In this document: one piece after another, positions 1 to 64,000 of the stretch
Numbering within the stretch: position 1 is the stretch's first letter
Layout of the letters: the number at the start of each line of letters is the position of its first letter
From: Liolophura sinensis
Lineage: Eukaryota; Mollusca; Polyplacophora; Chitonida; Chitonidae
Assembly: GCF_032854445.1 (NCBI RefSeq)
Contig: NC_088302.1
Span: forward strand, 8,739,338 to 8,803,337
DNA length: 64,000 nucleotides
Reading direction: 5' to 3'
Notes under the pieces: model-generated
Databases searched by the model: none
The model's input: only the letters and a program-made list of their open reading frames with translations
Told to the model about the DNA's origin: nothing
Position numbers and translations under genes: made by a program

Positions 1-892
1 AATTGATTGGTGCATAACTGCGCGCTCAAGATTTTTTTAGAAAATTGCTTTTTGGGGATTTTCATAACTCATAACTAAAAAAAAAATTTACCATTTTCGT
101 TTTTATGACCTATAGATCGGTTCAGAGCATGTTTGGCGCTTTAAGTCGCATGCTTGCCATATAATAGGGAAAAAAGAGTAAAACAGAACTGGAACAAGAA
201 CTAGTCTTAGAGCGTGTCAGCAGATGTCACTCACATAGTCAGTTTCACTGCGTGAGGTGCACACTGGGGCCGATTCCCCGCCTTAACATACCAGGTCATT
301 TGTGGAGTTTCGAACAGACAGGAGTCGTTGACTACGTGAACACCGTAAGCGGTCAGTAACATTCTTAACCTTTGCGTACAACATGGTGACCTTGGGATTC
401 TCATTTAATCTGACTTGAAACGAAATCAGCACATTGCCTTTAATATCTGCAAAGCCAATCAGAGTAATGGTATCATTAACAAAACTTTGTCAGCCTTACT
501 ATTGTACTACTGTTCGTCTGACCTTAGGACATGTGACTACACCGTAAAATCCATAAATTATTGCAGATGTATCTGTGTCAGAGAAATCGTAAACTTCATG
601 TCTTAGAACGCTTAGTAAACAAATTGATCTTCCATCGCTACGACAGGGCAGGAAACTATCTGGTCTCATAGCGACATTCAACCTTTATATGACTAATAAC
701 ATTCCTTGCATTGATTTATTCACTCTAGGGATAAACGGTATTAACAAGAGAAGCATTAAAAAGAAAATAGAAACATTAAAAATGGAGTCTTGTATGTGGA
801 AATACCTGTACTAATTCATTTTTTCAGATTTGTTTTGACCCAGTTAAGTTTTAACTGAACTCAAATGTTTCTAGCATAAAGCCGGCTTTATG

Positions 893-948
893 GACGATAT
901 TGATGTATTGATGATATTGATGTATTGACGATATTGATGTATTGATGT
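893..948. repeat. Short 17-18-bp tandem repeat
   Basis: About three copies of a unit reading GATATTGATGTATTGA(C/T) follow each other with almost no divergence. It is a simple minisatellite with no coding content. Confidence 0.75.
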
Positions 949-1710
949 CTTCAACTGATGCTGATAATTTGCTTTTAATATTTCTTTCCATTTAAAGCAT
1001 TTGTATTGACATGAATATACAGGCGGTCGTTTTCGTAAAACTGGAATGTCTCTTTTCCAACGGGTCTGTGAAATCACTTTTTTTGCAAGACTGTAGAAAT
1101 AAGTGAGAGCCTCTTCTATATGTAATAAGCGGCTTAACTAAGAAGTTATCACGTTACCAAGTTATACAGAGCTGAACGGTGGCCACAACGTTCTGATGTC
1201 ATTCCTGCAAAGTCTATGATCATGAAGCATGGTGTTTATTGAATGCTTGTCGTTTCTCTCTAGTTCCTAGAGAGAAACTGCGATACCTGAACTTCAAGTT
1301 CATGACATAACAACAAAAACAAGCGGTGCACTTACCACTCAGGCTCATAATACCTAATAACGATGATACTGTTACTAAATAACCACTTTCTAAATCACAT
1401 CTATAATAATCAGACCGCTCCACATTACGCATGCGTTGAGGATTACAACCAGGAGTAAAGAACATTGATAACTCTGATTTGACAAAATCACCTGTTCGTC
1501 ACACCACTCGTAAAATTGGTAACCCAGAACGATTTGTCAGGGAAAAACTTAATTTCTTGGCATTTTGAATGCTCGAAGCCTTGGAGCTTCTGCCATATCA
1601 ACGTTTATCAACTTTTCATATCGTTTTCTTTAAGCAGACGTCAACAAATCAATCAGCTTCCGGAAACGAGTAAACTCTTGTTGCTGAATAGTTGACAAGT
1701 CGAGAAACCT

Positions 1711-1755
1711 GATATACATACATACCTACATACATATACACATACATACATGTTT
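1711..1755. repeat. CATA-type microsatellite
   Basis: Imperfect runs of CATA and TACA tetranucleotides, broken by CTA and TATACA variants. Simple sequence repeat. Confidence 0.75.
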
Positions 1756-3055
1756 GTGTTTGTATGGCACTGGACCATTTATTTCTATGTGTATTGGGCA
1801 AAGGTCTGTGCGTAAAAAGGTCAGGGGAAAAAATTCCAGTTAACGAATTGAAAAATTTGTAAATTCGGTGACTGAATTAAAAGTTTAAATGCTTTAAAGT
1901 AAATTGGAATTTATGAAAAATTAAACCTAAATTGGGAAAAATATAAATATATATAATGTATATGAATCGATACAGAAACATGTGAAAGTACCAACACGGT
2001 AACATCCGTTTTAACGGACTCAAGAAACAACAACAGGACCTACATTGCTCAGTTAATCATTTATTATCTAAATCAGATGATTTTGTTGTGAAATTCGTCC
2101 TTTGTAAGCAATCTGCCTTTATTTGGTTTATTCTTTTATGTTAATAAGTGAACTTAACAACCACTCTTTCTGAAAATATTATTTTATTGGATTTATTGTT
2201 ATATTTCTATCGACTTTAATGTAATGTATGTGGTCAAATATGGATGTGTTCAAGTGTATGGTCATATGTATACTGAAAATAAAGAAAAAACTAATAAAAA
2301 TATGTGCACTTGGAGGATGTAGAGTGCAAATAAGGCGGATCAAACAGTTCGCATCAACTGATGGGCGTAAAGAATATGTTTTTAAAAGCTGCCTGTGATC
2401 GTTTTACTATAAATATCATGATATCTGTATTGCCGCTATTGCGATTAACACACAGGTCCATAATGACCCATTAAGCAGCCGTCCGAAATGATTAGAGTAA
2501 TCGTCTAATCCGTCTCTGAATAAAAATATATCTAAATACCCTGGGCTAACGAATAACAACGCAAGCCTTAGTGGGTTAGTGCTTGCCCAGTGGCTCTGTT
2601 CATTTTTAGTTCACCTGTTAAAAACGCCTTTAAGGTAATTATGTATTGATTATTGAACTTCTAAGATGATGTGATGTTTTATACCTGGCGTTTTAGGTTA
2701 GGTTGATGTTTGTATTTAATAAAGATCTATAATCACTTAGCCGTATTATAACGACGGGGACTCTGTGATTGATCTTACCAGCTAAAGCTAGTTTTGTCTT
2801 TGGGTTGCTTTTATGTTTCCTTCGTGCACTTTCCATCACGTCGAGGGCAATTAACAGTAAATGCTAGAAATGGGTGTTCATCATACAGCTGTCTGTCTAA
2901 CTGACGGGCTTTACCACATACGTCGTCAGGGACACCATTGCACTGAGCATTTCCGATCATACAGAGTAGAAATCACATTGCCGCAAAGTTATTGTTTTTA
3001 AGCGAACTTGTCAATACAGTGCTTTTACCAGAACAAGAGAACTCTTGTCTCACGG

Positions 3056-3062
3056 TATAAAA
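3056..3062 (+). promoter_or_regulatory. Candidate TATA box for the upstream receptor exon
   Basis: TATAAAA lies 237 bases upstream of the ATG at 3299. If used, transcription would start near 3085-3095 and leave a 5' leader of about 210 bases. The assignment rests only on sequence and position; a matching element is not obvious before the second first exon at 11887. Confidence 0.25.
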
Positions 3063-3298
3063 CAACTGGCTTGTTACCTTGATAAGTTGCCATTAAATTA
3101 ACCGCTCACGCAGGCCTGACATTTAGTCCGACAGCCGTTGTTATTATCTAGCATCGATCACAGCCTACTACTGGTTGTTCGGCCAGAATCATTCTTTGAC
3201 TTTTGGGATACTACCAGACAGACGTGAAATCACGTCCTGAGTAAACACCATAACTTGGCTCACAAACATACAGGTGTTACTGACAGTTAGACTCCGTC

Positions 3299-3457
3299 AT
3301 GGATTTGCCATACCTTTTGAACAGTTCCAAGATTGGACCTGAATATTTACAGCAGAACTTGGATTCCGGCGTGCCGTACCTGGTGTTTATGAGCTTAATC
3401 ATGCTAACAGGAACAATCGGGAACATACTTGTTATCGGAGCGGTGATCAGAACGAAG
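3299..3457 (+). CDS. Melatonin-receptor-like GPCR, upstream copy of first coding exon
   Basis: This exon encodes 53 residues starting MDLPYLLNSSKIGP and ending in the first intracellular loop (GAVIRTK). It covers an N-glycosylation sequon (N8-S-S), the extracellular N terminus and TM1 with the GNILV motif. The ATG has G at -3 and G at +4. It ends exactly at a phase-0 donor, GTAAGC, at 3458. It is 39/53 identical (74%) to the exon at 11887-12045, most differences are conservative, and both use the same donor position and phase. It would therefore splice in frame to exon 2 at 16999. No exon 2 or exon 3 belonging to this copy was found before 11887. It is either an alternative first exon giving a receptor with a different N terminus and TM1, or the surviving piece of a tandem duplicate. 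The intact frame and conserved donor favour function. Confidence 0.7.
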
Positions 3458-4192
3458 GTAAGCTGATACAACTGAAAGGGTGTGCGGAATTCCAAAGAAA
3501 AAAAATAACGGTTTCACGACGTAGGTGATAATAGCTAAAAATGTTCAGTTGATCATATGACGTAACTGCGCCGGAGGCAGTGTCAAGAATCTCTGTAATG
3601 AACTTGCATTGGCGTTATCAGAGATAAATATCATTTTCCTCAAACTTCTGAAACATCAAGATATTTTCAAAAATTTGTTTTCAGTTACATGGTTAAGGAC
3701 AGTCTTCATATTTAAAGCATAAACTTTATGATAGTTTTCGACTGGATAAAGATCCATTTGGAATTACCCATGCCATATGCTCGCTAGTTCATTTGGATAA
3801 ATGAAAAGGTGTTTCAAATGATTTGAATGCTTATTTTTGAATACTGGGGTTTTCAAAAAGATGAAACTGTCGAAAGTAATACGTTCAGAGAAATCAGCAA
3901 TAGTTTGAACTACAGAAACCACTGAGCGAAGAATTATCTTGAGGAAATGAGTTTGCTAGGGTCAAAGGTCGACTTGATTTGGAAATGATGCCAGGATTTA
4001 GCCAGTCTGAATCTGAAAGACAACAATGTGTTGTTTTTATTTTTCTCACAGATAGCGTCTATGTGAAAAGAGAAGTATTCAACAAGTACTAGTCCGCCCG
4101 ACAGAAGCGTTCCGATTGGGACTTGACTTTTAGTATCTTTTGCCTGGCGTGTTAGTCAAGCAACAATGTCACAGATGCTGGCCTTGCACACC

Positions 4193-5236
4193 ACTGTTTG
4201 GTGGGGTAAAGGTAGCCTACCTGACTACAGAAACCCTTGTCCTAAGTGCAGCCAGTGGTGAGTGAGGTAGTAGGGCTCTTTCTAATTACCCCCCAAATCA
4301 GTTTTATTTAACCTAGCCCCTATAAGGCTGACACCAATGCTGCACAGTGAGGAAAATCTCACTGACAGATCAAACTCCAGATTTTCTACCAGTTTCAAGT
4401 TTTGAAGGTTCTATGTTAATACACAGTTTTAAAGTTAGGTCATTACGACAACTGAGTGACGTACCAGTACAAAGTGACATCATCGCTTCACGGCAAGCAT
4501 GGCGGTAGAATCCAACCTTTAACATGGAAAGGTCATTCAGTGTAAATTGACCTTTGACCTTGTCTTAAATCACTTTTCCACCACATAAGTTGGTCTTAAG
4601 TAGGTGATTATTCATGAAGGGATCAAACTCTACATTTTCCACCCGTTTCCAGAACTACAGGTTCAACATGTATGTCAATTAAAGTAGAATCAAAGGTCAG
4701 TCGGTGCGAATTGACCTTTGATCTTGCCTTAAGTCACCTTTTCACCATATAATCCTTAAGTTCGTGATTAATGATTACGAGATCAAACTCTACATTTTAT
4801 ACCAATTTTCAGTTCTGTAGGAACTTCATTAATTAAAGTAGAAACAAAGGTCATTCGGTGCAGATTGACCTTGTCTTATGTGACCTTTCCACCACATAAT
4901 CTTGTCTTAAGTTGGGGAGTTTTGCTATTTAGACCATGCTCAACATTTTACATCTGATTTCAATGATACAGGTTTTATGTAAATTAAATCCTTAATTAGT
5001 GCTAGTTAGTGTTTATCTTAAGTGGCCTTTCCACCACAAAATTTTGTCTTAAGTTGCAGATTCATAATTAATGTGACTGTCCTTACTATGTAGTACTGGT
5101 GTCAGCCTTATAGCGGCTAGGTCAAATGAAACTGAATCGGGGGTAATTAGAAAGAGCCTACTACCACCCACCACTGACTGCACCTAGGACAAGGGTTTCT
5201 GTAGTCAGGTAGGTTACCTCTACCCCACCAAACAGT
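4193..5236. mobile_element. Inverted-repeat element carrying an internal satellite
   Basis: About 135 bases at the left end (from ACTGTTTGGTGGGG) recur as the reverse complement at the right end (to CCCCACCAAACAGT) with roughly 85-90% match by eye. Between them lie about four diverged direct repeats of around 155 bases, each with an 'AGATCAAACTC...CATTTT' block, a 'GACCTT...CTTAAGT' block and a 'CCACCACA' block. There is no transposase frame, so this is a non-autonomous DNA element (MITE or foldback type). A target-site duplication could not be defined with confidence, so the outer limits may be off by a few bases. Confidence 0.7.
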
Positions 5237-5889
5237 CAAAGCTTTTATAGCTTTCATGTCAAATACATCTTAGCTATCTCTTGGACTAATGGTTACAATA
5301 CACAAGTGTAATATATTTTCAATTTTGTAATGGGATACCGACGGGTTTTCTTCCCACAACAGGTGGCGCTAGTGTGAATTAGGACTTGCACCTCAAGTCT
5401 TTTGTTGCGCGACGCCAAACATGATGCGTGTAGCGGTTTCATATGTGACGTATTTGGTCTGCCCACTGTGACGTCGCGCTGTTGATGCTGCAGTGGAATG
5501 TACAGAGTCACTGAAATGACGTAATATGTCCCACTTCGGACTTCTGCCGGTACCCCATTAAAAACGCACTTTATGGAAATTAGAATGTTTCCATATCAGC
5601 GAATGATGTCTTCACAGGTGTGCATTTTACTGAATAAATCTCCACTTTGAAGGTAGGAACAGTTGCAATCAAAGTGGAACTGAGATGCATAGTTTGGTTG
5701 AACTATGGCATGGTAGATGATTTGGATACTGAATAAAGGTCCGCGCTGAGAGCATTCCTTGCTTCTGTCCGGCATCGCTGAAATGGTTATTCGTTATCTT
5801 TACTAATTTCTTTCTTATGTACTTTCCAAGTTCTTTAGTACCATTGACGACCAGAAAGTCGTGGAAAGAAGTCGAAATTTCGAGCAAAA

Positions 5890-6160
5890 TGTTGAAATTT
5901 GGGGGGGGGGAGGGAAAACTGAAATTTTGAGAGAAAAAAAGTCGAACTTTTGACTTTTTTACTCTAATTTTTTTTTCACCGTGACACTAATGAGCTTCCG
6001 TAAAGACTTAAGACAGACTTTAATAAATCCCTCACACTAAACAAATGAGCAGTGGAAAACAGTGTGATGATTGGCAGATGGTCACACGTAACCGGAGAAA
6101 AAACTAGTCATTGATATTGATAAATCTATTTAATATCCATAATTCTGCCTTTTTGATCGC
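5890..6160. other. Low-complexity stretch
   Basis: A G-run at about 5899-5908 is followed by A- and T-rich tracts and a block (about 6050-6105) related to the 'GGTCACACGTAACCGGTGAAAT' family of interspersed repeats found several times after 18 kb. No gene is seen. Confidence 0.4.
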
Positions 6161-6567
6161 GTGATAATTACTGCTCCTTCCTGGCATCTCGCACTAATTT
6201 TTACAAAAATTTCAGCAAAAAAGATTTTGCAGGAGCAAAGTAAAGAAAAGGAAACTTTTTTTTACAGACACTATACTAGTCTTCGCAGCACTCGTGCGAT
6301 CGTGGAGAGCACTGTACAGTTACTACACTACTACTACTATAGTTACTAACACGAAAAATATGGTTGTAAGGAAAATAAAAATGATATTTTTTATGAGGGC
6401 ATATTTTATATTTCTTCACATATGGTCAACTTTTTGCATATTATCCCTCAGTGGTCGGAAATATTCGGAAATGATAACATCAAAGAACATACAGTGACAT
6501 AACGTGGGACAATTCGGGCTCTCTGCCTAACAAAGTTGTTTTGACAGCAGTCATCAGCAGTCAGCAG

Positions 6568-6970
6568 TAATATAATATAATATAATATAATATAATATAA
6601 TATAATATAATATAATATAATATAATATAATATAATATAATATAATATAATATAATATAATATAATATAATATAATATAATATAATATAATATAATATAA
6701 TATAATATAATATAATATAATATAATATAATATAATATAATATAATATAATATAATATAATATAATATAATATAATATAATATAATATAATATAATATAA
6801 TATAATATAATATAATATAATATAATATAATATAATATAATATAATATAATATAATATAATATAATATAATATAATATAATATAATATAATATAATATAA
6901 TATAATATAATATAATATAATATAATATAATATAATATAATATAATATAATATAATATAATATAATATAT
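6568..6970. repeat. Pure (TATAA)n pentanucleotide microsatellite, about 80 copies
   Basis: Roughly 400 bases repeat the pentamer TATAA without any visible interruption. Because the minus-strand permutations lack stop codons in one phase, a 150-codon open frame of YYIIL repeats crosses the array; this is a by-product of the repeat. The purity over 80 copies points to recent expansion, or to a copy number fixed by assembly rather than measured. Confidence 0.97.
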
Positions 6971-7074
6971 TAGTATACTTTGTACTCCATATTAAGAAAT
7001 ATAAACGTTTCACGTATCCTTTAATCTTCCGAGGGAGCCGTAATTTCGCTGTCTTGCTTTCTGGATATATCAGT

Positions 7075-7245
7075 GAAAACAGACATTCGTATACCAGCCG
7101 TCAACCAATATGGACATATAATGTCAATAACCGCAAGGCTAATTCACAAAACGACGTACAACACAAACCACCAAAGAACTAAGAAAGCACATAAAGTACG
7201 AAACTAGGAGGAAATCATGCAAAGAGAAGCATGACTGACCCTGTT
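7075..7245. repeat. Interspersed repeat, copy 1 (also at 50062 and 50523)
   Basis: The blocks 'ATTCGTATACCAGCCGTCAACC', 'CACCAAAGAACTAAG' and 'ATCATGCAAAGAGAAGCA' occur in the same order and spacing at 50062-50225 and 50523-50690. No coding potential or terminal structure was seen, so the class is unknown. Confidence 0.6.
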
Positions 7246-9897
7246 ACTTCGGCATTTTACATTGTAAATACAGACGTGTAATTTCAGACTTGATGGATTC
7301 TGTTTGTCGTGTGGCGATTTCAAAGAACGTCGCAAGTTATTACTGTAGAAACTAGTGTGTCAAAGTTATTCCATCAAACACCTTCACTGTAGTTTCCTAA
7401 GCTTTAGAATGAGTATAATTCTCTTGTAGGTAAATACGTGACATATAGTGATGAGGCTGCTCCAGGACATTTACCGCTCCAGTTGTTCTAATTCCCTCAA
7501 ACTGTACTACATACGTCATATTGCATAAAATCGCAGCGTTGGATATATGAACAATTGAAATGAAAGCGCAACCAAGTTGGGTTGAGTTGAGTTTTAGACA
7601 CGGTATGGATTAAATCTCCATAATGCAGGTACTGATTAAATCTTCATAATGCGTACCGTAATTCTGCTCGTCTCCTTCTTTTAGTCAGTATATATGTAAT
7701 TATAACAAGAATACAGAATTTCTCTTTTCTGACATTTTTAATGCACCTAATTAACAACATATACATATCCTTACATATCTGAACAACTGACTGAATTGTA
7801 ATTTCCTGCTTTCAGCTCTACCAATATCTATCCTAAACACTTGATATTACGACGCAACTCATCTGGGGTTTTACTCCAATCGTAACGTGTGTACCGGTCA
7901 ATTTTAACGTCGCATGGCCATCCAACACCGTGCTAAGAGTTAAGCTGAGATAAGCTCTCTTTCATGCCGAGCTTTAAACCAGCGGCCGATGGTATGTCCA
8001 CAGTTACTTTCAGTTGTTCCCAGCTACTTCCAGTTGTCAAAAACTCAGTTGCCTCCGACAGTCCGAGTCGCGAGGTCGACCAAGACCATATGCTTTGGCT
8101 CTGGAAGGACCTGATAGCTGTAATTTGTAAAGCATGTATTTTGGTAATTTCTTCGATTTTGCGCTGTAATATTACAACACAAGAGACAAACATGCCGTAC
8201 AAACTAGGGATAAAAAGGCTATAATTCTAAAATCAACTTAAGACAAGCCAGGTGACCTGAGTAAATACATAGGGAAGGATGCCACTGCAAATTTAAAACA
8301 CACTAACAGGCATTATTCGTTATTCAGAGAGCATGGTCATTTGAGAACAATGCTTTAAAGGAGATCAAAATAGTAGAATAACCACTAAACACTGCTACTC
8401 GAACATAAAACTTGATGAACCGATACCAATTGTGACAGATTTGTCACCCATTGAATCTGAACTGAGTGGTAGTGCAAGGAAGGCCCTCATCACAGCGACA
8501 ATCAGTTTCCCATGTTGTAACACATGGGTTATTTTTAATCACAATCATACTTTACCAACCGCTTTTTGAAAACGGTTTAACTAAGCTGTTATCAGGGGGA
8601 GACAAATCAGTCACGAACTCTGACAGGTTCGTAACCTCCGACGTGGTTAAGTCACTAACTGGCGTATCATTACTGCAAAAAAGCTGACCGGTTATCAACC
8701 AACCTGTACAAAGCTTCAACAGTATTATCCTACAACCAGTTAGTGTGCAATGAAATACTCAGCTTACTACCAACCTGTGATAGTTTGCCTACCTCTGTAC
8801 TGGGAATCTGTGTAGATTTAGAAGTTATAAATTATCAGTAAAATTGAAAACGTGAAAACTATGAAATAAATAAAAGCGAAATCTGAGGTTACGTTAGTAT
8901 ACGACTGGTGGACAAATCTCTGTCTTGCGGACTTTCCAAAACGACAATGTTCACAGTTGTATTAATTACTAGAGAAAACGTAAACGACAGTGTTAACGTC
9001 TAGTGTTGTAACACAGCTTCAAACTTTCCACAACGAATAAGGATTGGTGTCCAACATGCCCAGAATGCAAGCAAACACAAATTGACGGTCAGAATCTGGA
9101 CATTCCTATGCCATTTTATTCACTTTGCATAATTCCTTTGCAATTTCGTACTTTATATACTTTGATCTTTCTTTGATTTTGATTATTTGCTTTGTTCTTT
9201 GATGCTTGTATGAAACGTCGTTTGGGAAATGGCCTTACGATTATTGACCCGAAACGGCCACATTGGATAGCAGCTGGAATGCGAATGTATGGAATAGGTA
9301 GTACGCACCTAGCGACGTCAAAGGAATATCACTCACAGCGTCACACTACCTTAAAACTGATCACTGCCCAGTGTTTTGACAATTTAAATTATTTGTGTAC
9401 CATGAATACATCTACACGCTATAAATGACCGAATGAAAATAAAAGACTTCATAACCTAAAATACAAACACAAGATTGTTAAAGGTGGTAGTTGTCACTTT
9501 TTCGTGAGTACTAATAAGGATGCATTTGGTTGATAGATAAGAAAGCCTACAGTCTTTTAGAATGGTTCATTTATTGACGAAGACAAAGCATAGATCATGT
9601 TAGCCATGTCCAAAAAAAGATCTATTACATATAGATTAACCAGTGGGCGGCCCCATAATCCTCCCCTATGCAACCGATAGATGTCAGAATAAGAGGATCA
9701 AGATACAGCGTAGATGAATTCAAAGAAAAAGAAGAACTCATAGTGTGTCATTCTCAGTAAGGTCAAATGCTTTCTCGTGATCAATAAAAACAAAACCAAT
9801 CAATACGCTTTCAATATAAAAGACTATAGCACAGAGTGTCAAACCATAACAGTGTGCTAGTTGGCATATGATCAAGGGTATTACCGCTTTCCCATCA

Positions 9898-10020
9898 ATT
9901 TGTTTATTTATTTATTTGATTGGTGTTTTAAGCCGTACTCATGAATATTTCACTTATACGACGTGTGTCAGCATTATGGTGGGTGGAAATAGGGCAGAGC
10001 CGCAACTGTTCATCCATTCG
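9898..10020 (-). mobile_element. SINE fragment, 3' part (family A)
   Basis: A TTTATTT-rich end followed by GATTGGTGTTTTAAGCCGTA and CACTTATACGAC is the reverse complement of the 3' half of a family found at least ten times in this window. The tRNA-like head is missing. Confidence 0.65.
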
Positions 10021-10224
10021 ACTTCACATTTGCCGTGTGTTTTACTCAATAAAGTGTAGTGTCAAGTGTATGAAAAATGGCCTATATAGTTTATGCGAAT
10101 TAGACAAAAGTGACGTTGCAGGAAGTATTCGAAATAGGAGCATGCCGTTTTACCACTAGTTCACGATGGTGTTCATACCGGATGTAGCTGTTCTTTGAAT
10201 TCTCTTTGTAGACAAGAATAGCAC

Positions 10225-10300
10225 AGGAAATATGTCTACCAGGTATGTCTTAATGCGCAAGCTGTGGGTTCAATCCCGGTCTTGGACACCGAATTTTGTC
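10225..10300 (+). mobile_element. tRNA-like SINE head (fragment)
   Basis: A B-box-like sequence, GTGGGTTCAATCCCGG, lies at about 10264-10279, preceded by a degraded A-box region. The cloverleaf is not closed, so it is a SINE head or pseudo-tRNA rather than a tRNA gene. Confidence 0.35.
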
Positions 10301-10754
10301 CTTCAGTCTCACTGTTCGCCGTCAGGCGTTGAAGACAATAAGCCGTCGACCACGCTCGTTGTTGTTCAAAATGTCATAAAAGCTTATTTCCCTGGGTGTC
10401 AGTTTTATGAGTGCAGAAAACGGGCATGCGTGGGACTAAACCACAAGTCATTGGCGGGTTTACTGACGAACTTTCCCACGCGTTGGATACCGACGCACAC
10501 CAGATTGATGAAAGTCCACAGGTCTTCAAAGAACGTCACTCTACGCAAACGGCCACACGAGCGGCATCGGGCATTTAACATCACAAACCCATCATAAACA
10601 ATGACAAAGGGGAGGTCACAATTTTCCTGTCTATGGCAAGGAAAGTGTCTCATCCAGTCGACCATCAAACCCTCTCCAATGAGTTGTGATGTGTAAGTTT
10701 TAGTCCAAAGTCGATGTTTTCTTACCTGGACTCCACTCCTTAAGGGAACGGCAC

Positions 10755-10930
10755 GTGTTAAAAGACAGGATGTCAATAACGTGAAAACCCTGCCCATGTT
10801 AAAAGATAGAATATCAATAACGTGACAACCCTGCCAGTGTTAAACGGTGATATGTCAATAACGTGGCAACCTCACCCATGTTAAAGGACAGAATGTCAAT
10901 AACGTGACAACGCTGTCCATGTTAAAAGAA
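10755..10930. repeat. 43-bp tandem repeat, four copies
   Basis: Four diverged units contain 'GTTAAA(A/G)GA', 'TGTCAATAACGTG' and 'AACCCTGCCC'. It is a minisatellite with no evident gene. Confidence 0.8.
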
Positions 10931-11070
10931 CGAATGAAACATTTTACCCATTGGCCATATTGAAAGATTTTTACCAGCAGGCTGACCGACCTACCGACAG
11001 ATTGATCAGCCGACAGAGAGATGAAGAGATCGAATTATAGAGTCAATTTACCCATCTAAAAATGTCTCCA

Positions 11071-11203
11071 GCCTCCCTGAAACTTGTTTTTCGAAGCCGT
11101 CGCAAATTGCGCCTGGCGTAACTTCAGTGCGTGACGGCGAGATGCGTCATCATGGTAAATGCGCTCGCTGTAGTGTTGCGACAGCTTTGTAAAACAGGCC
11201 CCA
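11071..11203. mobile_element. Small MITE-like palindrome
   Basis: The left end reads CGAAGCCGTCGCAA and the right end TTGCGACAGCTTTG, with further inverted match outward (CTGAAACTTG versus AAAACAGGCC). The 130-base size and lack of coding sequence fit a MITE fragment. Confidence 0.4.
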
Positions 11204-11620
11204 TGTATATGTAAGTCTTATCTTGTTATTAACGTATGTACAATATATCATACTGATATAAGCCATTAGCCGTGTTACTGGTACCTCCAGCTACAGCAGC
11301 AATGTTTCGTCTATTATATAGTAATAGCCACGACGACTACTCATACGACAGTTGTAGTGCAAATCAGTGAGAAATACAGAAACAGAATCGTTCACTTCAA
11401 CATAGAGGACGATCAACCCAAATGCTTAATCTTAGTTAGCTAACTGATCCGTATTTAACTTGCGACATCAACTAACCAAATACCATATAGCTATTGACCC
11501 TACTAGCCAATTTCTGCCTTTTAGTCTTTTTGTGGGGGCAATTATCGCATTATGACCACTAGTATTTGATTTATTTTCCGTGCTTGCTGTCATTTACATT
11601 CAGCTGTGGCTCATCTGATT

Positions 11621-11641
11621 TTATATATATATATATATATC
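11621..11641. repeat. (TA)n microsatellite
   Basis: An uninterrupted TA dinucleotide run of about 10 units. Confidence 0.9.
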
Positions 11642-11797
11642 TTTGATACTGCATCTTCTCCCGGAGTCCCATAATTCCCCTCGAGTCCTGTAAGCTGTCA
11701 ACCGTGACGTCTGTAACCTGAATCCTTCCCAAACAACAAGCTACCAATTAACTTAATAAGCAAAACAGTGCTCTGTCCGTTAGCAGGTAGACGATCT

Positions 11798-11806
11798 GAT
11801 TGGCTG
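11798..11806 (+). promoter_or_regulatory. Inverted CCAAT-box candidate upstream of receptor exon 1
   Basis: GATTGGCTG, the reverse complement of a CCAAT element, lies 80-90 bases before the ATG at 11887. No clear TATA box accompanies it. This is weak evidence for a promoter; the region could equally be a 5' leader. Confidence 0.2.
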
Positions 11807-11886
11807 ATAGTGAACGAGCTGTCTCTTAAATGGTTTTCTCATAGACCAGATGCAGAAAAAGCTTTGTCATCACGCAGTGGGAAATC

Positions 11887-12045
11887 ATGGATTTGCCGTA
11901 CCTGTTCAACAGTACAAAGATTGGTCCCTTTTACCTGAGAACACACCTGGATTCGGGTATCCCTTATCTTGTCTGTATGGGGGTAATCATGCTGACTGGC
12001 ACCGTCGGGAACATATTAGTTGTTGGCGCCGTTCTAACAACAAAG
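11887..12045 (+). CDS. Melatonin-receptor-like GPCR, first coding exon
   Basis: The exon encodes residues 1-53 (MDLPYLFNSTKIGP to GAVLTTK): a short extracellular N terminus with sequon N8-S-T and TM1 at about residues 24-50 containing the class A GN(I/L)LV motif. The ATG has A at -3 and G at +4 (AATCATGG), and an in-frame alternative is not needed. It ends at a phase-0 donor, GTATTT, at 12046, inside the first intracellular loop. Vertebrate melatonin receptor genes also carry their intron in this loop. Spliced to exons 2 and 3 it gives a 358-residue protein, the usual length of melatonin receptors (about 350-362). The near-duplicate at 3299-3457 may be used instead. Confidence 0.85.
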
Positions 12046-12319
12046 GTATTTGCATATGATTTTGTTTACAGTTTACAGTTGTGGCATCCCCACTATCGAT
12101 AATTTAAATATTAGAGATCTGGGGAAGATAAGTATGAGACAGACGAACCCTTGCCTTGCGAAAGGTTGATAGAGGTTTATTGGGTAACAATACAGACGGT
12201 TAAAAAATATGTTCAGGTTTCCGAAGGCAAACAGCCTTCGACTTGTATTCAGTATTTAAATACTTTATTGGAAAAAAGCATCGATGACATGAATATGGCC
12301 TTTATATTAGAAGGTTGTT

Positions 12320-12902
12320 TTTGCCTTAAACGAGAAGAAAACATAAAAATGATGCAAAAATCAGATGAAAGAGCGTCAAAACTTATTTGCAAATATGATA
12401 TTTAATATTTTTTTGGATCTTGTTTCTCAAGAGAAAAGGATATTTATTTATTTGGTATTTATCGTTGTTGTATAATAATGTTAAGGATGTAATGCTTGTC
12501 AAATAAATTTTATTTGAATAAATTTATTTGAGTAAATTTGTTGTTTATATCGAAACATATGCATTTAACCTAAATTATGATAACATTTATGAACATATTA
12601 AAAATATAAATATGGTCCAAATTGAGGTTTAATACATTTGTTAGCTGAAAGGAACATATTTAAATATGTGCAAAAATATTTATTAAACCTGTGTTACATC
12701 CTCATTTATGACATTATTAAACAAAGACTATAAATACCAAAAGGTGGGCCCAAATACCAACTATACAAAAATTACTTTCAAATGTCTTTTTCACCGTAAG
12801 GAAAACTTGGAAAAAATATTGAAGACCACATTTAGGAACAAACCTTTTGCACTCTCTCTTCTAAACTGTATGTCATTTTTATGTTTTCTTCACCTTTAAC
12901 AA
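12320..12902. mobile_element. Foldback element, copy 1 (second copy at 53600-54178)
   Basis: The left end contains GAAGAAAACATAAAAATG and the right end its reverse complement, CATTTTTATGTTTTCTTC, with inverted matching along both arms. The block ATAAATACCAAAAGG(T/C)GG in the right arm is shared with the copy in fibrillin intron 2. It is AT-rich, has no transposase, and is about 580 bp in both copies, consistent with a non-autonomous foldback or MITE family. Confidence 0.65.
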
Positions 12903-13239
12903 CACCCACACGACTCAAACCTCGGCATTGGGATCCCGTAATTGTCCCAAGTCCGGTTTGTAGCTTTAGCAGTACTACTAACCTGATATTAAATGACCCG
13001 ACTGCGTCGTACTGATCATGTGAACATAGGCGATCATACGGAATGCAGTCTTTTAGAGTTAGAAAGATGTTGCCCAGCTGTAGAAATACACTAGATGTGA
13101 CGTACCATCGATCCATTCCAATTCGCGACTTGATCATAGTCTATGTGGCTGAGAACAGTTTGATAAAATTTTCCTAAACATATTTTTCATAACCTTTATG
13201 CTATATGACCTCATAACATAGAAAACACTCGTTTTCTCG

Positions 13240-13425
13240 TTCTACAAAGGCCTACAGACTGCAAAGGCCGATTTGATCTGCAACCTATGGATGGTCGTGG
13301 GTTTCCTGCTAGCTCAGCCGGTTTCTCCCACCACAATGCTGGCCGCCGTCGTATAAGCGAAGTATTCTTGAATACGGAGCAAAACACCAAAAATAAGTAA
13401 ATAAAACAAAAGCAAAACATCGGGC
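13240..13425 (+). mobile_element. SINE, family A, 3' portion
   Basis: In order: CAACCTATGGATGGTCGTGG, TTTCTCCCACCACAATGCTG, GCCGCCGTCGTATAAG and CTTGAATACGGAGCAAAACA, ending in an A/T-rich AAATAAGTAAATAAAA tail. This is the same orientation and order as the better copy at 31515-31715. The tRNA-like head is not recognisable here. Confidence 0.7.
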
Positions 13426-15022
13426 CGCGACTACAACTGTACAGCAAGGATACTGAAGACAGTTGTTATGTTTTATAAGACGTATGTTCAACACCAATTT
13501 TCTAATTCGGTTTGAAATCAAATAAGTACTTTTTCAAGAAAGCTGATCCTAATTAAACATTTTCTTTGAATTCATTATTTTGGCTATTTAAAATTGATAG
13601 AACCATAACTATTAGTAAAAGGCAACATGGCATGTGCACATCGTTTACTATTGTATAGTAGTGAATAGTAGCAGTTGCACGGAGGATGTCACTTGACGTC
13701 ACTCTGTTGCATAGTCACAGTACACAGCTTTCACCTATGAAAGCGATTTTTACATGTTAGAATGGATTCAAAGATTCCCTCAGCTCTAAAAGCATTTACT
13801 TCTAAATGCTCATTTCTCAGTTCATAAAACTTCCTTAATGAACTGCTGTAAATTTTGCGCTGACAAAAGCTGTGGCATATTTTTAATGTCATAGTTGACG
13901 TTCCGTCCGCTGGAGCTCAAATACTTGAAAATCTGTGTTTTAACAGCAAGAAGCAAAGAAGTTTTTACACAAAGGTAATTTTCCTGTGTTTTATCGTGAC
14001 AATGATTCACTATTCATTGTATTCTCTGATTTTGCGTTCATACCATCTGCTAATGTAGGCACTAATTGGGGAAAACTTCTCACGATATCGATGGAATCGT
14101 TGGAATTGACAACGACCTTTGTTAATCTTAGCTCAGTGAAGTGTTCATTAGCGTATAACGCTAACTCAGCCTTAAATCATACCTTGACAAACTAACAAAA
14201 AGCCCATAGTTATCCTTCGTCAATAGTTACCCCTTGACAAACCTGCAAACCGTCCATAGTTACTCCTCTCTATAATAGTGATGACTGACAGTCTCTTAGC
14301 GCTTTTTGATAATGTAAGAGATGTTACAGATAAGGAATAATAAGCTCATCATCGTTTTGCACAGCTTCCTTTATAACTATGGAGTATAATAAAACTAAAG
14401 CTTCGATTAGGAGTTAGGGAATTGTCCAGCTGTGGGCACTCTAGCTCTAACCTGTCATGATAGGACAATTAAAAAAACATCTACTCTCCATCAAAAACGA
14501 TGTGTGGAGCAGCGTATATAAAAACAATTCTCGCTAAAAGACGAATGCACTTCCTTGTTAAGATTTATGTACTCATTTCTGTTCTGTCCAGTCCACTGCA
14601 CAACACAGAACATGGCGTTCAATATTTTGTTGAAAAGGAGGCGTTTTATTCTCATACCACTTCCCACACCATCCTTTGCGAAGAACTCTGAATCCACTCT
14701 CTACTCTAGCTGTGTTGCAAAAGCCCTTCTCTGTTTCAGATGCGTGTGTCTACTATCCCTTGAATGAGACATGTCGACAATTCCTTTTCGAATAAGGAAG
14801 TGCATAGTAAGGGTTCTCTCAGTTTGAAGGCGATTTTGCCATGAAATTAAAATTACAGTGCCCAAAAGGTGCTGCGGACGAAAATGTTTTATACGGTAAA
14901 TAACGATTACATATAAAGTGGAATAAGTAGTTTTCAGTTGTAACGAGCCAGTCTTGTAATCAGCTAAAAAATGTTGTACTTTAGCTGAGGTAAATTGACA
15001 AGACGAAAGTGAGGTAAATTGA

Positions 15023-15184
15023 CAAGACACTGCGTTACGGTTACGTGTGACCATTTGCCATTTTTCATACTGTCGTATGTATGTATGTTTGCTTGGGGTT
15101 TTAACAAGACACCGCATTACGGTTACGTGTGACCATTTGCCATTTTTCATACTGTCGTACGTATGTATGTTTGCTTGGGGTTTT
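15023..15184. repeat. Direct tandem duplication of about 81 bp
   Basis: Two nearly identical units each contain GGTTACGTGTGACCATTTGC and GTATGTATGTTTGCTTGGGG. The first part is related to the interspersed 'CACACGTAACCGGTGAAAT' family on the opposite strand. The low divergence suggests a recent duplication. Confidence 0.85.
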
Positions 15185-15224
15185 AAGTCGTACCTAACTA
15201 GTTTTCAACTATAAAACGGCGATG

Positions 15225-15475
15225 ATTCATTAGGTGTGCAAAGGCTTTAAAAATGGTACTTGTTTCTTTCGTTTGGCGCTTAGCACTGAGAGGTTAGAAC
15301 AAGAAAACATGATTGGTTGTCCCGGTGTCTGTAAAATGTGACTAAATGGGATGTCATGTCTGGTGTCTTTGGCATGATGCTTCACTGTCGGCAGCACTTT
15401 GGCGGCATGAACTCGCCCTGCCAGGAGAAGACACAATATATGTACACACACCTAATGACTCCTCGTCGTCATATG
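15225..15475 (+). mobile_element. SINE, family B (body and 3' end)
   Basis: The blocks TTTGGCGCTTAGCACTGAGA, GGTTGTCCCGGTGTC, GGGATGTCATGTCTGGTGTC, TTTGGCATGATGCTTCA and CTAATGACTCCTCGTCGTCA occur in the same order at 34285-34585 and in part at 26154-26475. The tRNA-like head seen at 26154 is absent here. Confidence 0.7.
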
Positions 15476-16998
15476 TTTACTTCGCCAGCAGCAGTTTTCT
15501 TTCATCGGTAAATATGATTTATGAATATTAACCTAACGGCCGCTCCTACCTGAGATCTTAGGGGTTGGTTCATGTCTGGTTCTCATAGAAATTAAGCGAC
15601 GGCTTTTGAGTTAAACATTTAATCATTCTTGATTCTGTCAAAAGTGAGACATGCATATATGTATTTTTATACAGTTAATTTTCTAGAACTTCAAAGGCCA
15701 CACTCTACCTACAGATCAGGACGAGATTTAACATTGGTACTTCACATGTATCTAATAGAGAATGTGTTACGTGATCGTCTGAATCCCGCTACAGGGGCAT
15801 CAGCATGGAACTCTAACTTTTGCACAAAGCTAGGTTATTAGCAGCAAAAAGAGCGTTTGACCCCATGTACTCTAGATCAAAGATTCGTGTAAATATTCTT
15901 TCAGTTTCAACAATAAAGATAAGCGAACGTGTTTTTCAAATTGAAGAAGACTAATTTGGAGGGTTAATCTTCCGTAGTTCATCATTTTTCGACAGAAAGA
16001 ACATTAATGATTTTCAGCGTTTTTTTTATTTTTTCTTGATATTTGGGTAATCTCAGTGCACTAGTTTTCAGACCATGTCCAAACATACAGGGAGAGAAAA
16101 TAACCTACATTTAGCCCTAGGGGAATGTTGTATTTTCTCAGATTATCGTGCTTTAGTCCACAGTTCCTTTGATCCTATGTGGCCTACATTATCACATACA
16201 CTCATACTTGTGCTTTCTCTACATATCATGAATGGGTTATGCACTAACCAGAGTTTCTGCAGTGTAAACGTACATATCACCCGTTACTGTCGTCAATATT
16301 AATTTTCTGTCATTTCTCTCAGCATTGTATCTTTGATCTACTTTCTTTTTTACTTCCTCCCCGATATATCTTCTCTTGCTCTATCGATAAATTTGTTCTT
16401 ATGGTCTATACCCATGACACTAGAACATATGTTGCTTTAGATCTCTCTTTTATATATGCTTCATCGCTTACTATAAACAGCGTTCATACCTTACGGGTGT
16501 ACAAGGCGCAAAAGTAAACGTTGTTTATTTGTGTCTAGTCAGGCAAAAAACGTGCTGGACAAACATCTTGTTGACTGATTATGGACAACCAGTATGTAAA
16601 ATCATGAGTATAATGAATCAGAGTATCATATTTTGAGTACCATGAATTAAAAGTATCAGATTGTGAGTATCATCAATCGAATTATCAAATCCTTAGTATC
16701 ATAAATGAAACCATTCTGATATGCTTGGTTTCCTTCCACATTCATTTGACTATTGTCTAGCGCCGGATTCTTCACAAGACACGATTTGGGTCAAGTTTAC
16801 ACGAGGAAAAAAACCAAAATGTCCCGAGTAATTGGCTGTGACGAGCCATATGGGACGCGTTGCTGTTTTTATACTGGTTGATGGAGATGGTGTCCCTCAT
16901 CGTGGAATGTACTTTTGAAATGCGCATGTATTGCAAATCTGTTGTTGCACATGGGCCATTATATATATTTTTTAAATGGTGTGTTTTTATTGTTTCAG

Positions 16999-17089
16999 GC
17001 ATTACGGACGATGGGTAACATATTTATTCTGAACTTGGCCTTTGCAGACCTTTGTGTGACAGCTATTGTTGATCCCTTCAGTATCATCG
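16999..17089 (+). CDS. Melatonin-receptor-like GPCR, exon 2 (TM2)
   Basis: This 91-base exon encodes residues 54-83 plus the first base of codon 84: ALRTMGNIFILNLAFADLCV followed by TAIVDPFSII. It carries TM2 with the class A LAxAD motif (here LAFAD), whose Asp is the sodium-site residue. GNIF...LA.ADL closely resembles the same segment of vertebrate melatonin receptors. The acceptor is TTGTTTCAG ending at 16998 (phase 0) and the donor is GTAAGA at 17090 (phase 1). Both phases fit exon 1 and exon 3. Confidence 0.88.
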
Positions 17090-17487
17090 GTAAGACGATT
17101 AGGTTGTAGGCTTCCTCTACGCAATCATTAAGCACAAGGCTTCAGTATTATAAATTTCAAAATAATAAATCGAAAACATAAGCTAAGCCACAGCAGGCGA
17201 GAAATGACGCTGTGCTGTTAGCTTGGCCTTTTATTGTGTATTTCACAACTCACCCAGATACATGTACCTTAGGAACCGATGTTCGGTCAGATATTTCCTT
17301 CATTTGTTACGCATCAGTCATCGATTGTTTAAGAACCTGTTTCAGCAGATAAAATACAGGTGTATTTACGGTACCACGCTCTCCCTAGATGGGTCGTTCA
17401 AACGGTCCATTTCAGACCATTATCTCCGATTGAGGTTACCTGTTCGAATCCAGCTAGTTCCGAAGTGAGGGTGTGTGCAAAGTACCT

Positions 17488-17633
17488 GGGCCCAGTTGTT
17501 CAAAAGTGTATAAATCAAGCAGTGTATAAATTAACTTTTGGATAGATTATAGTTCCATTTGGTTTGTATTAGGCCAAGATTGATATTAAGATTTAAGCCT
17601 AGCTAAATTTTTAATATACTTTTGACAACCGAT
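17488..17633. mobile_element. GGGCCC-ended MITE, diverged copy
   Basis: It starts GGGCCCAGTTGTTCAAAAGT, as does the element at 33442, and ends near TTTTGACAACC, the inverted counterpart of GGTTGTTCAAA. It is non-coding, about 145 bp, with a weak right end. Confidence 0.5.
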
Positions 17634-18630
17634 TCTGGCGTGAGAACGCGGTGTTCTCTCAGCACTGCCAAATTTCAGCACTGCCATCTAAATGAATATA
17701 TCACTGACCACCATCACGATAGCGATATTTTTGTATTAGCTGTGTTCGTCGATCAAAGTTTTGACATCCGTATGTCACTTAGAAGAAAAGACAATAAAAC
17801 GTATAACCAAAGTTATTTCAGAAGAAGGTCCATACAGACCTGCAGAGGCATATGCATTTTTTTTTATTACGTGCTTGGTATCTCCATAAATCACCTATTT
17901 AATTTGCAATTTTGGGATACGCAAGGGATACGCAGTGATAGAGAAACCGGAAACACGATGTCGCGCCATCCGTGCCATACGCACATCAGTATTAGAGACT
18001 TGCGAAGAACAGCCCCTCATCAATATTACAACCGAAGGCCACGCACCGTGGCCTCCTGATTGAGACCTTGTGGAGTAACGCCAGCGATAGTCCACTACCA
18101 CTTTTTCGTTGAAATTTTTTTCAATGTACGTCAGAATTGTCTCGTAATCAGAAGAAAAACAGCTGAATTACCACTATTTTCACATGGCAAAATGGTGAAC
18201 TAGGAACGGATGACTCTCACAGCACAAAACTTGCCTTCTCAGGTATTAGAAATTTTCCCTGCGTGGGCGTTTTCGCTTACGTTGAACTGCTATGTGTCGC
18301 TTATCCTACACCACAAAGATAAAGTGACGTTTTTTGAGCTTTAAAAGGCGACTCTTTATCGATACATATATACAGTTGGTCTGGTGTTATCTTTTGTTTT
18401 AAAGAGGCTCCACAGTGCAAGCGGACAAGAAATCCTATAATGGGGATGCCAAACCTATTGGAAATTTGTACTTGTTTTTGTACAGCATAAAACAACAAAT
18501 CAGTAAGCGTCACTCAGGAAACTAATATCATAATCTTTTTGTAAAGCGACATCCAAAATCCAAAGACTCTATTAGATATTAGATACTGTAGGTTACCATT
18601 TACAATGTTTAAAAATGTATAAATTAATAT

Positions 18631-18710
18631 AATTAAAGACGTACAGCATAGAGAGCAACACTAGAGCAGCGATGACATGGTTAAGGGTAACGCTCCGGTG
18701 AAATATGGGT
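18631..18710. repeat. Interspersed repeat family C fragment
   Basis: ATTAAAGACGTACAGCATAG plus 'AGCAACACTAGAGCAGCGATGAC' parts and 'CCGGTGAAATATGG' recur at 39645-39800 and, with variation, at 45527-47240. The class is unknown. Confidence 0.5.
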
Positions 18711-20291
18711 TTCTGTTTAAAGCATTGATTATGTAGTCTCATGGCTATGTGTAAACTGAAGAAAATTCGTTCCTTACATGGTTTGCGAGCTAACAAATTG
18801 GGTGCCACTTATTGTTTTAAATTAGGTCTCGAAAAGTGGATACCAACAATCGCATAACACATTCTTGTCGTATCCATCTTTGGAGTACTGATTCAGAATA
18901 TGATTGTCAAACTGCACCTCTAGTGGTCTGACAGGCAAAGTTTAGTGCTCTCCGCACCAGAGAGTTATGACACCATGCAAAGAAATTGGAACGGCGTCCG
19001 TGTATCACAGAGACTTTAAACAGTAGGATTGTGCTGGTGGTAAATATGATTAAATATGTGTTATGTTTCATTTTGAATATCTGTGGATCCATCTTGATGA
19101 CAAAGTACATTCTTGCATTCCAGCCGTTGTAAACAGGGATTGTCCTCAGACCAGTTTAATTGGTGTTTAGAAGTGGATATGTTTAGATTAATTGCCAGAA
19201 GCATCTAGCTGAAAGCTGAGTAGTGTACAGGAATCTAAAGTTTCTATCAGACGTTAAAGTATTCACGTGATATGCACTTGTCCTCGCCGTATTCTTGTTA
19301 AAATCCGGACAAGAAAAAGCATATTCTTGTAGATAAATGACCAGACTGTTACGCCTCGATCCTTGTTACACTGCCATTATTCTTGAAGGCGGAATGTCTT
19401 AACAGCATTTGGTAAATGTTCAGTGCTAAGAGCGAAGCAATTCACTTTTCGCTCGTGAATCAACGGTGTTTGTGTTGTTCGCAGACCCAGAACAGTCAAT
19501 AGCAAATGCTCAACTTATAAATATCAGATAGAGACGGGTGACCACATTCTCTAAACTCTGTAGATTGACCGCAAGGCCAACTTCATAAAAATCGATCATT
19601 GCGGACAAACCGTTAAGCGGATATGTAATCTGCTAATTCTAGCCATACAGCTGTAGATAGAAATCTTGGAATCCGATTGCCAGTCTCTGAACAGTTTATA
19701 TCCAGGCATGAAAGAAGTCCCACAGGTAAATCCCAATCATTATCGACTAGAAAAGCTCTCAATTCGTGTTGTCACATATATAAAAATGAATTGAACACAC
19801 TTCTTGATAAGCATTTACCCGGGGATTGTCTTGATTTCTGTAGAATCGTATATGATGTTCAATTCGACAATGTCACCTCACATTGGAAAATATTGTCACT
19901 ACAGATATATCTTTGGTCAAAATTCGCAGTGTTCATGTCTAATTTATCGTTATCTGAAGGGGCGGAAGGTTACTTGTTGAATTGTCCTTTGTGATTGAGA
20001 TTTGGTTATAACTTTAGAACTTTTATCAACCATCGGTTCATCCACTAGTAAACTTGATCGCCGTCAAGTACAATAGGTGAAAAATTCACGACAATGGTAT
20101 TAAAGATTAGCGAAATAAACAACAAACAAAAATCGGCTAAACATTTTTTAGCGTCGCTGTAATTTTTGTTTTATTTTTGCATTGTGAATTCCAATTACGG
20201 TCCCTCCCAGGCCGTCCTTTTCTGCACACGTTGATTTGTTGAAGCTAAATGACCTAGACGTATTCAGAATATGGACTATTTCTCTCACCAG

Positions 20292-21118
20292 GTTTCGTTC
20301 TTGGGGAGGTATACTTTGAAGACAAGCCAGCTCTGTGCGAGCTCGTGGCGTGCATTTGTCTTACTAGCTGCTTCTGCTCCCTTCTCAGTATTGGTGCCAT
20401 CAGCATAAACCGCTACATCCACATCTGCCATCATCAGGTCTACCCTAAAATCTTCACCTTCCGGAACACCGTCCTTATAACCATTGGTCTCTGGGTCGTC
20501 AGTTTCCTCTGCGAGATGCCCAACTTTTTCGGCTGGGGAGACCACGTGTACGACAGGAAGACGTTGAGTTGTATCTACGACAGACTGGCCGACTACAGCT
20601 ACACTCTATTTTTTACCATCGGTGGTATCATCACGCCCCTTGTCATCATCGCTATCTGTTATCTGAGGATCTATCTGTTCGTCCGAGGAAGCACCCGCAA
20701 AATCCGGGACACTCAGGAGCAGCACATGAACCTTCCAAAGAAGGGCAAGAATGATTTGAAGTTCGTCCGCACCCTTTTCATCATCTTCCTTATCTTTTCC
20801 GTCTGTTGGATGCCTTACGTAATCGTGGTTCTATACGATAAGCACGACCGCCTCAGCAGTGACGTCCACACCTATGTCGTCCTCTTGGCGCACATAAACT
20901 CAAGCATGAACAGCGTTCTCTACGGAATCACAAACCGACACTTCCGTATGGCCTACAAACGGCTGCTGTGTATTGATAAGTGTTGCAAAAAGAAGCGAAG
21001 GATTTCCGAAGACAACAGTATCACAAATATGGCAACGCATTGCCCAACTTTTCTCACCTCAATGGGTGGCTCTCCCAAGGGCGTTTCTTACGCTAACAGG
21101 GATGAACTTCGCTTCTAG
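20292..21118 (+). CDS. Melatonin-receptor-like GPCR, last coding exon (TM3-TM7 and tail)
   Basis: The exon completes codon 84 (acceptor CTCACCAG, phase 1) and runs to TAG at 21116, giving residues 84-358. Visible landmarks are C99 before TM3 and C177 in loop 2 (the usual disulphide pair), N123-R124-Y125 ending TM3 in place of DRY, the loop 2 motif NRYIHICHH, W151 in TM4, P199 in TM5, C255-W-M-P in TM6, and N290-S-V-L-Y in TM7 in place of NPxxY. NRY with N(A/S)xxY is a signature of melatonin receptors and of their invertebrate relatives. The basic tail has C310, C314 and C315 as likely palmitoylation sites, then a Ser/Thr-rich end finishing DELRF. The predicted role is a plasma-membrane G-protein-coupled receptor; the ligand cannot be read from sequence. 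Tre1/moody-type receptors are the main alternative. An AATAAA at 22466 is a distant polyadenylation candidate. Confidence 0.92.
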
Positions 21119-22709
21119 CAACGCTGGGAGAATGAATTCAAGAGCGGGCATAAAGATAGCCGGCGAAACAAGATCTCATGCATTCTTCGTAAAAAATTAA
21201 GATCCGCAGGTCAGTGGATTAATCTTGGATTACGTAAATCCGGGACATTAGGGACATTGTTCACACAATGGCCTAATGTTTGTAGAAAACATTGCTGTTT
21301 GTGCGTCGTTTCAGACGCTGCCTTGACGTCTTTCAAAGCGTTGCATTTGGTGTATTATTCGGGCATTCAGAGCAAAGAGTCCTAACCTTGTGACTTACCA
21401 TCACAAATACAACGTAATGTCGCAGATTCACACTTGAGATACAAGATATAGCTATTTGTGCCGCTAAACTCTTACTACGTTGTGTTGTCAGCTATTTATG
21501 ACGTAGAGAATTAGTGACTAAGTTGGGTGATATTGAATTCTCTGTTCGTGTTTTCGTATTTACCATTTTCAGTGATATCGATGGAACTATGAGAACAAGA
21601 GTCCTTGAAGAGAATGGTGAGCCAGCTGTGATTTTTATATGTTAAGAAAACTTCGTGTGATGATATATTGTCGTGATTCATGGGTTAACAGAAATGTAAT
21701 CTGAGTAAATATGCAAATATTGAATGAGTCACATTTCTGTCAATCCACTCGGAGACGGGTTGTTTGCGTAACCGTTAAAACGAAAATTTTTGGCATCCAT
21801 GAAAAAATTTCACTCAAGGTGACGACGTATTTTTAAAATATAGTTATAGTATGTATAAATTTAGTGAATTCTCACTGGGTGAGCTTACAACTATTTATAC
21901 AAGTTTACTCCAACAGCAGGAATTTCTACCTGATTGAGAAAGTCGGTATGTTCTTATGTTAAATCGTATAAGGCATTTTCTTTGACATCACCATATTTAG
22001 CAGAGTTGGTTTTTGTGACTGATTATTCGATTAAATTTTTCGCAAATATTCATCCTCAAATATGGCATATCTGTACAAAATTATCCATACATAACCGCCA
22101 TGCCATATGGTGAAAAATTAATCTCGTTACATTACAGACATGAAAAATATGGGCTAAGACGATTGTATAGTATGTTCACTCATACTGTAAATATTTTGTT
22201 TAAATATTCACCTATGTGATCTTCATAATGTTAATATTTGTCGCATATGTGTTTTGTAGGATCATTTGGCGGGAAGTGTCCATTCACATATGCCGCACAT
22301 GAGTGGGGGACAGGCAATAGGGTCAACTGCACCATTTTACATGTATTTTGCATAAGTAATCTAATCAAAAACTAGTTTCTAGCATTTCTAGCACAATCTG
22401 ATGTGGTGGATTGTTGTGATATAGTTTGTCTATAGCCTAGATCTGTTGTATATGGTGATGCCTGCAATAAATCTGTTGACAGAGGAATCCTTAAGACGCT
22501 TTTGTTTTTCGCGGTAGTGATCACTAATTTTGGGCTATAACAATAATTGATTTTGGGCTGAAGACAAAACATTTTGTTAATGCACTGACAGCATGGCTAG
22601 CATCATCAATCCGATCTTTACGGTGAGAGATCAGGCTACAATATGAACCGGAAGTGAAACAAAATGATAATTTTTACAAAACGGGTTTTAAAGGCATACT
22701 ATTGCATAG

Positions 22710-23165
22710 TGTCGTGTTTAGCTATGATATCTGTAAATGATATTATGCTGTTATATTTACACTTGATATTATGTTACAGTGTTACATGTACACTTACTAC
22801 TATGTTATAGTGTTATATGTACACTTGATATTATGTTATAGTGTTATATATACACTTGATATTATGTTATAGTGTTATATATACACTTGATATTATGTTA
22901 TAGCGTTATATGTTCACTTAATATTATGATACAGTGTTATATCTGAAGATGATATTATGCTATAGTGTTATATTTACACTTAGTATTATGTTACAGTGTT
23001 ACATGTACACCTAATACTATGTTATAGTGTTATATGTACACTTGATATTATGTTATAGCGTTATATGTACACTTAATATTATATTATAGCGTTAATTGCA
23101 CACTTGATATCATGATACAGTGTTACATGTACACTTGATATTATATGATTATGTTACATGTATCT
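22710..23165. repeat. 31-bp minisatellite, about 14 copies
   Basis: The unit reads approximately GTGTTATATGTACACTTGAT plus ATTATGTTATA. Copies differ at a few positions, and the array is bounded by related half-units. It is AT-rich, non-coding and lies 1.6 kb downstream of the receptor stop codon. Confidence 0.92.
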
Positions 23166-24229
23166 TTGGTATGACATAGTGTCTGCGCAATGAATAATAT
23201 TTGATTATTTTAGCGACTTTCTGGCTCAATTCTAAGACATGGCACTTCCAGCCACCTGTGTGTAATGTCACAAAGTTCTCAGATATATTGAACCAGCATT
23301 GGTACTTTCAAACTTGGAGTCTTCTCTATATAAATGAGTGACCAGTAAAATGGCTAAAATGTCTCATGTAGTTGTGTTATTATCACGCGTTTATAACAGA
23401 CTTTCATGTATAGTGCCTATAGAGCTGGGGTTAAATGAGACCATATACCGTGACAATCATCTCTGTAGTCAAGTAAAAACTCACAGGCTAAACGTTAAGG
23501 GACACCGGGTCCAAGAATTGTTCGCTCTGGTGGTGTATTTACTTGACTGAACGCATCGGATGAGAAAAGTACGAGTTATGTCAAGTGGACCAAAAAATGG
23601 ATACGCCTTCCCAATTATTCTATACGTAAAACCTAACACCTTAACATTTCACACAGATTATTTAGTGGACATTTAACATCTTTCAGCATCATAGGTGGAT
23701 GGTACTAAAACAGCAAACAAATTAACCGTAAATTTTAAATATACTTGGCATCAAGTATAAATAAATATTTCACGCTTTTAAATACTATGTCACTTTCGAT
23801 GTTAAAATTTTAATTTGAAGATGTTTAATATCCATAAAATAATGTATGTGAAATGTCAAGACTTCATATTTGAAATATTTTGAATAACTGAATTTTTAAT
23901 GAAATGAAAACAAGTGTCTGGGAATTGCTATAGGTCTTAAAATTGTTCAGGTTTTAATATTGTTCCGCCGATGATGAAATATTCTCAAAAGACGCCTAAT
24001 ATTCACTGAATAATGTGTGTGAAATATCAACGCCTTACGTTTGAAAGATTTGAAATAGTTGCCCATTTTACTGATCTTACTGTTTTACCAAAGAATGATG
24101 TACTCTGTTAACACACGAATGAATGCTCCTTTTAAAACATGACAAAATATCTGATTTGTTGGTAATGTGTGCAGATACTCAGTTGATAATTGTGATGTAC
24201 ATAAAAGCGCAATTTTGTGATTATAATGC

Positions 24230-25108
24230 ATGTTTTCATGTTATAAATTCCATGTCATTTCAGTTAGATATTCATGTGAATTACTGATGAATAAATTGGA
24301 TATACTCACTGCAGACAACAAAAAGGGTATACCATTGTTTCGAACCGTAACATGGCGTTCATGTGTGAGTTATCACTGTAACCACTTCAAACAACGTGAC
24401 ATATACTTGTACCTGCGCAGTGGGCTGTTGATGATAAATAACTTTCTTTATCCCATAAATGTTCATAAAGGCATAACGTATAGTTATGATACGTGTAATA
24501 TAAATTCCGACATTTTGATTGGTCCGTGTATCTATTCATTCATAAAGTCGACCGATCAAAAGTTACAACTCGGCTGTACAGGCACTACTTTCTTTTTACT
24601 GCTTTTCTTGTCGTCTGCAAATGTCAACATGGTCGATTATCGACCTGGAAATATCGCAAAAATTGACAAAAAAGGACACGCCAGTGTTATAAATGTGACA
24701 GGAGATAATCGAGTCAATGTGGAAATCCTCGGCATTGACTACGACATAGTGCCATCGCCACGAAGGCTAAGTAAAATCCACAGAACGGAAACATCGGCTA
24801 GGCCATTATTTTTTTTAACATTTTTTTTTCATAATGGAGACTCGGGGGAAAATGAAAACTACTACTCTCGTTGAATAAATTTGATATCTTCGGGTCAATC
24901 ATTACATGTGGCATGTGATGTCTAGTTCCAGTCAGTCCACGTCCCGTGTGATAGCCACTTCTTTAAGTTCTTAAATGGTGCCGATATTTGGCAGTCCCGT
25001 GCTGGGTGGTCTTTCACGTGCATGTTCATTACAATCATGGAGCACCCAAACGACGATGTGTTTGTATCATTGAATCGTCATCCAGATCTTCACAAGAACA
25101 CTAGCTGA
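24230..25108 (+). pseudogene. Unassigned ORF pair in one frame, interrupted by two stops
   Basis: A 214-codon frame (24230-24874) starts MFSCYKFHVISVRY and contains a hydrophobic stretch TTFFLLLFLSS followed by a hydrophilic part with VINVTGDNRVNVEILG. The same frame continues past TGA at 24872 and TAG at 24923 into about 60 more codons, including GADIWQSRAGWSFTCMFI and HPNDDVFVSLNRHPDL, ending at TGA 25106. The length and composition exceed the other non-repetitive frames in this AT-rich region. I do not recognise the family. It may be a decayed single-exon gene, exons of an uncharacterised gene, or chance. Two AATAAA-like sites follow near 25230-25330. Confidence 0.3.
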
Positions 25109-26153
25109 TGACTAAATTCCAATTAGCCGTTAGAACTTTGTAGACTGTTTCACTTGTTCAAAATTCGTTAAATCAAACTGTCAGAGCAAGTGATATTTGT
25201 CTAGTTTTAGACGGTTGTTCTTTCTGTAATAAAATGTAATATTCTTGTTATAAATATTAACGTATTGAGCGATACATTGTATAAAGCAAATTTTCGACAT
25301 GTGTATGGTGTATAAAAAGTCGCTATGTAAATAAATTTTGTCTGTACTATATTATTCTCCGTCATGTACTTGTAAGTTACTTCTAAGTTACTCTCGTTTA
25401 ATAAATATGATATCGAGGCTCACGAATTTCATATCCTCTATTTACGTCTATCAGTTTTACATGTTTGTCACTGTTCATATAGCGTGCATTTCATACACGG
25501 ACTACAGGTTTTACACATAATACACATTATTCCTAATATATCTACTTAACCCTTTGGCTATGCAATATGCATGATGCAACCTGATATGTAAAGGATGACA
25601 GTGTATATATAGGGACTCAGTACACGCACGGTTACCCGGAGTCACTGTAGCCTATATGTCTAAACCTGCTATAAACCATTGCAAACATTTATTCCCAATT
25701 TATAACTCATATTTCCAAGCAGAATACAACAAATGCATCACACTTGATAAAAAGGTAATATCCTTATTGTGACTCTTCCTAGCAACCACTCGTTTCTATG
25801 GGTGTTAAACAATAGATGTACTGGGTTTTATTAATATATACATTGTTCAAAAGCGCTCATAGCGCAGTCCTCGATCTGTATACATGCAAACAATGACTTA
25901 AAATCATTATTTAAGGGATCGAAAGTTTGCTTAGGTTCATGTATATTCTGTTTATTAACCTATAATTCTCTTTGCGTAGTTTATATTTGCCGTTGCCCAG
26001 GGAGCAGGTTATACCGACATAATGACAAGCTGAAATCAAGTTAAAAGGATGCATTTGAAACACTGGATTCTATAGAGGCTTTTTTAATTATGTTGTAACC
26101 AGTGACATAACATCAGATTTTTAGCACCTCAGAGAGTATACACACATACTGAC

Positions 26154-26475
26154 AGTCCCCGATAGCACAGTTGGCAGAGCGCCCGCTTCGGTAGATCTAC
26201 TGTCAGTCCTGGGTAGAGTCACACCTAAGACTTTACAACAGGAAGTTGTAACTTCTTCATTTGGCGTTCAGCATGATGGGGATAGTGCAACGACTGGTTG
26301 ACCCGTGTCAGAATAATGGTTCCGATGGGGGGGGCTTACGTGTCTTCGGAAAGTCGTCTCAGTGAAAAAGCACCAGATAAAAGAGCAGTGGAAATCCGTC
26401 TTGAAACAAGAGGGCACATTACATGCACTCTCAGAACTCCTTCGTCGTCATATGACGAAAAAGACAATCAAGCAT
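26154..26475 (+). mobile_element. SINE, family B, with tRNA-Lys-like head
   Basis: The head (26154-26224) has an A-box-like GATAGCACAGTTGGCAGAGC and a degenerate B-box region GGGTAGAGTCAC. It is followed by family B body blocks TTTGGCGTTCAGCATGA, ACTGGTTGACCCGTGTCAGA and the 3' block CTTCGTCGTCATATGA. This is the only copy here that keeps the head, so it shows the full order of the family. Confidence 0.7.
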
Positions 26476-28571
26476 TCACTCTCTCACATATATGGATATG
26501 AAAGCATTCGCCGAATGAACGTTGAAAAGAGCTTTCCAAACACAAGATATGGATGTGACATCATTGATACCCACTAGGCCCAACAGGCCACCCCCGAGTC
26601 AGCTATTTTAAAGAAATTTCAAGTCTATATCTGACAAATAAATCGAACTATTTTGCTGGCCAAGGCCATGGTCATTTATCTGACATATGCAATTTATAAT
26701 CAGTTTGTTGTTTATTGGCATTCAATTATTCCTCGAAGCTCTAGATGGGATTTAATGAGATTGGTGCATATCTTTGACAGTCGTGATAGCACATTCAATA
26801 AAAATTTATACTGGAACTGTAAGTATGGAATGAAATGGTTGCTGCTTTTAAGCTTTTATGAAGTACTCACACACAACTGACAACACAATAGTTAACATTG
26901 CACATCCTTCGGCCCTTAGCAAATGTGATGTCGATAGGGTGAACGGTGATGGAGAAAATCGAAGGAGAGACGATAGTTTTATTGTGTTATAGTTCTGGAG
27001 TACAGTAATGAGAGAGAGAGCAAATTGAAATGACACACGTAGAGTACGAATCAAAGCAGGAATGTCATATTCCATCCCATAAAAATAAACGCGGACATGT
27101 ATTGGCAGAAATGATTGATTCCAGACTATTTAACCGACATCACGGCACTAACTGACAAGTGAAATGTGGTATGTTGCAATAAGTTTTCAGTCAATCACAA
27201 ACGACTGTCCGCGACCTCACCTTAACATGGATTGATGTATTATAATCGCGTTTGATTTGCACTCGGTACTTTACAAGGGAAAAACTCATGCTAGTTTATT
27301 ATAGACAGTAAAGTCGGATTATCAAGCCAACACCAGTCATTTCATCTGACAAGATATCGAATTCTTGGATTGTTAATAGGGTCACAGGTAGGAGACTTTT
27401 CCTCCCCTGAGCGTAGCAGAACAATTACCACCTAGACTCTGTCACCTAGCATATGAGGGATATTAATGTGAACAAAAGCACCTGGTGGACAAACGAGCCG
27501 AATTTTACAGATGTGTTTCACAGATGATTTTGGTTATTCATAACTCACGTGCCCACGGCAGAGTCATTAATTTGTGTTTCATTGAGGCTTTATATGATGA
27601 TTGTCAGAACACATCACAGTTAATTGTGTGATGTGAGTTGACGTGCAACTTAGCCCCTAGCTACGCTTCTATGTTTTGTTAATGAGCCACTAAGTAAATT
27701 ATTAAAGGAAACAACTCAACAATATAACGCTGACAGAGGCATAATATGAAAGGCAATTCCATTTTGATATGAAAGACATTTTTGAAATATTTTATGCATT
27801 TTCCAGTGTAAATAAATAGAAAATAATCCATGACCCTCGAATGTGTACATTTGGACCCATATCACTCTGTTTGAGCCTCCATGCACTCACAGTGCGGATT
27901 GATCTGCAGTTACCGTTGACTTGAGTCGACCGACAACGCAAAAGCACAGTGACTTTCCACGGTCAGTCAGCACACTTACGAGCACATCTTTTTCAATGAT
28001 GTCATATTTACCTGACTAAATTTCCGAATAGCTTAGCTTCAGTTCACTGTTTAGATATTCAATTTATTTAAGTAGGATCACATGACGTAAATCGTCCAGT
28101 AATATTTTGTGTACCTCCCTGTCTCCGAGGAATTTCTACCATTCATTGGCTATTTGATAACACAGTCACGAAGCTGTTTTAACGAAGAAAGAAGCTACAT
28201 TTATCAATGACGTTACTTCACTTCAAAACATCTCTTCACCACAAAGACCCATTTCGAATTAGAATGAACAGGACTTTATCAAACTGATGTCAAATACCAG
28301 ACATAACAAAGAACACAAAACCAGGCTAGAAACATGGCTTCGTGCTCGGTGCAAGCAAAACATTGTTTATCGTCATGCTCACGAACTTTCACTGAAGCCA
28401 TGAACGTTTTGGGGAGAACAAACTACCATGCATAAACTACCGACATTTGGTAAGTTACTGACCATTTCTCCAGAAAGTTACGTAGCGGTATTACAGCATG
28501 CTTGTGGAAAAGAAATGGTCTTCAGCAAAGCCTAGGCTGTGGCCCCATAAAAGCCGTCGAACGCTTAATGC

Positions 28572-28650
28572 CAAAGCTAGATTTGAACCCACCTCAGGTA
28601 TATTCTGGCGACTGAAGTGCACACACATAACCACTCGGCCACGGCACGCT
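28572..28650 (-). mobile_element. tRNA-like SINE head or pseudo-tRNA (Leu/Ser type)
   Basis: On the minus strand GTGGCCGAGTGGTTATG is a good A-box and D-arm, and GGGTTCAAATCT a B-box about 50 bases later. The T-stem has mismatches and the acceptor stem does not close, so a working tRNA gene is unlikely. Confidence 0.5.
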
Positions 28651-29689
28651 GCCAGGGATGTTTGGAAAGTGCATAAATACATAAAACTACATACAGTTCT
28701 CGCCATATCATGTTGACAGCGGAAGAGTCTCTGCTCTGCTTCAGATCTAAATGCGAAATTATTTATGAATAATACACACTAAAAATAAGTGTTTCGTTTA
28801 TAAACACAGATCTGTTACAGTTTATAAATGCGTCCAGGTGTTTACTCATCAAGGCTAAGTTTAGCAATTTAATTTTTTAATTTTTAGGTTGATTATATGT
28901 TCAATAAACACAAATAGTCCAGTAAACATGACTTGGCGCTCAAATATCCACCACATTTTTGTGTAAACATTTCAAATGTTCATTATAGTAAACACATCTC
29001 TTGCTAAACATAGGCTTTATGAATAAACACCAGGGCGCTTTTTCTTATTCTTATGTGTAGCGGACCTCGCGTTGAAGTTTATTCTTGCCGGTTTATATTC
29101 GGCTTATGCGGACTGGTATATACGTAGAATGAGTAATTAATTTTAAGATGAAATGAATAAAAGTAACAAAGGTGGAAAGAGTGTTTCTTTCAAGTTAGTA
29201 TAATGGTCAGATTACATTCTTAACCATCATACTGTGAACCCTTATTGATAACAAATGTGTGCATGGATGTAGTAACAATAAGATGCAACTGAACTGGTAC
29301 ACCACGCCATGTTATAGAGAATCGTTTATGGCCACTGTCATTAAAATGTGAAAGATAAACATGTACAAATATATATGGACACGTGTGAAGGGAGCACCTG
29401 TTAACTTGTTGTATAAGTTAACTTACCAACAAGCTGTATGTACTGGGCTACACGTGATCTGTGACCAGGACGGTTCACCCATACTTGAAGGATGCCAGCC
29501 TATCCATAGCCAGAACCTATACAATCAAACGAAGCACGACCAGAGCATCTTTTCCTCTTCAAAGGCATTAAATAATCCATGTGTTAGATACAAGTGAAAA
29601 TATATAGTTTATTAGACATATACGTAAAATTATCGACAAAGGCCATTTTCGCTGTGAACACTTTCAACAGTAACTCTTATCGTGTTTCC

Positions 29690-29800
29690 CCCAGGGCTCT
29701 GACCCGCTTCCTCCCACCATGATGTTTGCCGCCGTTTTATAAGAGAAATACACATGAGGTAGGCGTACAACACCAGTCAAATAAATAAGTAAATCCTGTC
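29690..29800 (+). mobile_element. SINE, family A, 3' portion
   Basis: CTTCCTCCCACCATGATG, GCCGCCGTTTTATAAGAGAA and CACCAGTCAAATAAATAAGT follow the family A order and orientation. Confidence 0.65.
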
Positions 29801-30020
29801 GTTTTTCATTAGGAAATACCCAGCAACCACCATGTAAACACAAGTTCATATTCTGAAAGCAAGGATATCGCATTAGACGAATACAGAGTTCTCTTCTTAT
29901 TTATGAACATGAAAGTTATCAACAATGAACCTGCATTTATTTGATATTAAAGAGGGCGCTTCAAGGCTGATCCATTGCTAAAGTAAAAATAACTTTAGCA
30001 ATGATTAACTGATTCACTGT

Positions 30021-30200
30021 CTCGTTTTACTTGTTAAAACGAGGGGCATAACAACGTTTCTCCCACCTTTAAGTCTGAAGTTTAATCAAGTCTATGACTT
30101 TTACTGTAACTTTTCCGGATCTGGATTCAGAATAACCTCTTTCGTTCAGTATGTCGTTTTGCTTGCTAAAACGAGGGCCATAAGGACGCTTCTCCTCTTA
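30021..30200. repeat. Duplicated block with a TCGTTTT...AAAACGA hairpin
   Basis: TCGTTTTACTTGTTAAAACGA at about 30022-30042 and TCGTTTTGCTTGCTAAAACGA at about 30152-30172 can each form a 7-bp stem with a 7-base loop. Both are followed by GGG(C)CATAA. The period is about 130 bp. The stem is preserved while the loop differs by two bases. Confidence 0.6.
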
Positions 30201-30307
30201 CGCCTCTTGCACCATGGCTTAAATTAGGTAAAACAAATGCATTAATGTTAATTGCAGTTTATTAGTCCTCACTGGTTCAGAATTACTCTATGGCCTACAC
30301 AGCGATG

Positions 30308-30548
30308 TTGTTTTGCTAATTGTTGTAGTTTCAGTAAGTATATGCACAGACTCCATTTATAGTCATGTTTGTTGCCAGAAATAAACAGAACTCGTATAAA
30401 ACCCAGAACTTACGGGATATCGGCGCATTTGGACCAGCGGATTTTGGGCAGGGATAGCTGTGTAAATCTCCTAAAGCGTACAGAGCCATGTTTTCTACAA
30501 ATTGCTGTAGCTTTAATGTGCGTATATGCACAGACCACATTTATACTT
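30308..30548. repeat. Diverged direct repeat, period about 187 bp
   Basis: Blocks around TTGTAGTTTCAGTAAGTATA and GCACAGACTCCATTTATA (about 30323-30361) recur as CTGTAGCTTTAATGTGCGTA and GCACAGACCACATTTATA at about 30503-30545. The function is unknown. Confidence 0.5.
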
Positions 30549-31179
30549 TTCACCAAAAATGTGCAAACTACGCTTAAAGCTTCTATGAAAGCCCCAAAGA
30601 ACTTTCCTGACTGAAACAGCCTATGGACCCACGGTTTGAGGCGATAGATGGTAGATCTCACTATTAAATAATTTTACATTGTACGTAATTGAATAAAGAT
30701 CGAAGGTCATTAAAAAGTCTGCTAATATTATTGATTAAATTAGCTGAGAAAATCGTTGAGTGTCAGTACTAGACAAAATGTACATGGAAAAGCAATTTGT
30801 ACTTGAGCACTCTTTATTCGATCCTATCACTGGAATTTCAGCGCCCTCATACATCATATAGCTATATGTGTAGTAATCTATCAAAGCTTGCATATTCAAA
30901 TAGTATTTTTCATCTACGCGCGGTATCCTGCGTGTTTTCAACTTAACCCCACCATATCGCCATATTGCCTCGTTTTGGATTGGACTGGACTGGATATAGT
31001 TCAAAGTCCATTAGCATAGGAGAGCTGCAATACTGTGTCCATATCTGAACTGAGAAAATCTTTTAAACATGATGAATTTTGAGTAATTCTAGACCACTGA
31101 CGTCTAATAAATTGCTATTAACATCACTGCATTTTTTACCTACTTCTTCTTAGGTCATACTGCTAAATTGCGCGTAAAT

Positions 31180-31400
31180 TGCTACTGTTTATGCATTTAC
31201 ATGATCAGTTGGAACAAAAACCTGACCCTAAACTGACCCTAAGAAACCGTATTTCACCGGCTATTTCACCGAGAATATAAAAATTGCAGCGACGACATTG
31301 TGATAGTTGGCAAATGGTCATATGTAAGCAGTGAAATACGGAATGTCAGCCCACGTAGGGTTTTATTCTAAATGTTCAAGTAAATGCTTAAATATGGGCC
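31180..31400. repeat. Interspersed repeat family C copy
   Basis: It contains ACCGTATTTCACCGG, GACATTGTGATAGTTGGCAA, ATGGTCATATGTAAGCAGTG and GGGTTTTATTCTAAATGTTC. The same blocks recur at 39645, 45527, 45891, 46580 and 47140. The short inverted pair TATTTCACCGG and CAGTGAAATACGG gives it a partial palindrome. Confidence 0.5.
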
Positions 31401-31514
31401 AACGTTGCCGAGGCTGTTAGCGTTCAGCATGGCGCAATGACCCACGAACCTCTCGCCAATCACTTATTTGATTTATTCGATTGGTGAGCATGAGCTGGAC
31501 TTGAAGTCACAATG

Positions 31515-31715
31515 ACCCCATTGATGAGAGGCTCGTGGGTAGTTGCGCTCACCAGTGCGGTCGCTGTGAGTTCAAGACCAGTTCATGCTGTCTTCCTCTC
31601 CGGTCGTAAGTGGGTTTCGCTAGAGCTCTACCGAGTTTCCTCCCACTAGACTGCTGGCCGCCGTCGTGTAGGTGGATTATTCTTGAGTAAAACACCAGTC
31701 AAATAAGTAATTAAA
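31515..31715 (+). mobile_element. SINE, family A, near complete
   Basis: In order: GTGCGGTCGCTGTGAGTTCA (B-box region), CTTCCTCTCCGGTCGTA, TTTCCTCCCACTAGACTGCT, GGCCGCCGTCGTGTAGGTGG and GAGTAAAACACCAGTCAAAT with an AATAAATA tail. It is the best copy for defining the family's orientation, though the first part of the head is lost. A short minus-strand piece lies just upstream near 31440-31500. Confidence 0.75.
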
Positions 31716-31959
31716 TAAATACTTATGGTAGCAAATTATGCAGTCGCTGTATTTCAAACGTAAGATCATTTACTTTAGGCTTTAGTACTGGTTCGTTACA
31801 CTGACTGCCAGTGTTTTATTTGGTCATGGAATAAGTCGTTTGAATGAGAGAAGTTGATCCAACAAACGTTAAAGAAATATTATGTCCCATTTTCCGGAGT
31901 GTGCGTCTTCTGAAAACACGAAATATATTTCAAGATCGATGTGTATCGAAATCCACCCC

Positions 31960-32125
31960 AGGCTGGCTTTTTCTCCGATCGTACGTGGGTAGATGTGGTA
32001 GCATCCTATGTATGGTCGTTGACTTCCCCCGAGACTCTGCCCTGATACCTTCCACCACAGTATGGTCACCGAAGTATAAGAGAAACATTCTTGAGTAAGG
32101 CTTAAAACTTTAATCAAATAAATAA
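31960..32125 (+). mobile_element. SINE, family A, 3' portion
   Basis: CTTTTTCTCCGATCGTACGT, CGAGACTCTGCCC, CACCACAGTATGGTCACCG and AGAAACATTCTTGAGTAAGG match the family order. It ends in AATAAATAAATTC plus an A-run. Confidence 0.65.
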
Positions 32126-32594
32126 ATTCAAAAAAAAAAACCATGATTAGTTTTGGCATTTTTGATTATTATATTCTGTAATGCATATATCGATATGCTG
32201 TAATATTTGTTATTGGACATGTCAGTGAAATGGAAGAATCAGTAGAAGTTATTGTTTGATTTATTTATTTGGTTGTTGTTTTACACAAAATTCAAGAATA
32301 TTGAAAAAAACATGTCTGATACGAAAGTTACTTGAAGTTAAAACCACATTTATTGTAATGGACCGTTGTCTGATAAAACGGAATTATGCTTCTTTACATT
32401 TCTTTTCAGAATTCATAAAATGTTTATTATAACACACTTTAACCCTGACATTTTATTCTGTTTGTGAACATCAGTTTCAACCATTATAGAGTTTCAGACA
32501 TTGCATCTAAAGCCCTGATCACTTCTGGTTAAAGTAAGAAGATAGGGTAATAAATGGACGAGGAAATATACTTTGTGTATGCGTGAGTGTGGAT

Positions 32595-32750
32595 TAGGGG
32601 GGGGGGGGGCTGGGGGTGAGAGATTCTGGGTCTAACTTACCCCAGTAAGAGAGCGTGTGTGGGGATGGTTGAGGAGGGGGGATTCTGGGTCTAACTTACC
32701 CAGTGGGGGAGAGTGTGTGGGATGGGACGGGATATTCCGGGTCGAGCTAT
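32595..32750. repeat. G-rich tandem duplication
   Basis: Two units of about 80 bp each contain GATTCTGGGTCTAACTTACC followed by a G-rich GAGAGTGTGTGGG part; the first starts in a run of about 12 G. Several GGG to GGGG tracts lie close together, so G-quadruplex formation on the + strand is plausible. Confidence 0.75.
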
Positions 32751-33441
32751 TTAACATCTCAGCGAATACAAAACCAATGTGTCCAGGTGTATTGTATAGT
32801 TCACATGCCCTATGTATGCCATGACTACTACCACAGGCGTAATAAACGTTTTGAAGGATGTCAACGTCTTATTTCATCGTAAAAAAAAATTCTAGCACAA
32901 AATTATGTTCCTGTTACCCGGTTGTCGCCTACTAGTTAGACAGTCTAAAAGAGTTTTTCTGTTACACCTCAACAAGCATACTCTCTACTAGAAGCAATTT
33001 TCACGCGTGAGGAATCAAACTAACGAATTAGAAAACATCGGAACTGCTCTAAGGTAGATTGCTCTTGCAGAAATGGTAGATTGTTCCACCCTCCTTGGAA
33101 CTGCAATCTATGGCATATAGCCTCTGGGCTTCGTGGCAAGTGGGACAAGATACGTGACTACGCTCCAAGCCTATGACAGATCACAGTTCAAAGCTCTGGT
33201 TTCTCGATCCAACGCCCAAATCAGATAGGCACGGGACTTTTCACACACATGTATCAAAGCAGACTTACAGTAACAGATGCGCCTGCAAGGCACAGTATGT
33301 ACTGGGCAAACCAAAGGAAGTTATTCTCAGGTAATATGAATAGTGAGTTACATCTTGTTTGTACACCCACACAACAATCTAGAAACGGAGCGCATTATAA
33401 GAGTCATTTTACAATAAGCGAAGTATCCAAATCACAGTTCA

Positions 33442-33668
33442 GGGCCCAGTTGTTCGAAAGTGTATTAGCTAATGCTGCTGTTAAGTAATATCTTACATTT
33501 AAGCCAAATTCAGCAGCTGGTGCAGTTGTCCAAAAGCAGAGTATAAAAAAGCAGATTAAGTTCATATTTAATATACTGTTACCCAACCATTTTTGGGCTA
33601 GGTACAAAATAGCAGACTTAACATAAAGTTAAACTTGGTGCTAAGTCTCAGTTTGAACAACCGGGCCC
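33442..33668. mobile_element. GGGCCC-ended MITE
   Basis: The left end GGGCCCAGTTGTTCGAAAG and the right end GTTTGAACAACCGGGCCC are inverted repeats with inner palindromic blocks. It is about 227 bp, AT-rich inside and has no coding potential. A diverged relative is at 17488-17633. Confidence 0.7.
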
Positions 33669-33783
33669 AAGCCGTCAACAATACATATATCGGGTGGGCA
33701 TAGAAAATGGACCGTACTTTGACACTCAATATCTCCGAAACCCTCTTACGTTAGCTTCTAAAAATTTACACACTCAAAAACCA

Positions 33784-33972
33784 TTACATCCTAAGTATAC
33801 AGACCAAATCATCTTCTCGGTAGATGGCGCGCAAAACGTTTCTTCCATGAACTGATTGAGTCCGGAATCTCCTTAAGAGTAAATTTTTCCAGATGTCCTT
33901 GATGCCCGCTTTTAGTTCATCCTCAGTGAATTTTTCCGTGCGACACTTATTGACACCTGACAGGTGATTCAA
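33784..33972 (-). pseudogene. Tc1/mariner-type transposase, C-terminal remnant
   Basis: The minus strand reads TEKFTEDELKAGIKDIWKNL. After one frameshift the adjacent frame reads LKEIPDSISSWKKRFARH. This order, an 'ELKxxIxxIWxxI' helix followed by 'IPxSISSWKKR', is typical of the end of Tc1/mariner-like transposases. Only the last 60 or so residues are recognisable and the frame is broken, so this is a dead fragment. Confidence 0.5.
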
Positions 33973-34284
33973 TGTGGGTCACTGGAACTACGTTTTTTGA
34001 GGCTATGTTTTCATTTTAAGCCTGTGTACAGACTACTCAAGCTATGACCTTGAAATTGTCCGTAAATTAACGTTCGTGTGAGCCATTTCAACTTAATCAG
34101 AATCAGATCTGGTTTGAGCATGAGGGATTCTTCTTTTAGAAACCAGTCTGGTTTTGACTACTGCGATTTCTGTTGTGAAAGAATCTGATTTGGATGAGTG
34201 TAAGAAAGACAGGCATTTCTGTACTTATCACGTGACACATTACCACTTTGGTGCCAAAATGGTTACATCAAACCCAGGTCAGGT

Positions 34285-34585
34285 CATATCAAAGACTTTA
34301 AAAAATGGTACTCCTGCTGCCTCGGTTGACGCTCAGTATTGAGAGGTTTGAGCAAGAAAACAGGACTGGTCGGCTCGGTGTCACTATAATGTAACTGGTT
34401 GACCCGGTGTCAGTATATAATGTGACTGGGTGGGGTGTCATGTCTGGTGTTTTTGGCATGATACTTCAGTGGCGGAAGCACTTTGACGACATGGGTATAT
34501 ACTGTCACAAGAACACACATTATATGTATACACACCTAATGACTCTTCGTCGTGAAATGACTGAAAAAATGTTAAGTACGAATTT
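34285..34585 (+). mobile_element. SINE, family B (body and 3' end)
   Basis: GTTGACGCTCAGTATTGAGA, AACTGGTTGACCCGGTGTCA, GGGGTGTCATGTCTGGTGTT, TTTGGCATGATACTTCAGT and ACACCTAATGACTCTTCGTC follow the same order as the copies at 15225 and 26154. The 'GTGACCCGGTGTCA' block is partly duplicated. Confidence 0.75.
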
Positions 34586-36049
34586 AACCCGCAAGTATCC
34601 ATCGTTATTGTTCCAAAAGACAGGCTTGTATTCTGGTCTCTGTACAACAACATCACCACGTGCTTCCACCCTAAACACTGCAAATGTAAAGACCGCTCTG
34701 ATTTGCAAATAACTTTCCGTGTTGTTCGGAATGGCGGATGAGACCGCACGGGTTTTCGGATTGTGTTGAGACGTTTATTGTCTGTCAACCAGTGCACTAT
34801 ACATACATATTTACATTTCCTGTTACCTTCCGTGTTTGTATTAAAAGCCACCTCATTAGAAAACTAACCCATTTTATGCTGACACCATACCTTAATTTAA
34901 TCAGCTTTATCCGATATTGAACCCTACTGTCTGTGACATCTATCATTCAGATACGTCTTTATTAATAGATTTTAACTTCATGATTTATACAGATCAATTT
35001 AAATAGAGATTATGAAACAGAGCTAACAGAACTGTATCATCACAGTTTGTTGCTTGTTAATATTATAAATTAAACACGTCTCCGTTTTGAATTTTGAATA
35101 GAATTGCCAGTTGCTGATTTAGTTGATTATCAGGCATCAGTTGATCATTTAGAATCTTTTCGCGAAACGTTTCTGTATGGACAATTGCTCTTTTGCGTTT
35201 CCGGTTCAGTTACTCACATGTGTATGAACACCTGGAGTCACCGTGACTTTGGGGCTATTGATTTTGTTGTTCAGAGTGACTAAAGCTGCAGAATTAATTG
35301 TACATATTTACATGTTAATGAAGTAGATTGGCTTAGCAATTTTTATGTGACCATATCATACAGTTTGCCATCGACGGATAAGTGCCAATCGAAGTCTAGG
35401 CAATTCAGCATTAAATCTTCATACATAACAAACAACAAATCTTCCTTTGCTTGCTGCACTTGACCTAGAATTTGCCTCAGTTTGGTTCTGATTTGCGATA
35501 ATGGCAGTGCTTTTTGTCGTCAATAAGGACAGGTAGATTAATATGACACGAATTCATAGAAACCGTTTAAAATGAAAAATTAGACGTCCATTTCATTGGA
35601 TAACCTGTCTTTACGTGTGCATCTGGTCAAAGCAGTTTGAAATTATGGTTCACACGCCTGACTCATCTAATTCCGCTTAACCCAGGGTTAAGGACAATAT
35701 CATCATCGCTGAATACGACCGATTCAGCGCCATGATGATTGATACATGGACAGTTGGAATCAAAGCATGAATGAGATACATATTTTATTATCAATATTTT
35801 ATGGACCTACAGACTTGCAGGCTATGTTCATTGAAGAAAAATGGTTTTAAAAAAATCTGATAAGACAGCGAAACGCATCCGAGATCTCTCTATACTCCTT
35901 GTAACCACCAAAGCAGTACTTGATTTTAGTCATGTGGTGAATGTTTGGTAAATTCTGTGATAACTCAGATTTGTATCATATTTTGGGGTAAGTGGCCATT
36001 TGCCCTGAAATTAACTATATTTATGTATGTATACATGTATTCTAGGGAT

Positions 36050-36117
36050 TTAATATCATATCTAAGACTCTCGACTTCGAGGCGGACGCTTTAACCACCA
36101 AGCCACCGAAGCGGGTA
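36050..36117 (-). mobile_element. tRNA-like SINE head fragment
   Basis: On the minus strand the sequence CTTCGGTGGCTTGGTGGTTA plus AAGCGTCCGCC resembles a Leu/Ser-type tRNA A-box and D-arm. The 3' half is degraded. Confidence 0.4.
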
Positions 36118-36489
36118 TTTAGTTTAACGGTATTTTACTTCTGCTGGCTTTGGTTCCTGCCCATTTGGTCCGACGCTAGTTGGTGGATACACATTCCCAG
36201 AACACATCTGTTGGTTCAAAACATATGTAACACCCGTAACACAAGTAACTGCGTGTAGGCTTAGTTTAAACGATACATGAAAAGACTGGATTTTTTTTCC
36301 AGAATATACAGTTGAGGATGTGTCATAAAATCGCTTTATCTTGGGGCGTAAAAATTGCTTTACACTATATTTTTCCTAATGCCCAAGCAGACAGCCAGGG
36401 AATAGAGTATAGCCTGCTCTGGTGACGTTAACGGTGATAGCTGTCAAATTAACTTTATTGGAGTTGGGGGGGGGGGGGAGAGGGTATAG

Positions 36490-36610
36490 CCGAGGGGAAC
36501 TCACAACCATTAGCAGGTTACTGACAGGCCTACGTATGTGCGACCGGGGAGAAAGCGAGCAAGGGATGGACTTGAGCTCACAGCGATTGCACTGGTGAGA
36601 GAGCCGTTCG
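36490..36610 (-). mobile_element. SINE, family A, head-proximal fragment
   Basis: GAGCTCACAGCGATTGCACTGGTGAG and GACCGGGGAGAAAGC are reverse complements of the B-box and CTTCCTCTCCGGTCG parts of the copy at 31515. Confidence 0.6.
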
Positions 36611-36892
36611 AGAATCTTAGGTATCCTCTATTACCGTTTTTGAGACCTAGGTGACAGTAAGTGGTCAACGCCGATTGTATGAATATGCTTCGGTTTACAA
36701 ATTTAATGAATATGTTGCGTATATTTGTACACCACACGTGGTAAATGTCGTCAGTAACTTGCCAACTGTGAACGGTTTACCCCTGGACACTCCTAAACCA
36801 CAAAAACTGACCACCAATGTAGAAGTGAAAATATTCATGTTGTGTAAATTGCATTATTTAACTTACATATCAGTTAGAATTAAACCCCAAAT

Positions 36893-37095
36893 AACTTATT
36901 CATTCATTTATTTGATTGGTGTTTAATGCCGCACTCAATAATATTTTCACTTATATGAAGGCGGCAAGCATAATATGATGTGAGGAAACCGGGCAGAGTT
37001 TCTGGCAAACCTTCTCACGTACGACCAGAGAGCAAGCCAGCATGAGCTAGGCTTGAAATCACTGAGACCGCATAGGTGACAGAGCCTTGAGTTGC
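36893..37095 (-). mobile_element. SINE, family A, near complete
   Basis: It starts with ATTCATTTATTTGATTGGTG and continues through CACTTATATGAAGGCGGCAA, GAGGAAACCGGGCAGAG and CGTACGACCAGAGAGCAAGC to TGAAATCACTGAGACCGCA. This is the complete reverse-complement order of family A except for the head. Confidence 0.75.
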
Positions 37096-39340
37096 GCTAC
37101 ATTGCTACACTGCTACGCTAGTTACTTGTCCACGGACACCTCAAAACCCTACCTGAGGTAAAATGACATTCCTATACCTACCGTCATGAACGCAAGGAAG
37201 TACCAAAATAGGACACAATCATTGAAATAAAAACAGTCAACAGTTTTTTGATGTTGGAAAGGCCAATTGACGGCTCATGTAAAGTGACAGTATTTGATCG
37301 GTTACGCGTGACCATTCACCAACCACCTCACAAGAGTCTCTGTCTTGGTTATACTCTCTATACAGTGGTTTATATATTGCGCATGGCGTTATGTAACAAC
37401 CAAATAGCACAAATAGCACAAATCTTTGGTACCTTTAACGCGTTGCATCAGTAAAAGGGACGCTACTCTTATTGTTGAGTGTTGACAGTACCTTCAAGCT
37501 TTCTCTTAATGATGTTGTCAGTAATGTTATTGGGGGTGAGGGGGGGGGGGTATATAAGGTTAAAAAAACACACGGAAATCGATTGGCTGAACTAGAAAAA
37601 TCTTTGCCAAAGCGAAGACATTTATTACACCTGTATCATTGCTTTGACTGATATGTGTTCTGCTCTCATTTAGCTTCCTGCCTGTGGTTCTGTAGGAGCG
37701 CAATAAGGCATCCACCAGGGCATTGGAAATTAATTTATTCCTCTCCGTATGTTACACAGTCACCCCCCCCCCCCTCCCAACCCTCTCCCACCTTCCTCCA
37801 AAATAGATTATGGACGGATATTCATAACCCTAACTAAGTTAACTTGACAAGAGGCCGTATTTCACCGGTTATGAGTGACCATTTGCCAGTAATCACACTC
37901 TCGTCACTGCACTGGTTTTTTCTCCATGCTGTATGTCTTACTTGTATTAAGTGAGCGCCGCACACAGCAATGACATACAAACGTTTATTAACACCATTTA
38001 CCATTTGAACTATAGTGAGAACTACTTCAAGCGCATGCTAGGATAGAAATTCGACGCAAATAATAATTTTTGGTATTCGCCAGTATTGTGGATGGCGCAC
38101 TTACTGTGAGGGGTGTGTTAGAAAGACGGTAATTGCATTTATTGAGTAACCAACTGTGTGTATTTAGAGTATGGCGTTAAACATCAATTAAATAAACACA
38201 TATATGAATTTGTTGCATGTGTTTCACAAACCAACAATGCATACATGTTTAAGTGATGACTGAGAATTGAGAACAATCGCATCTAAAGATAGTAAGCGTT
38301 CAGCCTTATGTATGAACAGACATGCTTATTAAACATATAGTGAGATTTCCCTTGACGCCAGATTTCCTGTCTGCTTCACTTACTAACCTAGAAAGGCAGA
38401 ATGAACTTTAGCTTTTAGGAGGGCAAGAGTGTACAAACCACATTAACTAGTTCGACAGTTAGAGATATTAAAACTTGATTTCCATTTGAGCAAAGGTTCA
38501 TAATTGCGATCCATTATCGAATTCATTGTTTTCATAGCTGTATTAAATGCCTCCGCCTTATCCGCAGCTAGGGGATCTATAAGCATCTGTTTACTACATA
38601 ATCAAAGTGCTTTTATAAACATTTGCAATCAAAGAGGGACAGAGATAACTATATTTGTAGTAATGGACTACGAGGTTAAATTTGACTTTGATGTCATGCC
38701 TCGAAATCAATTGTTTTCATCATTGAAAGCTGATGACTGCGTCTCTCTACGTTCTTCATAGACCAGGTTTCTCCTGGTGGGACTATGCTTCCCCGAGGCC
38801 AGTTCTCTTTGCATTGTTTATTAAATTTGACCATCTTAAAGTATATTTTCACTGCAATTTTTGGTTGATATTATTTTGATTAAGCCGATTTATGCATTTG
38901 TTATCATTGGAAACTGGTGAGTGCCTCTTTCTATGTGTTCCTGCATACACCAGTTTTCTCGTGACTATACTTCCCCACGGCCAAGTACCTTTGCATTGGT
39001 TGATATAACTCTGATTAAGCCCATTTACGCATTTATATGAACAGTTAGAATAAAACTGTATGTGAGCATTGCTGACAAGAGGCCGAAAGTGTGACTATTT
39101 GCCGACTATCACGCTGTCATCGCTGCTTTGGTTTAACTATCTGTGCTCTCTCTCTCTTAATTTCTATAACATATTACCCGCTTTATTTACTATTCATATG
39201 TAGATAATCTCCAACTTCTGTTTATCCTATGAATGTAAAGCTGAATAAACGAGGTATACGATTTTTTTCCCCTTTGATCCTATATTTTGGGGCACATTTG
39301 TGGGACAAATATTCTCAAATACGCATATTCCTTTAGAACT

Positions 39341-39487
39341 GGGCCCACTTTCATAAAACCTTCGTATGTCACATTTCTCGATTCTTTTTTCGTAAAAGGC
39401 ATTGTCTAGGTTAAAGGGCCATACGGCGACGTCACTTACGAGAAAAGTTACGAAAAGCTGATTTACGAGGTTTTGTGTAAGTGGCCC
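39341..39487. mobile_element. Small MITE with about 25-bp terminal inverted repeats
   Basis: The left end GGGCCCACTTTCATAAAACC and the right end GAGGTTTTGTGTAAGTGGCCC are inverted repeats. The interior has further inverted matches (TTCGTAAAA versus TTACGAGAAA). It is non-coding. Confidence 0.6.
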
Positions 39488-39644
39488 TTGGTGTTTACAT
39501 TGTTTTGGAAATGAGTCTTATTGACTTGTAACTCATCTTCATAGCATTCTACATAATGCGAATGTTTGGAATTTCTTGTAAGATTTATAACCGACAATAC
39601 CACTGACTTAAAAATGTTATCCCATGGATAGTGTTAGTTACAAT

Positions 39645-39800
39645 TAAAGACGTACAGCATAGAAAGTAAAAGCCAGAGCATCGATGACAGTGTGAGGAGC
39701 TGAACGTAACCCATGAAATACGATCTCATGTCAGTTTATCTCGGTTAGGGATTTTATTCTAACTTTTTCATTTAACTGCTTAAATAATGGCAGCGGTGGT
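39645..39800. repeat. Interspersed repeat family C copy
   Basis: ATTAAAGACGTACAGCATAG, TCGATGACAGTGTGA, TTATCTCGGTTAGGG and ATTTTATTCTAACTTTTTCA occur in the family order. Confidence 0.5.
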
Positions 39801-39874
39801 TAGCCTATATAAAGGGCAGTGGCGACAGTGTGAAAGGTGAAGTGCGGTCTCTGGCCAATTTACTTCAGTTACGG

Positions 39875-40105
39875 TTTTGAGGAAACCCACAATCATCTGC
39901 AGGTTGCTGGTAGACCTCACGTACGGCCGGAGAGGAAGCCAGCAAGAACTGCACTTGAGTTCACAGCAACCGCATTGGTGAGAGCTCGTAGGTCATTGCG
40001 CCGCGCATGACGATCTAACCACCTCGGCCACGGAGGCCCCGCGTCGTATAAGTGAAATATTCTTGAGTACGGCCTAAAACAAACAATGAAATAAAGAAAA
40101 TAAAA
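39875..40105 (-). mobile_element. SINE, family A, with tRNA-Leu-like head; composite with an opposite-strand tail
   Basis: On the minus strand GGGGCCTCCGTGGCCGAGGTGG and onward gives an intact A-box (GTGGCCGAGGTGGTTAG), then GTGAACTCAAGTGCAG, CTTCCTCTCCGGCCGTACGT and GATTGTGGGTTTCCTC. The adjacent 40042-40105 segment carries the family tail in the opposite orientation (CGTATAAGTGAAATATTCTT), so two insertions or an inversion are joined here. This is the best head sequence for the family in the window. Confidence 0.75.
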
Positions 40106-41441
40106 TAAATAAATAAAATAGCAAATTTACACGCCCCCTAGGCACTGATGCAGATTTGGGGAAAAATGCAGTGAGGTTTATTATAATTGCAATTTATTAG
40201 ACGCCAATGATCTAGAATTACTCAAGTTGCTATGTTTGTAATCACATTTAGCACACAATAATATTACATACAAACATTTCTGTCAGGAATCAAAACTTGG
40301 ACTTGTATCTTTCAAAGAAGGAATTATGACTAAAGGCATAGTTTCAGTTCTGACACTCAGTTACTGTTACATTGTTAGCATTATACTCTCCAAAAACAAC
40401 TGTATACTAAATATATACACAACATGTGTACGACGTTTTTAATAGTCACTGTATGTATACATCTTGGTTGCGTATACCGAACGGCCCAGTATTTCCATAC
40501 ATGACGTGCGTATATCTCGGTTACTCGCCTTTGGTAGATCCCGTAAGTGTGCTGTGTGACGATTTCAGTCTATGTTTATACTATTAGGTCAAAAGTATTC
40601 CACCAAATGCCTTAAGCATTAACAAGAACAGCTAGACAAAAACCTTAACTGAAGTAAGCTGACAAGAGTTTCTCAGTTTTTTTCAGTTATACGTTCGGTG
40701 CTCTGATTTTACTCTTTATCCTGTATTTTTCTATATTAATTCAAATTTCACAATTCAGGCAACTAACCGGAAAACTAAAATGCAAATCCCCAAAACCAAT
40801 TCCATTAATAAAATTAGCATATATGTTAAATATGTAAATAATTATTTAGGTTAGTGGTGACCGTGAAGCAGAGTTCTCTTGTAAGTATGAATTATCTTGT
40901 GAGAAAATTTAGATGTAAACATTTTATCTTGTGAGCTAATATGGACCGAGTGTCCAGAATCTCTGGCACGTTTTCTTCCTATAGGCTATTTCTTTTAGAG
41001 AGTCGCCTAGATTCAGCTGTCTGTGAAATCAGTCATACTCGCTAACCAAAATTGCCTTTAGCGTGGAGTTTATTTAACCGCCCGGGATACCATAATAGTA
41101 AAATACTCCACGCCCATTCCCCAGAATGCCACTTGGTTTGGAATAATTATGACGTTACCAAAGGCAATGTGTTGTTGGAGTCGAAACTAAGCTTATGGAG
41201 TTTAATTTGATAAATTGGAAAAAAGTATTCTAACTGCATTTTCGTTGTAGTAATATGGACGTTCAACATGTGAATGTGTAGAGCTTGGGTCGTTTACGTG
41301 ACACTGAATAAGGGTATTTTTGTTCGCGAGTGTTACTGATTTTACAGACAGCTGAATGTAGGTGACTCGCTAAAAGAAACCGACTATAATGTTTTTTATT
41401 TCCACTTAACCCGTGGCTCGTGGCTTGTCTTTTGGCGAAGA

Positions 41442-42510
41442 GTCATGACCGAATAGACTAACAATATCTACTATGGAGACTAAAGGTCTTTACTGAATAG
41501 ACTGAGAATTCCATTTTAGAGACTAAGAATTCGCCCTATTAAAATAAACCAGCAATCTCTAGTGTAGGAAACAAAGAAACTCCACCTAAGAGGCTGAGAA
41601 TCTCCGTTGTACAGAAAGCAATCACCGTTGAATAAACGGAGAATCTCCATTGCAGAAAAATTAGCTGAATAACAAAGAATCTCCATTGTAGAGACTAAGA
41701 ACCCTCCCTGAATACACGGAGAATCTCCACAGCAAAGTCCTCGCTGAGTAGCTGGGGAATCTTCATTGTAGTGAATAAGAACCCTTCCTGAATACACGGA
41801 GAATTTTCACAGTAGTGACTAAGTCCTCGCTGAGTAGATGGCGAATGTCAGTTGTAGTGACTACAAGAATCCTCCCTGAGTAGGCGGAGGATCTTCGTTG
41901 TAGAGACTAAGAGTGATCGACCACGAAAGAGCTGAAGAATCTCCATTGTAAAGACTTAAGGTGCTTGCTGAATAGATAGAGAATCTCCCTTGTAGAGACT
42001 AAGAGTGCTCGCTGAATATGAGAAACGCAACTGTAGAAACTAAGAGACTTTGCTGAATAGACGGAGAACCTCCATTGTTGAGACTAAGGGTGCTCACTGA
42101 ATAGCTGGAGAACCTCCGTTGTGGAGACTAAGAGAGCTGGACCAAGAAGCAGAATCTCCCTAGTAGAGACTAAGAGTGCTCGCTGAATATGAGAATCTCA
42201 ATTGTAGAAACTAATAGACTTTGCTGAATAGACGGAGAACCTCCATTGTTGAGACAAAGAGTGCTGACTGAATAGCCGGAGAACCTCTGTTGTGGAGACT
42301 AAGTGTGCTCACTGAATAGCTGGAGAACCTCCGTTGTGGAGACTAAGAGAGCTGGACCAAGAAGCAGAATCTCCCTAGTAGAGACTAAGAGTGCTCGCTG
42401 AATATGAGAATCTCAATTGTAGAAACTAAGAGACTTTGCTGAATAGACGGAGACTAAGAGAGCTGGACCAAGAAGCAGAATCTCCCTTGTAGAGACTGAG
42501 AATATCCTCA
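41442..42510. repeat. 43-44-bp minisatellite with higher-order structure, about 24 copies
   Basis: Units read approximately GAGACTAAGAGTGCTCGCTG, AATAGACGGAGAA and CCTCCATTGTG with variation. A longer block starting GCTGGACCAAGAAGCAGAAT recurs at about 42136, 42351 and 42462, so groups of units were duplicated together. It ends about 750 bases before the candidate fibrillin TATA box. Open frames across it on the minus strand are by-products. Confidence 0.88.
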
Positions 42511-43257
42511 TGGAATTCTCGTCTTGAAGACAGGATGAAAATATGTTTTTGTATGTAGAACGTGTTGTATGTAAGTAAGATGTTTGATGATGGATATCCT
42601 ATTGGCAAAGAATAGAACTCCAATGATGCTATGGACAGAATGTATGTTCTGTTCTTATAGATATACTTATACAGGACAAAACATGCATGTGAACCATTTT
42701 CAGCTTAATAGAAAACCATTCATACGATTCTACATTTTATCTCAATAATTCTATTCTGGGCTATACCGGCGTCAAGCATTCAAATATCACTCCTTTTCCA
42801 TATTTAACCAAATTACCATCATATGTGTGGGGGTGGGGGGAAGTGGTGGGACCGAGCGAGCAAAATAGCTGAATCTCCGGTGTGACAGCCAAAAAAGGGG
42901 GTACCGGGACAACCATAAACGCAGCTGTAGGAATTATCACCTAGGCTCAATGGACCACTTTCCCTCTCAGATATGTTGTTCTTAAAATGTCCTCTGCATG
43001 TGTTCTTCACGCGGTTATCTTACAAGCAGTATATACAAGCACAGCCGAAACCAGGGCACATTCGGGTCAACTCCTATCCTTAGCAAATCCGCTAAGCAAG
43101 CCGATAGAACGATAAGCCGGGCAGTTCCAGACCGGCCCTGCGAAAAAAGCCGCCTCAGGAAACCACTTTATTACTTTTCATAAACTTTTAGATTTCTGGG
43201 GGTTAGTTAAGTCCTCCTTAAAGTTAATAAAGAACTAAATAACTCATAGCCAGTCCG

Positions 43258-43264
43258 TATAAAA
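43258..43264 (+). promoter_or_regulatory. Candidate TATA box of the fibrillin gene
   Basis: TATAAAA in CCGTATAAAACGCAGG lies 775 bases upstream of the start codon, at the beginning of a less AT-rich block that runs up to the coding exon. If used, the 5' leader would be about 740 bases or contain an intron. Evidence is sequence and position only. Confidence 0.3.
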
Positions 43265-43289
43265 CGCAGGCTTCGTCTGCAGACTTAGA

Positions 43290-44032
43290 AGGTAGCAAAC
43301 TAATTCAGACAATATCTGCATCCATCAGTAGCAGTCGGCGGCAAGAGGAAGTCCATACTTGTGATATCCCGGTGAAACTTTATACTTTTTGACATGAGCA
43401 GATTAGTTAAGGCTCGGTTACTGTGGAGTACCAAGCTGTATACGTTGAACTTATATCCCCTGAGAAGGCTGCTGTGAGCTTGTCTACACTTCCCTGAGCT
43501 TTTAATGTGCCTCTGTCCCATGATCTTGGCGCAGAAAGGAAATCTAGGGCGTCGGGATCGGCTGGGCAGAGTTGCCTGGTAGTTCTCTCATCGGGAGGCT
43601 GGTAGGACATGCTTTAGGGAAGGGACAGCTGAAACGGACCTCGGGACGTGGCCTGCAGTTTTGAATTAACAGCATACAAGGTCCGTGTGGAATTAAGACC
43701 TGAAGAAGTTGTCTGGAATTCGTATCGGAAAAGACCTCTAACGACGCTCTAGAGGAAATTTCGCATAACAGCATCATCACTGGAAAATTATCGTTGGATA
43801 AATACTAATCTATATACTGGAAAGATGAGCCAGGAATACTCAGGCCAGTCGAGTCGCCTTCTAAAGGATTAACGCACGTCATCTTGACCGCGCATCATTT
43901 CTTTGCATCCAGTGTTATGTGTGTGATCCAACAAGTGGGTGCGTAGAAGTTTTTGATGCTGTGAACAGCGCAAGAGCATCTGTTGAAAATCCACACATCC
44001 ATCATTCCAAAGAAGTTGTGATTTGTGCAATC
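43290..44032 (+). other. Probable 5' leader or promoter-proximal region of fibrillin
   Basis: No protein is recognised here on either strand; the minus-strand frames are not family-like. The reading frame of exon 1 stays open upstream to before 43919 but has no ATG, so translation should begin at 44033. Confidence 0.35.
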
Positions 44033-44193
44033 ATGGAGATTCGATCTTTATCGCTCTGTCGGTTACCAGCAGTATTTCTTGTGTTTTTGTTTTGTTTGTC
44101 CCTGACGGTTTGCTATGGGTCTCGAAGTCGAAGCTCTAGGAGACAGAGGCTGCAAGCTCTGTCACAGCTGAGTCCAGATCAAATCTTAAAGGG
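44033..44193 (+). CDS. Fibrillin, coding exon 1 (signal peptide and propeptide)
   Basis: The exon encodes residues 1-53 and two bases of codon 54. MEIRSLSLCRLPAV begins a typical signal peptide with hydrophobic core FLVFLFCLSLTV, likely cut after YG29. Then comes a basic stretch with R36-R-Q-R39, a possible furin-type site, and DQILKG at the end. Human fibrillin-1 likewise has a short basic propeptide and LKGPNVCG at this junction. The start is the first in-frame ATG and has A at -3 and G at +4. The donor is GTGAGT at 44194, phase 2. The length, 161 bases, compares with 164 for the first FBN1 coding exon as I recall it. Fibrillin is a secreted extracellular-matrix protein that assembles into microfibrils; the rest of the gene lies beyond the window. 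Confidence 0.85.
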
Positions 44194-45526
44194 GTGAGTC
44201 GTTTATAAAATATATATAGTTTACCAAACACGTTAATAACCACGGAATACAAACACTAAAAGTACAACATTGTTTGTTGTCTGAAGATTTTCAGAACAAA
44301 ACTGAATTTTCTCCTGCCGATACACGATAGAGCAGAAGTGGTCTGAGCATAACTGTGCCTGCGCGTGCCCGAGCGCTCAAAGGGATAAATGCTTCGAATA
44401 AAACTTTCACATGCAAGTATTCCGAAAGCAAACCCCTATTCTGAAGATTTCACAACGGCATGCGCGCATCTCTATGGCTAACATTTTATGCTTTATTTTT
44501 CTTTCATTCACATTTTTTCTTACCCTTGAAAAAATCTTAGCGTTTATAACAACACCAAACAGGCAATATACCAAAGTTAATCAGGCTGATTTTCCATTTG
44601 TAGTGCTCACATGACAAACAGCTTAGCTGATTTGGAGCATATTTAGTACAAAGTACAGCCTGCCAGATGGTCTACTTTTCATTTTGCAATAACAATTTTT
44701 AAACTGTACCACGACTATGCAAAACATTCTTGAATAAATAAATATTTCATATGTGAGCGGCTTGCCACTAATATTGGAGCTCATCCATCTCTGAACGTAT
44801 ACTTATGTGACGCAAGTATATCGGCGTTTTACTTTCAGTCACCTTTTGAGATATGATGTAATTGTTGGATATTACCTACATTTTTGGCGTCTTGTTATCT
44901 GACAGATGTAGGCATGTGTCAAGTACATCGCCCATTAAATGACTGACGTTAGATTCTTGCGGTTAGGGCCGAGTTTGAATTACACAAGCCATAAGGTCAC
45001 ATTCCTATGACTGGTAAAACTCAGACTGGTCCTAATTAGGGCTCGTGGAGCTGAGGGCCATGGAGAACACATGGGGCTGAAAACACTGGGCGTTTGCCGC
45101 AATCACGTGACCTGCGCAGTCCTGGGGTCACGCAGATATTGTTCTGTTTCACCACACCAGGCATAGTTGAGAGTACTTAGCCATTCCTCTAGTAGACCTC
45201 CACCGAGAGCAGTTTACATGGACTGAGATTAGTAAATCTTAGGTGTCAAGTCTGAAATTCGTACAACACCCGCGTAGAAAAGCAAAAAAAAGGAGGTTCC
45301 AGGACAATTCCTTTTTCAGAGCTGCTTATCCCCAGCCAAAAACAAAAGATGGAAATAGATACAGGTTAAAACATACACATTATTCATTCCAGTATTATTG
45401 TCCATATTTGCAGAAAATTAAAATTCAGCCTTTAATCTAATAGATTCCAAACTGTTTATCTACTTCAGAACCTCAGGATTGTATGTCTGCAGCGTCGGAT
45501 TTGCAGTTAACCTTTCATACGATAAT

Positions 45527-45640
45527 ATAAAAGGTTGTACCATGGAGAGTAAAATAAGAGCAGCAACGATAATTATATTATAAATGTGGCGAATGGTCAC
45601 ACGTAACCGGTGAAATACGAATTCTTGTCCATTTACTTCC
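45527..45640. repeat. Interspersed repeat family C copy
   Basis: ATGGAGAGTAAAATAAGAGC, GAATGGTCACACGTAACCGG, TGAAATACG and TTGTCCATTTACTTC are the family blocks. It is the first of four copies in 1.7 kb. Confidence 0.6.
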
Positions 45641-45890
45641 ATAACTGCAAAATCATCAGCAACTTATACAACCCTCGCATCATGGCTGAGGCAGAATTAA
45701 GTAAAGAAAATGCAATGATGTTACATTGTACAGGTAATCCATTTGACGTTTCTGGTCTAGAAATTCTGAAATGCTGTGTTGTCATTGTTAACAATCGCAT
45801 GAAACCAGTTCACCGGCAGAATCCTGGATGGTGCAGGAAAACAATATAAAGAACTATAAACTAAAAGAACAAAACCAGAGCAAAACAAAA

Positions 45891-46100
45891 CGACAGTGTG
45901 ATAGTTGGCAATTTGAGAATGACCATTCATGTACAAGACAGTGATACTTACGAATCCAATAGATAATATAAAACGACTACTGACTGGAGAGGAAAACCAC
46001 AGCAGCGACGAGAATGAGACAGCTGGCAAATGGTCACACGTAACCGGTGAAATTCGGCTTTTGTAAATTTACCTCAGTTAAGGTTTCTTTCAAACTCGTC
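45891..46100. repeat. Interspersed repeat family C copy
   Basis: It contains AACGACAGTGTGATAGTTGG and then AGCTGGCAAATGGTCACACG, TAACCGGTGAAATTCGG and TTACCTCAGTTAAGGTTTC, i.e. one full and one partial unit. Confidence 0.6.
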
Positions 46101-46435
46101 TTGTACATGTTTAAATAGTGGCGACTTTGAACTCCCTCACCATGAACTGAGTATAGAACTAGGTAAACAATGTGTAGAGATTACTTACAAAATTCCAGGT
46201 GTTACTTGTGGTTGGAGATAACGCAGAAGTTCTCTCTGACGTAAACAGTTGTTCTTGCCGCTACCAACCGCACTCTCACCATAAGGTTTTCTCTCATTTG
46301 TCTGCGGCGTTAAGTAGGGAGTGTTTGTCAGGTGTCTGACGAAGGATGGTGGTGTACACAACTCTCGGCATTCCCGTTTTCTCCCGCCATAAACCTAACT
46401 TTCATGGTTAAAAGTCCTTGATGGTATAGGGTTAA

Positions 46436-46575
46436 TTGTATTTATTCATTTATTTATTTGATTGGTGTTTTGCGCCGTACTCAAGAGTATTTCACTTATA
46501 CGATGGCGGCCAGCGCCATGATGAGAGGGAACCGGGCAGAGCTCGGGGGAAACCCACGACCATCCGCAGGTTGGT
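46436..46575 (-). mobile_element. SINE, family A, 3' portion
   Basis: TTTATTTGATTGGTGTTTTG, CGCCGTACTCAAGAGTATTT, CACTTATACGATGGCGGCCA and GGGAACCGGGCAGAG give the reverse-complement family order. It ends where a family C copy starts. Confidence 0.75.
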
Positions 46576-46579
46576 TAAA

Positions 46580-46725
46580 TATATAAGACATTACAATATA
46601 GAGAGTAAAACCAGAGCTGCTACGACAATATGACACTGGCATATGATCAGAATTATTAGCGGTGGAATCCGGCCTCTTGTCAGTTTACTTCTGTTAGTGT
46701 TTTATTCCCACTGTTCATGCATAAA
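46580..46725. repeat. Interspersed repeat family C copy
   Basis: TATAGAGAGTAAAACCAGAG, GGTGGAATCCGGCCTCTTGT and CAGTTTACTTCTGTTAGTG match the family blocks. Confidence 0.55.
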
Positions 46726-47139
46726 ACGTTACTGAACATCCAGTCGACGTACACGCCCAAATTGGATGTTCCATCACTCCAGATGTGCAAAAAAGAAAGT
46801 TACAGGAAATGTAAACATTTAAGAAAGTGATGATCATGGTGGAGATTGAAGTAGAAATCTAATCGGAAATCTAAACACAATCTCAGACAGGCGCAGATGT
46901 GCATGTAGCTCGATCACACTTTAATGCAACTGTTTATATACAAATACCATACTGCTGTTGAAGAAATCATACTTATCTAGAATAAAACCAAATGCCAGAG
47001 ATCGTGACTGTTCCATCAGAATCTAACCTATCGTATATAGGCCCCTTGCAGGTGTAAATAAATTGAGTTTACTCCCTGGAACATACATTTCCACTTACAC
47101 TTAACTTTAATGGGAATCGTGGTCATTAATCGCAATATA

Positions 47140-47240
47140 AACGATTACACCACAGAGAGTAAATTAAGACGACAGCAGCAAAGGCGGCAATGTGATGGTT
47201 GGTCGCACGTAAGCGGTGAAATCAGGTCTCGAACAAAGTT
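47140..47240. repeat. Interspersed repeat family C copy
   Basis: ACCACAGAGAGTAAATTAAG, AGGCGGCAATGTGATGGTTG and CACGTAAGCGGTGAAATC match the family blocks. Confidence 0.55.
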
Positions 47241-49861
47241 CGCTTTATTGAGGTGTCAAGATGATGTACCATCAAACTTGTATGAACTGTCTTAACGCAA
47301 GCACTACAAGAAGTAGTGTCATTTTGAATGAATGAATGAATGATTATGGATTAAGGCTACTTCAACAATATTTCGCCAATGTTGTGGCGAGAAAAGAAAA
47401 AAGAACTGACCATGTTTCACTGGAGCCAACTACGGTTCCGCTAAAATGCAATAGTTACAGTTCGTGGGATGTTTCGCTCACAGGGTTGTTTAACAGTAAC
47501 ATGTATAATGCGAAATTGGAGAAAAGCATACATCAGTAGAATGCAAATATTCCGATGGGCACAACATGTACCTCATTTTAGCAGACCTGCACTTGCTCTT
47601 GTACTAATATATATGAAAACTATTGAAGGAAAAGAAAAGAATTCCAACCAGTATATTTGAACATATTTGTGCGTAAAATAAGAATAATCCGTATAATCCC
47701 AGAGTAATGAATACAACATGAGCGATAAGATTATCGTGTTGGGAAGTTGTGTTAGTGTCATTAGGGGCCTCAAATGCTCCAGCTAAATCAAAGGGAATGG
47801 ATCCAACTCCTCAAAAAGGAAACGGACGACTCTAGTTTTCGTCTGGAAGATTCGAAAGTTAGACAATATTATCAGCAAAAAAAGGAGTTGGTCTCTGCAT
47901 AAAAGGAATCGATCAACTACTCTTCGGTCCGGTATCATTATGTGACGATGGTGCATCGTGCCTGGTGTCTTCGTCGTGGCACTATAAATATAAAATATGC
48001 CGTGCTTGCTACAAGAAGACACCGTCATTATATGTGATACAAGAAGACACCGTCATTATATGTCATAAAGTGCGAGCAAGTAAATAGAAAATGCACGTAA
48101 AAAAAAGTGATGTTTTGTAAGCCCTCAAGACATCGAAAACCAAAGATCCAAGTGTGTATTGTACTCACAGAAGAAACTTAATAATGAAAGAGTTTGACAC
48201 ATTACCCCTCTCCAAAATGTCTAAGAATCAAACATTTGTAACGTTACTTTAGTCCATTAAGTGTATACCTTCATAAGGATACAAGGATTCTTGCTGTCTA
48301 AGAGAACCTGCTTTACAATTATAAAAAGGAAAATTGCTTGTTTTGTCCAGAAGTCAACGTTTCATTTTGTGCCATTTGTACGATCTGTGTGGAACTAGTG
48401 TGTAATATATATTATGTACCTAAAGTTTATACTATCTTGTCAACGTCTTGGATATGGGTTGCTAAAAGTGATTAATAGTTGCAAGCAAATTGCAACAACT
48501 AGTACTGAGATACAGAGTTTTAATTAACGACAACTGATATACCGGTACATGTACTATTATGAATCACACTGCCATCGCTAATCGGGTTTACTCTCCATGG
48601 CGCAGTAATTTATACTGATTAAATTTACACGCCTTGAACATTCCTTGTCTCTTTACCGCACTACTCGGCACCATTCTCTTCGTGCTCACCCGTCTTGACG
48701 TAAATACAGTTTTGGGTGATTTTCGTTGAATGTGTTTTTTGAAATTAGTCTTGCTATTATCCACCTGGAAAGTACAATATCTCTGACGAAAGGCATACGA
48801 ATGTTTGTTTGGACGTCTAGAATTAGATACAGAGTGATATATATTCTCTTGGAACTGGTGTTTTAAGTTGTTTTGGATTATTTGTTGGATTTGTAGTTTA
48901 AATTCTTTTTTCAACCTATGTAATTCAGGTCAGCACTGTGGTGATTTCGTACCACCACTGCGTCATAAGGTGATGAATGAAAAGTAGGTGCAAAAACATG
49001 CTTTTAAACACGTCTTTAAAAAAATACAATCATAGATATGACTCTATATTGGCGATCTCCTGAAACGTATTACCGTCATATTTATAAAATTAGTCGCCAT
49101 TAGAACGAAAACAAGATGCAGAGGTGTACTTGAATTTTACCAGGCACACATGGGCTATATTTTTGTGACATTTATATAGTCTTTGTGACACCATGAGTCA
49201 AAATCATGAGTTTATGTCGTTTGCATTATAGTCGACTGGACATTTTTTTGCTTCGTTTTCGTATTAGTCTTGAATCGTGTGTGTGTATACATGTGAAGTC
49301 AAAGTAACCTGAGGCGTGCCAAACGACTCAATGTATTTTCAAGGCATCTGAAACATTCTATTGACGCAAGAAGCTTAGGAAGAATTAGGACAAACCAAGT
49401 AAGGAATCTAGCATCTAACCTTGTAACAAAGTTTCGTACAGTCCATGTGGGATAAGGCACACTGTCATGTGTCAAGCATATTTATTCAATTCGCTCTATA
49501 TGCACTATGAAATGAAAAGACTCGGTGTTGAAATAGAATCACATTATAAAGGGACTTTATGTTAAAGATGGAAACAAGGACATTTTATGGGGCATTTTGG
49601 TTCTGACTTGCTCTATCCGGGTGTACTATAGTAAATGAATGAGAACTGTCGGATATCACATGCAGATGCCGTCGGGTATCGCAGGTGCCAGTGTTGACTG
49701 AATCGACAGATGCTGTTTAAGAATCACGGCGCTTTCGTTTCTATCGGGTTACTCATTGTATACATCCTGATTACATCTATCCAAATGGGAAATAGCCGTG
49801 TAAACTAAACACCATAAGTCTGAACCATGGGTTTATTGTTCTCTAAGGATTAGTACTGTAT

Positions 49862-49990
49862 TTTTTTTTTATCTGATTGGTGTTTTACACCGTACTCTAG
49901 TATATTTCACTTATATTTTCACTTATACGGCAGCATTATTGTGGAAGGAAACCGGGCAGAGCCGAGGGGAAATTCATGATCATTCGCCGA
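49862..49990 (-). mobile_element. SINE, family A, 3' portion
   Basis: A T-run then TGATTGGTGTTTTACACCGT, TTCACTTATACGGCAGCATT and GGAAACCGGGCAGAGCC. The TTTCACTTATA block is doubled. Confidence 0.7.
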
Positions 49991-50061
49991 TTTGTAGTTT
50001 ATGAAGTCCGAACTGAAATTATTCAGCCATATGATCACCGTAGCCTTAGGGGATCTATGCG

Positions 50062-50690
50062 TCGAAACAGACAGTCGTACACCAGTTGTCAACCAACATG
50101 GACGTCCTGGGTCGAAAGGCCAATTCCAAAAACGAAGTTTAAAAGAAACCACCAAAGAATTAGGAAGATATATTAAGTAAGAAATTAGGACTGAATCATG
50201 CAAAGACAAGCAGTCAACAGTTTTCAGTGATGCTTAAAAGATGCAAGGAATGTTCTAGCCGAAAGAATTAATTCGGTATTCAAATCGTGTACCATAATAT
50301 ACCATTATCTAACGGTTGTTCCTATACAACAAATCGTGAATAACCGGCAAAACCCTTAAGAATGTTATACCTGAAGGAACAAGCAATGAGCTGTAATAAT
50401 TCAAGAAATAGGAAGTCGGGAATACATACAAAGCAACCCCCCCCCCCCCCCCCCCCGTCATTTATCTCCGTATTACGTTCTATAAAAGTGATAAATAGAT
50501 GATAATTTCACACGTTTATGTACGAAACAGAGATTCGTACACCAATTGTCAACCATTATGTGTATCTCAAGATCAATTTCCAAAACAACGTTGGGCACAA
50601 AACTCTAAGGAACTAAGGAAGTATATATCAAGTAAACAATTACAGCAGGTTTATGCAAAGAGAACTCGTCTATAATTTTTAATAATGACA
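50062..50690. repeat. Two direct copies of an interspersed repeat, period about 460 bp
   Basis: CGAAACAGACAGTCGTACAC and CAACCAACATGG at 50062 recur as CGAAACAGAGATTCGTACAC and CAACCATTATG at 50523. The following AAATCGTG and GGTTGTT blocks also repeat. A third copy is at 7075-7245. Confidence 0.6.
50437..50456. repeat. Poly-C run of 20
   Basis: An uninterrupted run of 20 C. Its length is likely uncertain in any assembly. Shorter G or C runs occur at 5899, 32596, 36467, 37538 and 37763. Confidence 0.9.
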
Positions 50691-51419
50691 GAAGACGCAA
50701 TTTATGTTCTGGGTGATTGTATAAAATCAGTATCCTAATCGTGTGTCATTCTAGTTCACAGGCTGTTGTTTATGTATCTCAGTTGCGCCGAATGTAACCG
50801 TTCATATATTCAACATGGCGATCTTGTTCAACACCATGCATATTATATACCTTTCCCCACTCTTAAGTGGAATTAAACACAACTGTGAAACAGGGTTCGA
50901 CAGATTCTGGCACTCCAAGCATATTTACTGCTCTAAGAACAAGAAAAGTGTACCCATTGTTAAGGAACTTCAAATGAAGACGCTAGATTGAATATTCTTG
51001 ACACAATAATTCTTGCGGTAATAACTTGTGACTTTTACTGAAATCTTCCAGCTCGAACGTACAGTCCAGTTAACTGAATCTACAGAGCTGCCCTTAAAGT
51101 TGGAATAAACTATTTTTTACTGCTTTTTATGGAATGATTCTTATAGTGTGAGCTATTTATTATATGTCGGGTGTATATCGCCTCATTACTTCACTGATCG
51201 GTCGTTTCTGGACATATTATCATGATCTTAGGTCAAAACTTAACCGTTTACGAGCTGTATCGTCAGCCTGAAATGAAAACGGGCTGTTAGAACAGCAGAA
51301 TTAAGAATTATGTTACAAGTTTACTGAAGACAAAATTTGGATGATTCATGGCAATGAAGTGCTGAATATGAATGTTGAACAATCACTAATGCTAAGTATG
51401 CCCCCACCCCCCTTGTACG

Positions 51420-52300
51420 AATCAGCATAGCCTTAAGACGCAACGTCCCACTCGTCAGTCAGAGCCTGAATTAGCTCCTGTAAAGTTTTAGGAAGATTGT
51501 CCCGGACATTGATGGCTCATCGTTAGGCACCTCAGGTCTGCGCAGTAGCGTTCATAACAGGGGAGCAAGAAGGCTACAATAACTGCCCCATCCTCTCTGT
51601 CTCATGAAATTCTATCACTGTATCGGCTCTATTTGGCCCAACATTGTTGTCCTGCAGTTGAAAATTGCCTGGCGTGTTAAGGTCAGTGGTTTCCCAGAGA
51701 TGGAGACAGTCATCTCAGCTGTTATTACAACGTAATCGCCGAACCCTTTGTCTTCCACCAACATGGTCAAAGATGTAACATTAAGATAGCTCTTGTCCGT
51801 AAAGACATCATGTCGTCAGGATCCGAGCAGTAGTCTTATGTACCCGAGCGCAGTCGAGCAAGTCAAGTTAGGTGTGGACGTATGATTATTCATCTTGCTG
51901 GGTAAATGTGTTGAAGTAATCGCAGATTCACAGTTTGGCGGTAAACTTTGAATCCCTGGGGGCTTCTCCACAAATGGCGAGGATATTTTGCGGTTGCTAC
52001 GGCACACTATAGGCAGTTGGCGATTAACTCGTCTAGTAGTCAATCGTGGTCGACCTGGAGACACGATAACGTTGGTGGATTTTGCAGACCGCACCATGCA
52101 ATATCCCGACAAAATCAACGACATCGGCTTGTTTGTACCCTTTCCGTCGGAGTACTTTGCGGCGTATACGCATTGCGGTCGGACAAGCCAGAGTCCAGAA
52201 ACCTTCTGTGCCAGTTTTTGTTGTAAAAGTAACAGCCAACCCTGAGAAACATGGGCAGGAAAAAAAGCAGGGAAAAAAAGACAGGGAAAAGGGGTGAAAC
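51420..52300 (-). pseudogene. Tc1/mariner-type transposase remnant
   Basis: Reading the minus strand from 52290 downward, pieces in changing frames keep the family order: a helix-turn-helix-like part with HGAVCKIHQRYRVS, then SPGRPRLTTRRVNRQLP (the GRPR linker motif), then DVFTDKSYLNVTS (first catalytic Asp region, FTD(E)S in the family), EDKGFGDYV, then LQDNNVGPNRADTVI (second Asp region, QDNARPH in the family) and finally LPKTLQELIQALTDEWD near the C terminus. Frameshifts and stops break it and the GGGSVMVWGG part is missing, so it is dead. It lies antisense in fibrillin intron 1. Confidence 0.7.
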
Positions 52301-53392
52301 ATTAGACGTCTGGTCTTTCATAGCTCCAACGGAGGGTCTTTGCATGAATTTGTGTCGATTAGGTCGTGGGGACTCATTATGTAATCATTAACCTGCTCTA
52401 ATATGATTACTGAGGCGCTCAAAGAGAAATAAGTTTTATGATTGTGTCTGAACATGTTTAGACCAACTTTATGGGTAACAGTGTATATTATCCTTTACTT
52501 CCGTATGTGTATGTATGTATTTTTTGACGTCCTACTTATTCCGCAGTTTTCCTTAATGACTCAGGTGTGTACAAACCTTCACCTCTGTCGTATAATCGGT
52601 TATTGCAGTCTTTTCTATGAAAGAAAGTCCTTCTATCCTAAATATTGTACAACACTTCTTTCATCACACATATTTATCTGCAACACTACTTTATAATATT
52701 TGTAATTCATGAAAAATCACTGTTAAAATGAATGATCGATAATGACTTGATGCCTTCTTAATACTTCGGTATTATTGTCGCACATATTGGTGAGTCACTG
52801 TTAGGGTGACACCCTCATATTCCATTCATTTATACCCGTCGTAGGTTATTTGTGAAGTTGCAGTTGATACCAATATGTTTTAAACATTGAGCGAATTCCT
52901 TTTGTACCTTTGTATAAATAATGACAGTTTTCTTTTTGTAAGCATAATTCTCATTTTATTGTTTTCTTTGTTCATTGAAATATTTTTAAATTTAAATTTA
53001 TTTTGTAATAATTTTATCTTGTGGCACACGGTGGCTGAAGGCTGCATTTGATGCCCATACAATATTTCGAGGGTGACGATCTACACTGGTGCATCTGTGT
53101 TATTTAACGTTCCTGAATTACGAAAAATTAAAGTCATTTTACGAAATGATTGGGTTTAAGCTATATACGCAAATGAAATGCAAATAGGATATGTCTGTAA
53201 ATGGTCCACATGGAGAGAATGACTTCAAATGATTTTTTTTGGTTGCTATGATGGCAATAATTATCTGACTGTATTCGAAACAGCTAATAATAGTTTATAA
53301 TATTTTAAATTCAAACCTCATGAATAATTTTATTTACAAGCTTCTGGTTATATCTAATTATAAGTGCACGTTATACGTGTTGTGTTTTGCAG

Positions 53393-53475
53393 ACCTCATG
53401 TGTGTGGCCCCCGGGTACATCGTTACTGCTGCCCTGGATGGTCCCCTTCCCCTGGTGGCAACAGGTGTATGCAAC
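53393..53475 (+). CDS. Fibrillin, coding exon 2 (N-terminal unique region)
   Basis: This 83-base exon completes G54 and encodes residues 55-81: [16 protein letters not shown] followed by [11 protein letters not shown]. The C58-G, C66-C67-P-G-W and GGNRC78 pattern is that of the fibrillin unique N-terminal region (human LKGPNVCGSRYNAYCCPGW...GGNQC). The acceptor phase is 2 and the donor GTAAGT at 53476 is phase 1. The exon length equals the 83 bases I recall for the second FBN1 coding exon. The segment mediates N-terminal interactions in fibrillin assembly in vertebrates. The other two frames do not give a family match. Confidence 0.9.
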
Positions 53476-53599
53476 GTAAGTATCTGCTAAACAAAAATCA
53501 AACCGCATACCTCTGTCTTATTGCAATGACAAATTATAATTAAGATAAAAAAAAACAAGGAGGAGGTGGGTGTGCTATGTACATATGGACATTTAATGT

Positions 53600-54178
53600 C
53601 ATAAAGTTAAATTTTAAAGTGTTGAAATGAAACAACATGTTAATTTCTTAAAAGTGTGAGTGTTGTAAATATGGTCATTAATATATTTTTTATTTTTCTT
53701 AAAGAGAAAAAGACATGAAAATAAGTTTTGTACGGGGTGGGTATTTGGGACGACCTTTAGGTATATATACTAGTTGTTGTTGTGTAATAATATTATAAAG
53801 GAGGATGTAACACATGTTTAACAGTATGTGCACTAGAATTTGGTTGTTTAAGCCACAAATATGTTCACCCTGAATTTTGATCACATTTATATTTTTAATA
53901 TATTCGTCAATATTATCATAATTCAGAAGTCATATGTTTGGATACAAACAACAAATTTACATTCAAATAAATTTACTAGACACGCATCACATCCTTGTTT
54001 AGAATAGTATTATGCAGCAGTCATAAATACCAAAAGGCGGTCCCAAATAAACATATTTATATAATACTCCTGAAAAAAAAATCGAAAAAGTATTATAGAC
54101 CATATTTTCAAATATGTTTGACGCTCTTTTATATGATTTTTACGTCATTTGTATGTTTTGTTCTGCTTTAAAATGTTA
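53600..54178. mobile_element. Foldback element, copy 2
   Basis: Inverted pairs include GGTATTTGGGACGACCTTTAGG (53740-53761) against CCAAAAGGCGGTCCCAAATA (about 54031-54050), and outer arm matches around AAATATGGTC. Size and arm blocks correspond to the element at 12320-12902. Confidence 0.6.
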
Positions 54179-54966
54179 CACCGCTTAATGATCGCGTGTA
54201 AGTAAGATTACAACACACTTTTCAAATTTATAAGGCGAAAGGCACTATGAATTAGGTGCGGAATACAAAACCTAAAGTGTTAACTTGATATTAAACAGTG
54301 TTAAATTAGAAGGTTTTCTTAGAATTGTGTAAAGTTTTAAAATTTTAACACTTGCGAAGTGCTAACCTAACGGTATAAATTGTTCCCATTCTGCATCACT
54401 GACAAATGTTGTATTTAACGGTATTAAGTTTGTATATTACATTCCAGTTTTCAGTGTACATCTATCTGTTTATATCCAGTACACATGTTTTCAATGATTT
54501 TGGGCGCATGGGAGCTAAAACTCCCTACAAAGCGGCATTTGGATCCCCATGGGGTGACTTGAAACTGACCCCGTCTTCAAAGCGGATCGCTGCATCTGTG
54601 TACACCGCTTTACAAACACATACTGAATAAATCAAGCACAGCAGAAAACGCCTGTAAAAAGAAGATTAGACTGAAGTATCAGATTGTACAATCACTTAAC
54701 CCCGCTGCGGGCACACGTGAAGGCATGTCGAACTTACGTCTAAGTTAACACCTCAAAAGAAATCGAGCATCTGTACAGCAAATTTGTGTACCATTATGAT
54801 TGGGTGGCAGATTGGAATCTAGCTCCCAAGAAGTGTCCACATATATGTGTCTACATATTTGTAGACAGATTTACATGCAAGGTTTATATCGTATCACGCC
54901 TCAAGCTATATACGACAGTATCATTTCCTTCAGCATCAGCGAGAGAGAGCAACTCCTCCGAGTAGC

Positions 54967-57774
54967 GACATTTCTATACATTGTCCATGAGACATTTCCA
55001 CGACTCCATACAGTGTCAGTTGGGACATTTCCACGACGTTTTACACGTGACTTTTCCACGACCCCATACTTTGTTAGTGGGGACATTTCAACGCCGCCAT
55101 ACATTGTCCACGAGGACATTTCCACGACTATATACAATGTCCACGGGGACATTTCCACGACTCCATACATTATCCACTGTGACATTTCCACGACTCCATA
55201 CATTGTCCACGGGGACATTTCCACGACTCTATACATTGTTCATGGTGACATTTCCACCACTTCATACATTGTCCACGTGGACATTTCCACGACGCCATAC
55301 ATTGTCCATGGGGACATTTCCACGACTCCATAAATTGTCCACGGTGACATTTCCACGACTTCATACGTTGTCCACGGTGACATTTCCACGACTTCATACA
55401 ATGTCCACCGTGACATTTCCACGACTTCATACAATGTCGGGGCCTCCGTGGCTAAGTTGGTTAGCTGACTTCCTCTCCGGCCGTACATGAGAAGGTTTGC
55501 CAGCAACCTGCGGACATTTCCACGACTCCATACATTGTCCACGGTGACATTTCTACGATTCCATACAATGTGCAAGGGAATATTTCCACGACTCCATAAA
55601 CTGTCCACGTGGACATTTCCACGACTCTATACTTTGTTCATGGTTACATTTCCACGACACCATACATTGTCCACGGGGACAATTCCACGACTCCATACAT
55701 TGTCCACATGGATATTTCCACGACGCCATACATTGTTCATGGTGACATTTCCACGACTCCATACATTGTCCACATAGATATTTCCACGACTCCATACATT
55801 GTCCACGAGGACATTTTCACGACTCCATACAGTGTCAGTGGGGACATTTCCACGACTCCATACATTGTCCACGTGGGTATTTCCACGACTCCATACAACG
55901 TCCATGGTGACATTTCCACGACTCCATACATTGTCCATGGTGACATTTCTACGATTCCATACAATGTGCAAGGGAATATTTCCACGACTCCATAAACTGT
56001 CCACGTGGACATTTCCACGACTCTATACTTTGTTCATGGTGACATTTCCACGACACCATACATTGTTCATGATGACATTTCCACGACTCCATACATTGTC
56101 CACATAGATATTTCCACGACTCCATACATTGTCCACGAGGACATTTCCACGACTGTATACATTGTCCACGTGGACACGACTCCATACATTGTCCACGAGG
56201 ACATTTCCACGACTCCATACATTGTCCACGAGGGCATTTCCACGACTCCATACAATGTCCATGGTGACATTTCCACGACTCCATACATTGTCTATGGTGA
56301 CATTTCCACGACTCCTTACATTGTCCACGTGGACATTTCCACGACTCCATACAATGTCCATGGTGACATTTCCACGACTCCTTACATTGTCCATGGCGAC
56401 ATTTCCACGACTCCATACAATGTCCATGGTGACATTTCCACGACTCCATACATTGTCCACGGGGACAATTCCACGACACCATACATTGTTCACGGGGACA
56501 TTTCCACGACGGCATACATTGTCCACGGGGACAATTCCACGACTCCATACATTGTCCACGTGGACACGACTCCATACATTGTCCACGTGGACATTTCCAC
56601 GACTCCATACATTGTCCACGTGGACATTTCCACGACGCCATACATTGTTCATGGCGATATTTCCACGACTCTATACATTGTCCAGATGGACATTTCCACG
56701 ACGCCATACATTGTTCATGGCGATATTTCCATGACTCTATACAATGTCCACATGGACATTTCCACGACCCCATACATTGTCCACGTGGACATTTCCACGA
56801 CTATATACTTTGTCCACGTGGACATTTCCACGACTCCATACAGTGTCAGTGGGGACATTTCCACGACTCCATACATTGTCCACGTGGGCATTTCCACGAC
56901 TCCATACAATGTCCATGGTGACATTTCCACGACTCCATACATTGTCCACGGGGACAATTCCACGACTCCATACATTGTCCACGGGGACATTTCCACGACG
57001 GCATACATTGTCCACGGGGACAATTCCACGACTCCATACATTGTCCACGGGCCATTTCCACGACTCCATACATTGTCCACGAGGACATTTCCACGACTCC
57101 ATACATTGTCCACGTGGACATTTCCACGACGCCATACATTGTTCATGGCGATATTTCCACGACTCTATACATTGTCCAGATGGACATTTCCACGACGCCA
57201 TACATTGTTCATGGCGATATTTCCATGACTCTATACAATGTCCACATGGACATTTCCACGACCCCATACATTGTCCACGTGGACATTTCCACGACTATAT
57301 ACCTTGTCCACGTGGACATTTCCACGACTCCATACAGTGTCAGTGGGGACATTTGCACGACTCCATACATTGTCCACGTGGGCATTTCCACGACTCCATA
57401 CAATGTCCATGGTGACATTTCCACGACTCCATACATTGTCCACGGGGACAATTCCACGACTCCATACATTGTCCACGGGGACATTTCCACGACTCCATAC
57501 ATTGTCCACGGGGACAATTCCACGACTCCATACATTGTCCACGGGGGCATTTCCACGACTCCATACATTGTCCACGTGGACATTTCCACGACTTCATACA
57601 TTGTCCATGGTGACATTTCCACGACGGCATACACTGTCCACGGGGACATTTCCACGACGCCATACATTGTCCATGGTGACATTTCCACGACTCCATACAT
57701 TGTCCAAGATGACATTTCCACGACTCCATACATTGTCCAAGGTGACATTTCCACGACTCCATACATTGTCCACG
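54967..57774. repeat. 33-bp satellite, about 85 copies, palindromic E-box core
   Basis: The unit is CATTGTCCACGTGGACATTT plus CCACGACTCCATA. Many copies contain the perfect 12-base palindrome GTCCACGTGGAC, centred on the E-box CACGTG; others have GTCCATGGTGAC or GTCCACGGGGAC. Because 33 is divisible by three and the unit has no stop in any frame, open frames run through the array on all six frames (the longest is 407 codons). They encode repeats such as DISTTPYIVHG, TFPRLHTLSTW and MYGVVEMSPWT. Some units lose 9 to 12 bases. A near-identical 494-bp block is duplicated (about 56647 and 57141). The array lies inside fibrillin intron 2 and is not regarded as coding. Confidence 0.95.
55437..55513 (+). 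mobile_element. Internally deleted SINE (family A) inside the satellite
   Basis: GGGGCCTCCGTGGCTAAGTT (tRNA-like head) is joined directly to CTTCCTCTCCGGCCGTACAT and CCAGCAACCTGCGGA, skipping the middle seen at 39875-40042. Satellite units resume on both sides. Confidence 0.75.
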
Positions 57775-59769
57775 GTAACTTAACCGTCCATTTCTAACCA
57801 CCGAATTTTACCTCCTGGCGTTGTATATGAAATTGTCTCGTCGAATATCTCAACTGTCCATTTAATCTTCCATGTGAAAGCCACCTTTTTAAATCTACCT
57901 TAATGAATTAAAAAAAGACCCATTTAAGAGTACATCTTTGAATTGTACCACATCTCAACTCTTGGCCCCACTCTACCTGCATTACACATTAAATATTGTA
58001 AGTATTCACAATGTTTCAAACACAAGATATTTCTAACACATTATTTAATTACTAGTAGGCATTTTCTTGCAATTCCAGCACCATTAATGAAATGATATCT
58101 TTAAAAACAACCAATTCTGACAGGGTACATTTCAGGTATGCGCTTTAATGTCTGTATTATTACTATTTGACCCATAATTCTGCAATTTTCATAAAAGTTG
58201 TGTAATATATTAATATATGATGTGTGTCAAATATCAGAGTCTTACTTTGTAAAGGTTTTATATAATTGCGAATTCAAAATGGTTATCGTTCTTTCTGGCC
58301 TATCACATATCACATCCCGCATGGTACATGACGGGGTTATAGGTCGTTTTAATAAGACATTGCTCTCATGACAGGCGAAGAGCCATAGTAGCTACAATCA
58401 AATAGCCTACAATCACTTTGTGCAAGATTGTTTGGAGCGGAAGAAAGAAATCTAACCCCGTCTGCTTTGTGCATTAGTAAAAGACAAAACATGTATCTAT
58501 AATTGAAACACACTATTGACAAATTAAACACTGATGGTTAAACCGAAATTGGGCTCTCGCCCTATAAATATTATAACAAGTTTAGACATGTTATGTCTGT
58601 ACTTCAAATAGACTCAGCCATGAGTGCACTTAGGTTTAGTGGATGAGACACGCATTCGCCGGGTGTATTAGTCTGCTACTACCACACCACGTGAACCTGG
58701 GGTGCTTAAAACACACAAAGTGCCACTTAAGAAAATCTCTGGAAAAAAGCTAAAAAAAACTCAAAGAAATAGGAAAATAGGAACATATTGAATTGTTTTT
58801 CTTTAACAAATGTCACAGGGTAGGGCCGGTCCGGAACTAAAAACTTTGACATACAATACAACCATTGTGTTTGAGTTTCAGCATTCCTATTGGACAGTTA
58901 TAGGGCTTAGTCTCACCACTGATGTCAGAATGTAGGGCGCTGTCATTTTTCTTTTCAACTCGGCCACAAAGTGGTTACCATTCCAGAGATACGTGGCTGA
59001 CATATTGTTAGAAGCAACAATGCAAAGATAGGGCTCAGGAAGTCACAGAAAAGTACCACGGTAGTTTCGCCCTCATGTAGGTCAATTTTATCAGTATATT
59101 AAAGAAATCAAGGTAAATTCAAGAAGTCATCGCAAGTCATCAGTCAGAACTTGATTTAAATAATCCCAGTATGCTGTAACTGCCCAGCGTGTTCCGAAGA
59201 TGAAGATATTTTGGTGATGGTTGCAATGTCGATCGGCAACCATGCAATTCTGTTACATATGTTAGATGACACCTATAACACGCGTGACATGATCGTAATA
59301 GGTCCGAATTTTATGATCGCATTGGCAAGGTAGTTGAAATACACTACATCAGACAGATTGTTGAACCGAATAAGCTGAATAGCTCGTTTAAATTATAATG
59401 CGTTTAATAATTGTTGCATGTTAAGATTTAAATGAGATGCATGCCTCACATCCTCGTTTGTTAACCAAGAATGACGTCTCGGTACAACGGATTCACAATG
59501 CGAGCAGATGTAATAGGACAATGCGCTTTCACACCTGAAGATGTAAAGTCTGTTGTTTCATTCCTTCCGTTGTTATGACATTCTATTGTGACTGATGACG
59601 TATAACTCATTCATCACCAGAGCACGCTTGTCAAATCGGCTTGGATCCGAATCCCTATTGCGCGGAAAAAAGGTTGGTCATATGTTATAATGTATAAATT
59701 CATACAATCATCTGCGGTAAGTATACGTGTGAATGTGAGGGTAGCCATATATGTCTATCTACAGCAAAA

Positions 59770-60377
59770 AATAAACAATGACGGTGGTCGGTAATGTCCC
59801 TGGTGTAACTCTTCGTCCTCGGCGATAGACTATGCCCAGCCGATAATGGCCTTGATGTAACTCTGGTTTCCTCTGTCCTCGGCGATATGCACAGCCAGTG
59901 GGCCTAATGTTCCTGGTATGACTCAGCCATACTACTGGTATGTGCCCAGCCAGTAACGTCCTTGGTGTAACTGGGGTTTTCTTTGTCCTTAGCGATATGC
60001 CCAGTCGGTAATGCCCCTGTGTAGCTCTGGTTTTCTCTGCCCTCCGCGATTTGCCCAGCCAGTAACGTCCTGGTTGTAACTCTGGTTTTCTATGCCCTCC
60101 GCGATTTGCCTAGCTGGTATAATGTCCCCGGTATAGTTCTGGTTTCCATTGTCCTCAGCGATATGCCCAGCCAGTAATGTCCCCGGTGTAACTCTGGTTT
60201 TATTTGTCCTCAGCGATATGCCCAGCCATTAATGGCCTTGGTGTGAGCCCTGGGTTTCTTTGTTCTCAGCGATATACCCAGTCAGTAACGTCCTTGTTGT
60301 AACTCTGGCTTTCTTTGTCCTCAGCGATATGCCCAGCCAGTAATGCTGTGCTATAACTCTGACTTTCTTTGTCCACA
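59770..60377 (+). repeat. 55-56-bp minisatellite built from the exon 3 splice acceptor
   Basis: About ten units. The typical unit reads GTAACTCTGGTTTTCTTTGT, CCTCAG, CGATATGCCCAGCCA and GTAATGTCC. The pyrimidine tract, CAG and following 15 bases match the acceptor and first 15 bases of fibrillin exon 3 (TTTGTCCACAG then CGATATGTCCAGCCG). The in-register junctions fall at about 59992, 60047, 60102, 60158, 60213, 60269, 60324 and finally 60378, the real one. An intact AG is present at 59991, 60157, 60212, 60268 and 60323; other units have GG or CG. Older units before 59940 are degraded. Confidence 0.9.
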
Positions 60378-60378
60378 G

Positions 60379-60480
60379 CGATATGTCCAGCCGGATGTGG
60401 GGACGGGACATGTGTCAGGCCAAACTCCTGTAGATGCAAAGGCGGATTTCTCGCTCCCAGCTGTGGAAACTTGAGCCCGC
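60379..60480 (+). CDS. Fibrillin, coding exon 3 (EGF-like 1)
   Basis: This 102-base exon is phase 1 at both ends (acceptor TTTGTCCACAG, donor GTAAGT at 60481). It completes P82 and encodes residues 83-115: ICPAGCGDGTCVRPNSC, RCKGGFLAPSC and GNLSP. Six cysteines (C84, C88, C93, C99, C101, C110) have EGF spacing, and CGDGxCxRPNxCxC...APSCG is the signature of the first EGF module in fibrillins. FBN1 has a 99-base exon here as I recall. It is a non-calcium-binding EGF type, without the D-x-(D/N)-E start. Its first 15 bases are repeated upstream in the minisatellite. Confidence 0.92.
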
Positions 60481-62834
60481 GTAAGTTCCTGAAAATGAAC
60501 ATGAAAGTAAGAAAGTAATGTCTGCCTCAAATGACAGGCAATAAAGAACTGTGTCTTTCTTTTTATATTTTTCTTTTACAAAAGGTAACAAAACCATGAA
60601 TTTCAGATGATTTCATATTTTTCACATTATTTACAGGCTGTGAAAGTCCATTGAAATGGTCCAGTGGCCTAGATGTAGTATAGTAGGGGTGATTTTCATA
60701 CAAATTAACTGTTTTCAAAAAGTGACGCAGAAAACACAAGGGAAATTTTTTTTATAAAAAAACGAAGTCTGCCATACTTATTAAATGTGCATGAAAATAG
60801 TTTTGGGTCAGTCATGCATAGTAATTGGACTGGAACTTATTTCCAATCATCGTGTATTTTAACTTTAAAGCTTGAACTTTGGAGAGTTCCCCCGACAAGT
60901 AGAATTCAAGATTTCTCAGAAATCTTAGCATAGGTTGGACCTACTTGGTCAGACAAAGAACACTATTTTACGTAGATGGAAATTGCACTATCCGAAGATT
61001 TTCTCTAAAAAAGCGTGGCGTCCTGGAAAATCAAAAGTCCACGAGCGCTGCTTGCGAGCTACATGTATATGCATGCTGGGTGATTATTTTCGTAGATATA
61101 TTCCTTAATTTGCTTATATATCTTTAAAAATTAAATATCTTAATTAAAAATACGCAGATTTATGTCATACCTAGTAGATTATGTCTCAGTTGTTTTGTCA
61201 GTCTAAAGACCTTGTGCATTTTACTGGTTGAATTTCGGGTGTTTAGCATGATGTCTACAGACACATTACTAGGCCTTCTGTGTTCCATGGTGGTAAAATA
61301 TTGCATGTTCGTTAATTTTTTTTATGACAGCAAAATTAGAAAAAAGTAAACAACGCAGTCCAGTAGAGGCGGATATTATAGCACCTCTGGTTACTAAAAA
61401 TATTTCAAACATTCTCATTTAACTCGTTACAAAACCCTAACCCTATCTACGTCTGAATCGTCATGGCTAGCAAAACGTGCAGCGATTCCAATTGGTATAC
61501 ACCCCGTGTCTTTCCCGATTAGGAGTTTGTAATGTGGTCGGTCTGAATTCAACTTAGACCGGAGCCTACAATTTTCCTGGCCTGTTCCACAGTCATTTCT
61601 AACTTTAGGGCGGTTGTAGGCCTAAGTCAATAAACAAAACTTCGTCACATTGGCTATAGTATCAGTAATGTTTGTGTACTGGGAGTTACAATTTTGATAC
61701 GCTAGTCCTCAGATATCATTCGTGAGTTCATCCAAATGTTAGCGTAAAACTAAGCACTGAAATCAAATTTTGACTTAAAACAGAGCTTGATACATTTAGC
61801 GAAATTGGCTTCGAACCAAAAGCAGCTATTCGTCTAGCTAATGGCGAAGTGGCCAGGATGTACGTGTGGTGCCATCTACACCGCTTCTCGTAAGCGCTCA
61901 TCGCATGTAGAACAAGATTTCAGCAATCACAAAACATCATTTACATTGTCAAGAAAAAGGCATGGGTGAGATTAGACCTGATGAGTACTAGTCCTCCGGA
62001 GAGAAACTAAAACAAATCCGAAGTCTGATAGTAGATTACACAATTTCTGTGACACTGACATATCAAGGCCTCGAGATATCCAAAATGTTCGTAATCAGAA
62101 TGCCACAAATTAGACCCCACCAGTTCACCTTAATACAAACTCTGTTTACTGTTCATATTTGTGCCCAAAAGAAATGCTGACTCCACTTTTCTTTTTCTCA
62201 CACTGTCAACATTTGGTGTATTTGAAATGAAAGCAAAGAACGAAACTGTCAGAAAATAAATTTCACATCGATAAGATACAGATGGAACCTTCATATAAAG
62301 TATTCTTATGTTGGACAAAGGATTAACATTACAACAAATGTTTAAACTTGTATGAAAGGAGAAAGTTGTGTGGTCTTCCCGGATAGCTCTCTGAGATATT
62401 GGAATGTTTTAGAAACTTGTGTTTGTGGGTTCGAATTTCACTGTACCATACACCAATCAAAAGCGCGCTCAGGTGGTACAGCTTACAGATCGTCACCCAT
62501 CACCACTCAAACCACAAACTCGCAAGCTTGAATTCTTGAAAAATTATCAACTGTGCAGACAATAGCGTGACGTCACAGTAAATGTTTAAGTATTGGTATC
62601 AAAAGCATATAGGTAATGGTGTGAAAAATATCTGTTATGACCTACTAAACAGTACACTTAATTGTATGTTAACTTTCTCTAAGCGGTCTTCATTCTTCAC
62701 TTGAGCTACATGGCACTTTTTGTGATAAATGTCCTTTTAAAAAAGCCTTTGTGTGCTAAATTTATGGGTTTTCTTTATGTACTGGTAATGTCAACATGAA
62801 GTGTAAATGATTCCATCTGTTGCCATGGTTACAG
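60481..62834 (+). other. Fibrillin intron 3
   Basis: This 2.35-kb phase-1 intron has no recognisable gene. A tRNA-like sequence lies at about 62377-62450. The acceptor is TGGTTACAG. Confidence 0.8.
62377..62450 (+). mobile_element. tRNA-like SINE head or pseudo-tRNA
   Basis: CCCGGATAGCTCTCTGAG resembles an A-box and D-arm and GTGGGTTCGAATTTCACTG a B-box and T-arm about 50 bases later. The acceptor stem does not pair well, so a functional tRNA is unlikely. Confidence 0.4.
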
Positions 62835-62927
62835 GAGGCTGTTCTGTTAGATGTATGAACGGAGGATCATGTCAAGGGTCAACGTGTAACTGTGTCCCGG
62901 GTTTCACAGGACCAATATGTGCTCAAC
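62835..62927 (+). CDS. Fibrillin, coding exon 4 (EGF-like 2)
   Basis: This 93-base exon, phase 1 at both ends (donor GTATGT at 62928), completes R116 and encodes residues 117-146: GCSVRCMNGGSCQG, STCNCVPGFTGPIC and AQ. Six cysteines have EGF spacing. RCMNGGSC matches the second fibrillin EGF module (human IRCMNGGSCSDDHC). The FBN1 counterpart is 96 bases as I recall. CVPGFTGPIC is the usual EGF C-terminal loop. Confidence 0.92.
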
Positions 62928-63736
62928 GTATGTATATATAGCTTTAGTGCTCTGTCATTACTTCCCAGAGTCTGACTCAGTTTGTTGAAATTTGAAGCAT
63001 GATTTAATTACAGGGTTTCTTTCCTTTTGGCTCTAGCCATAAAGACTGGGGACATACAACAAGGGCCTCATAACCAGGCATTTTATTGAAATTTCAGTTC
63101 CTGGCTTTGATGAAATATTGTTTTGTGCATTAGATTTTTGTCTCTGAAGTTGGAGGTGAATCCTAAAAGAATCCTTAAATTACTTATCATGCTTGAGGGA
63201 AAATGTCCATTTTTGGAAATAAGAAGTTTTAATCTAAAAAAAAGATGGCAAAATTTCATAATGACGTTAGACATTTTGTTTAGGTTTTCTTTAGGATCAT
63301 TATTTACCATTCTAATGCCTTAAAATTGATGCAAATGAATTAGGTGTGTCATCTAAGTGGCTGTTTTGACTTTGTAAAGACAAAAAATGTGGGGAGAATA
63401 CCCTGTTGAAGGCCTAAATACTGGTTTAGCAAGAACCCTACTCATGTCCCACTCATGCAGTATGCAAGTATCATTATATAGGAAACTGGCTGTGCCATAA
63501 TGATTCAGCGAGGTAACACAAAGTATGGGAACCATCTTCTTGTAACTTCTTAGCTGACTATATAAATAAAGATGAAGTAAACATGTTGCATGTTTTCAGT
63601 TGAAAATGACATGCTATATTTTATGCATACATATGTAATATTGTTATCAAGTGTCAGATAGAATTCTATCTTTTTTTTTCATAGAATTCATCATTTCCTT
63701 AAGCACATTTTTATTTAGCGAAAATCATATTTCCAG
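62928..63736 (+). other. Fibrillin intron 4
   Basis: This 0.8-kb phase-1 intron ends in ATATTTCCAG. No repeat or gene is seen in it. Confidence 0.8.
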
Positions 63737-63831
63737 CGATCTGCTCCAGTGGTGCCTGAATGGGGGACGATGTATTGGTCCACAGAAATGTGCCTGTATT
63801 TATGGATTCACTGGGAACAGATGCCAGACAG
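63737..63831 (+). pseudogene. Fibrillin, coding exon 5 (EGF-like 3), frameshifted by one base
   Basis: In the frame inherited from exon 4 the exon reads PICSSG and then GCC TGA, a stop at about 63757. In the +1 frame it reads [16 protein letters not shown] and [11 protein letters not shown], the third fibrillin EGF module (human [25 protein letters not shown]). The two halves overlap at CAGTGGTGCC (63748-63755), where one base seems missing. The exon is 95 bases, but flanking phases (1 and 1) require a multiple of three, and 96 is the size I recall for FBN1. The donor is GTAGAG at 63832, weaker than the others. It is either an assembly error or a real frameshift that would truncate the protein at residue 153. 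Confidence 0.8.
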
Positions 63832-64000
63832 GTAGAGAAGCCTCAAAAGTGGCATTAAACTTGACCATCACAGATATCATCGCAGAAATTGTACAGTTGT
63901 ACAGTTGTAATTGTAATTGTATAACGATGTCTTGGTACGTGGTAAAATTCCACTGTACACTTTAAACAGTTTGATACATACATTATGTGACGTGCCCGCT
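63832..64000 (+). other. Start of fibrillin intron 5 (window end)
   Basis: No further exon is visible. The next expected part of fibrillin, a four-cysteine or hybrid domain exon, must lie beyond the window. Confidence 0.7.

Follow-up and report, generated by a model that had tools for sequence, protein, structure and literature searches.

Tandem repeats of an intron-exon boundary that lie on the intron side are known in amphioxus, where they have been termed mirages and were found in the globin genes BflGb6 and BflGb9 (PMC3087553). The repeated segment of BflGb6 comprises the 3' end of the intron and the 5' part of exon 2 in units of 150-160 bp, with six units in one haplotype and three in another, and the units of Adh3 are 10-72 bp long. 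The AG or GT is kept in many, not all, of the repeats, and RT-PCR suggests that splicing is not interfered with. Array length is described as differing between haplotypes or cells, and the inner units as homogenised, with those at the edges left out of this process. Mirages were proposed to be possibly general in cephalochordates and to provide raw material for new introns (PMC3087553). A second paper adds PGBD5 as a further amphioxus mirage, cites Adh and TnC and describes splicing as undisturbed (PMC3902484). According to these two papers, acceptors as well as donors can be repeated.

Here we describe a minisatellite at an intron-exon boundary of a chiton fibrillin gene. Its units span the boundary, the authentic boundary (placed by homology) forms one end of the array, and the splice signal is intact in many units though not in every one. 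As in BflGb6, the 3' end of the intron is repeated together with the 5' part of the exon. Unlike the amphioxus cases, the host is a mollusc and not a cephalochordate, the unit is ~55 bp rather than the 150-160 bp of BflGb6 or the 10-72 bp of Adh3, and the units of the inner part are only 70-87% alike. The array fits the description of a mirage, in a phylum for which the literature we searched, with few subscription papers covered, yielded no report of one.

A minisatellite that multiplies a splice site is also said to occur in human G1P3/IFI6, where a short unit carries multiple splice donors that were reportedly used; that case differs from the present one in being on the donor side. Human genes in segmental duplications contain variable internal tandem repeats at exon-intron boundaries, the position that the chiton minisatellite also occupies, and these can alter splicing (PMC2812944). 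Those repeats vary among paralogs and give transcripts with novel introns, whereas the chiton locus is single-copy. In addition, 792 human introns were counted in 262 tandem repeats (PMC10809524). The dual-specific splice sites of polyubiquitin type described there resemble the chiton array in having one splice signal per repeat unit. They lie, however, in coding repeats with an AGGT core in each unit that serves as donor or acceptor, whereas the chiton array is intronic, offers acceptors only, and its AG-bearing units read AG|CGATA.

The fibrillin gene and the structure of the array

The window, that is, the whole stretch of 64,000 nucleotides that was analysed, contains the following exons around the array ("exon 3" is the numbering of the preliminary description):

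53393-53475, forward strand: preceding exon, fibrillin unique N-terminal domain; its final base C and the CG of the next exon form a Pro codon
60379-60480, forward strand: EGF-type fibrillin exon ("exon 3"), 102 nt, with the donor GTAAGT from 60481
62835-62927, forward strand: following EGF exon

The assignment of the gene to fibrillin, made in the preliminary description from the letters only, held up. The Pfam domain Fibrillin_U_N was matched with 36.2 bits (cut-off 26.2; E 6.1e-9), and human fibrillin-1 (2m74) was matched with E 6.4e-28 across the full 93-residue query made of the three exons. The frame across the 53475/60379 junction reads Q-P-I-C, and fibrillin-1 has P-I-C at this place. 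Because of the reading frame and the homology to fibrillin-1, we place the true acceptor at 60378|60379, so that the last unit of the array opens the fibrillin exon in frame, as had been proposed. Further downstream, the pattern of calcium-binding EGF exons yielded 60 exons with in-phase AG and GT, of which the last ends at 142,319 (window-based numbering); coordinates marked g below refer to the window joined to the next 140 kb of the same contig.

Some features of the gene are recorded here in their own right. In the next EGF exon in the window (63737-63830) the reading frame seems to be broken close to the exon start, either through an assembly error or through a real change. Judged by eye from the translations, ~18 kb of the gene occurs twice in tandem with near-identical exons (g91524-109605 and g113754-131178), which are either haplotypes left unmerged or a true duplication within the gene. 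A 24-bp array that abuts an acceptor has 6.1 copies in one of these two repeats and 7.6 in the other.

The intron that ends at the boundary carries these repeats:

~59785-60394, forward strand: degenerate minisatellite spanning the fibrillin intron-exon boundary, 11 units; the left edge is approximate
59943-60392, forward strand: part of this array detected by the tandem repeat finder (TRF), period 55, 8.2 copies, 78% matches
54976-57775, forward strand: another minisatellite, away from the boundaries, 33 bp, 85.5 copies (TRF)

The TRF result bears out the tandem period that had been read from the letters. Direct reading resolves each unit into ~39 nt of intron end and 16 nt of exon start, all in register; the units are 54-57 nt long from 59992 on and 55-61 nt long in the three leftmost, older ones. 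The junctions fall at 59821 (possibly off by a few bases, as the best match of the scan lies at 59827), 59882, 59937, 59992, 60046, 60101, 60158, 60213, 60269 and 60324, with the true one at 60378. Six of the eight junctions first listed (59992, 60158, 60213, 60269, 60324 and 60378) are therefore retained and two, given as 60047 and 60102, were one base off; the three leftmost, degenerate units are additions to the original list.

The claim that the units copy the fibrillin splice acceptor was supported by an in-register scan, in which units from 59992 on agree with the exon start in 12-14 of its 16 bases. All 11 sites within 59700-60400 with at least 11/16 matches, the true exon included, belong to the array. 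Between 59770 and 60378 we counted eight matches of at least 12/16 and ten of at least 11/16, compared with three and 22, respectively, on the forward strand of the other ~203 kb of sequence. Eight matches of at least 12/16 in the array against three in all the rest rule out chance as the source of the units.

By direct reading, the AG is intact in five of the ten upstream units (59992, 60158, 60213, 60269 and 60324), the number first reported, and the units at 60046 and 60101 have CCTCCG where AG is expected. Units of the inner part are 70-87% alike in pairwise comparison, with a few pairs at 0.68. Compared with the consensus, the seven inner units (59992-60324) have identities of 0.80-0.95 and the three leftmost of 0.59, 0.79 and 0.59; the unit of the true exon, at 0.82, lies inside the inner range.

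When 59770-60460 was used as a query against the genome, the single match was the query itself, and a dispersed satellite was rejected on this ground; the same search revealed no second haplotype of the locus. A known RNA family was also rejected, as no Rfam family reached its gathering score within the window. Elsewhere in the window, positions 6568-6969 hold a perfect (TAATA) microsatellite of 80 copies.

Decoy acceptors and the choice of splice site

We scored the splice sites with matrices (PWM) derived from the calcium-binding EGF exons of the same fibrillin gene, which supplied 43 distinct acceptors and 33 distinct donors. The acceptor matrix is a small one in which a C within the pyrimidine tract counts against a site, and only the ranking within arrays is used. 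The acceptors in question are:

59991-59992, forward strand: decoy AG, PWM 6.4, with TAAC 22 nt before the 3' splice site
60157-60158, forward strand: decoy AG, PWM 5.3, without TAAC at that place
60212-60213, forward strand: decoy AG, PWM 6.7, with TAAC 22 nt before the 3' splice site
60268-60269, forward strand: decoy AG, PWM 11.3, without TAAC at that place
60323-60324, forward strand: nearest decoy AG, PWM 6.9, with TAAC 22 nt before the 3' splice site
60377-60378, forward strand: true acceptor AG as placed by frame and homology, PWM 5.2

None of the five AG decoys scores lower than the true acceptor, whose level is reached by only six of the 208 other AGs of the intron (53500-59780). The true unit has a branch-point-like TAAC 22 nt upstream, as do the decoys at 59992, 60213 and 60324. 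The core signal thus does not mark the true site, and exclusive use of 60378 cannot be predicted from that signal alone. Translation confirmed the proposed outcome of using the nearest decoy: read-through from 60324 gives the ten residues P-I-C-P-A-S-N-A-V-L and then TAA. A stop is met in the same way from each of the ten upstream junctions.

It is possible that splicing is tuned by the copy number of the array. In its full form this reading would make the array a regulatory dial, in which the decoys compete with 60378 and the number of copies sets the share of premature stops and with it the output of fibrillin. The scores of the five decoys, the TAAC that three of them have at the same place as the true unit and the stop brought by decoy use all speak in its favour. 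However, AG stands in only half of the upstream units, and its A is the least conserved of the 55 columns of the array, which may be due to chance or may be a trace of selection against decoys. In amphioxus, moreover, comparable arrays were reported without disturbance of splicing (PMC3087553, PMC3902484). We consider such a dial quite unlikely.

Each unit could also be read as a cryptic micro-exon of ~15 nt with its own acceptor and donor, the array being a set of alternatives, given that the acceptor is followed ~15 nt on by GTAATG or GTAACG in units. Three GTs of the array score 7.9, 7.2 and 6.8, above the 5th percentile of the donors of the gene (5.5). These three, however, lie away from the place of the recurrent donor, which itself scores 3.5, below that percentile and below the median of 9.4. 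The donor test is a weak one, because the true exon donor scores only 4.1 on this matrix; its score is pushed down because the exon ends in C, whereas the exons of that type in the matrix end in G. Overall, a micro-exon array is very improbable.

Boundary arrays elsewhere in the genome

The fibrillin gene holds four further boundary arrays beside the present one:

g70858-72631 (C8:8810195-8811968): donor array, exon 3' end with the donor CAG|GTAAGG, 54 bp x 33.0
g74948-76055 (C8:8814285-8815392): acceptor array, GACAG|ACATGAAT, ending in the exon at g76048, 31 bp x 35.8
g84314-86040: degenerate donor array 3' of an exon, 41-48 bp; the TRF start is outside the exon, and the likeness to exon end and donor was judged by eye
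g135457-135850: donor array, exon end with the donor TCG|GTAAGA, 98 bp x 4.0, 99% alike

The strength of the decoys differs among them. In the 54-bp array, the score of the true donor is equalled or exceeded by 11 of 183 GTs, compared with none of 360 in the nearby intron; in the 31-bp array, 19 of the 63 decoy AGs equal or exceed the true site. Three decoys of the 98-bp array equal the true donor; none of the 153 GTs in the degenerate array is as strong as its true donor.

We also sampled four myosin genes (57 kb), which were picked as compact match clusters before their own repeats had been seen, although the first two had given arrays before the second two were chosen. Three of the four contain boundary arrays, four arrays in all:

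C1:26644541-26644732: donor array, exon end with the donor GTTG|GTAAGT, 31 bp x 6.2
C2:5376682-5378505: acceptor array, 32 bp x 42.9; past a run of N the same unit continues in another block
within C11:2668701-2684500, reverse strand: donor array with 12 copies of AAG|GTGAGT, 82 bp x 12.7; the exon was recognised from its reading frame
within C11:2668701-2684500, reverse strand: second donor array of the same gene, after another exon, 32 bp; how it relates to the exon end was assessed by eye

The array on C2 has 46 perfect copies of TTTGTAG|GTTTGAG outside the run of 200 N, the last of which opens an exon reading GESGAGKT, which we take to be the myosin P-loop. In the fourth myosin gene there are arrays near junctions, none of which was judged to span one. 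Reading into the decoys led to a stop for 63/63 AGs of the 31-bp fibrillin array, 11/11 CAG|GTAA donors of the 54-bp array, 45/45 perfect myosin decoy acceptors and two of the three decoys of the 98-bp array.

In total, the five genes of this sample (fibrillin and the four myosins) contain nine boundary arrays, three at acceptors and six at donors. The preliminary description had called the expansion of a junction into an array unusual; this found no support, as the kind is known in amphioxus and human and recurs nine times here. None of 11 sugar-transporter loci, some of them close neighbours, shows a boundary array at the matched exon stretch, no TRF row lying within 1 kb of it; this and the fourth myosin gene speak against wide prevalence. 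The small sample suggests that boundary arrays are not rare in this chiton. The arrays at the other fibrillin and myosin boundaries share no common theme, a further point against the regulatory dial proposed for the present one.

In three fibrillin arrays the dinucleotide is retained in 6/10, 23/32 and 32/34 units, and the means for adjacent pairs are 7.2, 28.8 and 28.2; the first of these counts is that of the script's decomposition of the present array, for which we otherwise use the 5/10 of direct reading. The AG and GT columns show no sign of decoy upkeep.

Nor was a preference of arrays for junctions found in fibrillin by random placement, a test of one gene with low power in which a modest preference could hide. 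It covered 73 exons, with 9,211 exonic nt in 88,927 nt; 13 of the exons were placed by hand, at least five of them with ends that are only approximate. Four of 18 merged TRF arrays span a boundary; the mean was 6.2 in random placement (P 0.95) and 2.9 when placements that swallowed an exon were rejected (P 0.34). Arrays with an edge inside an exon likewise number four, against a random mean of 3.3-3.4 (P 0.42-0.46). As the boundary-spanning count is no higher than under random placement, within the low power of the test, random births of minisatellites and pruning by selection on exons suffice.

A separate observation concerns the assembly. Contig C99 (108,685 bp) has seven COX1 matches ~15.5 kb apart and consists of head-to-tail mitochondrial DNA, probably as an assembly product. 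Judged from reading frames (table 5), cox3, nad3, nad2, cox1, cox2 and atp6 lie on one strand of the mitochondrial contig and nad5, nad4, nad4L, cob, nad6 and nad1 on the other, presumably the ancestral mollusc order.

Origin of the array and what it means

The array is very probably a mirage in the amphioxus sense: a neutral minisatellite that captured an intron-exon boundary and is spliced at 60378. It would have been born by local tandem duplication of the intron-exon boundary in the chiton fibrillin gene and then have grown and eroded like an ordinary intronic minisatellite, with the upstream copies as by-products. Since the bases of the exon start encode residues common to fibrillin-1, copying went from the exon into the intron rather than in the opposite direction. 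At its left edge the array has GTCGG|TAATG, and the unit ends on the exon side with GCCGG|ATGTG. The CGG common to both would fit birth by slippage or microhomology, a likeness that is only suggestive because terminal units may have been lost. That a foreign minisatellite moved into the intron and replaced the start of the exon, the likeness owing nothing to duplication of the boundary, is highly improbable: the intron is indeed rich in minisatellites, as the 33-bp array of 85.5 copies attests, but human fibrillin-1 has residues in common with those encoded by the exon start, and the genome search matched this locus only.

Under the mirage reading, the last unit would be the functional acceptor because, by frame and homology, no other unit runs on into the exon body with its donor at 60481. 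Correct splicing is likely owed to the nearness of this exon body and donor (exon definition). The AG-bearing copies would be splice-competent by their core signal and most likely outcompeted by the exon-proximal module. The premature stop that translation shows for decoy use would probably lead to nonsense-mediated decay.

A wider reading would have chiton genes pervaded by splice-site minisatellites. The spliceosome would then routinely have to rely on context alone to pick one site from up to dozens of equal copies, and the length of an array would be a heritable, rapidly mutating dial that governs mis-splicing and nonsense-mediated decay in matrix and motor genes. We regard this as unlikely.

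The value of the finding lies in the apparent frequency of boundary arrays in a chiton. Nine of them in five mollusc genes, one with 46 perfect acceptor copies, suggest that minisatellite-rich introns in distant animals ordinarily give rise to such arrays. The arrays are also natural constructs for the question of how the spliceosome selects one among many sites of identical core sequence.
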